Assembly (NCBI GenBank): GCA_018607785.1
Contig: JABBAU010000021.1
Coordinates: 1 to 46,315 of the forward strand
Length of the DNA stretch: 46,315 bases
Direction: 5' to 3'
Origin: Methylobacillus sp.
Lineage (GTDB): Bacteria; Pseudomonadota; Gammaproteobacteria; Burkholderiales; Methylophilaceae
Position 1 is the first letter of the stretch; each line of letters begins with the position of its first letter. Below the pieces are notes generated by a model. That model did no database searches. It had not been told where the DNA came from and saw nothing but the letters and a program-made list of their open reading frames with translations. Below, piece after piece: positions 1 through 46,315 of the stretch. The translations under genes and the position numbers were made by a program.

Positions 1-375
1 GACAGAATAAAGAAAAGATTAATCCATTGGAGACAAGTCTCAATATCAGCCTGTGGACAATCAGGTAGATCAAAAATACCCACCATCAAATCTCCTATTG
101 GGTTTGATCGGTTTGTAGAGGGAATAACAACAAATTCACTTAATTTATTGCTTCACCCTGATAACTCAAAAGAATCAAGTAATCTCCCAAATAAATATTC
201 TGGAGATATTAATATTTTTATTGGTCCGGAAGGTGGCTTCAGTCAAGATGAAGTGTTGCTTCTTAAAAAGCAAAATTGTATCAATATTCAATTAGGGTCA
301 CGAATCTTGAGAACAGAAACAGCACCTTTAGCAATAATTGCAATATTACAATATAAATATGGTGATTTTGCATAA
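1..375 (+). CDS. rsmE: 16S rRNA m3U1498 methyltransferase RsmE, 3' part only
   Basis: Frame 1 is open from the first base to the TAA at 373-375, giving about 124 C-terminal residues; the start lies outside the window. RsmE uses S-adenosylmethionine to methylate N3 of U1498 in 16S rRNA within the 30S subunit. The fragment shows the SPOUT-family C-terminal half: a WRQVSISACGQSGR segment near the left edge (family: W-ACEQ-GR), then IGPEGGFS, then LGSRILRTETAPLAI, which form the knotted SAM-binding site. It lies 54 bases upstream of argA on the same strand. The gene appears intact as far as it can be seen. Confidence 0.93.
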   Translation, partial: DRIKKRLIHWRQVSISACGQSGRSKIPTIKSPIGFDRFVEGITTNSLNLLLHPDNSKESSNLPNKYSGDINIFIGPEGGFSQDEVLLLKKQNCINIQLGSRILRTETAPLAIIAILQYKYGDFA

Positions 376-390
376 TTATTTGATTATTTT

Positions 391-398
391 GGTATAAT
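391..398 (+). promoter_or_regulatory. Extended -10 promoter element for argA
   Basis: The 54-base gap after rsmE holds a consensus TATAAT at 393-398, with a TG just upstream forming an extended -10 (TGGTATAAT, 390-398). A weak -35-like TTGCAT lies at 368-373, with long spacing. Transcription would start near 405, giving argA a leader of about 25 nt or less. Seen by eye only. Confidence 0.5.
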
Positions 399-408
399 AT
401 ACGAGTTT

Positions 409-422
409 AAATAAATTTATTT
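409..422. promoter_or_regulatory. Perfect 14-bp palindrome at the argA start, candidate operator
   Basis: AAATAAATTTATTT is a perfect inverted repeat lying just after the predicted transcription start and overlapping a possible TTG start codon at 421. The downstream protein carries its own XRE DNA-binding domain, so this would be a natural place for autoregulation. Binding is inference, and a 14-bp AT-only palindrome can occur by chance in such AT-rich DNA. Confidence 0.3.
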
Positions 423-429
423 GCAAAAT

Positions 430-1971
430 ATGCAAAATAATGTAGGCAATATCATTAGGCAAAAACGCAAAGAAATGGGTTTGACGTTAGGTGCGTTAGC
501 TAAAAATTTACAAATCAGCGTAAGCAATCTTTCAAGGATAGAAACAGGCTCTTTGAAAGTATCAACAAATCTAATAAATCAGTTAGTAGTTTTTTTTAAG
601 GTATCTCCTCAATTTTTTTTTAATCAACCATCTGCTGGTATTTTAAATACCTCATCCCAAAGTTCTTTTGTAGAGAATTTAAGGTTATCTGCTAAATATA
701 TTAGTCAATTTAATCAAAAAGTCTTTGTTATTGGGATAAGTGGGCACGTTTTCAATGACGGACAATTTGAAAATATTGCAAAGGACATTAATCTTCTACA
801 CTCACTTAATATCAAAGTAATTCTCGTCTATGGGGCTAGGCCCCAAGTAGAGGCTATCTTAGTAAAAAATAAGATTCCAATAAGGCTTGTACAAAATATG
901 CGAGTTACAAGTAAATCTGCTCTAAGTCATATTATTGAAGTTAATGGTGCTATGCGAGTTAAAATTGAAGCAACATTATCAACTATAAAACCCTTCACTG
1001 AAGGAATGCAACTTTCAAGTGGTAACTTTCTTACAGCAATGCCTGCAGGAGTTATTGATGGTATTGATATGGAGGCTACAGGGAGAGTTCGAAACATTGA
1101 TATAAATGCTATAGAAAATAAATTAAATCATCATGAAATTGTTATTGTCTCCCCTATTGGTTACTCTCCAATTGGGCAGATATTCAATTTATCTTATGAA
1201 CAAACTGCTGCAAATATTGCTGCTGCTATTGGAGCGGATAAGTTAATATACTATGTCGATGCAAATGGTATTCTTAATGAGAGAGGCGAGTTAATACCTG
1301 AATTGACTTCAGAAAAGGCTCACAAACTAATTTCTCATATTGAAGAAAAAACTTCCCCCGAAGCTGCACAGAATTTATCTTATGATGATTTCAATATCTT
1401 AAAAAGTAGTTTATTTGCAATCAAGAATAAAATTAAAAAAGTCCATTTAATAAACAGGCATATTGATGGATCTCTTATTGAAGAACTTTTCACCGAAAAA
1501 GGTTCTGGCACTATTTTTACAGAGTTTGCATTAGAGAACTTTAGAAAAGCAACCGAAGGGGATATAAAAGATATTTATAGAATTTTATCTCTCTTTGAAA
1601 AGAAAAAAATACTTGTAGAAAGAGATTTGCCACAAATAAAAAATAGTATCGAACATTTTTATATTCTTGAGCATGACAAAAAATTTGTAGGTTGTGTTTC
1701 ACTTAACCCCTATAAAGAGGGGCTGGAACTCGCAAGTTTTGCTATAGACAAAAATTATCAAAAACTAGGTTTTGGCAAGAAATTACTTAAATTCTGTGAA
1801 CTGGAAGCCTTGAAGCTTAAATATAATGAAGTTTTTATTCTTACAACACAATCAGAACATTGGTTTGCTGAAAACGGCTTTAGGGAAAAATCAAAAGATT
1901 TAATGCCTGCACTTAGGAAAAAAACTTACCAATCTAAACGAAATTCTAAATACTTAACTAAAAAGCTATAA
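430..1971 (+). CDS. argA: N-acetylglutamate synthase fused to an N-terminal XRE helix-turn-helix domain
   Basis: This enzyme makes N-acetylglutamate from glutamate and acetyl-CoA, the first step of arginine synthesis, in the cytoplasm. Counting from a possible TTG start at 421, residues about 8-67 are a clear XRE/Cro-type domain (IRQKRKEMGLTLGALA, then VSNLSRIETG). From about residue 82 the protein aligns by eye with E. coli ArgA over its full length: the amino-acid kinase-like domain (DINLLHSLNIK, VYGARPQ, SSGNF) and then a GNAT acetyltransferase (RKATEGDI, AIDKNYQKLGFGKKLL, LTTQSEHWFAENGF). E. coli ArgA is about 443 aa with no HTH; this protein is 513-516 aa. ATG 430 is preferred; TTG 421 is possible, because a 9-base tandem repeat (422-439) duplicates the start region. 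Neither start has a clear ribosome binding site. argB follows 36 bases on. Confidence 0.92.
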   Translation: MQNNVGNIIRQKRKEMGLTLGALAKNLQISVSNLSRIETGSLKVSTNLINQLVVFFKVSPQFFFNQPSAGILNTSSQSSFVENLRLSAKYISQFNQKVFVIGISGHVFNDGQFENIAKDINLLHSLNIKVILVYGARPQVEAILVKNKIPIRLVQNMRVTSKSALSHIIEVNGAMRVKIEATLSTIKPFTEGMQLSSGNFLTAMPAGVIDGIDMEATGRVRNIDINAIENKLNHHEIVIVSPIGYSPIGQIFNLSYEQTAANIAAAIGADKLIYYVDANGILNERGELIPELTSEKAHKLISHIEEKTSPEAAQNLSYDDFNILKSSLFAIKNKIKKVHLINRHIDGSLIEELFTEKGSGTIFTEFALENFRKATEGDIKDIYRILSLFEKKKILVERDLPQIKNSIEHFYILEHDKKFVGCVSLNPYKEGLELASFAIDKNYQKLGFGKKLLKFCELEALKLKYNEVFILTTQSEHWFAENGFREKSKDLMPALRKKTYQSKRNSKYLTKKL

Positions 1972-2007
1972 AATGACCTTTAAATTACAAATAATTAAGA
2001 AATATTT

Positions 2008-2880
2008 ATGACCCCAAACGAAAAAGCAAAAATATTGAGTGAAGCACTTCCTTATATAAAGAAGTTTTCCAAAAAAATCATAGTCATTAAGTATGGTGGT
2101 AATGCCATGATTGATGAAAACTTAAAACATTCGTTTGCAAAAGATGTCGTGCTTTTAAAGTTGGTTGGCATGAACCCTATTATTGTCCATGGAGGGGGTC
2201 CTCAAATAAATAAAAATTTAGATTCTATTGGTAAAAAAGGTGAATTTCATAATGGCATGAGGATAACTGATAAGGCAACGATGGGAGTAGTTTATGAGGT
2301 TCTGAACTCAATTAATTTAGAAATTGTAGAATTGATTAAAGAAAATGGTGGAGATGCATCTAGCCTCTCAGAGAAAAAATCACTTGGGTTTATTAAATCA
2401 AAAAAATTACTCCTTGATGACAATAAATCAGAAAATAATAATGTTGATCTAGGCTATGTTGGAGAAATAGAAAGTATCGATGAAAAATTTATAAATAGTT
2501 TTATTACAAATAAATCAATACCTGTCATCGCACCCATCGGAATAGGACAGGATGGTCAAGTTTATAATATAAATGCTGATGTTGTTGCAGGCAAAATTGC
2601 TGAAGTAACTAGCAGTGAAAAATTAGTTCTTATGACCAATACAAAAGGTGTTCTTGATAAGAATAAAAAATTAATTACTGGAATTAAAGCTGATGAAGTA
2701 GATGGTCTTATCAAATCAGGTATTCTTTCAGGTGGCATGTTACCTAAAATTCAATCAGCTGTTCATGCCGCAAAAAGCAAAGTAAATAGTGTGCATATAA
2801 TTGATGGCAGAGTCGAACACGCACTGCTTCTTGAAATTTTAACTGATCAAGGTGTAGGTACCCTCATTAAATCTCACTAA
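2008..2880 (+). CDS. argB: Acetylglutamate kinase
   Basis: ArgB phosphorylates N-acetylglutamate with ATP, the second step of arginine synthesis, directly after the ArgA reaction. The 290-aa protein is of normal length. It shows the amino-acid kinase N-terminus VIKYGGNAM, the substrate loop VHGGGPQI, the segment GMRITD, and the C-terminal SGGMLPKI and [16 protein letters not shown] with GVGTLI. It starts 36 bases after argA with no visible promoter between them, so the two are probably co-transcribed. No Shine-Dalgarno sequence stands out before the ATG. Confidence 0.97.
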
Positions 2881-3498
2881 ATGGCTGCTACCTGGATTTT
2901 CGATCTTGATAACACATTACATGATGCTCAATCAAAAATATTCCCACTCGTAAATACAAAGATGAATGAATATATATCTTCATATCTCGATATAAGCCTT
3001 GAAGATGCAAGTAGTTTAAGAGAAAGTTATTGGGAGAGATATGGGGCAACCCTTAAAGGACTGATTAAACATCATAATATTAATCCAATAGATTTTTTAA
3101 GCGTAACTCATAATCTTCAAGATTTTAACAAACTTGTGCACCCCGAAAATAATCTAAAAAAAACATTGTCTAAAATTCAAGGCAGAAAAATTATTTACAC
3201 GAATGCACCAAAGACCTATACAAACAAAATTCTTAAAATTAGTAAAATCTTCGAATTATTCGATGAAATATTTACAATTGAGGATTCAAATTTTATCCCT
3301 AAGCCTGATCAGGGCATGATGGATACCTTCTTAAAAAAATACAATATAAGTGAGGGGTTTTTTATTGATGATGTTAAAGAAAATCTTTTTACAGCAAAAA
3401 ACTCAGGCCTTACTACTATTTGGATAACTAATGAGAAAAATCAACCTTCGTTCATAGATAAAAAAATAGAAAAAATCAGTGATTTACTCAGCCTCTAA
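2881..3498 (+). CDS. HAD-family hydrolase, pyrimidine 5'-nucleotidase type
   Basis: The 205-aa cytoplasmic protein starts with ATG directly abutting the argB TAA, so translation is probably coupled. HAD motif I is FDLDNTLHDA (nucleophile Asp and acid/base Asp), motif II is the IIYTNAP region, motif III is the Lys in IPKPD, and motif IV is FIDDVKENL. This is the layout of the SDT1/PHM8-like pyrimidine 5'-nucleotidases, which dephosphorylate nucleoside monophosphates; the physiological substrate cannot be read from sequence. Such a gene next to argB is common in betaproteobacteria as far as I recall. Its last 15 bases overlap the convergent cca gene. Confidence 0.85.
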   Translation: MAATWIFDLDNTLHDAQSKIFPLVNTKMNEYISSYLDISLEDASSLRESYWERYGATLKGLIKHHNINPIDFLSVTHNLQDFNKLVHPENNLKKTLSKIQGRKIIYTNAPKTYTNKILKISKIFELFDEIFTIEDSNFIPKPDQGMMDTFLKKYNISEGFFIDDVKENLFTAKNSGLTTIWITNEKNQPSFIDKKIEKISDLLSL

Positions 3499-4680
3499 TT
3501 TTTTTAAAATAAGAAGCCTATCCTCATAAATTTGTTTTTTTATTTGATCTCCATTCATTACAGACTCAAATGATTTTTTTTCCTTAGTTGAAAGCTCAAT
3601 AATCGCTTCTAATAATTTAGTAATATTTTGTAATAATTTAGATCTGCCTTTAATAAAATCCTCTTGATTTGCTTCAAAGTTATTTGATGAATCTAGATTG
3701 ATAGATTCGTTTTTAGAGATACTAAGAATCATTAACATATTTAATATTTCAAATATTATTTTTGGCCTTCTAAAGAAGTCTAAACGATACAAGCAATCAA
3801 GTTTCTTATTTAGCTTTAAGGTTAAGAAATTATCAAGATTATCTTTTTCAGACTTTAAGGCCTCATAAACTTTCTTCTGAGTATTAGATAGTTTTAAATG
3901 TCTTAATAAGTTATTTTCATCTTCGATAAAACTTTCAGAAAAATAAGGGATTAGTAAAACTAATAAAATTCTAAATTCAGTTGCAACATTTACAATTTTT
4001 TTGTCAAGAGTGTGGCCTAGGGCAACAAAATTTGAATCTAGTTTTTTATCAGCATTGATTCCTGGGAATATTTGATTTAATGCGTCACATTCACACAAAT
4101 AATAGAACATCTTGCTTGGATACATCCCAGCTAATCCTTTTTTTAATTCTTCCAGGACTCTTTCTATTGGTAATGATTTTAACTCGCCATTTGAAACCAT
4201 TTTTTTTAGTAAACTTAAAGTATCTTTATGAATTTCAAATTTTTTATCTAGAGTAGAGAATCTAGCAGCTCTCAATATCCTAAGGGGGTCTTCAATAAAG
4301 GCATCGCTCACATGCCGAAGAACTCTTTTTTTTATGTCAATCTGTCCATTGTAAGGGTCATAAATTTTTCCATTCTCGTCTTGTGCAATTGCATTAATGG
4401 TTAAGTCTCTTCTCTTAAGGTCTTCTTCCAAGCTCACCTGAGGTGAGGTATAAAACTTAAATCCATGATAACCAACACCAATTTTTTTTTCTGTTCTAGC
4501 AAGCGCATATTCTTCTTTAGTCTTTGGATGAAGGAAAACTGGAAAATCTTTACCTATGGGCTTATAGCCATTTTTAATCATTTCTTCTGGTGAGCTTCCA
4601 ACTACAACAAAATCTTTATCCTTTACTGGAATATTTAAAAACTTATCTCTTAAAGCACCACCAACTAAATATATTTTCAT
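3484..4680 (-). CDS. cca: CCA-adding tRNA nucleotidyltransferase with degenerate HD domain
   Basis: Cca adds or repairs the 3' CCA of tRNAs using CTP and ATP without a template. The N-terminus carries the class II nucleotidyltransferase signature: GGALRDKFL, then the metal-binding DKDFVVVG, then RRDLTINAIA and the RILRAARF helix. The 398-aa length approaches the long gammaproteobacterial/betaproteobacterial form, which has a C-terminal HD phosphohydrolase domain. Here the expected His-Asp pair (family: CHDLGK) is absent; the matching region reads LLVLLIPYFSESF. Nucleotidyltransferase activity is expected, phosphohydrolase activity is not. It is the last gene of the minus-strand run, with 3 bases between it and the preceding gene. 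Confidence 0.92.
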   Translation of the reverse strand: MKIYLVGGALRDKFLNIPVKDKDFVVVGSSPEEMIKNGYKPIGKDFPVFLHPKTKEEYALARTEKKIGVGYHGFKFYTSPQVSLEEDLKRRDLTINAIAQDENGKIYDPYNGQIDIKKRVLRHVSDAFIEDPLRILRAARFSTLDKKFEIHKDTLSLLKKMVSNGELKSLPIERVLEELKKGLAGMYPSKMFYYLCECDALNQIFPGINADKKLDSNFVALGHTLDKKIVNVATEFRILLVLLIPYFSESFIEDENNLLRHLKLSNTQKKVYEALKSEKDNLDNFLTLKLNKKLDCLYRLDFFRRPKIIFEILNMLMILSISKNESINLDSSNNFEANQEDFIKGRSKLLQNITKLLEAIIELSTKEKKSFESVMNGDQIKKQIYEDRLLILKKLEAE

Positions 4681-4683
4681 AAA

Positions 4684-5568
4684 TTATTCGCTAATTTTTT
4701 TTAAGTAGGATGACAATTGTTTAAGGCTAGATTTATATTGATATGCATCGTTAATATCTATTGTATTTTCAATTTCCATTGACTTAAGGTTATCCCGAGT
4801 AACTAATTTGATTGGCAATATTTCTAAACAACGGACAAAAAATATTGTAAATGTTTTATTTAAAGGGATGATAATGTTTTTCTTATTAAAGCTTTTCTTA
4901 ATAAGTTTGATAATTTCTAAGAAAGTAAATACTTTAGGCCCTGCAATATTTAAAATTCGCTTATAAGATTTTTTACTATCCATGACTTTAATGATTATTT
5001 CAACGAAGTCATCAACATTAATTGGTTGAAATTTAGCTTTGGGTGATATCAAAAAAAAGATGGGCAAAAACTTAATCATCTTAATAAATAGATTGATAAA
5101 ATTATCATTAGGTCCGTAAACAATTGAAGGCCTTAAAATTGTCCAGTCCTTATTTTTGAATAATGAGGTTACTGCTTTTTCACCTCTTAATTTCGAAAAC
5201 AAGTATTTACTTTCACCAGGTGTATCACACTTAAGCGCAGAAATATGGACCAATCTTGTTATATTTACTTTCTTGGCACATTTAACAATTTCTCTTGTTA
5301 ATCCTTCATGAACATTTAGAAATTGATTTTTCTTTAATTCATGCAAGATACCAATCAAATTAATTAAAACATCAGTGCCTTTCAATAACTCCTGTAAATT
5401 TGAATTATCTGAATAATGAACTATTTTTACATTCGGGAGAACTTTTAAATGATTCGCTTTAATTTTATTTCTAGTAAAAACCCTTATCTCATTTTTCTTC
5501 TTAGCAAGCTGACCAATTAATTCCGTTCCAATAAATCCAGAACTACCAAAAATTGAAATGGTACGCAT
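4684..5568 (-). CDS. NAD(P)-binding SDR-family protein, complex I NDUFA9-like
   Basis: The 294-aa protein begins with an atypical-SDR Rossmann motif, ISIFGSSGFIGTELI, followed by DVLINLIGIL, HISALKCD with SKYLFSKLRGE, and WTILRPSIVYGPND, which resembles the NDUFA9-like subgroup (SDR_a5). In mitochondria that family is a complex I accessory subunit binding NADPH; in bacteria its role is unclear, and it could act in quinone or lipid metabolism. It is packed between a 60-aa membrane protein and cca with 3-base gaps on both sides, so it belongs to the same transcript. The exact substrate is unknown. Confidence 0.8.
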   Translation of the reverse strand: MRTISIFGSSGFIGTELIGQLAKKKNEIRVFTRNKIKANHLKVLPNVKIVHYSDNSNLQELLKGTDVLINLIGILHELKKNQFLNVHEGLTREIVKCAKKVNITRLVHISALKCDTPGESKYLFSKLRGEKAVTSLFKNKDWTILRPSIVYGPNDNFINLFIKMIKFLPIFFLISPKAKFQPINVDDFVEIIIKVMDSKKSYKRILNIAGPKVFTFLEIIKLIKKSFNKKNIIIPLNKTFTIFFVRCLEILPIKLVTRDNLKSMEIENTIDINDAYQYKSSLKQLSSYLKKISE

Positions 5569-5571
5569 AAT

Positions 5572-5754
5572 TTAAGTGTGAATAATTCTAAATAGAAAAT
5601 ATATTAATAAAATAATTACACTCGCATAAATTACATAATTTAAAATTAAACGAATCAAATGTAGATATTTCTTATCTTTTGTTACTAGAAAATAGATTGC
5701 TAGAACAATGATTCCAATTAAAATTAGTACGCCTGCTAACCTTAAAAAAATCAT
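5572..5754 (-). CDS. Small two-helix membrane protein of unknown function
   Basis: I do not recognise this 60-aa protein. It has two hydrophobic stretches that look like transmembrane helices (about residues 4-24 and 37-57), joined by a short basic loop (TKDKKYLHLIR). The gene sits between lpxC (2-base gap) and the NDUFA9-like gene (3-base gap) in the same orientation, and that packing supports it as a real co-translated gene. No catalytic motif is visible. Confidence 0.68.
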   Translation of the reverse strand: MIFLRLAGVLILIGIIVLAIYFLVTKDKKYLHLIRLILNYVIYASVIILLIYFLFRIIHT

Positions 5755-5756
5755 AA

Positions 5757-6701
5757 TTAAGTTATATAGTTTGTAGAATTAAATTCTAATTTTGAATTAA
5801 GATATTGTTTTGCTAAATGAGCCGTATCATCACTTTCTAGATCTAATGTTGCAACTTCCCATGTATCTGGATTTTGAGCTAACTTTCTAATTAATTTGTT
5901 ATTAAGGTCATGGCCTGATTTAAAAGCTGTAAACTTACCTAGCAGTGGTTTTCCAAGCATAAATAAATCGCCCATCGCATCAAGAATTTTATGTCTTACA
6001 AATTCGTCTTTGTATCTTAATCCATCCTTATTGATTATTTTATAATCATCTACAACAATAGCATTATCTAGTGAGCCACCTCTAGCTAATCCATTGGATC
6101 TAAGTGCTTCAACTTCCTGCATAAATCCAAATGTCCTAGCCCTACTTATATCCTGCACATAAGAATCTTGAAAGAAATCAATGCTCACATGGCTATTTTC
6201 AGTTTTAAAGACTGGATGAGGAAAATCTATTGTAAAGTCAATAATGAAGCCTTGATATGGTTCAAAAATTGCAAATTTATCGTCTTCCCTAACTTCAATA
6301 GTCTTCTTAATACGAATAAATTGCTTAGGAGCAAGTTGATCGACAATTCCAGCTGACTTTATTAAATGTATAAAAGTAATAGCACTTCCATCCATTATGG
6401 GTATTTCAGATCCTGATACCTCAATTGTAATATTATCAACTCCTGATGCACACAAGGCAGACATAAGATGTTCAACCGTCGATATTTGAAAATCTGCATT
6501 ACCAATTGTTGAGCATAGTCTTGTATCAAGTACTATAGTTGGGTCAACTTTTACCTGAGATACTTTTTTTTGATTTATTTTTTTAAAAACAATACCTTGG
6601 TTCTCAGAGCCCGGTTTAAGAGTTATTTTCACCTTTTCGCCTGAATGCAGGCCTACGCCGACCTCACTTATTTCATTTTTAATCGTTTTTTGAAAAATCA
6701 T
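5757..6701 (-). CDS. lpxC: UDP-3-O-acyl-N-acetylglucosamine deacetylase
   Basis: LpxC is the zinc enzyme of the first committed step of lipid A synthesis, so the organism makes a lipid A-based outer membrane. The 314-aa protein is of normal length. It shows the N-terminal GVGLHSG, the zinc ligand His in VEHLMSAL (His78), ARTFGFM, and the second zinc motif HKILDAMGDL, which supplies His and Asp. The ATG overlaps the ftsZ stop by four bases (ATGA, 6698-6701), so translation is probably coupled to ftsZ. lpxC after ftsZ is the usual end of the proteobacterial dcw cluster. Confidence 0.97.
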   Translation of the reverse strand: MIFQKTIKNEISEVGVGLHSGEKVKITLKPGSENQGIVFKKINQKKVSQVKVDPTIVLDTRLCSTIGNADFQISTVEHLMSALCASGVDNITIEVSGSEIPIMDGSAITFIHLIKSAGIVDQLAPKQFIRIKKTIEVREDDKFAIFEPYQGFIIDFTIDFPHPVFKTENSHVSIDFFQDSYVQDISRARTFGFMQEVEALRSNGLARGGSLDNAIVVDDYKIINKDGLRYKDEFVRHKILDAMGDLFMLGKPLLGKFTAFKSGHDLNNKLIRKLAQNPDTWEVATLDLESDDTAHLAKQYLNSKLEFNSTNYIT

Positions 6702-7867
6702 TTTTCTCTATCCTTTGATCTTAAAAATGAAGGTGTATCGTATTCACCATCATCTTCTAATGTTGAGATAGTCATACCTTCACCTGAATTTTCTTCAAAC
6801 ACGTTTAACCCATTATCATCCTCTGTCTCGAAATTAATCTCCTCAACAACGTTTGATGTATCTTGTGAGTTCATTTCTGTGCTATCTGTTTTTGGTAACT
6901 CATACGAACTGGCTGGGGTTGATAAGCCAGTGGCTACCATAGTCACCCTAAGATGATTATTTAAAGATTCATCAATTACACTGCCTACAATGATTGAAGC
7001 ATTCTCAGCAGCATATTTTTTAATATGATCCATAACTTCAAAATATTCTCTCATTTTAAAATCTTTACTGGCAGAGATATTCACTAAAATACCTTTAGCA
7101 TTATTCAAATTTACTTCTTCTAATAAGGGGCATGAAACAGCCTCTTTTGCAGCTGCTAAAGCTCTATCGGGTCCTTCTGAAAAACCTGAGCCAATTACTG
7201 CCACTCCCATTTCACTCATCACTGTTTTAACGTCAGAAAAATCAACGTTAATTAAACCTGGATTATTAATGATTTCAGCAATTCCTTCCACTGCACTGTT
7301 TAAAACATTGTTTGCAGCTCCAAAGGCATCAACAAAAGTAACTTCTTCACCTAAAACTCCCATTAACTTTTCATTCGGAATTACTATTAGTGAATCAACA
7401 TAATTTACTAATTCACTTATTCCTTCTTTTGCAACTTGAGTTCTTCGACCTTCAAAGTCAAATGGTTTTGTGACAACAGCTACCGTCAGTATTCCTAATT
7501 CTTTTGCAGCTTGTGCAATGATTGGGGTTGCTCCTGTTCCTGTACCTCCACCCATTCCTGCAGTAATAAAGAGCATATCTGCTCCCTGAATCGCTTGAAC
7601 TATCTTCTCTTTATCGTCTATCGCAGCCTGCTTACCTGTATCGGGGCGAGAACCAGCACCTAAGCCTTTCGTTAAGCTATCCCCAATTTGAATAATGGTA
7701 TTTGCTTGACTTTTTTTTAAAGCTTGAAGATCTGTATTGATGCATATAAATTCAACACCTTGCACATTTTTTTCAATCATGAAATCAACGGCATTACCTC
7801 CACAACCTCCAACACCGATGACTTTTATCAGTGCTTTCTGACTTTTGTCATCAACCATTTCAAACAT
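6698..7867 (-). CDS. ftsZ: Cell division protein FtsZ
   Basis: FtsZ is the tubulin-like GTPase that polymerises into the division ring. The 389-aa protein has the N-terminal GVGGCGGNAVDFM, the tubulin signature GGGTGTG at residues 106-112, and the synergy-loop region NVDFSDVKTVM. A long acidic linker follows, and the C-terminal peptide DTPSFLRS matches the FtsA/ZipA-binding tail. An AGGGTG ribosome binding site lies just upstream of the ATG, one of the clearer ones in this run. It follows ftsA after a 26-base gap and overlaps lpxC. Confidence 0.98.
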   Translation of the reverse strand: MFEMVDDKSQKALIKVIGVGGCGGNAVDFMIEKNVQGVEFICINTDLQALKKSQANTIIQIGDSLTKGLGAGSRPDTGKQAAIDDKEKIVQAIQGADMLFITAGMGGGTGTGATPIIAQAAKELGILTVAVVTKPFDFEGRRTQVAKEGISELVNYVDSLIVIPNEKLMGVLGEEVTFVDAFGAANNVLNSAVEGIAEIINNPGLINVDFSDVKTVMSEMGVAVIGSGFSEGPDRALAAAKEAVSCPLLEEVNLNNAKGILVNISASKDFKMREYFEVMDHIKKYAAENASIIVGSVIDESLNNHLRVTMVATGLSTPASSYELPKTDSTEMNSQDTSNVVEEINFETEDDNGLNVFEENSGEGMTISTLEDDGEYDTPSFLRSKDREK

Positions 7868-7893
7868 ATATCACCCTTATTCTTTGAATTATC

Positions 7894-9132
7894 TTAAAAA
7901 TTTCCTTGAAACCATAGCTTCATCTTCTTAAGTATATTAGTTATTGTATTACCATCCAAATGCAAATTTACATCTTTATCTTTATCTTCTTTTCCCATTT
8001 TTAAAAGGCCCACACCAGTTGCATACCTCGGGTTTTCAATAACCTGAAGTAACCCATCTATGTCTCTTGGTAAACCTGACCTTACTGGGACTCCAAATAT
8101 TGATTCTGCTAATTCAACTGCACCATTTAGCATGGATGAGCCGCCAGTGATGACAATACCTGATGAAATCGAATCTATTGTCTTACTTCTTATTAATTCA
8201 TTTTTTATCAACTCAAAAAGCTCTTCCATTCTTGGCTGAATAACTTGAGCTAACGAAAGAGTAGTGATTTTTTTAGGTTCTCTTCCATCAACCAAAGGTA
8301 TCTCAATAATTTCATTAGCTGAAGCCATGCTAGTCATTGCTGATCCATGATTAATTTTAATATCTTCTGCAGATTGATTGGGGGTTCTAAATGCAACTGA
8401 TATATCGTTCGTTACTTGATCCCCCGCTATTGGGATAACTACTGTGTGCTGAATTTGTCCATTCTTAATAACTGCAATATCTGTTGTACCTCCGCCAATA
8501 TCTACTAGACATACACCTAAATCTCTTTCATCTTTAGTCAGAACAGCTTCAGCAGATGCCAAAGGTTGCAGTACAAGCTCTGTTACATCTAACCCACATC
8601 GTTTAATGCATTTTATAATATTTTGTGCCGCTGCCACTGCGCCTGTGATGATGTGGACTTTTACTTCAAGTTTCATTCCACTCATACCGATTGGTTCAAT
8701 GATGTCATGTTGTTGATCAACAACATATTCTTGTGTCAGAATATGCAACACTTGTTGATCAGGCGGTAACGTTATTGCTTGGGCTGTCTCTATAACTCTA
8801 TCAATATCCATTTGAGAAACTTCTGAATCTTTTATTTTAACCATACCATGTGAATTTAGGCTTTTTATATGGCTACCCGCTATCCCCGTATAAACATCCT
8901 TAATTTTACAATCGGCCATTAATTCAGCTTCTTCAACAGCTCTTTGAATTGCTTGCATAGTGCTTTCTATATTGACAACCACACCCTTTTTTAATCCTTT
9001 TGAGACGTGTTGGCCTAACCCAATAATTTTTAGCACACCATCTGGAAGTAGTTCAGCTACAATAACGACAATTTTTGATGTTCCAACATCAAGTGCAACA
9101 ATAAGGTCATTTTCATCTTTGCTTTTTATCAT
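7894..9132 (-). CDS. ftsA: Cell division protein FtsA
   Basis: FtsA is an actin-like ATPase that tethers FtsZ filaments to the membrane. The 412-aa protein starts with the phosphate-1 motif IVALDVGTSKIVVIV and has the SHVEMF-type 1C subdomain, the VCLVDIGGGTTDIAVI phosphate-2 loop and the IVITGGSSMLNG adenosine motif. Its C-terminal LKKMKLWFQGNF is the amphipathic membrane-targeting helix typical of the family. The start overlaps the end of ftsQ by four bases, the classic ftsQ-ftsA-ftsZ order. Confidence 0.97.
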   Translation of the reverse strand: MIKSKDENDLIVALDVGTSKIVVIVAELLPDGVLKIIGLGQHVSKGLKKGVVVNIESTMQAIQRAVEEAELMADCKIKDVYTGIAGSHIKSLNSHGMVKIKDSEVSQMDIDRVIETAQAITLPPDQQVLHILTQEYVVDQQHDIIEPIGMSGMKLEVKVHIITGAVAAAQNIIKCIKRCGLDVTELVLQPLASAEAVLTKDERDLGVCLVDIGGGTTDIAVIKNGQIQHTVVIPIAGDQVTNDISVAFRTPNQSAEDIKINHGSAMTSMASANEIIEIPLVDGREPKKITTLSLAQVIQPRMEELFELIKNELIRSKTIDSISSGIVITGGSSMLNGAVELAESIFGVPVRSGLPRDIDGLLQVIENPRYATGVGLLKMGKEDKDKDVNLHLDGNTITNILKKMKLWFQGNF

Positions 9133-9860
9133 AAAATTGTACTTTTCGAAGAATTGTCTTTATTTTCTTTTTTTGTCTTCCTAACGGAAAACCCATCCCT
9201 ATATCGCATATCAACATAATCAATCTCACTGTTTAATTCACCTAGTACAAATTGATAATTTTCGATAAATCTTTTAACTTTAGAGGTTATGTTTTTCTTA
9301 CCCAAAACAACCCTTATAAAATTATTCGTTTTTATTTCCCATGAAAGACGCTCTGAAAGTTTGATTATACTGATATGTATTAATTCTTTATCTAAAATTT
9401 TATTAATTTCTCTATATTTTATTGTCATTTCTTTAACAAAATCTTCTGGGCCAATAAATATTGGAAGATTTTCCTCTGAAGATGCAATAAATATCTCTCC
9501 TTGATTGTTAACAAGCCCTATTCCTTCCCATCTTGCAATTGGTTTATGTTCTTCAATAACAACTTCTAATTGATCTGGCCATTTTCTTCTTAATTCAACA
9601 TCTCTAACCCAAGGCAACTGTTTAAATGCTTTTCTAGCTTCATATAAATTTACATTGAAAAAATTACCATTGACATATTCTTCCGAAATAAGATTTATTT
9701 GGTCTCTGTCTATATGTTGATATTCCCCTTTTACCAAAATTTCATTAATTGGCAGTTTGGCATAATTAAATATATGATTTGCTATAAAAACTATGCACAC
9801 AAAAATTAAAATAAAAACGAGATAGGTTATTTTTTTGATTATAGATAAAGAATTAATCAC
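9129..9860 (-). CDS. ftsQ: Cell division protein FtsQ
   Basis: FtsQ is a bitopic inner-membrane protein that links early and late divisome proteins. This 243-aa copy has one N-terminal transmembrane segment (about residues 11-30), then a POTRA domain (INEILVKGEYQHID, then LPWVRDVELRRKWPDQLEVVIEEHKPIARW) and the beta domain. The WVRDVELRRKWPD segment is a family hallmark. It overlaps ddl by eight bases upstream and ftsA by four bases downstream. The C-terminus is lysine-rich and low in complexity. Confidence 0.94.
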   Translation of the reverse strand: MINSLSIIKKITYLVFILIFVCIVFIANHIFNYAKLPINEILVKGEYQHIDRDQINLISEEYVNGNFFNVNLYEARKAFKQLPWVRDVELRRKWPDQLEVVIEEHKPIARWEGIGLVNNQGEIFIASSEENLPIFIGPEDFVKEMTIKYREINKILDKELIHISIIKLSERLSWEIKTNNFIRVVLGKKNITSKVKRFIENYQFVLGELNSEIDYVDMRYRDGFSVRKTKKENKDNSSKSTIL

Positions 9861-10761
9861 ACGTTTCTTCCAAAATTTTTAATACTAAGCTATCAAATCC
9901 TATACCTACAGTTTTAGCAGACATTGGCATAAGGCTGTGGTCAGTAAATCCAGGAATGGTGTTCACCTCAATAAAAAATAAATCTTTTTTATCACTTATC
10001 ATAAAATCAACTCGTCCATAGCCCTTACAACCCAATGAAAAAAAAGCATCAAGTGATTTTTTTTGAATATTTTTTACATATTCTTCACTTAAATTTGCTG
10101 GACAAATAAACTCTGTATCTTGTCGATTATATTTAGCATCAAAATTATAAAATTTTGTTTTAGGTTTGATTTCGATTATGGGAAGTGGGTCATTATTTAA
10201 AATTGGAATTGCGTATTCATTTCCCCTTATATAGATCTCAGCAATTACTGTTGAATCTATTTGAAATGCCAAATTAAATGCTTGTTTATATTCGATATCA
10301 TTTTTTACAATGCTTACACCTAAGCTTGAACCTGATGATGCGGGTTTGACAACAAAAACATCGCCTAATATTTTTTTTAAAGCTAAATAATCATCTTTAA
10401 AACTCACTACCTTAAATGCTGGGGTTGGAATATTATCTTTTATCCATTGTTTTTTTGCTAAATACTTATTCATACAAATAGATGAAGCTAATGCCCCATT
10501 TCCTGTATAAGGAATTTTTAAATTATCTAAAAATTTTTGTATTTTTCCATCTTCTCCATCTTTTCCATGAAGACAAATAAAAACTCTATCAAATTGCTTT
10601 AATTGATCTAAATTATCACTATTTGGATCAATACCAATTACATCAATATTACTTTTTTTTAGTGACTTTAGGACTGACTTTCCACTACTAATAGAGATTT
10701 CCCTTTCATTAGAATTTCCTCCAAATAAGACAGCAACCTTTCCAAATTTTTTATTATTCAT
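9853..10761 (-). CDS. ddl: D-alanine--D-alanine ligase
   Basis: Ddl joins two D-alanines with ATP to make the end of the peptidoglycan stem peptide. The 302-aa ATP-grasp protein shows VAVLFGGNSNEREIS at the N-terminus, LHGKDGEDG, VKPASSGSSLGVSIV and the metal-binding end FFIEVNTIPGFTDHSLMP. The length is normal for the DdlB type found inside dcw clusters. The start shares a base with the murB stop (TAATG at 10761), and the end overlaps ftsQ by eight bases. Confidence 0.97.
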   Translation of the reverse strand: MNNKKFGKVAVLFGGNSNEREISISSGKSVLKSLKKSNIDVIGIDPNSDNLDQLKQFDRVFICLHGKDGEDGKIQKFLDNLKIPYTGNGALASSICMNKYLAKKQWIKDNIPTPAFKVVSFKDDYLALKKILGDVFVVKPASSGSSLGVSIVKNDIEYKQAFNLAFQIDSTVIAEIYIRGNEYAIPILNNDPLPIIEIKPKTKFYNFDAKYNRQDTEFICPANLSEEYVKNIQKKSLDAFFSLGCKGYGRVDFMISDKKDLFFIEVNTIPGFTDHSLMPMSAKTVGIGFDSLVLKILEETCD

Positions 10762-11633
10762 TAAATATTTCCAATTATTTCTACTTCTGGTATTAATTTA
10801 ATCTTTTTTTCTTTTAAAACAATTTTTTTTATATGATTTATTAAATCTTCAATATCTTTTGCCTTTGCAGCCCCAAGATTAATAATAAAATTAGCATGTT
10901 GCTCTGAAACTTTTGCATCGCCAATTTTAAATCCTTTTAAGCCACAATCTTCTATAAGCTTTGCTGCATAATTGTTATCAGGGTTTTTAAAAGTTGATCC
11001 AGCTGTTGGCCAATTAAGTGGTTGGGTATTTTTTCTATGAGCTAACAATTTTTTTATTTCTTCCTCAGCTTTTTCTTTTTTTCCTTTTGGAAATGAAAAC
11101 CATGCACCGACAAAATTTTCAGCATCATATTTCTTTTTAATTTTTCTATACCCCACCTCAAAATCATTTATGTTTCTCTCAATCAATTCACCCTCAGCAC
11201 TTATCATTTTTAATTTTTTAACAAAGCTCCATATTTCCGATCCGTAGCAACCAGCATTCATTGCTAGTGCGCCACCTATAGTACCGGGAATTCCTGATAA
11301 AAATGCTGAGCCTAAATATCCTTCTTTAGCTATCATCTTAGAGAATTTTGAACAACTTAATCCAGCTTCTGAATAAAATAATTCCCCTTGCTTATGAAAA
11401 TCATTCAGCCCTTTATGCATTACAACCGTAGTTCCCTTTAATCCCTTATCCCTTACAAGAATGTTTGAGCCTAATCCAATAAATTTTATTGGTTGATAAA
11501 CTTCTTTATTTTTTATTAATCTTCGTAAAAAATTTATATCTGAACAAATTACAAAATTTTCTGCCTTACCACCCACTTTCCAACTATTAAACTTTATTAA
11601 ACTTACATTCTTATAGACCTTATTTTTTTCCAT
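10761..11633 (-). CDS. murB: UDP-N-acetylenolpyruvoylglucosamine reductase
   Basis: MurB reduces UDP-GlcNAc-enolpyruvate to UDP-MurNAc using NADPH and a bound FAD. The 290-aa protein has the FAD-binding segments FIGLGSNILVRD and LSGIPGTIGGALAMNAGCYG, the GYRKIKKKY region, and the catalytic serine loop AGSTFKNP. The shorter length and the C-terminal KVSEQHANFIIN suggest a type II MurB rather than the longer E. coli type I. One base separates it from murC upstream. Confidence 0.95.
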   Translation of the reverse strand: MEKNKVYKNVSLIKFNSWKVGGKAENFVICSDINFLRRLIKNKEVYQPIKFIGLGSNILVRDKGLKGTTVVMHKGLNDFHKQGELFYSEAGLSCSKFSKMIAKEGYLGSAFLSGIPGTIGGALAMNAGCYGSEIWSFVKKLKMISAEGELIERNINDFEVGYRKIKKKYDAENFVGAWFSFPKGKKEKAEEEIKKLLAHRKNTQPLNWPTAGSTFKNPDNNYAAKLIEDCGLKGFKIGDAKVSEQHANFIINLGAAKAKDIEDLINHIKKIVLKEKKIKLIPEVEIIGNI

Positions 11634-11634
11634 T

Positions 11635-13020
11635 TTATTTTTCTAAAAATGTATTTACAAAGTTTGAAATATTTCCCGCTCCCATAATTAAAACAATAGA
11701 ATTATTTTTGATTTTACTTTCAATTACTTTTTCTGCTTTTGAAAAGCTATCAAGAAAAGTAGCATTGTTTTTTTTACAAGCTTTAATTGTTTTAACTATA
11801 TTGGCTGATGAAATTTTTTTTATTTTTGATTCTCCTGCTGAGTAAATATCGAATAAAAAAACTTGATTAGGCAATTGCAAAGTTCTTACTAATTCATCAA
11901 AACAATCTTTAGTTCGAGAGTATCGATGGGGCTGAAAAACTAAATTAATTTCTTTATTTGGATAAGCTTTTTTTGTTGCTTTTATTACTGCTTCTATTTC
12001 AGTTGGATGGTGTCCATAATCATCAATAACTGTAATATTTTTTTTATTTTTAGTAATATTTGTGTAGACTTCAAATCTCCGCCCCACGCCAGCAAATTTA
12101 ATTAGTGCGTTTTTAATATTCTCTATTGAAACCTTGTATTCAAGGCCAACCGCAATTGCAGCAAGTGCATTTCTTACAAAATGAATGCCTGGAAAATTTA
12201 TTGAAACTGTGAATGTTTTTTTTGAGTATTTTTTGTCAACTACTCTAAATTTTACTTTTCTACCCTCATGTTTTATATCAATTGCTCTTATTTGCGAATC
12301 TTTTGATGTTCCATATGTGACTATAGGTCTCAATATCTTTGGAAAAATTGATTTTAGATTTTTGTCATCAACACATAGAAAAATATTCTCATAAAATGGA
12401 GCTTGATGAATAAAATCAATAAATGTTTGTTTTATTCTTTCAAAGTCTCCTTGGTAATTCTCAAGATGATCCTTATCGATATTTGTAACTACCACATTGA
12501 TTGGATTTAAATGCAGAAAAGATGCATCTGATTCATCCGCTTCCACTACAATCACATCACTCTTACCCAATTTAGCATTCTTAAGCATTGAGTTTAATCT
12601 ACCACCAATTACATAGGTAGGGTCAATTTTAGCTTCAGTTAAGATCGATGCTATTAAGCTTGTTGTAGTAGTTTTACCATGTGTTCCGGCAACCGCGATA
12701 CCTCTTTTAAAGCGCATCAGTTCCGATAACATTTCAGCTCGTGAAATTAAAGGTATTTTGGTTTTTTTTGCTTCAACTATCTCTGGATTTTTTCTTGAAA
12801 TTGCATTAGAAAAAACAATCGTATCAATCCCTTTTAAATTATTTTTATTATGCTCAGAATAAATTTTTATGCCTAACTTTTTAAGTGAATCTATTGTGTC
12901 AGAATTTGCTGTATCTGATCCACTAACTATGAAGCCTAATGTTTTCATTACCTCTGCTATGCCACTCATACCTGAGCCGCCGATTCCTATGAAGTGTATT
13001 TTTTTTATTTTATTTTTCAT
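11635..13020 (-). CDS. murC: UDP-N-acetylmuramate--L-alanine ligase
   Basis: MurC adds L-alanine to UDP-MurNAc with ATP, the first amino acid of the stem peptide. The 461-aa protein has the UDP-binding Rossmann loop FIGIGGSGMSGIAEV, the Mur-ligase ATP loop GTHGKTTTTSLIASI, VVEADESDASFL, and the C-terminal DDYGHHPTEIEA and FQPHRYSRT. All are diagnostic of MurC rather than other Mur ligases. The start overlaps the murG stop by four bases. Confidence 0.97.
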   Translation of the reverse strand: MKNKIKKIHFIGIGGSGMSGIAEVMKTLGFIVSGSDTANSDTIDSLKKLGIKIYSEHNKNNLKGIDTIVFSNAISRKNPEIVEAKKTKIPLISRAEMLSELMRFKRGIAVAGTHGKTTTTSLIASILTEAKIDPTYVIGGRLNSMLKNAKLGKSDVIVVEADESDASFLHLNPINVVVTNIDKDHLENYQGDFERIKQTFIDFIHQAPFYENIFLCVDDKNLKSIFPKILRPIVTYGTSKDSQIRAIDIKHEGRKVKFRVVDKKYSKKTFTVSINFPGIHFVRNALAAIAVGLEYKVSIENIKNALIKFAGVGRRFEVYTNITKNKKNITVIDDYGHHPTEIEAVIKATKKAYPNKEINLVFQPHRYSRTKDCFDELVRTLQLPNQVFLFDIYSAGESKIKKISSANIVKTIKACKKNNATFLDSFSKAEKVIESKIKNNSIVLIMGAGNISNFVNTFLEK

Positions 13021-14117
13021 TTAATCAGTGATTCACATAATTTAAAAATTTCTTTACAAGGATCAAGTTTATGGAGACTTTTAGCATTAATTGCCATTTT
13101 TTTGCATTTTTTTCTATCTAGCTTAGCTAAATAAATTGGTAATTTTTTATTTAAATCTCTTTGCCTAATGATATACGCAGCGTCTTTCTCCTCAAGAATT
13201 TTAGCGTTAAAGTATTGATGATCATCAACGGCAGCAGGAAATGGAATGAGAATACTAGCTGTTCCTGATTGAATCAATTCTGAAACCGTTAGAGCTCCAG
13301 ATCTAGCTATCACTATATCTGCCCAATCATATTTCTTATCCATATCAAATATATATTTTTTAACTTCAGCCTTAATATTTTTTTCTTTATAGTTTTGAAC
13401 AAGAAAATCAAACATATTTTCTCCTGATTGATGAATTACTGATAATTTATTTTTTTTATTTATCTTTTCTAAGATAGATGGGAGATTATGATTAAAAAAA
13501 TTTGCTCCCAAACTTCCTCCAAAAACTAAAATTCTCAGTGGACCCCTTCTGTTTAGAAATCTTTTTTTTGGATTTGTTACTTTTCTTATCTCATTTCGAA
13601 TAGGGTTACCCACAACACGTGCATTTTTTATATTATTTGTAAAAGCTGAAAAATTATAATTAGAAATATGAGATAAAATTTTATTTGTGAAACCGGGTAT
13701 TGAATTTTGTTCATGCACGATAAGTCTTATATTTAAAATTTTAGCAGCTAATGCCGCAGGAAAAGATACATACCCGCCCATTACAATCAATATTTTTGTC
13801 TTTGAAAGCCGCAGGGCTTTTATTGCTTGAAATGTTGAAATTGTTAACATAAAAGGCATAAAAATCTTTCTAAAAAAGCCTTTTTTCCTTAAACCAGAAA
13901 TCGACAAGGGGGAGAATTTATATTTTTTTTTGTCTACAAGTCTATTTTCCATTCCTTTTGGTGTTCCAAGCCATAAAATTGTGTATCCTTTTTTTTGTAG
14001 GCTTTCAGCAACAGCAATCCCTGGGTTTATATGTCCTCCCGTTCCAGCTGCAGCAATTGAAATATTTATATTTTTAATAAAATTGTCCCCGCATGTTTCT
14101 TCTATTCTCAAAATCAA
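13017..14117 (-). CDS. murG: UDP-GlcNAc:lipid I N-acetylglucosaminyltransferase
   Basis: MurG converts lipid I to lipid II at the inner face of the cytoplasmic membrane. The GT28 protein shows AAAGTGGHINPGIAVAE, VHEQNSIPG, VGNPIR, GGSLGANFFN, the donor-binding ARSGALTVSEL and PFPAAVDDHQ. The ATG chosen is the only standard start before the glycine-rich loop. It places the first 44 bases inside the end of ftsW and gives a 16-residue N-terminal extension, so a non-standard start nearer the conserved region cannot be excluded. Confidence 0.95.
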   Translation of the reverse strand: MILRIEETCGDNFIKNINISIAAAGTGGHINPGIAVAESLQKKGYTILWLGTPKGMENRLVDKKKYKFSPLSISGLRKKGFFRKIFMPFMLTISTFQAIKALRLSKTKILIVMGGYVSFPAALAAKILNIRLIVHEQNSIPGFTNKILSHISNYNFSAFTNNIKNARVVGNPIRNEIRKVTNPKKRFLNRRGPLRILVFGGSLGANFFNHNLPSILEKINKKNKLSVIHQSGENMFDFLVQNYKEKNIKAEVKKYIFDMDKKYDWADIVIARSGALTVSELIQSGTASILIPFPAAVDDHQYFNAKILEEKDAAYIIRQRDLNKKLPIYLAKLDRKKCKKMAINAKSLHKLDPCKEIFKLCESLIK

Positions 14118-15234
14118 TTTTCAAAACAATTGCAATTGCAATCATATTAATCAAAATACTGGTTCCACCAAATGATAGAAGAGGAAGTGTTAAACCTTTC
14201 GTCGGAAAAAGGCCTAAATTTACTCCCATATTTATTATGCCCTGTATACCAAACCATAAACCAATACCTTGCGACATCAGTGCTGAGAAAGGTTTTTTAT
14301 TTTGTATCGACTCTTTTGCAATTCCAAACATCCTTACAACAATAAATGCAAATAAAATAATTATTATCGAGACTCCCAGTAAACCAAACTCTTCACCTAT
14401 CACTGCTAATATGAAGTCGGTATGAGCCTCAGGCAAATATTGTAATTTTTCAACGCTTGCACCTAATCCAGAGCCAAAAAATTCTCCTCTACCAAATGCC
14501 ATTAGTGAATGTGTTAATTGGTAACTTCTTCCGAGAGGATCCTCCCATGGATCCAAAAATCCAATAATTCTTTCAAGCCGGTAAGGCTGCAATGTAATAA
14601 GGTAATAAATACTAATTGGAGCAAAAAACAATAAACTAAAAAATATTTTATATGTAAGCCCCCCTAAAAATAAAAGACCCATTGCAATTACAGTTATTAC
14701 TGTAAAAGCACCAAAGTCGGGCTCTAAAAGAAGTAGAAAACCAGTCAGTACAATTATCCCTAACATTGGTAAAAAACCTTTTACGATTGTTCTCATTTGC
14801 TTCGATTTTCTTAAAACATAATCCGAGGCATACATGATAGTAAAAAGCTTAACAAGTTCTGAAGGTTGAAAATTAATAATTACCAAAGAAATCCATCTTC
14901 TGCTTCCATTGACTTCCTTACCAATACCGGGCACAAGAACTAAAACCAACAAAATTAAGCCAAATATAAATAAAATTGGAGCTATTTTCTGCCAAAAATA
15001 TAAAGGTACTAAAAAAGCAATATATCCAAATATAAAACCTATCAATATATATATTGATTGCCTTAGTAAGTAATGGTAACTATTAAAATTTAATGCCTTG
15101 CTACTTGCAGCGATATCAATTGATGAAGAATATACCATTACAAGACCCGAACCTAAGAGAATAAGTGTGGCCCAAACCAAATGATAATCGTAAATTGGTA
15201 AATTATAATTTGTCTGTGCTGAGAAAATTTTCAT
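14074..15234 (-). CDS. ftsW: Septal peptidoglycan glycosyltransferase FtsW
   Basis: FtsW is the SEDS-family polymerase that builds septal glycan strands from lipid II with FtsI as partner. The 386-aa protein has about ten hydrophobic segments and family motifs: GSGLVMVYSSS in the first helix, KEVNGSRRWI with FQPSELVKL, LEPDFGAF, and EAHTDFILAVIGEEFG with the C-terminal GLTLPLLSFGGTS. The conserved Asp of SEDS catalysis is expected in the EAHTDFI region. Its start overlaps the murD stop by four bases. Confidence 0.95.
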   Translation of the reverse strand: MKIFSAQTNYNLPIYDYHLVWATLILLGSGLVMVYSSSIDIAASSKALNFNSYHYLLRQSIYILIGFIFGYIAFLVPLYFWQKIAPILFIFGLILLVLVLVPGIGKEVNGSRRWISLVIINFQPSELVKLFTIMYASDYVLRKSKQMRTIVKGFLPMLGIIVLTGFLLLLEPDFGAFTVITVIAMGLLFLGGLTYKIFFSLLFFAPISIYYLITLQPYRLERIIGFLDPWEDPLGRSYQLTHSLMAFGRGEFFGSGLGASVEKLQYLPEAHTDFILAVIGEEFGLLGVSIIIILFAFIVVRMFGIAKESIQNKKPFSALMSQGIGLWFGIQGIINMGVNLGLFPTKGLTLPLLSFGGTSILINMIAIAIVLKIDFENRRNMRGQFY

Positions 15235-16667
15235 TTTTTTAAAGCGTGAACTACTTCTTTGAAATGTTCGCCACGCTCAATAAAATTTTTGTAAACATCA
15301 TGACTCGAACATGAAGGCGATAACAAAATTATATCTCCAGATTTAGCAAGATTAAAAGCTTCGTTCACAGCATTTGCCAAGTCATCACACATAAAAATTT
15401 TAAGCATATCTAGATTTTTAAAAAAATTTTGTATTTTTAACGCATCTTGTCCAATTAAAAATAGATGAGATACATTTTTTGTTAGATATTTTTTTAATGG
15501 GGCCAAAGGCAATTTTTTACTATCCCCTCCCGCAATTAGAAATACATTCTTACTTCTAAAGACCTCCAATGCAGCAACTGTTGATGCAACGTTTGTTGCT
15601 TTGGAGTCATTATAAAAATTTATGTTATTGATCTCTCTCACCCACTCAATTCGATGCGGGAGGCCTCTAAAACTTCTCACCACATCTTGATAGTCTGTGA
15701 ATGTTAAGTTTAAAATTCTAAATGCAGCAAAAGCGGCAGCGATGTTTAAAACGTTATGCTCACCCATTAATTTATTTGTATCAATATTTATCTCAAAACC
15801 TTTACTAATCATTATAAATTTATTGTTTGGTAAGGCCTTAATAATATAGCCATCACTTGATAAATTTTCTAATTCTAATTGCTCAGTATTCTTTTTATTA
15901 CTATGATTAAATGTGATATCTTTAAATTTGTTTGGTAAATATTTAAGAATTTTATTATTGATTACTTTTCGTTTACTTGACTTTAACAATGCAATTTTTG
16001 ATTGTAAGTAATCCTCCATATCTTCATGAACATCTAAATGATCTTCTGTAAAATTCAAAAAAACTCCAATATCAATTTTTTTTCCAGGTAGCCCATTTTT
16101 TTTAAAAGGATTTAATTGAAAGCTTGATATTTCAATAACTAATACGTCTAATTCTTTCAATTTATCAACTAAAGATAGTGGTGAATATCCAAGATTTCCA
16201 ACTGCCTTAGCTTTGTATCCTGCCTTTAGTAATAGATGTTCTAAAAATAAGCAGGTAGTTGTTTTTCCGTTTGTTCCAGTAACTCCAATCACTTTCAGGT
16301 CATTAGAATTGTCTGCTAAATGTTCTTGGAATAGTGAAATATCATTAATAATTTTTAAAGGGAGATTGAATTTGTTTACTTCAGTTGGATTTACACCTGG
16401 GCTCAAAAAAATATGAGATCTACCAGTTAAAATTTCTTTTTTTAAATCAGATGTAAAAAAATTTTCAATATCAAATTTTTTTAATAAATCTTTTTGCTCT
16501 TTTATTGATTTTTTTTTATCGTAGACGCTTATTTTAAACAATTTTTTTTTATATTCTATTTGTTTTGATAAATAATTTACGCATGCAATACCTGATTTAC
16601 CAAGACCTACAATAAGAATATTATTATTTTTAAAAGAACAAGTATTTAAAAAAAAATTTTCCTTCAT
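15231..16667 (-). CDS. murD: UDP-N-acetylmuramoylalanine--D-glutamate ligase
   Basis: MurD adds D-glutamate to UDP-MurNAc-L-Ala. It shows ILIVGLGKSGIACV near the N-terminus, VTGTNGKTTTCLFLEHLL, FLNFTEDHLDVHEDMEDY, the LPHRIEWV loop with FYNDSKATN, and the C-terminal LSPSCSSHDVYKNFIERG. An in-frame ATG lies further upstream at 16724, but the ATG at 16667 forms a TGATG overlap with the mraY stop and places the Rossmann loop at the usual distance. I therefore take a 478-aa protein beginning MKENFF; the longer form would run 58 bases into mraY. Confidence 0.95.
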   Translation of the reverse strand: MKENFFLNTCSFKNNNILIVGLGKSGIACVNYLSKQIEYKKKLFKISVYDKKKSIKEQKDLLKKFDIENFFTSDLKKEILTGRSHIFLSPGVNPTEVNKFNLPLKIINDISLFQEHLADNSNDLKVIGVTGTNGKTTTCLFLEHLLLKAGYKAKAVGNLGYSPLSLVDKLKELDVLVIEISSFQLNPFKKNGLPGKKIDIGVFLNFTEDHLDVHEDMEDYLQSKIALLKSSKRKVINNKILKYLPNKFKDITFNHSNKKNTEQLELENLSSDGYIIKALPNNKFIMISKGFEINIDTNKLMGEHNVLNIAAAFAAFRILNLTFTDYQDVVRSFRGLPHRIEWVREINNINFYNDSKATNVASTVAALEVFRSKNVFLIAGGDSKKLPLAPLKKYLTKNVSHLFLIGQDALKIQNFFKNLDMLKIFMCDDLANAVNEAFNLAKSGDIILLSPSCSSHDVYKNFIERGEHFKEVVHALKK

Positions 16668-17770
16668 CAACGAATCTTCAGGCTCGCTAAACCAATTAAA
16701 ACAAGCATCATCGTTATAATCCAAAATCTAACAACAACTTGAGTTTCTTTCCATCCCTTTTTTTCGAAATGATGATGTAATGGAGCCATCAAAAAAATTC
16801 TTCTTCCTTTGCCATATTTTTTCTTTGTGTATCTAAAATAAGCAACTTGAAGCATGACAGAAACTGTCTCAATGACAAAAACACCTGCCATTATTAATAA
16901 AATCATTTCTTGTCTAACAATTACTGCTATTGTTCCCATTGCAGCCCCTATTGAAAGAGAACCAAGGTCGCCCATGAAAACTTCTGCCGGATATGCATTG
17001 AACCAGAGAAAACCAAGCCCTGCTCCAGCAAGCGCTGCACAATAAATAACCAATTCGCCAGCACCATTGATATAAGGTATATCCAGATAATTAGAGAAAA
17101 TTACATTACCGCCTAAATAGGCAAAAATACCAAGAGCACTAATAATCATTACAGCTGGCATAATTGCTAACCCATCTAATCCATCTGTTAAATTTACCGC
17201 ATTACTGCTTCCTACAACTACTAAATATGTCAAAATTGTAAATCCTATAAAACCTAAAGGTAAACTCAAATCTTTAAAAAAAGGAATCAAAAGGGAAGTC
17301 TCTTGCACGGTATTTGCATTTAAGAAAAGATATATTGCTATACTGATTGCCACGACTGATTGGAGCGCATATTTAGTTAAAGCAGACATTCCATCAGAAT
17401 TTTTATGTTTTATTTTACTGTAATCATCAACAAGACCTATCAAACCAAATGCTGTCGTAACATAAATCATTAGCCATATGTATTTGTTTGTAAGATCCGA
17501 CCAAAGTAATGTTGATAATAGAATTGATATTAAAATTAATCCTCCCCCCATCGTGGGCGTTCCCATTTTTTCTATATGTGTAATGGGTCCATTTGCTCTT
17601 ACATATTGGCCAAAACTATATTCTCCTAATTTCTTAATATACCAACCACCAAATAAAAAAGAAATTGATAATGCTGTAATTACAGCTAAAACGGCGCGAA
17701 GTGAAAGGTAATTGAAAACATTAAACATCGAGTAATCAATTGATAACCATTTAAAGAATTCGTATAACAT
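16667..17770 (-). CDS. mraY: Phospho-MurNAc-pentapeptide transferase MraY
   Basis: MraY transfers phospho-MurNAc-pentapeptide to undecaprenyl phosphate to give lipid I. The 367-aa polytopic membrane protein has about ten hydrophobic segments, [12 protein letters not shown], the catalytic [33 protein letters not shown] and the histidine loop [13 protein letters not shown]. These are all essential family motifs. It lies seven bases after murF and overlaps murD in a TGATG arrangement. Confidence 0.98.
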
Positions 17771-17777
17771 AATTTAA

Positions 17778-19160
17778 TTATTCAACTATTTTAATTAATT
17801 TTTTAACAACTTCTTCCATCTTCATTGATCTTGACCCCTTTACTAAGATAGTAGAATTTTTCATGCAGGTATATAAATACTTTACTAGTAATTCCTTACT
17901 TTTAAACCAAGAATCTCCTTCTCCAAGCAATTTAATAAGTTCTCTTGAATACTGTCCTATACCTAAACATATATCTATTTTAGCCTCTTTAATACTTCTA
18001 GCTAGGTCTTGATGATAATTTAATGAATTTTCTCCTAGCTCAGCCATGTCCCCAATTACTAAAATTTTTTTTCCTTCAAACTCATTAAGAACATCGATGG
18101 CTAACTGAAAAGATGACGGATTAGCATTATATGTATCATCTATTATGGTTGTATTTTTTATACCTTCTTTTAATTCGAGTCGACCCGGTGGTGGATTAAG
18201 TTTTTCTATACCTTCTTTAATTTTCATAGGATGAATATTTAAAATATTTGCACAAGCTACTGCAGCTAAAATATTTGAAATATTATCGTGCCCCAATAAT
18301 TTAGATTTAATTTCAAAATTATAATGAGGTGCTTTTATCAGAACTTTTCCTTTATCAAGAATTTTACATGTGATGTCAGCTTCTTTATTCATCCCAAAAG
18401 ATAATATTTTTATATTTTTTAAATCTTTTGCTAAAAAATTAAAAAAATCACTATCTTTTGGAAGAATTGCCGCTCCATTTTTTTTAAGATTAATTAATAT
18501 ATCCTTTTTTTCTGTTGCTATTGCTTCTCTACTCTTAAAATTTTCAATATGTGCTTCACCAATATTTGTTATTACTGCTATGTTTGGGGGCGCTATTTTT
18601 GCTAAATAATCTATTTCATTTGCATGATTCATTCCCATTTCTAATGTTAGGTGTGTATGAGTTTTATTGAGATTAAAAATTGTTAAAGGAAGCCCTATAT
18701 CATTATTAAAATTACCCTGAGTGGCTAGAGTTTTGTTTTGGCCAAAATTTGAAACTAATATTGAGTTAATTATCTCTTTTGTTGTTGTTTTACCGTTACT
18801 TCCAGTAATGGCTGTAATGAACGGACTAGTTTTTTTTAAAATTAAAGTTGCAATATCTCCTAATGATTTTTTTGTATCATTTACTAAAATTGTGTTGCTA
18901 GAAACTCTTTTTTTATCAGAGATTAACGCAGCAACTGCACCATTTGTAAATGCTTCATCGATAAAATCATGTCCGTCAAAATTTAAACCTTTAATTGCTA
19001 TAAATAAGTCATCTTTTTTTATTTTTTGAGAGTTAATTTTTATTTTGTTAAATTTTCTATTTAGAAAATCATTATCTACAGGATTCCCCCCCGAGGTTGC
19101 TTGGTAAATATCTTTTATTGAAAAATTAATTTTTAACCCCTTTTTTAATAAAATCATCAA
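17778..19160 (-). CDS. murF: UDP-MurNAc-tripeptide--D-alanyl-D-alanine ligase
   Basis: MurF attaches the D-Ala-D-Ala dipeptide made by Ddl, completing the pentapeptide. The 460-aa protein shows DDLFIAIKGLNFDGHDF in the N-terminal domain, AITGSNGKTTTKEII as ATP loop, LTLEMGMNHANEIDYL, and DDTYNANPSSFQLAID in the C-terminal domain. The first ATG overlaps the end of murE by 35 bases and gives a short basic lead-in; no later ATG precedes the conserved region. Fusion to MurE is not seen. Confidence 0.96.
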   Translation of the reverse strand: MMILLKKGLKINFSIKDIYQATSGGNPVDNDFLNRKFNKIKINSQKIKKDDLFIAIKGLNFDGHDFIDEAFTNGAVAALISDKKRVSSNTILVNDTKKSLGDIATLILKKTSPFITAITGSNGKTTTKEIINSILVSNFGQNKTLATQGNFNNDIGLPLTIFNLNKTHTHLTLEMGMNHANEIDYLAKIAPPNIAVITNIGEAHIENFKSREAIATEKKDILINLKKNGAAILPKDSDFFNFLAKDLKNIKILSFGMNKEADITCKILDKGKVLIKAPHYNFEIKSKLLGHDNISNILAAVACANILNIHPMKIKEGIEKLNPPPGRLELKEGIKNTTIIDDTYNANPSSFQLAIDVLNEFEGKKILVIGDMAELGENSLNYHQDLARSIKEAKIDICLGIGQYSRELIKLLGEGDSWFKSKELLVKYLYTCMKNSTILVKGSRSMKMEEVVKKLIKIVE

Positions 19161-20565
19161 CCACTTTTTTATCTGAAAAATAAATCTTTTTATTTCCTAT
19201 TTCTTGATACTCCTCATGCCCCTTACCTGCAATAACAACAAGGTCTCCTTTATCGGCCATTTTAATTGCCTCACAAATAGCCTCTTTTCTATCAATAATT
19301 TTAATCGGTTCTTGATCAAAATGTTTACTGATGTCCTCAATAATATCTTTTGGATTTTCATTTCTAGAATTATCGGATGTGATTAATGAATGGTCAGCAT
19401 ATTCCTCTGCAATTTTAGCCATTTCCTTTCTCTTACCTTTATCTCTATCTCCACCACAACCAAAAACTAATATTATTTTTTTAAATGAATTAATTTTTAT
19501 ACTTTTTAAGATATTTTCTAATGCATCCGCAGTATGAGCATAATCTATCATCACAGAAGGTAGATCTTTACTTTTTTTTATGAATTCCGTTCTACCTGGG
19601 ACTTGCTTTATTTTTTTTAAACTATTAATTATTTGATTAACCTCGAAACCCATTGTGCTTAAACAACCTATTACGCCTAAAACATTGTAAATATTAAATA
19701 TACCTATTAATTTCAACCTTACTGGGAAGGATTTACCATAATAATTTAAATCGAAGTTTAAATTATTATGTTTTTGGCTTATATTTGTCGCTTGAATTTT
19801 TGATTTTTTATAAATTGAAAAACTTACTTTTTTATTATCAGGTAAAACTGAGTTATTAAAAATAGACTGGCCAACTTTATCATCAATATTAACTATAATA
19901 TTTCCATTTTTTTCCGATAGCATAAATTTTTTTTTTACTTCAGCATACTCGCTCATTGTTTTGTGATAATCAAGATGGTCTCTTGATAAGTTTGTAAATA
20001 ACCTTTGTTTAAATTCGATATTATTTATTCTTTGTTCTTTAATTCCATGTGAGGAGACTTCCATTGCTACATATTTATATTTTTTTTTGTATATCTCTTT
20101 TATTGAACGCTGAAGATCTATTGCACTTGGTGTAGTATTTTGAGATTTTTTTAATTTTTTCAAATCTCCATAACCTAATGTTCCTATAAATGCTGTTTTA
20201 ATTTTTAGGTGATTTAAACATTGTGATAACCAATATGCAGATGTTGTTTTCCCATTGGTTCCTGTAATTCCAATAATTGATATTTTTTTTGATGGATACT
20301 CATAAAATTGAGACGAAATAGCTGCAAGTTTATTTCTCAAATCACTAATTGAGATATTTGGAATACTTAAATTTAAATTTTTTTTAAAATTTTTTGATTC
20401 AAATATGATTCCTGCTGCTCCATTTTCAATGGCTTCTTGGATAAATTCTCTTCCATCATGTTTATTGCCTGGGTAAGCAATAAAAACTGTATTTTTAGAA
20501 ATTTGTTTTGAATTTAAAGATAAATTATCAAATTTCTTTAAAAAAATTTCTAAATCATTTTTCAT
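19126..20565 (-). CDS. murE: UDP-MurNAc-L-Ala-D-Glu:diamino acid ligase
   Basis: MurE adds the third, diamino residue of the stem peptide (meso-diaminopimelate in Gram-negatives). The 479-aa protein has NTVFIAYPGNKHDGREFI, GITGTNGKTTSAYWLSQ, MEVSSHGI, NLSRDHLDYHKTMSEY, and IDYAHTADALENIL with GCGGDRDKGKR. The motif that usually marks DAP-adding enzymes, DNPR, reads DNSR here (SDNSRNENP). DAP specificity is still most likely given the group. It overlaps ftsI by four bases. Confidence 0.96.
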   Translation of the reverse strand: MKNDLEIFLKKFDNLSLNSKQISKNTVFIAYPGNKHDGREFIQEAIENGAAGIIFESKNFKKNLNLSIPNISISDLRNKLAAISSQFYEYPSKKISIIGITGTNGKTTSAYWLSQCLNHLKIKTAFIGTLGYGDLKKLKKSQNTTPSAIDLQRSIKEIYKKKYKYVAMEVSSHGIKEQRINNIEFKQRLFTNLSRDHLDYHKTMSEYAEVKKKFMLSEKNGNIIVNIDDKVGQSIFNNSVLPDNKKVSFSIYKKSKIQATNISQKHNNLNFDLNYYGKSFPVRLKLIGIFNIYNVLGVIGCLSTMGFEVNQIINSLKKIKQVPGRTEFIKKSKDLPSVMIDYAHTADALENILKSIKINSFKKIILVFGCGGDRDKGKRKEMAKIAEEYADHSLITSDNSRNENPKDIIEDISKHFDQEPIKIIDRKEAICEAIKMADKGDLVVIAGKGHEEYQEIGNKKIYFSDKKVVDDFIKKGVKN

Positions 20566-22292
20566 ATCTCTTTTTTTTCATCTTCATCGGCTCGATCTAA
20601 TATTTCAATGCCATCTTGTGGGATAGAATAAATTTTTAACGCTTCTGCTACTACCTTTCTAAAAACTGGCCCTGCTACAACACCCCCATAGTTTGATCCT
20701 TTTGTTGGATCTTCTATTACAATAGCCATTATAAATTTTGGGTTTGAGATTGGCGCAATGCCGACAAATGAAGCGTTATATTTTCTTTCTCCAGGCGCAC
20801 CGTACCCTTTACCTTCAATAAATTGTCTAGAAGTGCCTGTTTTACCTGCGACTCTGTAACCCGGAATTGCTGCCTGAGTTGCCGTGCCTCCCTCTTTTGT
20901 GACTGATTCCATCATTTTTAAAACAGCTTTTGTAGTCTCTATAGACATAACACGTTGACCAATTTTTATTGGGTCATTTTTAAATAATCTTAAATTTTTT
21001 ATTTCACCTTTGTTTGCAAAAGGAGTATAGGCTCTAGCGAGCTGTGCGATTGTTGTGCTTACTGAATAACCATAACTGACACTATAGTGATCTCTGTCTC
21101 TCCATTTTTTATAATCGCGAATAATTCCTTTAGACTCTCCGGGAAAGTTTAGACCCGTCAAATTACCAATACCAAAATTTGAATAGGTTTGCCATAATTC
21201 TTTTTTGCTTAATTTTTCAGCAATTTTGGTTACACCAATATTTGATGATGTTTGAAGTATTTCTTTGACTGTGATTATTCCGTGGGGTTTTGTATCTGTC
21301 ACTAGGGTTCTACCTACTTTATAAAACCCATTGCCTGTATCAATTTTTGTATTAACATTTACCACCTTTTTTTCTAAAGCAGCTGCTATGCTAATAGGCT
21401 TCATTGTTGATCCGGGTTCAAACATATCAGTTACCACTCTATTTCTTACAAACGTTCTTTTTCTCATCCTTTTATTGGGATTATAGGATGGATAATTAAC
21501 CATTGTTAGAATTTCACCTGTTTTAGAATCAATAAGAATTGCAGATCCAGAAATTGCTTCAGAGTCATCAATTGTTTTCTTAAGCGACTGAAAAGCAATA
21601 TGTTGTAAACGCTTATCAATGGTTAAATGAACATCTTTTCCATCAATTGGGACGTTAACTTCGCTAAGATTTTCTACTACTCTTCTTCTTGCATCAATTA
21701 ATATCTTTTTATAACCATGTGTTCCTGACAATAAATCATTTTTTTTATATTCAACTCCTTCAAGTCCATTTCCATCATTTCCAGCATAACCAACTACATG
21801 TGCAGATATTTCCTGATCTGGATAGGTACGCCTATAGTCTTTTTCAGAACTAATTCCTGGAATTTTCAAAGCCAAAATTTTAGAAGCAATTTTTGGATCT
21901 ACCTTTCTTTTTAGATAAATATGATTTCTTTTAATCTTTAATTTTTTGTTTAAAGTCTGTATTTTCATTTCTAAGAGATTTGCTAATTTCTTTTTATCCC
22001 CTTTTTTAAATTCAACTCGATTAGGTTCGAGGGTGATACTTCTGACAGTCTCACTCGCAGCTAATATTTGATTATTTCTATCATAAATTTTACCTCTGTA
22101 TGCATAAAGTTCTATATTACGATTACTTCTTTCAAATCCCTCTTGTTGTAAAAAATCTTTTTGCATTCCTTGTAAAAAGAAAGCCCTTGAAAATAAAATA
22201 CAAAATAATGTTAAAAGGACAAGAAGAGTAAATCTCCTTCTAAATTTTGATAACTCAAAAAACTCGTGATTTTTTTTAATTTTAGATCTCAT
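20562..22292 (-). CDS. ftsI: Septal peptidoglycan transpeptidase FtsI (PBP3)
   Basis: FtsI is the class B penicillin-binding protein that cross-links septal peptidoglycan with FtsW. The 576-aa protein has a cytoplasmic N-terminus, one transmembrane segment (about residues 21-40), a PBP dimerisation domain (RGKIYDRNNQILAAS) and the transpeptidase domain with all three active-site motifs: the SxxK in FEPGSTMKPI, SSN in LQTSSNIG and KTG in VAGKTGTSRQF. The start overlaps ftsL by four bases. The acidic and lysine-rich tail is short. Confidence 0.97.
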   Translation of the reverse strand: MRSKIKKNHEFFELSKFRRRFTLLVLLTLFCILFSRAFFLQGMQKDFLQQEGFERSNRNIELYAYRGKIYDRNNQILAASETVRSITLEPNRVEFKKGDKKKLANLLEMKIQTLNKKLKIKRNHIYLKRKVDPKIASKILALKIPGISSEKDYRRTYPDQEISAHVVGYAGNDGNGLEGVEYKKNDLLSGTHGYKKILIDARRRVVENLSEVNVPIDGKDVHLTIDKRLQHIAFQSLKKTIDDSEAISGSAILIDSKTGEILTMVNYPSYNPNKRMRKRTFVRNRVVTDMFEPGSTMKPISIAAALEKKVVNVNTKIDTGNGFYKVGRTLVTDTKPHGIITVKEILQTSSNIGVTKIAEKLSKKELWQTYSNFGIGNLTGLNFPGESKGIIRDYKKWRDRDHYSVSYGYSVSTTIAQLARAYTPFANKGEIKNLRLFKNDPIKIGQRVMSIETTKAVLKMMESVTKEGGTATQAAIPGYRVAGKTGTSRQFIEGKGYGAPGERKYNASFVGIAPISNPKFIMAIVIEDPTKGSNYGGVVAGPVFRKVVAEALKIYSIPQDGIEILDRADEDEKKEI

Positions 22293-22543
22293 TTAATCAG
22301 TTTTTTTTGTTTTTTTTCTGGTGGATTCATTTTTAATTTATTTCTCGCATACTCTGAAATTCTTCCATTACCTGACTTGGAGGATTCCTCTATTAAAAGT
22401 TGATTCTGTTCATCTTTTAACTCAATAGTTTTTTGTTTTTCAATCTCAAGGGCATGATGATTTACACGATAAAGATGGTGTGCGTTAATTTTTACTAGAG
22501 CAAATATAATCAATAAAGAGAAAAGTATTAAGTTCAACTTCAC
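22289..22543 (-). CDS. ftsL: Cell division protein FtsL
   Basis: FtsL is a small bitopic divisome protein that forms a coiled coil with FtsB and activates FtsWI. The 84-aa product has one N-terminal hydrophobic helix (about residues 3-20), then a charged stretch likely to be helical coiled coil (HHALEIEKQKTIELKDEQNQ) and the end SEYARNKLKMNPP, which matches the family's ARxxLGM pattern. Its identity rests on this layout and on its place between rsmH and ftsI, with four-base overlaps on both sides. Confidence 0.9.
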   Translation of the reverse strand: MKLNLILFSLLIIFALVKINAHHLYRVNHHALEIEKQKTIELKDEQNQLLIEESSKSGNGRISEYARNKLKMNPPEKKQKKLIK

Positions 22544-23471
22544 CTTCCCTCCGAAATCTTTTCCATCACACGAAGTTTTGCGCTTCTTGCTCTAATATTT
22601 TTTGATATTTCATCCTTAGAAGGTTTTTCCATTTTTTTGATAATCTTAATTGGAGCTGATTGGATGTTCTTATGAAGAATTGGAATTTTTTTTGATACTC
22701 TATCTGTATTTAACTTTTCTTTAAAAAAGTTTTTGATAATTCTATCTTCAAGAGAATGAAAACTGATTACAGCAAGCCTTCCATTCATTTTTAAAATTTC
22801 AAATGCCGCCGGTAAAATTTCTCGTATTTCTTCAAGCTCTTCATTTACTTTTATTCTTAACGCTTGAAATGTTTTTGTTGCTGGGTTTTTAGTTGAGTCA
22901 AACTTAGGAATAGCTTGATTAATTAAGTCAGCCAGCTCTATTGTTCTTGATATTTTTCCCTTTTCTTGTCGATATTTAATAATTGCTTTTACAATCTTTT
23001 TTGCAAATTTCTCCTCTCCATACTCATATAAAAGCTTTACTAAATCATCATACTCATATCCATTAACAATATCTGCAGCTGTTAATTTCTGCTTTTGATT
23101 CATTCGCATATCTAGCAGTGAATCTAATTGAAAACTAAATCCACGGTCTGCTTTATCGATTTGAGGTGATGAAATTCCTAAGTCCATAAGGATCCCATTG
23201 GGATTTTGTAAATTTTTTTTTTAAAGATTTCTTTTAGATTTTTAAATGAAGCATGCTCAATCTCAAAGCGGTTATCTTGAATTTTTTTACCTTCTTTAAC
23301 AGCCTCTAGATCTTTATCTAATGCGAGTAATTTGCCTTCTTCATTAAGTCTTTTTAATATTTCTTTTGAATGTCCACCTCTTCCAAAAGTACAATCTATA
23401 TAAAAACCATTTGGAACAATATTTAAGGCGTTAATTGCTTCATACAACATTACTGGAATATGTTTACTCAC
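22540..23471 (-). CDS. rsmH: 16S rRNA m4C1402 methyltransferase RsmH, interrupted by a frameshift
   Basis: RsmH (MraW) N4-methylates C1402 in 16S rRNA. The sequence holds it as two overlapping reading frames. The first (23178-23471, 97 aa) has the N-terminus HIPVMLYEAIN and the SAM loop DCTFGRGGHSKEIL. The second (22540-23187, 215 aa) starts inside the family's GILMDLGISSPQ motif and ends with AVISFHSLEDRIIK and RARSAKLRVME. The frame is lost at an A10 run (23213-23222). One extra A, or two fewer, would join the halves as FKKKNLQNPNGILMDLG and give a normal length of about 310 aa. All downstream motifs are intact, so this is a sequencing error, a recent mutation or a slippage-decoded gene, not an old pseudogene. 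The start overlaps the mraZ stop by four bases. Confidence 0.9.
23213..23222 (-). repeat. A10 homopolymer at the rsmH frame break
   Basis: Ten uninterrupted T on the plus strand (A10 in the mRNA) sit exactly where the rsmH frame changes. Runs of nine or more A are known sites of RNA polymerase slippage in AT-rich bacteria, and are also the commonest place for homopolymer miscounts in sequencing. Confidence 0.9.
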
Positions 23472-23914
23472 AATGAAAAACCCTTTAGTTCTTCAGGAAA
23501 TTCATTTCCTTCATTAATATTTATTTGACTTAAATTTTCATAGTAGTTATCACAATTCCAAAGTTCAAAATGACTTCCTTGGCCAATAAAAATTAAATTT
23601 TTATCTATTTCCGCATAATTTTTTAATTCTGATGGTATTAATAGTCGATTTGCATTATCAAGGGTTATATCTTCAGCAAAACCTACAAGTAATCTTTGAA
23701 GACCACTAGATTTTTTTTCAAAACTCGATAAATTCATTATCTTTTCTTGGATAGGCTCCCATGCAAACTGAGGATATAACAGTAAACATTTATAAATATG
23801 AGCTGTGAGAACAAGAGCGCCAGATGATTCGATTAGAATTTTTTCACGATACTTTGTTGGAATCGAAATTCTATTCTTACCATCTAAGCTTAAACGTGTT
23901 GCGCCTCTATACAT
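23468..23914 (-). CDS. mraZ: Transcriptional regulator MraZ
   Basis: MraZ is an AbrB-fold DNA-binding protein that represses its own dcw operon. The 148-aa protein has the two SpoVT/AbrB-like halves: GATRLSLDGKNRISIPTKYR at the N-terminus and DITLDNANRLLIPSELKNYAEI in the middle, each with the family's D-x-x-x-R-x-x-I/L-P pattern. It is the first gene of the cluster, preceded by a good promoter and three repeated operator-like boxes. An AGAGG ribosome binding site lies eight bases before the ATG. rsmH overlaps its stop. Confidence 0.96.
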   Translation of the reverse strand: MYRGATRLSLDGKNRISIPTKYREKILIESSGALVLTAHIYKCLLLYPQFAWEPIQEKIMNLSSFEKKSSGLQRLLVGFAEDITLDNANRLLIPSELKNYAEIDKNLIFIGQGSHFELWNCDNYYENLSQININEGNEFPEELKGFSL

Positions 23915-23982
23915 AAACAGTGCCTCTTTTCTTGAGAAAAAGATGGGAAATTACTTAATACCCTTAGCCTTACTAAGCAATT

Positions 23983-24007
23983 TCCCACAAATTACCACTT
24001 TTTCCCT
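23983..24007 (-). promoter_or_regulatory. MraZ operator-like repeats (three boxes, 10-bp period)
   Basis: Read on the minus strand, three 5-base boxes are each separated by five bases: AGGGA (24003-24007), TGGTA (23993-23997) and TGGGA (23983-23987). This is the architecture known for E. coli MraZ sites (TGGGN repeated with N5 spacers). They lie just downstream of the predicted transcription start, about 70 bases before mraZ, where bound MraZ could block the promoter. Confidence 0.68.
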
Positions 24008-24016
24008 AACAAAGAC

Positions 24017-24045
24017 ACTATAGGTAAAAAAAAAGCGCAATGCAA
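24017..24045 (-). promoter_or_regulatory. mraZ (dcw cluster) promoter
   Basis: On the minus strand TTGCAT (24040-24045) and TATAGT (24017-24022) are separated by exactly 17 bases, a good sigma70-type promoter. Transcription would start near 24010, leaving a leader of about 96 nt that contains the MraZ-like boxes. The -35 lies within the loop of the upstream terminator hairpin. Confidence 0.65.
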
Positions 24046-24054
24046 GCGCTTTTT
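24026..24054 (-). terminator. Rho-independent terminator of rnpB, bidirectional in form
   Basis: A stem of AAAAAGCGC (24030-24038) and GCGCTTTTT (24046-24054) with a seven-base loop is followed, on the minus strand, by nine T. It lies about 43 bases after the mature 3' end of RNase P RNA. Because the stem is A/T flanked on both sides it could work in either direction. Confidence 0.8.
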
Positions 24055-24096
24055 AATTTTAAATCTATATATAACAATGATTTATAAGAAGAAGGT

Positions 24097-24375
24097 AAGT
24101 TGACCTATAAGCCGGGTTCTGTCTTGGACAGTCATTCATCTAGGCATATAATTGCTCATATGCTCAAGCAGCCTACCCGATGACAACACGAGCCGTGCTA
24201 ATGTCATCCTATTTGGCCTTGCTCCGGGTGGAGGTTACCGCGTTTCACCGTAACTAAATACGCTCGTCTCTGTGGCCCTATTCCTCATCTCACGATGTAT
24301 GGCTGTTAGCCATCACTCTGCTCTGGGAGCCCGGACTTTCCTCTACATAAAATGTAGTGACTGTCTGGTCAACTT
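24097..24375 (-). ncRNA. rnpB: RNase P RNA, type A, unusually compact
   Basis: This is the catalytic RNA of RNase P, which trims tRNA 5' ends. On the minus strand the ends form a perfect 9-bp P1 helix (AAGTTGACC / GGTCAACTT). Conserved blocks follow in order: GAGGAAAGTCCGGGCT, the ACAGAGACGAG region, GTGAAACGCGGTAACC, CACCCGGAGCAAGGCCAAATAGG, GGGTAGGCTGCTTGAGC, GATGAATGACTGTCC and ACAGAACCCGGCTTAT. The span is about 280 nt against 377 nt in E. coli. P3 is a short hairpin, P9 and P12 look reduced, and the P13-P14 region between GTGAAA and GGTAACCTCC is cut to about three bases. It lies between pyrC and mraZ. The mature ends are estimated. Confidence 0.93.
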
Positions 24376-24382
24376 ATTTAGT

Positions 24383-24391
24383 ATTTTATCA
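24383..24391 (-). promoter_or_regulatory. rnpB promoter, extended -10
   Basis: On the minus strand TGATAAAAT is an extended -10 element ending seven bases before the predicted 5' end of RNase P RNA. No good -35 is visible upstream, where the sequence runs into the end of pyrC. Confidence 0.45.
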
Positions 24392-24403
24392 TTTAAATTA
24401 ATA

Positions 24404-25441
24404 TTAAACTGCAGAACAATTCCAATTAATTTCTTGTCCAGCCAGCAAGGGGATTACTTCGCCATTATCAATCTTTATAGAATTTGGGACTTTATTTGAA
24501 CTCCTTACTAATTTTATTTTATTTTTGTTTTGGCTTAGTCTATAGAAATCAGCACCAAACTTACTACTAAAATTTTCTAATTTTTCAATAGCGTTATTTC
24601 TATCAAAAATTTCCGCATAAATCTCCATGGCATTTAATGCGGAGTAAATTCCTGCACATCCGCAGCTACTCTCCTTTTCTGATTTTTTGTGCGGAGCACT
24701 ATCGGTACCTAGAAAAAATTTTGGATTTCCTGAAATTGCTGCACCTAAAACCGCCACTCTATGTTCTTCTCTTTTTAAAACAGGTAAGCAAAATGCATGT
24801 GGCTTCAAACCTCCTGCAAATAACTCGTTTCTATTATAAAGAAGGTGTTGCGGTGTAATTGTTGCCGCAATATTATTACTTGTCTCCTTCACAAACTCTG
24901 TCGATTCTTTTGTTGAGATATGTTCCAGAACAATTCTAAGATCTGGAAATTCTTTATGAGCATTAATTAAATTTTTCTCAATAAATATTTTTTCTCTATC
25001 AAATATATCTATATTTGGATCATTAACCTCTCCATGAATTAAAAGAGGAATATCTAATTTCTCCATCATTTCAAAAATTTTATAACCTGAGTTGAAAGAA
25101 TCTATTCCTTTGTTGGAATTAGTTGTCACACCCTTTGGGTACAGCTTTATACCTATTATCTTTGACGAAATTTGAATTCTTTTCAATTCCTCTAATGTTA
25201 ATTTTTCATTAAAATAAATAGTCATTAAAGGTTCAAAATCATGAACTTTAGTATGATTTTTTACTTCATCATAGTATTTATGTGCTAACTCTGAATTGAT
25301 TATAGGATTTTGAAGATTTGGCATAATAATTGCTCTTCCAAATTGAGCAGCAGAATGCTTACTAACAACTTTTAATAGTTCATCCTCTCTTAGATGAAGA
25401 TGCATATCGTCAGGTTTTGGAAAAATTAATTCATTTATCAT
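24404..25441 (-). CDS. pyrC: Dihydroorotase
   Basis: PyrC closes carbamoyl-aspartate to dihydroorotate in pyrimidine synthesis. The 345-aa protein is the length of the E. coli class II type and shows the zinc motif PDDMHLHLRE, the lysine segment GIKLYPKG (carboxylated Lys), LLIHGEV, VLEHIST, the TPQHLLYNRN histidine and FLGTDSAPH with the metal-binding Asp. The start overlaps the end of rsmI by 11 bases, so the two are probably coupled. Confidence 0.97.
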   Translation of the reverse strand: MINELIFPKPDDMHLHLREDELLKVVSKHSAAQFGRAIIMPNLQNPIINSELAHKYYDEVKNHTKVHDFEPLMTIYFNEKLTLEELKRIQISSKIIGIKLYPKGVTTNSNKGIDSFNSGYKIFEMMEKLDIPLLIHGEVNDPNIDIFDREKIFIEKNLINAHKEFPDLRIVLEHISTKESTEFVKETSNNIAATITPQHLLYNRNELFAGGLKPHAFCLPVLKREEHRVAVLGAAISGNPKFFLGTDSAPHKKSEKESSCGCAGIYSALNAMEIYAEIFDRNNAIEKLENFSSKFGADFYRLSQNKNKIKLVRSSNKVPNSIKIDNGEVIPLLAGQEINWNCSAV

Positions 25442-26276
25442 TATTTTTTATACCTAATGCCAAATTATATATTTCATTTTTTTTAATCTTATAAATATTT
25501 GATATAAGCTTTACAGACTGATTTAAACTCAATTCTTTAAGCATAACTCTAAGCGCATTTTCTATTTCAAGATTACATGAACTTTTCTCTTCTTCATTTC
25601 TGCCTTCTATAATAATAACAAACTCACCTTTAAGATTATTTTTTTCATCTTTAAATTTAATTAGTAAATCTTGCAGCCTTTCTTTGTAAATAGTTTCGTA
25701 TAACTTTGTGAGTTCTCGTCCAATAAATATTTCTTGATCTGACCCATAAATTTCGTTTAAAAATTCTAATATTTTTAACACCCGATGGGGAGATACAAAA
25801 AAAATAGTTGTAATTTGGCTTTTGTAAAATTGTTCAATAACTTTTTTACTTTTGCTGTCCGTATTAGGTAAAAATCCATAGAAATTAAATTGAGTTGAAA
25901 TAATGCCAGCAACTGAAAATGCGGTCGTAATTGCTGAAGCTCCAGGTATTGGTACTACGTTAATTTTTGCATCTAAAGCTTTGTTGACTAAATAAGCACC
26001 TGGGTCACTAATGCCAGGAGTTCCCGCGTCAGAAACATATGCGATCGTTTTACCATTTTGAATTTCTTTTATTAGAAATTCACTTTTATTTTTTTCGTTA
26101 TGCTGATGCAAAGATATGAGTTTTTTATTTATTGAAAATTTTGAAAGTAAATGTTTTGAATGTCTCGTATCTTCGCAAGCAATAATATCTACAGTATTTA
26201 AAATTTTTAAAGCCCTAGAAGTGATATCGTCTAAATTCCCAATCGGTGTACCAACAATGTAAAGAGCTGAATTCAT
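25431..26276 (-). CDS. rsmI: 16S rRNA 2'-O-methyltransferase RsmI
   Basis: RsmI 2'-O-methylates C1402 of 16S rRNA, the same nucleotide that RsmH N4-methylates. The 281-aa protein has the tetrapyrrole-methylase-like fold: YIVGTPIGNLDDIT at the N-terminus, CEDTRHSKHLL, YVSDAGTPGISDPG and VPIPGASAITTAFSVAG. All are characteristic of RsmI. It is transcribed divergently from the dolP-like gene, with 72 bases between the two starts. Confidence 0.97.
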   Translation of the reverse strand: MNSALYIVGTPIGNLDDITSRALKILNTVDIIACEDTRHSKHLLSKFSINKKLISLHQHNEKNKSEFLIKEIQNGKTIAYVSDAGTPGISDPGAYLVNKALDAKINVVPIPGASAITTAFSVAGIISTQFNFYGFLPNTDSKSKKVIEQFYKSQITTIFFVSPHRVLKILEFLNEIYGSDQEIFIGRELTKLYETIYKERLQDLLIKFKDEKNNLKGEFVIIIEGRNEEEKSSCNLEIENALRVMLKELSLNQSVKLISNIYKIKKNEIYNLALGIKNNDK

Positions 26277-26335
26277 GAAAATAATCTTATGTATGATTTT
26301 TTAATTAAATTAATATAGAATTTATATAACAAGTA

Positions 26336-26341
26336 TATAAT
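26336..26341 (+). promoter_or_regulatory. Candidate -10 element for the dolP-like gene
   Basis: A consensus TATAAT lies seven bases before the ATG at 26349, without a clear -35. If used, the transcript would start at or next to the start codon, making the mRNA leaderless. AT-rich background makes chance matches likely. Confidence 0.35.
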
Positions 26342-26348
26342 TTATTTT

Positions 26349-26963
26349 ATGCAATCTAAATCTAATTATTTTTTCATTTCATTTTTCTTATCTATAACTA
26401 TTTTATTATCTGGATGCGCTGTTGGAGTTTTGGGTGGGCCAACATCCTATGCAGATAGAAGAACGACAGAGTCTCAAATTACAGATGAAAAACTTGAATG
26501 GCAAACAGTTTTGAAAACGCAGGACATTGAGGGAGAATTTAGGGCAAATTTTGTTAGCTATAATCAAGTAGTGCTTATTACCGGGCAAGCACCAAACCAA
26601 GAAATCATTGATAAGATAGTTAACACAGTAAGTAACATGGAGAGTGTAAAAAAAGCTGAAAATTATATGATTGTTGGTCCAGAAAATACAATTAGAGGCA
26701 TTGCTAATGATACTGCTATAACAAGCAATGTCATATCAAGAGTTTTTGCGAATGAAAATGAAGATCATTCTTTGTCAGTAATCCACCTTAAAGTATTCAC
26801 TGAAGAAAGTGTTGTTTATTTGATGGGAATTTTAAATCAACAAGAGGCTGATAGTGCTATAGCAGTTGCTCGATCCTCAAGAGGTGTAAAAAAAGTTATT
26901 CCTTTATTTGATATTAACAATTCATTTAAATCAAATAATGAAGACAAAAATAAAAAATATTAA
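26349..26963 (+). CDS. BON-domain outer-membrane lipoprotein, DolP/YraP-like
   Basis: The 204-aa protein begins with a lipoprotein signal peptide: a hydrophobic stretch at about residues 8-20, then the lipobox LLSGC with Cys at about residue 22. After a small-residue tether two BON domains follow, each with the phospholipid-binding-type strand pattern (VVLITGQAPN, IVNTVSNMESVKKAENY, and later VVYLMGILNQQEADSAIAVARSSRGVKKV). DolP binds anionic phospholipid and supports outer-membrane integrity and BAM function. In many proteobacteria dolP lies near rsmI, as here, but the usual intervening yraN and gmhA genes are absent. Confidence 0.85.
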   Translation: MQSKSNYFFISFFLSITILLSGCAVGVLGGPTSYADRRTTESQITDEKLEWQTVLKTQDIEGEFRANFVSYNQVVLITGQAPNQEIIDKIVNTVSNMESVKKAENYMIVGPENTIRGIANDTAITSNVISRVFANENEDHSLSVIHLKVFTEESVVYLMGILNQQEADSAIAVARSSRGVKKVIPLFDINNSFKSNNEDKNKKY

Positions 26964-26979
26964 TGAGACAAATTAGTTA

Positions 26980-27008
26980 TTGATAAACCTTTAAGATTCA
27001 ATTATCAT
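26980..27008 (+). promoter_or_regulatory. Candidate trxA-rho promoter
   Basis: TTGATA (26980-26985) and TATCAT (27003-27008) are spaced by 17 bases in the gap after the dolP-like gene, giving a leader of about 57 nt for trxA. A second -10-like TATAGA lies a few bases downstream. No terminator hairpin for the preceding gene was found. Confidence 0.45.
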
Positions 27009-27071
27009 GTGCATTATAGAGAGTCTTCTATTAATTAAATCAAAATCAAATTAAAAAAAATCATTAAAAAT

Positions 27072-27395
27072 ATGAGTAATATAATTCACGTCACAGACGA
27101 TCAGTTTGAAGAAAAAGTTCTTCAAGCGAAAGTTCCCGTTCTTGTAGATTTTTGGGCTGAATGGTGTGGCCCTTGTAAAGCAATAGCGCCAATACTTGAT
27201 GACATTTCAAAAGAATATGAAGGTAAATTAACCGTAGCAAAAATTAATATCGATGAAAATCAAAAAATTGCTGCTCAATTTGCAGTCCGAGCAATACCAA
27301 CCTTAATAATTTTTAAAGATGGGAATTTTGAAGCTGATAAAAAAGGGGCTTTATCAAAATCTCAATTAACCGCTTTCATTGACAGTACCATATAA
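27072..27395 (+). CDS. trxA: Thioredoxin
   Basis: Thioredoxin 1 reduces protein disulfides in the cytoplasm using electrons from thioredoxin reductase. The 107-aa length is normal, with the active site [11 protein letters not shown] (Cys-Gly-Pro-Cys) and the cis-proline loop [13 protein letters not shown]. rho follows after five bases, an arrangement common in proteobacteria. No clear Shine-Dalgarno sequence precedes the ATG. Confidence 0.98.
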
Positions 27396-27400
27396 AAAAT

Positions 27401-28660
27401 ATGCATTTATCTGATCTTAAACATCTACCTGTAACTGAATTAGTTGATTTAGCTAATTCTGACAAGATTGAAAATGCAGGAAGAATGCGTAAGCAAGATC
27501 TTATTTTTGCAATATTAAAAAATAAAGCAAAAAATGGTGATAAATTAATTGGTGATGGAACTTTAGAGGTTTTACAGGATGGTTTTGGCTTTTTAAGATC
27601 TCCTGATTCTTCATATCTTGCTGGACCAGCAGATATATATGTCTCACCTTCACAAATAAGAAGATTTAATCTTCATACAGGGGATACTATTGCTGGTGAA
27701 ATTAGAACACCAAAAGATAGTGAACGTTATTTTGCGCTTGTAAAAGTTGATAAAGTAAATAACGATGCTCCTGAAAATACAAAAAACAAAATCCTATTTG
27801 AAAACCTAACCCCTATTCACCCAACAAAACCTCTTGTATTGGAAAGAGATTCTAATGTTGAGGAAAACAATACCAGTCGAGTCATTGACATGGTTGCACC
27901 TATCGGAAAAGGTCAAAGAGGATTGATTGTGGCAAGTCCAAAAAGTGGTAAGACCGTTATGTTGCAAAATATTGCGCATGCAATTACTGCTAATCATTCT
28001 GATGTATCTCTTATTGTCCTGCTTATAGATGAAAGACCAGAAGAAGTTACTGAAATGTCTAGGTCTGTTAAAGGTGAGGTTGTAGCCTCAACATTTGATG
28101 AACCAGCCACAAGACATGTTCAAGTTGCAGATATGGTTTTAGAAAAAGCTAAAAGATTAGTTGAACATAAAAAAGATGTTGTTATTCTTCTAGATTCAAT
28201 TACAAGACTCGCAAGAGCCTACAATACAGTGATTCCCTCATCTGGAAAAGTTTTAACTGGTGGTGTTGATGCAAATGCACTTCAAAAACCAAAACGTTTT
28301 TTTGGTGCAGCTAGAAATGTTGAGGAAGGCGGATCACTTACAATTCTTGCTACAGCACTTGTTGAAACTGGCTCAAGAATGGATGATGTAATTTATGAAG
28401 AATTTAAAGGTACTGGTAATATGGAAATTCACCTTGAAAGAAAAATGGCAGAGAAAAGAATATATCCAGCAATCAATGTCAATAAATCAAGTACCCGAAG
28501 GGAGGAGTTACTTATTCCTTCAGATGTTCTTCAAAAGATTTGGGTTTTAAGAAAATTACTTTACCCTATGGATGATCTTGAAGCGATGGAATTTCTCTTA
28601 GACAAAGTGCGTTCAACCAAAAATAACTCAGATTTTTTTGATAGTATGCGAAGAAGTTAA
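27401..28660 (+). CDS. rho: Transcription termination factor Rho
   Basis: Rho is a hexameric RNA-dependent ATPase that ends untranslated transcripts. The 419-aa protein has the N-terminal helical domain ([10 protein letters not shown]), the RNA-binding cold-shock-like domain ([22 protein letters not shown]), Walker A PKSGKTVM, the [12 protein letters not shown] catalytic segment, Walker [18 protein letters not shown], the Q-loop and R-loop with [15 protein letters not shown], and the arginine-rich C-terminus. Several convergent gene pairs in this window lack intrinsic terminators, so Rho may matter for their 3' ends. Confidence 0.98.
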
Positions 28661-28675
28661 GAAATCAATTAAATA

Positions 28676-28703
28676 TTGATTTTTATATACTTTTCTATAA
28701 AAT
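28676..28703 (+). promoter_or_regulatory. rpmE promoter
   Basis: TTGATT (28676-28681) and TAAAAT (28698-28703) are separated by 16 bases in the 75-base gap after rho, giving a leader of about 26 nt for rpmE. Confidence 0.5.
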
Positions 28704-28735
28704 ACACGAAATATTATTGATATAAATTAAAAACT

Positions 28736-28936
28736 ATGAAAAAAGATTTACATCCAAAATACCCAGAAATAACAGTTACTTGTAGCTGTGGTAACAGTTT
28801 TAAGACCCAGTCAACCATAGCTAAAGATACAAACATTGAAGTTTGTGCTAAATGCCATCCTTTTTACACTGGTAAACAGAAAATACTTGATACAGCTGGG
28901 CGTGTCGAGAAATTTAAACAAAAATATGGGATGTAA
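28736..28936 (+). CDS. rpmE: 50S ribosomal protein L31, zinc-binding type
   Basis: L31 bridges the two ribosomal subunits. The 66-aa protein shows the conserved [15 protein letters not shown] start and the four cysteine ligands of the zinc (C+) form: CSCGN and [10 protein letters not shown], with the [11 protein letters not shown] end. It is therefore the RpmE1 form and not the zinc-independent YkgM form. It has its own promoter and a terminator 25 bases after the stop. Confidence 0.97.
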
Positions 28937-28960
28937 TCACTTTTAATTTGATTCAATTAT

Positions 28961-28986
28961 AAAGGCAGTTATCTGCCTTTTTTTTT
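28961..28986 (+). terminator. Rho-independent terminator after rpmE
   Basis: AAAGGCAG and CTGCCTTT pair around a TTAT loop and are followed by a run of T. It ends the rpmE transcript 19 bases before the start of the next gene. Confidence 0.9.
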
Positions 28987-28987
28987 A

Positions 28988-28996
28988 TGTCATAAT
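28988..28996 (+). promoter_or_regulatory. Candidate extended -10 for the glycosyltransferase gene
   Basis: TGTCATAAT, an extended -10 form, lies directly after the rpmE terminator and eight bases before the ATG at 29005. If used, transcription would begin at or very near the start codon. Confidence 0.35.
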
Positions 28997-29004
28997 TTAT
29001 AAAT

Positions 29005-30639
29005 ATGAAATTTGAATTAGATCATGATTGGCAAGGTAATATGTCTTCACCACGTTCAACGCTTGGTGAAAAAACAAAAATACATTTATTTATAATACTC
29101 TCCGCAATTTGGATCTTTACCGGACTTATTGGAAATTCACCTTGGATTCCTGCGGAATCTGAAAATGTAAGTATGGTCATGGATATTGTTTTAAACAATT
29201 CTATCATTGCTCCTTTAGCTGCCAGTCAAGATTCAATTAATAATCCTCCTTTATACCCCTTCATAGGCGCTACATTTGTCAAAATTTTTTCATCAATACT
29301 TTCGCCACACGATGCAATTAGATTATCAAATTTTATATGGTTAAGCTTAACTTTGTTGAGTATTGGCTTAATGACAAGAGAATTATGGGGCGCCGGTTTT
29401 GGAAGACAAGCCGGTTTGATTTTTATTGCATCCATTGGGCTTATATTTAATATTCATACTATTCGTCCTGAAGTAGCAGCCCTTCTTGGATTTGCGCTAG
29501 CGTTATACGGTTTTGCTCTATATCAAAGAAGGCCTTTCAGAGCTAGTTTAGTTTTAGGTTTCGGAATTTCAATAATTTTTTTATCTAATGGAATTTTATC
29601 CCTTTTAAGTATTTTTTTAACTGCACTATTATTACTAGCTTTCAAACAATGGAGAAATAAGCGTTATTATTTATTTTGTTTTATTTCAACAATAGTAGCA
29701 TTAAGTATCATTAGTCCTTGGGTTTATCTTTTATATCATTCCAATCCTGATATTTTTTTTTCTTGGGTAAGTAAAGTTAACTCACCGAATAGTGCAGAAT
29801 TTTATTTTTATATAAAAAATATTTTGTGGTTTACTTGGCCTTCACTGCCCCTTTTTATTTTTGTTTTAGTTAAAAATTTTAATAGCATAACTAAGCTCAA
29901 AAAAATTCATTTACCACTGATATTCTCAATTTCAATTTTAATTACCCTTTCAATTAGTGGCAATGAAGATCAAATAAAACTTATGCCACTTCTTTTACCT
30001 TTTTCAGTTGCTGCGGCAGGGGGTATTGATTTATTAAGAAGAGGATCTGCTAGCGCGCTCAACTGGTTTGGGATATTAATATTTGGTTTTTTTGGCTTTA
30101 TTATCTGGTTTTTTTGGCTAGCGGTTATGGTGGGCTTCCCTGAAATAATATCAAATCGTATTTACTTTCTATCAGGAAATTATGAAGTTAAATTTGAATT
30201 CTTAAGCTTTATATTTGCCCTTTTAATTACTGGATTTTGGCTTTATATTATCTTTAAAATAAAAATCTCAAATCGTTCAGCAATTTCAAATTGGGCAATT
30301 GGCATTACAATGGTTTGGGTTGCTTTTATTATGCTTGTAAGCCCATTAATTGAAAATAGAAAAAGTTATGCTGCTGTTTTTCAGGATGTAAAACAACATC
30401 TTTCTCAGAGCTCAAGTTGTTTGTATACATATAATTTTAGCCCGAATGAAATAAACTTACTTCATTATTACTCTGGTATTAGAGGCATAGATTCGAATAA
30501 GGCAGTTCAATGTAGAATGGTATTGTTATCACTTAACCAAGACTCAAAAATGCCTTCTGAATATGAGTCATGGAGTCAAATTTGGTCTGGTAAAAGAATT
30601 GAGCGTGATAAGACATATTATATTTTACTTACAAAATAA
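29005..30639 (+). CDS. GT39/ArnT-like membrane glycosyltransferase
   Basis: The 544-aa protein has roughly ten to twelve hydrophobic segments and resembles ArnT-type GT-C glycosyltransferases, which transfer sugars from a polyprenyl phosphate carrier in the periplasm. The first loop carries WIPAESENV, where the family has a catalytic Asp or Glu (ArnT: DE-RYA), followed by NNPPLYPFIGA, resembling the family's KPPL-YWL motif. RxxG-type segments and a soluble C-terminal domain follow. The acceptor (lipid A, protein or glycan) cannot be told. It lies downstream of the rpmE terminator and converges on fdsD with only five bases between the stops. Confidence 0.75.
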   Translation: MKFELDHDWQGNMSSPRSTLGEKTKIHLFIILSAIWIFTGLIGNSPWIPAESENVSMVMDIVLNNSIIAPLAASQDSINNPPLYPFIGATFVKIFSSILSPHDAIRLSNFIWLSLTLLSIGLMTRELWGAGFGRQAGLIFIASIGLIFNIHTIRPEVAALLGFALALYGFALYQRRPFRASLVLGFGISIIFLSNGILSLLSIFLTALLLLAFKQWRNKRYYLFCFISTIVALSIISPWVYLLYHSNPDIFFSWVSKVNSPNSAEFYFYIKNILWFTWPSLPLFIFVLVKNFNSITKLKKIHLPLIFSISILITLSISGNEDQIKLMPLLLPFSVAAAGGIDLLRRGSASALNWFGILIFGFFGFIIWFFWLAVMVGFPEIISNRIYFLSGNYEVKFEFLSFIFALLITGFWLYIIFKIKISNRSAISNWAIGITMVWVAFIMLVSPLIENRKSYAAVFQDVKQHLSQSSSCLYTYNFSPNEINLLHYYSGIRGIDSNKAVQCRMVLLSLNQDSKMPSEYESWSQIWSGKRIERDKTYYILLTK

Positions 30640-30644
30640 TAATT

Positions 30645-30869
30645 TCAATCTTTGAGATACTTATTAATCGCTTCAAAAACAAACTGATCTAATTGACTTT
30701 CTTTTAGAGAGGTTTCAGTTACATGTTTTTTTATTGTCACTCTCATACTGCGATCCCAAAACTTATGTATATGAGATGCAGTGTCTTCTTTTGCTTGATC
30801 TTGATCTGGGTAACTTTTAAAAAAGCTCCCAATATCATTTGCCATTCTGATAAGGGTTTTAATTTCCAT
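30645..30869 (-). CDS. fdsD: NAD-dependent formate dehydrogenase delta subunit
   Basis: The 74-aa protein matches FdsD, the small subunit or assembly factor of the soluble Mo-containing formate dehydrogenase. The typical N-terminus IRMANDIGSFF and the HIHKFWDRSMR segment are visible (family: HLRKFWDPRMR). It is the last gene of the fds operon, nine bases after fdhD. Family length is about 70 aa. Its precise biochemical role is less defined than that of the catalytic subunits. Confidence 0.9.
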   Translation of the reverse strand: MEIKTLIRMANDIGSFFKSYPDQDQAKEDTASHIHKFWDRSMRVTIKKHVTETSLKESQLDQFVFEAINKYLKD

Positions 30870-30878
30870 TTTGTAATT

Positions 30879-31691
30879 TTAACCGATTATTCGCTCTGAA
30901 TGGGTATAACAATTATATCGATTGTTCCTCGCAAACCCTACTAAAGTAATCTCAAGTTCTTTTGCGAGTCTTGTTGCTAGTGCTGTCGGAGCTGAAATGG
31001 CTACTAATAACTTTAGATTCATATATGCTATTTTCTGAACCATCTCATAGCTAGCTCTACTAGAAGTAATAACAAAATAATTATCCAAAACATTCAAATT
31101 GCTTGCTGCTCCAATTAATTTATCAAGTGCGTTATGCCTTCCAACATCCTCCTTAAGTTTTATTAAATTACCGTCTGAGTCAAACAATCCAGAAGCATGA
31201 GTTGCGCCAGTTTTTTTCTGTATTACTTGCTCGGTTGAGAAATTTTTAAGTGCGTTTAATATGCTAGTCGATAAAAAAGTTGATGAATTTTTTTTTAAAT
31301 TTGGTATCTTTAAAACATGATCAAGAGATTCAGCACCACAAAGACCACAGCCTGTTCTACCAGTTAGATTTCTTCTTAATTCTTTAAGCCTTGTGAATTT
31401 TTCAGAAGAAATTTCAACATTAATCTCAATTCCATTCTCTTTTTTTAACACCTCGATAGAATAAATATCTGAAACATTTTCTATGATGCCCTCTGTAATA
31501 GAAAAGCCTTTTGCAAAATCTTCTAAATCACATGGACTTGCCATCATAACAACATGTGAAACACCGTTATATACAATTGCCACAGGTGTCTCTTCAGCTA
31601 AAATATCCTCAGTTGTTTCAGATTTATTATTTTTTTGGATTGATACTGCTTGAAAATAGCGACTAGAATGAATTAATTTTTCTTTAGTCAC
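30879..31691 (-). CDS. fdhD: Formate dehydrogenase accessory sulfurtransferase FdhD (FdsC)
   Basis: FdhD/FdsC binds bis-MGD and passes sulfur to it so that formate dehydrogenase becomes active. The 270-aa protein has EETPVAIVYNGVSHVVMMASPCDLEDFAKGF split over the N-terminal half, the active cysteine pair in TGRTGCGLCGAESL, THASGLFD, the EDVGRHNALDK motif and SSRASYEMVQKIA. All are diagnostic. It starts six bases after fdsA and precedes fdsD, which is the canonical fdsGBACD order. Confidence 0.96.
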   Translation of the reverse strand: MTKEKLIHSSRYFQAVSIQKNNKSETTEDILAEETPVAIVYNGVSHVVMMASPCDLEDFAKGFSITEGIIENVSDIYSIEVLKKENGIEINVEISSEKFTRLKELRRNLTGRTGCGLCGAESLDHVLKIPNLKKNSSTFLSTSILNALKNFSTEQVIQKKTGATHASGLFDSDGNLIKLKEDVGRHNALDKLIGAASNLNVLDNYFVITSSRASYEMVQKIAYMNLKLLVAISAPTALATRLAKELEITLVGFARNNRYNCYTHSERIIG

Positions 31692-31697
31692 TTGAAC

Positions 31698-34541
31698 TTA
31701 ACTAACTTTTTCCTCACCATTTTTTACAAAATCAATTTGTTTTTCACTAAATTTTTGATATTTTGATTGCCAATTTGATGGCTGCGTTACTTTAGTTACC
31801 TGCACAGCTGTAACCTTAAATTCAGGACAGTTTGTTGCCCAATCAGAATTATCTGTAGTAATTACGTTTGCTCCTGAAACAGGGTGATGAAATGTTGTAT
31901 AAACAACACCTGGTTGAACTCTATTTGTTATTTTAGCTCGGAGGACAGTATCGCCTGATCGACTATTAATACCAACCCAATCTCTTTCATTTATACCTCT
32001 TTCTTCTGCATCATGCGGATGAATTTCAATTAAGTCCTCATCGTGCCATTCAGTATTTTTGGTTCTTCTTGTTTGCGCGCCAACATTATAATGAGCCAGA
32101 ATTCTTCCAGTAGTCATTATTAAAGGGAATTTACTATTTACTTTCTCAGCTGTTGGAACGTATTCCGTAATAAAGAATTTACCCTTACCTCTAACAAATT
32201 CATCTATATGCATTGTGGGCGTGCCTTCTGGGTGCTCATCATTACATGGCCATTGAATGCTTCCAAGTTTATCTAATTTTTCATAACTCACACCTTTGAA
32301 TGTAGGTGTTAACTGTGCGACTTCATCCATTATTTCACTTGCATGTTTATAATTCATTGGGTATCCCAATTTATTAGATAACATCTGAGTAATTTCCCAA
32401 TCTTCGTAGCCATTTTTCGGAGCCATTACTTTTCTTACTCTCGAAATTCTTCTTTCTGCATTAGTAAAAGTTCCATTCTTCTCTAAAAATGAAGACCCTG
32501 GAAAGAAAACATGAGCATACATAGCGGTTTCATTTAAAAACAAGTCTTGAACAATTACGCATTCCATAGACTCAAGCGCATGAGTAACATGTTGGGTGTC
32601 AGGGTCTGATTGCGCTATATCTTCACCTTCGCAATAAAGAGATTTAAATTTACCTGATATAGCTTCATCAAGCATATTTGGAATTCTTAGTCCGGGTTCT
32701 TCATAAATTTTAGCATTCCATGCTGACTCAAATAAAGCGCGGGTTGCTAAATCTGAAACGTGTCTATACCCTGGAAGTTCATGTGGGAATGACCCCATAT
32801 CACATGCACCTTGTACATTATTTTGACCTCTTAGTGGGTTTATCCCAACACCCTCTCTACCTACATTTCCAGTTATCATAGCTAAGTTTGCGATACCCAT
32901 AACCATTGTTGAACCTTGGCTATGTTCTGTGACGCCTAAGCCATAATAAATAGATCCATTTTTTTCATTTGCAAATAATCTAGCTGCCTTTCTTAATAAG
33001 TCTGCAGGAATCCCTGTCTCAGTTTCCATTGATTCGGGAGAATTTTTGGGATCCTTAATAAAATCTAACCAAATTTTAAATGACTCATCTTCACATCGTT
33101 CTTTTACAAATTTACTGTCACCCAAGTTCTCTTCAACAATAACGTGCGCGATGGAGTTGATCGTAGCCACATTGGTACCAGGTTGAAGTTTAAGATGATA
33201 ATCAGCTTTAATGTGAGGCGTATTATCAACTAAATCTATTTCTCTAGGATCGACAATAATTAACTTGGCACCTTCTCTTAATCTTCTTTTCATCTGAGAT
33301 GCAAACACTGGGTGCCCATCAGTTGGATTTGCACCTATAATCATAATCACATCAGATTTCATCACTGAGTCAAAATTTTGTGTGCCTGCAGATTCCCCAA
33401 TGGTTTGTTTAAGGCCATAACCTGTTGGTGAATGACAAACTCTTGCACATGTATCAATATTATTATTCCCAAAACTAGCTCTTACTATTTTTTGCATTAA
33501 GTAAACTTCTTCATTTGTGCACCTAGAAGAAGAAATAGCCCCAACTGAATTAGCACCATATTTTTTTTGAATTCTCTTTATTTCAGATGCAGCATAACTT
33601 ATAGCCTCATCCCAAGAAACTTTTTGCCAAGGGTCTTTGATACTTTTCCTAATCATTGGGGTCGTGATTCTATCTTTATGAGTGGTATATCCCCAGGCAA
33701 ACCTTCCTTTCACACATGAGTGTCCATGATTTGCACCCCCATTTTTATTTGGAGTCATTCTGACCACTTTATCACCTTGCAATTCAGCATTAAAGGAGCA
33801 TCCAACACCACAATAAGCACAAGTCGTTGTTACTTCTTTCTCTGGTGTACCATGTTCTTCGATACTTTTTTCAATTAATGTAGCTGTAGGGCAAGCTTGA
33901 ACACATGCACCACAAGAAACACATTCAGAGTCAATAAAGTCTTTATTTCCAGCTGAAACTTTTGACTCAAAACCTCGACCATCAATCGTTAAAGCAAAAG
34001 TACCTTGAGTTTCTTCGCAAGCTCTTACGCATCTTGAACAAACAATACATTTTGATGGATCGAAAGTGAAATATGGATTCGATTCATCTTTTTTAGAATC
34101 TAGATGATTTTCTCCTTCGTAGCCGTAACGAACATCTCTTAAGCCAACAGCGCCTGCCATATCTTGTAATTCGCAATCACCGTTTGTTGCACATGTTAAA
34201 CAGTCAAGTGGATGGTCAGAAATATATAATTCCATAACACCTTTTCTTAATTCAGCAAGTTTGGGGGATTGTGTGGATACTACTAAGCCATCTGCAACTG
34301 GAGTAGTACAAGAAGCAGGATAGCCTCTTTTGCCTTCGATTTCTACCAAACAAAGGCGACATGAGCCGAATGGCTCTAAACTGTCAGTTGCACATAACTT
34401 GGGCACACTAAAACCTGCAACTGAGGCTGCTCGCATTAAAGATGTTCCTTCAGGCACAGTTACATCAACACCGTCAATGTTTAGGGTTACAAGTTTCTCA
34501 GAATTTACTGAAGGCGTTCCGAAATCTTTTGAATCATCCAT
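31698..34541 (-). CDS. fdsA: NAD-dependent formate dehydrogenase alpha (Mo-bisMGD) subunit
   Basis: FdsA oxidises formate to CO2, the last step of C1 dissimilation. The 947-aa protein begins with a NuoG-like part: [2Fe-2S] cysteines 50, 61, 64, 78; the His110/Cys114-Cys117-Cys123 cluster; and two ferredoxin-type [4Fe-4S] sets (165-175 and 207-217). The molybdopterin domain follows, with its own cluster from Cys241, 244, 248 and 276. The molybdenum ligand is Cys369 in ARVCHSPTG, followed by the catalytic His370, as in Rhodobacter FdsA; selenocysteine is not used. The gene follows fdsB after a 101-base gap, unusually long for this operon. Confidence 0.97.
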   Translation of the reverse strand: MDDSKDFGTPSVNSEKLVTLNIDGVDVTVPEGTSLMRAASVAGFSVPKLCATDSLEPFGSCRLCLVEIEGKRGYPASCTTPVADGLVVSTQSPKLAELRKGVMELYISDHPLDCLTCATNGDCELQDMAGAVGLRDVRYGYEGENHLDSKKDESNPYFTFDPSKCIVCSRCVRACEETQGTFALTIDGRGFESKVSAGNKDFIDSECVSCGACVQACPTATLIEKSIEEHGTPEKEVTTTCAYCGVGCSFNAELQGDKVVRMTPNKNGGANHGHSCVKGRFAWGYTTHKDRITTPMIRKSIKDPWQKVSWDEAISYAASEIKRIQKKYGANSVGAISSSRCTNEEVYLMQKIVRASFGNNNIDTCARVCHSPTGYGLKQTIGESAGTQNFDSVMKSDVIMIIGANPTDGHPVFASQMKRRLREGAKLIIVDPREIDLVDNTPHIKADYHLKLQPGTNVATINSIAHVIVEENLGDSKFVKERCEDESFKIWLDFIKDPKNSPESMETETGIPADLLRKAARLFANEKNGSIYYGLGVTEHSQGSTMVMGIANLAMITGNVGREGVGINPLRGQNNVQGACDMGSFPHELPGYRHVSDLATRALFESAWNAKIYEEPGLRIPNMLDEAISGKFKSLYCEGEDIAQSDPDTQHVTHALESMECVIVQDLFLNETAMYAHVFFPGSSFLEKNGTFTNAERRISRVRKVMAPKNGYEDWEITQMLSNKLGYPMNYKHASEIMDEVAQLTPTFKGVSYEKLDKLGSIQWPCNDEHPEGTPTMHIDEFVRGKGKFFITEYVPTAEKVNSKFPLIMTTGRILAHYNVGAQTRRTKNTEWHDEDLIEIHPHDAEERGINERDWVGINSRSGDTVLRAKITNRVQPGVVYTTFHHPVSGANVITTDNSDWATNCPEFKVTAVQVTKVTQPSNWQSKYQKFSEKQIDFVKNGEEKVS

Positions 34542-34642
34542 ATTTTTTTGCTTTTGGCATAATTATGATTGAAATTTTGTTCCAATCGTTTAAAAATTTT
34601 ATTAAGTTATTAATTTTATTAACTTTAGTAGTGATTTTATGC

Positions 34643-36193
34643 TTAAGTTTCGGTTTTTTCAAGTCCAAAATCTTTTGGAAAAAAATTTAAAGCACTAATA
34701 ACAGGGAAAGGGGTCATTCCGCCCATAGCACATAATGATCCATGCACCATCGTCTCTCCAAGATCTCTAAGTACTTCCACATTTTTTTCTTGATCAACAC
34801 CATCTTTAATTTTATCAATCACTTCCATACCCCTAGTGGAACCTATCCTACAAGGTGTACACTTTCCACACGACTCAATCGCACAAAATTCAAATGAATA
34901 TCTGGCTAGTTTTGACATATCGATCGTATCATCAAAAGCAACAATACCACCATGACCAACTACAGCATTAATTTCAGAAAATTTTTCGTAATCAAGCGGT
35001 GTATCAAATTGATGTTCTGGTAAAAATGCACCTAATGGTCCACCTACCTGAACAGCTTTAATATTCTTTCCTGTTGCTGAGCCTCCGCCAAAATCATAAA
35101 GCAATTCTCTTAAAGTAATTCCAAAAGCCTTTTCAATCAAACCCGTTTGTTTGAGATTGCCAGCTAACTGGATTGGAAGCGTTCCTTTAGACCGGCCCAT
35201 TCCAAAATCTGCATAAAATTTTGCACCTTTGTCTAAGATAATCGGAATTGTAGCTAGTGAAATGACATTATTAACGACTGTTGGTTTACCATATAACCCT
35301 TCAATTGCTGGAAGTGGCGGTTTATATCTTACTAAACCTCGCTTACCTTCAAGGCTTTCTAATAATGATGTTTCTTCTCCACAAATATATGCCCCGGCCG
35401 CCCTAGTAACTTCAAGATTGAACGTAAATTGACTGCCTAAAATATTTTTACCTAAAAAACCATTATTTTCAGCAATCTCAATAGCCTCATTCAATATGGC
35501 TTGTGCGTGAGGATATTCTGACCTTAAATATATATAACCTTGATCAGCACCCACAGCTAAACCAGCAATAATCATTCCCTCGATTAAAACAAACGGATCA
35601 TTTTCCATGATCATTCGGTCAGAAAAAGTTCCTGAATCTCCCTCATCTGCATTACAAACTATATATTTTTTATCTGATGGGGCATTTAAAACAGTTTGCC
35701 ATTTAATGCCAGTTGGAAATGCTGCACCACCTCGACCTCGAAGACCTGATTCAGTCACCTCATCTACAATTGCTTGAGACTTTAGATCTAAGGCTTTTCT
35801 TAAACCTTTAAATCCATCATGAGATTCATAATCTTCTAAAGATACAGGATCTGTAATACCTACCCTGGCGTAGGTTAATCTTTCTTGGTTTTTCAACCAT
35901 TGGATTTCCTCTGTAATTCCTAAAGATAGAGGATGCTTTTTACCTAAGAAAAATTCTTTATCAAACAGTGAAGAAACATCAGCAGGATTAACTGGTCCAT
36001 AAGCAACTCTTCCTTTTGGAGTTTCAACCTCTACCATTGTTTCAAGCCAAAACAGACCACGAGAACCATTTCTGATTATTTCGAGTTTAATTCCGCGTTT
36101 TAATGCTTCACTCTCAATTGTCTTAAGTACTTTTTCAGCCCCCAAAGAGAGCGCACTTGAATCTCTAGGAATATATATCTTGTAGGATGTCAT
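34643..36193 (-). CDS. fdsB: NAD-dependent formate dehydrogenase beta subunit (FMN, NAD+ reduction)
   Basis: FdsB takes electrons from FdsA and reduces NAD+ at an FMN site. The 516-aa protein combines an N-terminal thioredoxin-like segment with a NuoF-like core: [16 protein letters not shown] (NADH/FMN), [35 protein letters not shown] split over the middle, and the [4Fe-4S] motif [12 protein letters not shown] near residue 440. The start overlaps fdsG by four bases. The product works in the cytoplasm with FdsG and FdsA. Confidence 0.97.
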
Positions 36194-36657
36194 TTCTTAG
36201 CTTCTTCTATCAATTCATCAATTTTTTCTTTATCAACTCTTCCAACGACTTCATCATCAATCATAACAGCAGGAGAACACGCACAATTACCTAAACAATA
36301 GACAGGCTCTAAGGTTATTGATTGGTCTTTAGTGGTCTCGTGATAGTCTATGCCAAGTTTTTCTTTACAATAAGACTCAATGTTTTCACTCCCCATAGAC
36401 TGGCATGACTCGGCTCTACATATCTGTAAAATATGTTTTCCTGCCGGTTTCGTTCTAAAATGGTGATAGAAAGTTACAAACCCATGAACCTCTGCTACTG
36501 AAAGTCTAAGCGCCTTTGATATAGGCCCATAAGATTCTTCAGGAATGTACCCCAAATCGTCTTGTATTGCATGCATCAAAGGAAGAAGTGCCCCTGGTTT
36601 GTCTTTAAGCAGATTTAAGTGCTGCTCAATTTTTTCTATTTTGTTTTCAGCTAACAT
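36190..36657 (-). CDS. fdsG: NAD-dependent formate dehydrogenase gamma subunit ([2Fe-2S])
   Basis: FdsG carries a [2Fe-2S] cluster that passes electrons within the FdsABG complex. The 155-aa NuoE-like protein has [35 protein letters not shown], and the cluster ligands in [12 protein letters not shown] and [12 protein letters not shown], with the usual four-Cys arrangement. It is the first gene of the fds operon, with a -10 element about 40 bases upstream, and is divergent from moaA. Confidence 0.96.
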
Positions 36658-36697
36658 TTAATAAATTTTTATTGGAAATCTTAAAATTGACCGTCTC

Positions 36698-36703
36698 ATT
36701 ATA
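36698..36703 (-). promoter_or_regulatory. Candidate -10 element of the fds operon
   Basis: A consensus TATAAT on the minus strand lies in the 110-base gap between fdsG and moaA, about 40 bases before fdsG. The expected -35 position is AT-rich with no good match, which may point to activator dependence. Confidence 0.45.
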
Positions 36704-36752
36704 CTTTAAGTTTTAAATTTTTATAAAATTCTAAAAATTGTTTTAGTTTTAA

Positions 36753-36758
36753 TATAAT
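36753..36758 (+). promoter_or_regulatory. Candidate -10 element of moaA
   Basis: A consensus TATAAT lies nine bases before the preferred ATG of moaA at 36768, so the leader would be only a few bases. The -35 is not obvious. With the fds -10 it forms a compact back-to-back promoter region. Confidence 0.45.
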
Positions 36759-36767
36759 ATTGTGACA

Positions 36768-37754
36768 ATGCAACTTATAGATCAGTTCAATAGAAAGATA
36801 GATTACATAAGAGTATCAGTCACAGATAGATGTGATTTTAGATGTGTATATTGTATGTCAGAAAAAATGACCTTCCTACCAAGGTCAACTGTACTTTCGC
36901 TTGAAGAAATAGAGAGAGTGATCAAAGTTTTTACTGAATTAGGTGTAAAAAAAGTCAGGATCACTGGAGGAGAGCCTCTTGTTCGAAAAGATATTGATAA
37001 ATTATTCAAATCAATAGGAAGAATAGATGCGCTTGATGAAATTACATTGACTACTAATGGAAGCCAACTTAAGAGTAAGTCAATGATGCTAAAAAAGGCT
37101 GGCGTTAAAAGAATAAATATAAGTCTAGATAGTCTCAATCCCATTACATTTAAAAAACTGACAAGAACAGGTGACTTACAAAAAGTTCTTGATGGTATTC
37201 ATGCTGCAATAGATGTTGGTTTTGATAAAATAAAGTTAAATACAGTTCTAATGAAAAATCTAAATGAGGAAGAGATTTATAGTTTAGTTGATTATGCAAT
37301 TAAATATTATCTTGATATTTCATTTATCGAAGAAATGCCGCTTGGTCATACGGCATATGATAGAAAATCAACTTCAGTTAATAATGATGATATTTTATTA
37401 AAATTAAAAGAAAAATATTTACTATCAAAATCAAATATATCGACAAGTGGGCCTGCAGAATACTTCAGTATTAAAAACACACAAACAAAAATCGGTTTAA
37501 TTTCTCCCCATAGTCATAATTTTTGCGAAAATTGTAATCGTGTAAGAATCTCATGCAAGGGAGAGCTTTTTCTTTGCTTAGGGCATGATACAAAAATTGA
37601 TCTAATGCCTCTGATTAGATCTTTTCCAAATAACGATGAGCCACTTAAAGAAGCTATACTAAATAGTATGTCAATTAAGCCAAAATCTCACAATTTCGAC
37701 TTGGCTGATGCGCAACCTGCCGTTGTAAGGTTTATGTCTCATACAGGTGGATAA
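36768..37754 (+). CDS. moaA: GTP 3',8-cyclase MoaA
   Basis: MoaA is the radical-SAM enzyme that starts molybdenum cofactor synthesis from GTP. The 328-aa protein has the N-terminal cluster motif CDFRCVYCM, VRITGGEPLVRKDI, INISLDSL, the second [4Fe-4S] cysteines in FCENCNRVRISCKG, and the double-Gly C-terminus HTGG needed for GTP handling. GTG at 36762 is an alternative start; ATG 36768 places the conserved FNRKIDYIRVSVTDRC segment at the usual distance. mobA follows with no gap. Confidence 0.96.
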   Translation: MQLIDQFNRKIDYIRVSVTDRCDFRCVYCMSEKMTFLPRSTVLSLEEIERVIKVFTELGVKKVRITGGEPLVRKDIDKLFKSIGRIDALDEITLTTNGSQLKSKSMMLKKAGVKRINISLDSLNPITFKKLTRTGDLQKVLDGIHAAIDVGFDKIKLNTVLMKNLNEEEIYSLVDYAIKYYLDISFIEEMPLGHTAYDRKSTSVNNDDILLKLKEKYLLSKSNISTSGPAEYFSIKNTQTKIGLISPHSHNFCENCNRVRISCKGELFLCLGHDTKIDLMPLIRSFPNNDEPLKEAILNSMSIKPKSHNFDLADAQPAVVRFMSHTGG

Positions 37755-38330
37755 TTGAACATAGAGATAGAGGGAGTCATTTTAGCTGGTGGAAAATCCT
37801 CTCGCATGGGACAAAATAAATCACTTGTTTTGTTAAATAAAAAACCTTTAATTGAACATGTTTTTAATAGATTGAAAAAACAAGTAAAAAAATTGAGTAT
37901 CAACTCAAATGAAATTCTGAGCATTTTTCCTGAAACTATTCAGTTTGGTGATATTCTTCCAGGTCAATTAGGTCCTGCAGCTGGAATATATTCAGGATTA
38001 AGTCAATCAAAATATGACTGGGTTCAATTTTGTCCAAATGATACTCCTTTTTTTCCAGAAAACTTAGTGACAAAATTAAGCACTTGTATCGGAAAAACAA
38101 ATCCTAAGATAATACTTCCATCATCAAACGGAAAATTAGAACCTGTTTTTTTACTTTGTCATAAAGAGATGTTAAATAGTCTTAAGGACTTCATTTCTTC
38201 GGGAGAAAGAAAGCTTGAGTTATGGATAAGATCAAATAGTTTCAAAACCATTGATTTTAATGAAAAAGATGCATTTATTAATATTAACAAAATGACTGAT
38301 TTACAAAAATATAGGCAAGATTATGCATAG
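37755..38330 (+). CDS. mobA: Molybdenum cofactor guanylyltransferase MobA
   Basis: MobA adds GMP to the molybdenum cofactor to make MGD, two of which form the bis-MGD used by FdsA. The 191-aa protein shows the nucleotide-binding VILAGGKSSRMGQNK and the metal-binding FCPNDTPFFP. The only plausible start is a TTG directly abutting the moaA TAA; the next ATG falls inside the GTP loop, so reinitiation or coupling is likely. The end overlaps mobB by eight bases. Confidence 0.92.
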   Translation: MNIEIEGVILAGGKSSRMGQNKSLVLLNKKPLIEHVFNRLKKQVKKLSINSNEILSIFPETIQFGDILPGQLGPAAGIYSGLSQSKYDWVQFCPNDTPFFPENLVTKLSTCIGKTNPKIILPSSNGKLEPVFLLCHKEMLNSLKDFISSGERKLELWIRSNSFKTIDFNEKDAFININKMTDLQKYRQDYA

Positions 38331-38829
38331 TAAACCATTTGTTCTTGGAATTTGTGCAGCAAACAGTGGTTCTGGAAAAACATATGTCATTGAAAAGCTT
38401 ATTCCTAAACTGAAAAAAAAAGGATATTCGGTTTCTGCTATCAAACATGCACATCATAATTTTGATATTGATAAGCCAGGAAAAGATAGCTTCAGAATAA
38501 GAGAATCGGGTGCAAAACAAACTTTAATTTTTAATCATGAGCGAGCAGCTTTAATTACTGAAAGTAAAGAAAAAAATTTTAATTTGGAAAATGTTCTTAG
38601 GCAAATTAATGAACCCACAGATATAATTTTGGTTGAAGGATTAAAAAACATGCAAATACCAAAAATTGAAGTTTTTCGGAAACAAGTATCTAAAATTCAA
38701 TTATTTATGAATGACGCCAATATAATTGGTGTTATCTCCGATGAGGATGTTAAATATAATATTCCATCATTTAGTTTTAATGATTTAGATAAGATTAGTG
38801 AGTTTGTAATTAAATTGATAAAAAAATGA
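38323..38829 (+). CDS. mobB: Molybdopterin-guanine dinucleotide adapter protein MobB
   Basis: MobB is a GTP-binding protein that assists MobA; it is usually not essential for MGD formation. The 168-aa protein has a Walker A loop (CAANSGSGKTYVIEKLI), then VSAIKHAHHNFDIDKPGKDSFR split over two strands, RESGAKQTLI and DIILVEGLKNMQIPKIEVFR, all typical of the family. It overlaps mobA by eight bases and moeA by four, so the four Moco genes look like one transcript. Confidence 0.93.
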   Translation: MHSKPFVLGICAANSGSGKTYVIEKLIPKLKKKGYSVSAIKHAHHNFDIDKPGKDSFRIRESGAKQTLIFNHERAALITESKEKNFNLENVLRQINEPTDIILVEGLKNMQIPKIEVFRKQVSKIQLFMNDANIIGVISDEDVKYNIPSFSFNDLDKISEFVIKLIKK

Positions 38830-40100
38830 AAAAAATAATTTCTTTAGAAAGCTTAGCCAAAGATCCCGGATGTTTATCAGAATATGATCCTAATGCAATG
38901 ACTATCGATAAAGCAAGAAAATATATACGTCAATTTTTGAAAGTAAGTTTAAAAACAGAATATGTAAAAACTGAAGATGCACTTGATCGAATCTTAGCTG
39001 AAACCTTAATATCTAAAATCAATGTTCCTAATTACAATAATTCAGCGATGGATGGTTTTGCCTTTAATTTAAGTTCCTTAAAAAAAGATCATAACCTTAA
39101 AATTGCTTCAACAATTTTAGCTGGTAATTTATCAAAACAAAAAATTAAACCAGGTTTTGCAGCTCAAGTAATGACAGGATCTAAAATTCCTGAAGGCACA
39201 GATACAGTTTTACCATTCGAGCTTGTTAAGCAAGAAAATAATACTATTTTTGTGAACGAAATTCCAAAAAAAGGAGCAAATATTCGAAAATTAGGAGAGG
39301 ATATAAAAAAGAATGGTGAGGTTCTTAAAAAAGGATCATTCTTAAGACCTGCTGAAGTTGGACTAATTGCTTCTATTGGTATTAGCAAAGTCAAAGTTTT
39401 TAAAAAACTAAGAGTTGCTTTTTTTTCAACAGGCGATGAAGTAGTAAAAGCTGGATCTTCAATTAAAATTGGACAAGTATACGATAGTAATCACTTTACA
39501 ATTCAATCCATGTTAAAAAGAATAAATGTTCAATATATTGATTTAGGCATAATTCCTGATGAAAAAAAAATAATAGAAAAAACATTGAAAGCTGCTGAAA
39601 AATTATCTGATGCCATCATTACTACAGGAGGAGTTTCTGTGGGAAAAGCAGATTATATGAAAGATATTTTAAAAAAAATAGGAAAAGTATTATTTTGGAA
39701 GCTATCCATAAAACCAGGAAGACCCATGGCTTATGGCGCATTTAAAAACACTCCTTATTTTGGTCTGCCTGGAAATCCAGTTGCTGCAATGATTACATTT
39801 TACCAATTAGTTCAACCCGCCCTTAAATATCTAATGGGTCAAGATAATTATAAACTTCCCATATTATTAAAAGCTAAATGTATCTCACCTATTACAAAAA
39901 GAGCCGGAAGAATGGAATTCCAAAGAGGTTTTTATACCTCTAAAAATGGAGAATTATCTGTCAAACCTACTCCATATCAAGGATCAGCGATTCTTAGTTC
40001 AATGAGCAAGGCAAATTGCTTAATAGTTTTAGATATCAACCAAAAATCAATTAAGGTTGATGATTTTGTTAATATTCAATTAATGGAAGGTCTAGTCTAA
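38826..40100 (+). CDS. moeA: Molybdopterin molybdenumtransferase MoeA
   Basis: MoeA inserts molybdate into adenylylated molybdopterin. The 424-aa protein shows NYNNSAMDGFAF, QVMTGSKIPEGTDTVLPFE, GANIRKLGEDIKKGE-like spacing, FFSTGDEVV, IITTGGVSVGKADY and FGLPGNPVAAMITF. These are the MoeA domain motifs in order. It ends the Moco block; moaB/mogA, moaC, moaD and moaE are not in this window and must lie elsewhere. Confidence 0.96.
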   Translation: MKKIISLESLAKDPGCLSEYDPNAMTIDKARKYIRQFLKVSLKTEYVKTEDALDRILAETLISKINVPNYNNSAMDGFAFNLSSLKKDHNLKIASTILAGNLSKQKIKPGFAAQVMTGSKIPEGTDTVLPFELVKQENNTIFVNEIPKKGANIRKLGEDIKKNGEVLKKGSFLRPAEVGLIASIGISKVKVFKKLRVAFFSTGDEVVKAGSSIKIGQVYDSNHFTIQSMLKRINVQYIDLGIIPDEKKIIEKTLKAAEKLSDAIITTGGVSVGKADYMKDILKKIGKVLFWKLSIKPGRPMAYGAFKNTPYFGLPGNPVAAMITFYQLVQPALKYLMGQDNYKLPILLKAKCISPITKRAGRMEFQRGFYTSKNGELSVKPTPYQGSAILSSMSKANCLIVLDINQKSIKVDDFVNIQLMEGLV

Positions 40101-40116
40101 GAAAACATCTCTAGGA

Positions 40117-40122
40117 TATAAT
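40117..40122 (+). promoter_or_regulatory. Candidate -10 element for the peroxiredoxin gene
   Basis: A consensus TATAAT in the 78-base gap after moeA would give a leader of about 50 nt, within which AAAGGT before the ATG is a weak ribosome binding site. No -35 match stands out. Confidence 0.35.
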
Positions 40123-40178
40123 CAAGTTAATGTTTAATCATTTTTTAAACTTCAAAAAAATTAAAAGGTCAGACAAAT

Positions 40179-40640
40179 ATGAGTAAAGTAGAAATTAATA
40201 AATCAGTGACAAATTTTAGTCTTCCTGGAACAGGTGGAACTGAATTTTCTTTAAGCAATTTTTTAGGAAAGACCGTTGTTTTATATTTTTATCCAAGAGA
40301 TTCTACTCCAGGTTGCACAAATGAAGGTATCGATTTCACAAACCTGTATGGAGATTTTCAAAAAAAGAATGTAGAAATTTTTGGTATTTCAAGAGATAGT
40401 ATAAATTCACATGAAAAATTTAAAAAAAAATATAGTTTTCCTTTTGAGCTATTAAGTGATTCTGAAGAAGTCGCATGTGCTTTATTTGATGTTATAAAAA
40501 TGAAAAATATGTACGGTAAACAAGTTCAGGGTATTGAAAGAAGTACCTTTCTAATTGATCCAGAAGGCATCCTTATAAAAGAATGGCGCGGCCTGAAAGT
40601 ACCTGGTCATGCTGACGAAGTTTTAAGCTCAATTTCATAA
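40179..40640 (+). CDS. bcp: Thiol peroxidase, Bcp/PrxQ family
   Basis: PrxQ-type peroxiredoxins reduce hydrogen peroxide and organic peroxides. The 153-aa protein shows VVLYFYPRDSTPGCTNEG with peroxidatic Cys46 and the ERSTFLIDPEG segment. The resolving Cys often found five residues later (E. coli Cys50) is replaced by Gly; the only other cysteine is Cys100, so the enzyme may be 1-Cys in mechanism or use a distant resolving Cys. It lies 13 bases before the PIN-PhoH gene. Confidence 0.95.
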   Translation: MSKVEINKSVTNFSLPGTGGTEFSLSNFLGKTVVLYFYPRDSTPGCTNEGIDFTNLYGDFQKKNVEIFGISRDSINSHEKFKKKYSFPFELLSDSEEVACALFDVIKMKNMYGKQVQGIERSTFLIDPEGILIKEWRGLKVPGHADEVLSSIS

Positions 40641-40653
40641 GTAAAAAGTTTAA

Positions 40654-42042
40654 ATGGCTATAAAGAATACCAAAAAAGTTTTTGTCCTAGACACTAATGT
40701 CCTTCTCCATGACCCATCGAGTCTATTTCGTTTTGAGGAACATGATATTTATCTACCTATGGTTACGATTGAAGAACTAGATAATAATAAAAAAGGTAGC
40801 TCTGAAGTGGCCAGAAATGCCAGACAAACTCATCGGCTTTTAGAGGAAATTATCGGTCCTGCTTCAGATCTTAAAAATGGTTGTGCTCTGAAATCAAAAA
40901 CAAATCCACATGTTGATGGGAATCTATTTTTACAAACAGAAACCATTAGCTATGATTTGCCAATCCTGGCAGGAGTAAAAGCAGATAACCAAATTTTAAG
41001 TGTTGTTGTTAATTTAAAAAATAATTTAAAAAATACAGACGTTATTTTAGTTTCAAAAGATTTCAATATACGAATAAAAGCACGTGCTTTAGGAATTCCC
41101 GCTCAAGATTATTTTAATGACAAAGTAATGGCTGATGCGGAATTACTTCATACAGGAATATATGAGTTACCTGAAAATTTTTGGGAAAAACATAGTAAAG
41201 CAATGGAGTCTTGGCAAGAAGAAGGAAAAATGTTTTATAAAATCACAGGGCCATTGTGCAAAAGTTTTTTCATTAATGCATTTGTCTTTTATGATTTTGA
41301 TAAACCATTTTATGCGATTGTTAAATCAAAAAAAGGAAACTCAGCAACCCTCCAAATCGTGCAAGACTTTACCTTGCCAAAATTTAATATTTGGGGCATC
41401 AAAGCAAAAAATAAAGAACAAAATTTTGCGCTTAATCTTCTTATGGATCCTAATATCGATTTTATTTCTCTTTTGGGTCAAGCAGGTACTGGTAAAACTC
41501 TCTTAGCTCTTGCAGCTGGACTCGTCCAGACGTTAGACAAAAAAATATATTCAGAAATTATTATGACAAGAGCGACAGTTTCAGTTGGCGATGATATAGG
41601 GTTTTTACCTGGAACTGAAGAAGAAAAAATGACACCTTGGATGGGTGCACTTGAGGATAATCTCGATGTATTAAATGAATCTGACGATAGTTCAGGTGAT
41701 TGGGGAAGAGCTGCTACCCAAGATTTAATTAAATCAAGAATAAAAGTGAAATCACTTAATTTTATGAGAGGAAGAACGTTTTTAAACAAATATTTAATTA
41801 TAGATGAAGCTCAAAATCTAACCCCTAAACAAATGAAAACATTAGTTACAAGAGCAGGTCCAGGGACTAAAATAGTATGTTGTGGCAACATTGCTCAAAT
41901 AGATACGCCCTATCTCACTGAGGGAAGTTCAGGATTAACTTATGTTGTTGACCGTTTTAAGGGCTGGGAACATAACGGGCATGTTACATTAATGAGAGGG
42001 GAAAGATCGAGGTTAGCCGACTATGCAGCAGACACACTTTAA
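40654..42042 (+). CDS. PIN domain-PhoH-like ATPase (YlaK type)
   Basis: The 462-aa protein joins an N-terminal PIN ribonuclease-like domain (KVFVLDTNVLLHDP, TIEELDNNKKG, VILVSKDFNIRIKA) to a C-terminal PhoH ATPase with Walker A LLGQAGTGKTLLALAAG and Walker B YLIIDEAQNLTPKQMKTLVTRAG. PhoH2-type proteins of this layout act as RNA helicase-ribonucleases in the species studied; the role here is inferred. The end overlaps lplT by 20 bases. Confidence 0.93.
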   Translation: MAIKNTKKVFVLDTNVLLHDPSSLFRFEEHDIYLPMVTIEELDNNKKGSSEVARNARQTHRLLEEIIGPASDLKNGCALKSKTNPHVDGNLFLQTETISYDLPILAGVKADNQILSVVVNLKNNLKNTDVILVSKDFNIRIKARALGIPAQDYFNDKVMADAELLHTGIYELPENFWEKHSKAMESWQEEGKMFYKITGPLCKSFFINAFVFYDFDKPFYAIVKSKKGNSATLQIVQDFTLPKFNIWGIKAKNKEQNFALNLLMDPNIDFISLLGQAGTGKTLLALAAGLVQTLDKKIYSEIIMTRATVSVGDDIGFLPGTEEEKMTPWMGALEDNLDVLNESDDSSGDWGRAATQDLIKSRIKVKSLNFMRGRTFLNKYLIIDEAQNLTPKQMKTLVTRAGPGTKIVCCGNIAQIDTPYLTEGSSGLTYVVDRFKGWEHNGHVTLMRGERSRLADYAADTL

Positions 42043-43210
42043 TTCAAATGCTAAAAAAGGATTTTATCCTTACCTAAGTGCACAATTTTTGTCTGCTTTA
42101 GCGGATAACGCTTTGTTATTTGCGGCGATAGCGTTGCTCGCTGAAATGAATGCCCCTACATGGCACCAACCTCTTTTGCTTCAATTTTTTGTTTTAGCTT
42201 ACATCGTTCTTGCTCCTTTTGTTGGTGCATTTGCTGACTCAAGACCAAAAGGACAGGTTATGTTCTTATCAAATGGAATAAAACTTTTTGGTTGTCTAGC
42301 AATGTTTTTTGGAATGGAGCCTTTGTACGCTTATGGTATTGTTGGTATTGGTGCAGCAACATACTCACCAGCTAAATATGGCATATTGACAGAATTGTTA
42401 CCGAAAGAATATTTAGTTGCTGCTAATGGTTGGGTGGAGGGATTAACTGTAGCAGCAATTATTTTAGGTGCGATTGTTGGAGGATTGTTAGCGAAATTTG
42501 ACGTTCAAATGGCAATATTAATTATTGCTGTTTTGTATCTTTTAGCTGCCATCTTTAATCGGTATATTCCAACACTTCCAATTAACCATAAAATAAAATC
42601 AAAAAATCCATGGTTTTTGTTTAAAGATTTTTATTTTTCTTTCACAAAACTGGCAAAGGATCGTCTAGGACAACTTTCACTTGCAATAACCACGCTTTTT
42701 TGGGGTGCTGGAGCAACTTTGAGATTAGTAATTATTGCTTGGGCTGCTTATGCACTAAACTTTGAAATTGATAAGTCGACTCAGCTTTCCGCTGTTGTCG
42801 CTTTTGGTGTTGCAATCGGTGCAATTATCGCTGCCCGATATGTCACGATGCAAAATTCAGTAAAAGTACTTCCGATTGGGATTTTAATGGGAGGTTTTGT
42901 ATGTTCCATGATTTTTGTCTCTAGCTGGCAATATGCAGCGTTTTTACTTTTGTTTATTGGTATTTTTAGTGGAATGCTTATTGTTCCACTGAATGCATTG
43001 CTTCAACATAGAGGACACATTTTAATTGGCTCTGGCCACTCTATTGCTGCCCAAAATTTCAGTGAGAACCTGGGTATTTTAATTCTAAGTGGAGCCTATA
43101 CGCTTATGGTCAAATATGGACTTCCTATAAATGGAATTGTTTTTATCTTCGGATTATTTGTGCTGCTGACCATGGTCATCGCAAGTATTTATTACTCTCA
43201 AGATAACTAA
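42023..43210 (+). CDS. lplT: Lysophospholipid transporter LplT-like (MFS)
   Basis: LplT flips lysophospholipids across the inner membrane for re-acylation. The 395-aa protein has about twelve hydrophobic segments and begins with the family signature YPYLSAQFLSALADNALLFAAIALL; FVGAFADSRPKGQ is the loop between helices 2 and 3. The length is close to E. coli LplT (397 aa). The usual partner acyltransferase aas is not adjacent. It converges on the NADH dehydrogenase gene with only six bases between the stops. Confidence 0.88.
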   Translation: MQQTHFNSNAKKGFYPYLSAQFLSALADNALLFAAIALLAEMNAPTWHQPLLLQFFVLAYIVLAPFVGAFADSRPKGQVMFLSNGIKLFGCLAMFFGMEPLYAYGIVGIGAATYSPAKYGILTELLPKEYLVAANGWVEGLTVAAIILGAIVGGLLAKFDVQMAILIIAVLYLLAAIFNRYIPTLPINHKIKSKNPWFLFKDFYFSFTKLAKDRLGQLSLAITTLFWGAGATLRLVIIAWAAYALNFEIDKSTQLSAVVAFGVAIGAIIAARYVTMQNSVKVLPIGILMGGFVCSMIFVSSWQYAAFLLLFIGIFSGMLIVPLNALLQHRGHILIGSGHSIAAQNFSENLGILILSGAYTLMVKYGLPINGIVFIFGLFVLLTMVIASIYYSQDN

Positions 43211-43216
43211 TTGTTT

Positions 43217-44542
43217 CTAGTGAAGCTTTACTCTTGTTTCAGTTCTCTGACTAAATAATTTTCCAAGAACCCTAAATAGTGTGCTTGCAAATCCGTGAAT
43301 TGCCACTAAATGCATTTGATAAAGAGATAGGTACATGAGTTTCGCTATTAATCCCTCAATAAACATACTTCCACCCAAGATTGAGCCCATCAAATTTCCA
43401 ACAGTAGAATATCGGCCAAGGTTTACTAATGATCCATAATCTTTATATACATAGTTAGGAAGCTTTTCTTTTTTACCCACTACTTTTATTAATGTTTTAT
43501 AAAGCAATGAAGCTTGTTGATGAGCAGCTTGTGCTCTTGGTGGGACATTTTCAATTGCACCTGGAGATATTGGACATGAGGCACAATCGCCAAATGCAAA
43601 AATATTATCATCTAACGTGGTTTGTAACGTTGATTTTACTTTTAGCTGATTAATATAATTTGTTTCTAAACCTGCGATATTTTTCAAAAAATCTGGTGCT
43701 TTAATTCCCGCAGCCCACACAACAAGACTTGATAAAATTTTTCTATCCTTGTGTGTTTTAATTCCCTCTTCTGTAACTTCAGTAACCCGCTCCCCTAAAA
43801 AAAGATTAACTTTTAATTTTTTAAGCTCATCTGCAACAGCCTGACTGATTCTTAATGGAAGTGCTGGTAAAAGTCTGGGGCTTGCCTCAATTAAGTTGAT
43901 ATTAATATCTTTATCTGGATCAATATTTTCCAGACCATAGGCGGTCATCTCTCTTGTTGCCTTGTGAAGCTCAGCGGCTAGTTCCACACCAGTAGCGCCA
44001 GCACCAACAATGACAACTTCTAGTTGCCCTGGTTGAATCTTTGTTTTCTGAGTTTGTGCTTTTACAATTGCATTATGCAAACGAGTATGAAAGCGTTCAG
44101 CTTGTTTTTGATTATCAAGCGCTATAGAAAACTCAGCTGCACCTTTTACTGAAAAATCATTTACTGTACTACCAATAGACATCACTAAAGTATCGTATTT
44201 AAAATTTCTCCTTGATATTATTTCGTTTCCTTCATCATCAAAAAATGGCTCAAGCGAAACTTCTTTTTTTTCTCGATCTAACTTATCCATTCTCCCTAAA
44301 CGAAACTTAAATCCATGCCAAAAACCTTGGGCAAGATAATCTAGTTCATCTTTATCAGGATTAATACTTCCAGCAGCAATTTCATGTAAAAGTGGTTTCC
44401 ATATATGTGTTTTTTTTGCATCAATAAGAGTAATTTCTGCTTTTTTCTTTTTACCAAGTGAGTCACCCAGTTTAGTCGCTAGTTCAAGACCTCCAGCACC
44501 TCCACCAACAATTAAAATTTTATGTAATTCATTGCTTTCCAT
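43217..44542 (-). CDS. ndh: Type II NADH:quinone dehydrogenase (NDH-2)
   Basis: NDH-2 oxidises NADH and reduces membrane quinone without pumping protons. The 441-aa protein has two Rossmann motifs, ILIVGGGAGGLELATKLG for FAD and VVIVGAGATGVELAAEL for NADH, with VVWAAGIKAPD and IFAFGDCASCP, and a C-terminal region likely to form the amphipathic membrane anchor. It lies after the xoxG terminator, so it has its own promoter or depends on read-through. In this setting it could recycle NADH made by formate dehydrogenase. Confidence 0.92.
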   Translation of the reverse strand: MESNELHKILIVGGGAGGLELATKLGDSLGKKKKAEITLIDAKKTHIWKPLLHEIAAGSINPDKDELDYLAQGFWHGFKFRLGRMDKLDREKKEVSLEPFFDDEGNEIISRRNFKYDTLVMSIGSTVNDFSVKGAAEFSIALDNQKQAERFHTRLHNAIVKAQTQKTKIQPGQLEVVIVGAGATGVELAAELHKATREMTAYGLENIDPDKDININLIEASPRLLPALPLRISQAVADELKKLKVNLFLGERVTEVTEEGIKTHKDRKILSSLVVWAAGIKAPDFLKNIAGLETNYINQLKVKSTLQTTLDDNIFAFGDCASCPISPGAIENVPPRAQAAHQQASLLYKTLIKVVGKKEKLPNYVYKDYGSLVNLGRYSTVGNLMGSILGGSMFIEGLIAKLMYLSLYQMHLVAIHGFASTLFRVLGKLFSQRTETRVKLH

Positions 44543-44603
44543 ATTTCTCTCTTTAAACTTATTTTGGATTTTTTATTGCTGATATGATTACAGACATAAA
44601 AAA

Positions 44604-44632
44604 AACGACTAAGTAATTATAACTTAGTCGTT
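44604..44632 (-). terminator. Rho-independent terminator after xoxG
   Basis: An 11-bp stem (44604-44614 with 44622-44632; CGACTAAGT / ACTTAGTCG core) and a seven-base loop are followed on the minus strand by a T run. It ends the xoxJ-xoxG unit 29 bases after the xoxG stop and separates it from ndh. Confidence 0.9.
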
Positions 44633-44660
44633 CATTTTTTTTATTTCAGAGTTGTAACTT

Positions 44661-45185
44661 TTACTTCACTTCTTCGTTACCTGTAATACCTTGGCTACCA
44701 TTAGTTCTAACCCAAGCAATTGTTTTAAGTAACTCATCAACTGTCATGCCGTCATCAGGTGCCATTACGCCATATCCTTTACCGCCCATACCGCCATTTG
44801 TTCCATACCATACTGTTTCAAACATCCCTTTGTTGGTAATATCTTTTGGGTATTTAAATGTAGGGCCTACGAGACCAGGGCCAACTTGACCTTTAGCTGT
44901 TGGACCATGACACTGAGTACATGACCAATATCCAAATCTTTTCTTGCCTCTCTTTTCAGCTTTTGCATCACCGACATAAATATTTTTTCCTGTCTTAAGA
45001 AACTCTATCTCTGCCGCTGTCTTCACATTATCTTTTTTCTTTGTATCACCGAAAGCTTTTGGATTAGTGATTTTAAATTCAGTACCATCTGTAGTTTTTT
45101 TAAATGTGACTTCTGCTTGAGCAAAACCTGCAAAACTTATTGCTGCTCCAACTAACGCAGAAGTGACTATTTTGTTAATTGACAT
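44661..45185 (-). CDS. xoxG: Periplasmic cytochrome c, XoxG-like electron acceptor of methanol dehydrogenase
   Basis: The 174-aa protein has a Sec signal peptide (basic start, hydrophobic stretch, AFA-type cut near FAQA at residue 24) and one heme-binding site Cys89-Thr-Gln-Cys92-His93 in WSCTQCHGPTAKGQVGPGL, plus a methionine-rich loop (GGMGGKGYGVMAP) that should give the axial Met. This resembles the cytochromes that take electrons from lanthanide-dependent XoxF methanol dehydrogenase. The call rests on the neighbouring xoxJ; the heme protein alone could be another class I cytochrome. An AGGAG ribosome binding site precedes the ATG. Confidence 0.82.
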   Translation of the reverse strand: MSINKIVTSALVGAAISFAGFAQAEVTFKKTTDGTEFKITNPKAFGDTKKKDNVKTAAEIEFLKTGKNIYVGDAKAEKRGKKRFGYWSCTQCHGPTAKGQVGPGLVGPTFKYPKDITNKGMFETVWYGTNGGMGGKGYGVMAPDDGMTVDELLKTIAWVRTNGSQGITGNEEVK

Positions 45186-45226
45186 TTACTGCTCCTATCT
45201 GTTATTAAATTAACTCCCATGTAATA

Positions 45227-45235
45227 ATTTTACCA
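45227..45235 (-). promoter_or_regulatory. Candidate internal promoter before xoxG
   Basis: TGGTAAAAT, an extended -10, lies on the minus strand in the 90-base xoxJ-xoxG gap, giving a leader of about 35 nt that carries the AGGAG site. It would allow the cytochrome to be made in excess over XoxJ. Confidence 0.35.
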
Positions 45236-45275
45236 GTTCTTATTTCATATGTGTCATCTTTTGGTTAAAAAAAAT

Positions 45276-46160
45276 CTATTTTTTATGTCTTTTATAACCA
45301 TCTAATCTATCAACAAAAATTGGCTCTGTATGCGGTATTCCATATTCATCCATAATCGCATAGATTTTATCTAGATTCCTAAATATAGCTTCTTCAACCA
45401 TTTGCCTCCTATCATCCTCACCTCGTCTAACACCGGCAGAAATATTCCAGTAAGTTTTACCTTGAAGTCTAGTATTACCTTCTGAATACTCTGGGATTGG
45501 AACAACAACTAATTCTACATCTGATTGTTTTGCGTAATATCCGCCTAGAGGACCCCACATTATTGCTACATCAATTTTTCCACTTGCAACATCTTCAACG
45601 GGTTCTCCGGGTGATTTAGTCAGGTCTCTTTGTATACGATATGGTTTGGCGTTTGCCATTAAGCCATTTCTGCTTAAGGCCTGAGTTACAGGGCTTTTAT
45701 CAGCTAGACCAATAATGCCTTTTTTTAGATCCGGTGAATCCCAGTTTTTTATATCATAACCACTATCTTTTCTATATACCCAAACATGTCCAGCTCGGTA
45801 ATATGGTTTTGTTGTATTCAACGCGTCATATGTGGTGTTAGTTCCTATTACCACATCACAACGTTTCGCATTTAAAGTATTTCGTAAAAAACCAAATCGG
45901 TCAGGCCAAAATTGGTAACTTAATTCCTTTCCGAGGTCCTTGGCAATAACTTCAGCAATCTTATTTTCAAATCCTTCACTTTTATCATTTGAATAAGGCA
46001 GATTGTTTTGGTCTGCACAAACTTTGAATTCATTATCTTTAGGAACTCTAGTGGGCTCTCCAGGTTTACCCATATCTGGGTTTACGCCACCGTATTCAGC
46101 TGCATTAATTGAGAAACTTATTAATATAATGAATAGGCTTCTTGATAAATTTTTAAACAT
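45276..46160 (-). CDS. xoxJ: XoxJ/MxaJ-type periplasmic protein of methanol dehydrogenase
   Basis: XoxJ is a periplasmic substrate-binding-fold protein, needed in methanol dehydrogenase systems probably for activating or assembling the enzyme. The 294-aa protein has a signal peptide (about residues 1-20, ending INAAEYG) and family segments FKVCADQNNLPYSNDKSEGFENKIA split over the N-terminal lobe, QFWPDRFGFLRNTLNAKRCDVVIG, and IDVAIMWGPLGGYYA. It matches the group annotated as quinoprotein dehydrogenase-associated binding protein. An AGGA site lies upstream of the ATG. xoxF itself is not in the window; it may be just beyond the right edge. Confidence 0.9.
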   Translation of the reverse strand: MFKNLSRSLFIILISFSINAAEYGGVNPDMGKPGEPTRVPKDNEFKVCADQNNLPYSNDKSEGFENKIAEVIAKDLGKELSYQFWPDRFGFLRNTLNAKRCDVVIGTNTTYDALNTTKPYYRAGHVWVYRKDSGYDIKNWDSPDLKKGIIGLADKSPVTQALSRNGLMANAKPYRIQRDLTKSPGEPVEDVASGKIDVAIMWGPLGGYYAKQSDVELVVVPIPEYSEGNTRLQGKTYWNISAGVRRGEDDRRQMVEEAIFRNLDKIYAIMDEYGIPHTEPIFVDRLDGYKRHKK

Positions 46161-46191
46161 TTTATGAAATCCTTTAATTAATTTTTTTGCA

Positions 46192-46197
46192 ATTATA
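46192..46197 (-). promoter_or_regulatory. Candidate -10 element of xoxJ
   Basis: A consensus TATAAT on the minus strand lies about 30 bases before the xoxJ ATG, after the terminator at the right edge. No clear -35 is seen. It suggests xoxJ-xoxG has its own promoter apart from the upstream gene. Confidence 0.4.
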
Positions 46198-46270
46198 CCT
46201 TCAAAGAATACTTTATTCTCTAATGATAATCTCTATTTTCTCCACAGTTCCTTTTTCAAACATATAAAAA

Positions 46271-46298
46271 AAAACACCCTACCGAAGTAGGGTGTTTT
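46271..46298 (-). terminator. Strong rho-independent terminator of a minus-strand gene beyond the right edge
   Basis: A perfect 12-bp stem (46271-46282 with 46287-46298) closes a four-base loop. Read on the minus strand the loop is C(TTCG)G, an extra-stable UUCG tetraloop, followed by eight or more T. It would end a transcript coming from the right. The tail on the other side is also T-rich, so it may work in both directions. Confidence 0.9.
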
Positions 46299-46315
46299 TA
46301 AGACTAACTAACTAG

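Follow-up and report, generated by a model that had tools for sequence, protein, structure and literature searches.

The fused gene and its neighbourhood

One open frame, at positions 421-1971 of the window, by which we mean the whole stretch of 46,315 nucleotides of Methylobacillus DNA analysed here, joins a Cro/XRE helix-turn-helix (HTH) to an E. coli-type N-acetylglutamate synthase (NAGS, ArgA) that is complete. The fusion is confirmed. The architecture, proposed in the initial annotation, is borne out by matches to HTH_3 (34.8 bits, curated cut-off 23 bits) and to NF003641, amino-acid N-acetyltransferase (445.7 bits, cut-off 344), the latter covering residues 78-516 and the whole model; TIGR01890 matches at 393.1 bits (cut-off 202.85). 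The single open frame given earlier as 421..1971 stands, while its start has to be moved: comparison with relatives makes ATG 430 likelier than the alternative TTG 421, with the stop at 1971. The features are as follows.

430..1971, plus strand: xre-argA, HTH plus N-acetylglutamate synthase (profile matches; start from relatives)
454..618, plus strand: Cro/C1 helix-turn-helix, residues 12-66 (PF01381, HTH_3)
517..549, plus strand: presumed recognition helix region, residues 33-43 (lowest column entropy among the HTH 11-mers, 105 sequences)
622..660, plus strand: variable linker, residues 68-80 (highest column entropy)
667..711, plus strand: synthase N-terminal helix, residues 83-97 (alignment to N. 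gonorrhoeae NAGS)
712..1524, plus strand: amino-acid kinase-like (AAK) domain (PF00696)
1483..1512, plus strand: arginine-site loop ELFTEKGSGT, residues 355-364 (agrees with the published motif E-L-F-T-x-x-G-x-G-T)
1531..1968, plus strand: GNAT acetyltransferase domain, with the CoA motif QKLGFG at 1759-1776 (profile match and residue check)
2008..2880, plus strand: argB, acetylglutamate kinase (TIGR00761, 212.8 bits, cut-off 151.3)

Residues 33-43 read SVSNLSRIETG in the window and D-x-G-NLSRIERG in the family consensus, and we take them to be the recognition helix by analogy with the 434 repressor. AlphaFold gives a confident five-helix HTH, with helices at pLDDT 70-87; the synthase N-terminal helix is predicted roughly over residues 81-94, at low pLDDT, and the rest of the protein has no useful model. 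In a fold comparison of the HTH (modelled residues 1-68) the best matches are mostly XRE regulators, and PHROGs labels it with phage-type repressors and transcriptional regulators. Two enzymes with HTH-like domains, HppE and MPnS, rank among the XRE regulators in these structural matches.

The argB gene starts 36 bp downstream of xre-argA and is probably co-transcribed with it. An argB-like ORF lies next to argA in 30 of the 34 family loci examined. As argB is the next ORF, operator control at this locus would reach the first two steps of the pathway.

Spread of the fusion and conservation of its two halves

The initial annotation had suggested mapping the fusion in relatives, where the HTH and ArgA parts might turn out to be separate proteins. 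This is not so: judged by the recognition-helix motif, the two are kept in frame in 113 of 114 Methylophilaceae loci, and in the lone exception, L077, the frame is broken by unknown bases. An assembly or gene-calling artefact, for which we found no supporting point, is already refuted by the continuity of the frame through many assemblies, and we give it practically no weight. The family sample of 187 genomes has a match in 178, across all 24 genera, and in each of the 119 genomes with a completeness of 90% or more and a contamination of 5% or less; one relative (L061) is 81% identical. Twelve family matches start late (residues 63-80); when the loci themselves were read, eleven proved to have the HTH, the twelfth being L077.

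In samples of the order, class and phylum, the ArgA matches listed from outside the family lack the HTH, in line with the initial annotation. In the order a match was obtained in 191 of 200 genomes, and those listed from other families start at residue 50 at the earliest. For the class, with matches in 304 of 369 genomes, all those listed except that of the window start at model position 40 of 206 or beyond, and in the phylum sample (120 genomes, 103 with a match) a start before position 48 is unique to the window's match. In a tree of the ArgA part, from which L001, L025 and L026 are omitted (trimming pattern unmatched), one branch with an SH-aLRT of 100 divides the 113 fused from the 22 unfused rows. 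Judged from these sequences, the fusion is a family trait with a single origin.

In a subclade of the window's genus (L124-L128, L131, L132) the start of the HTH is shortened and has diverged (MNLKQLRTDRKLTI...DPGNLSKIEQG). Its members retain two of the promoter palindromes described below, 41-43 bp apart.

Protein conservation was evaluated on an alignment of 105 of the 114 loci; eight have no start by the rule used, and L077 is broken. Mean column entropy is 1.44 in the HTH, 0.48 in residues 33-43, its lowest 11-residue stretch, and 2.89 in the linker. All 105 sequences have Leu37 and Glu41, while Ser38 is found in 104 and Asn36 in 102; position 39 is Arg in 98 and Lys in the remaining seven. 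Five clade sets (one of them with 4 of 6 sequences) give the HTH a dN/dS of 0.03-0.11, and that of the window-clade linker, a tiny segment, is 2.22. Both the HTH and the synthase are under constraint, and selection on the HTH is purifying.

The HTH might be a structural appendage that does not bind DNA, like the HTH-like domains of some enzymes. Such enzymes are found among solved structures (HppE, MPnS), and these two are not known to be regulators. As conservation within the HTH peaks in the exposed recognition helix, and the operator-like sites track the fusion, we consider this reading very unlikely and continue with a putatively DNA-binding HTH.

In the synthase, the arginine-site residues Lys274 and Glu355 are present in 105/105 sequences, as are the active-site residues Arg401, Glu436 and Arg507; Ser509 is present in 103/105, including the window. 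Where N. gonorrhoeae NAGS has Ser392 as its proposed acid, the window and all 105 sequences have Thr475. The roles of these residues in catalysis, NAG binding and the arginine site are taken from the accessible part of the report on N. gonorrhoeae NAGS (PMC4490483). Because both the arginine site and the catalytic residues are intact, arginine is a plausible signal for the fused protein.

Predicted operators at the argA promoter

Upstream of argA, just before the HTH, the family has a promoter palindrome, WWWTGYnWWWWWnRCAWWW, usually in two copies. Recurrent palindromes were apparent on inspection of the upstreams, and this form was obtained by an unsupervised, symmetric motif search in 79 non-redundant sequences out of 112 upstreams (L077 and L094 were dropped and near-copies removed). 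The motif has an LLR of 2185 and an information of 14.0 bits, compared with an LLR of 888-956 for three shuffles; a control inside the argA ORF gives a fairly high LLR of 1703, which comes from protein conservation. In held-out halves, 32/40 and 36/39 sequences exceed the shuffled 95% point, and the first training half learned a somewhat different symmetric motif. Over the whole set the best site exceeds this point in 76 of the 79 upstreams and the second site in 69. The 24 upstreams of unfused argA have no palindrome, with a maximum of 3.8 bits versus a family median of 16.6. Within the same genomes, the per-sequence score is 28.8 for argA upstreams (29 sequences) versus 15.7 for argC upstreams (30). 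Some members have weak best sites (L005 and L092 8.7 bits, L101 7.4 bits).

In the window the following elements were found.

366..384: remnant of a distal operator, 53 bp upstream of the proximal one, with only the left half-site TTTTGCA left (-3.9 bits)
390..398, plus strand: TGGTATAAT, likely extended -10 between both operator positions (read in the sequence)
419..437: predicted operator ATTTGCAAAATATGCAAAA, overlapping the start codon (19.5 bits)

The predicted operator contains a perfect 17-bp palindrome (420-436) and tops the 46,297 scored positions of the window, the runners-up having 12.5 and 9.3 bits; in L032-L034 the operator lies at the same place. Positions 366-384 are homologous by spacing to the distal sites of relatives; in the window this distal copy has lost a half, leaving just one good site. 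A -10 at the place matching 390..398 is present in 32 of 35 aligned relatives; a generic promoter scan reported no plus-strand promoter around this element. The second-best site of the window (327-345, 12.5 bits) is located 92 bp upstream of the operator at 419-437, within an upstream open frame that we take to be rsmE-like, and the same spacing occurs in four family loci.

Two sites above 8 bits are found in 89 of the 112 family upstreams. The distance between the centres is 28-32 in 52 pairs, 41-43 in eight, 50-52 in 25 and 92 in four. When the last four are omitted, the spacings of the 85 pairs fit a period of 10.5 bp best (R 0.90; 0.87 at 10 and 11), with only about three independent spacing classes because the loci are related. 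Of the 35 aligned pairs whose centres are 30 bp apart, 34 have TTG at the position of the -35 and 32 have TAnnnT at that of the -10, with a 17 bp spacer between them. This puts the distal site over the -35 and the proximal one over the transcription start, a placement that would have the geometry of repression.

It is from the position of the sites that we infer repression as the sign of the control. The fused protein could instead activate argA, for example at low arginine: XRE proteins can activate, and some activators contact RNA polymerase at the -35, over which the distal site lies. The proximal site, at the transcription start and in the window over the start codon, suits a repressor, and we regard activation as improbable.

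The specificity of the sites was assessed by a scan of 26 family genomes with a sequence-only pair model, in which weak sites can be missed because 150 candidates were scored per genome. The argA promoter is the top match in 25 of the 26 genomes, 16 of which supplied training sequences. In the ten non-training genomes, two of them close to training members, argA comes first in nine and second in G361. The exact palindrome TTTGYA-N5-TRCAAA is unspecific, with 43 places in 12 genomes, four of them at argA (reversed control, 10). The window's own genome has three further perfect 17-mers, all of them within open frames, with scores of 8.2, 15.0 and 15.5 bits versus 19.5.

The metW 5' end carries similar palindromes in some genera, sometimes paired at 30 or 42 bp (L192:2532-2592, L197:2292-2340, L207:2485-2533, L208:715-775), and many of 30 metW loci (L210-L239) have no good site. 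The downstream metW palindrome overlaps a conserved FALIAKW coding stretch. The metW sites, partly explained by the protein sequence, could mark a second target or be a coding coincidence. These metW sites, together with the perfect 17-mers elsewhere, would agree with the palindromes belonging to another regulator and the fused HTH having other targets. Given that the unfused argA upstreams have no palindromes and that the fused gene itself is the model's top match in nearly every genome, we find this quite unlikely and retain the fused HTH as the candidate reader of the argA sites.

The initial annotation had proposed a trigger enzyme that controls arginine genes. The trigger-enzyme part gains from the operators predicted in the promoter of argA itself. 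A general control of arginine genes finds no support: a site is found in 0/30 argC upstreams (best 4.1 bits) and in 0/30 argF upstreams (best 6.7 bits; 8.6 bits in whole argF loci of 3.7-3.9 kb). A wider arginine regulon is thus unsupported, as judged by argC and argF. For most of the 30 family genomes a further carbamoyltransferase-like protein is listed, which scores under the cut-off for ornithine carbamoyltransferase and is presumably PyrB.

A putative enzyme-repressor and its relation to known systems

We consider it likely that XRE-ArgA is an enzyme-repressor ('trigger enzyme') of its own gene, probably tuned by arginine and acting through the predicted operators. The AAK and GNAT domains would make N-acetylglutamate, and the N-terminal HTHs would be paired through the two-fold subunit contacts of a synthase hexamer. 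The paired HTHs would bind one or two palindromes overlapping the argA promoter and limit transcription of argA, plus that of argB where the two form one operon, as appears to be the case here. A single oligomer could hold two sites that are in phase. Arginine would occupy its conserved site, beside the helix that joins HTH and enzyme, and would probably inhibit catalysis and at the same time shift the HTHs, most simply to tighter repression.

According to the accessible part of PMC4490483, N. gonorrhoeae NAGS is a hexamer in which the N-terminal helices interlace subunits at the two-fold interface, and arginine moves these helices, the hexamer becoming ~20 Å shorter along its axis and the ring ~10 Å wider. 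In the fused protein, presumably also a hexamer, the HTH is attached just before this helix (residues 83-97). The two-fold pairing of the N-terminal helices would bring the HTHs together as a dimer, as required for binding to a palindrome.

We infer arginine as the effector from the conservation of the arginine site. Alternatively, the HTH binds the argA operators and the effector is another one, either by concentration-dependent autoregulation or as a response to glutamate, acetyl-CoA or N-acetylglutamate. The operators and the conservation of the HTH do not reveal the effector, and the long, variable linker between HTH and enzyme may loosen the coupling. The arginine site is fully conserved, and the homologue's helix that follows the HTH position moves with arginine, as far as described in the accessible part of PMC4490483; we judge another effector rather unlikely.

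With arginine as the effector, a more specific picture can be drawn, which we offer tentatively, its chances being somewhat below even. XRE-ArgA would be a feedback device in one polypeptide, in which arginine stops catalysis and repositions the HTH pairs through the interlaced helices, and one hexamer grips two in-phase argA palindromes. A family whose order lacks ArgR would then have turned the first enzyme of the pathway into its own arginine sensor and repressor.

Bacterial arginine control is usually split between a feedback-inhibited NAGS and a separate repressor, ArgR. PF01316 (Arg_repressor) is absent among the fused protein's Pfam matches at E 1 or better, and ArgR has no match in the window's own genome. 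None of 80 family genomes has ArgR above the cut-off, with two weak matches below, and a sample of 100 genomes from the order is without any PF01316 match, with positive control genomes. The idea that the fusion replaced a recently lost ArgR is unsupported, since the order sample is also without it. Arginine control in the order may generally rest on something other than ArgR.

In this family of methanol-consuming bacteria, arginine synthesis starts with an enzyme that has a fused head predicted to bind DNA, and the roles of enzyme and repressor appear united in one protein across the whole family, including streamlined freshwater and marine members. One ligand-driven movement could be read out as both activity and DNA binding. 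The predicted operators, the intact allosteric site and the homologue structure make the idea directly testable. For annotators, the ArgA proteins of Methylophilaceae are likely regulators, and metabolic engineers of Methylophilus-type hosts would gain a concrete switch to remove.

Like E. coli-type NAGS (N. gonorrhoeae, PDB 2r8v), the fused protein has full-length AAK and GNAT domains with the catalytic and arginine-site residues, and phmmer aligns it to this enzyme over residues 78-515 with an E of 2e-69. It adds the XRE HTH and linker in front, with which known NAGS are not described in the accessible parts of the literature. A full-text search, judged by titles and abstract openings and with subscription papers mostly outside it, found no description of a NAGS-HTH fusion.

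The DNA-binding fold is a ribbon-helix-helix in PutA and a winged helix in BirA. PutA, BirA and PepA are metabolic enzymes that also repress transcription, as proposed for XRE-ArgA, which differs from them in its XRE-type head and in that the enzyme is NAGS. PutA and BirA act on the operon of their own pathway, as stated in the accessible parts of PMC6978683 and PMC6245113. ArgR, described in the accessible part of PMC6245113 as hexameric and as binding, together with arginine, to paired boxes at carAB, is a dedicated regulator and not an enzyme, and is not homologous to XRE-ArgA. The XRE/Cro regulator SinR, unlike XRE-ArgA, carries no enzyme. The anatomy and the predicted operators fit the trigger-enzyme class, and XRE-ArgA would be a new architecture inside this known kind, strong by comparative evidence.
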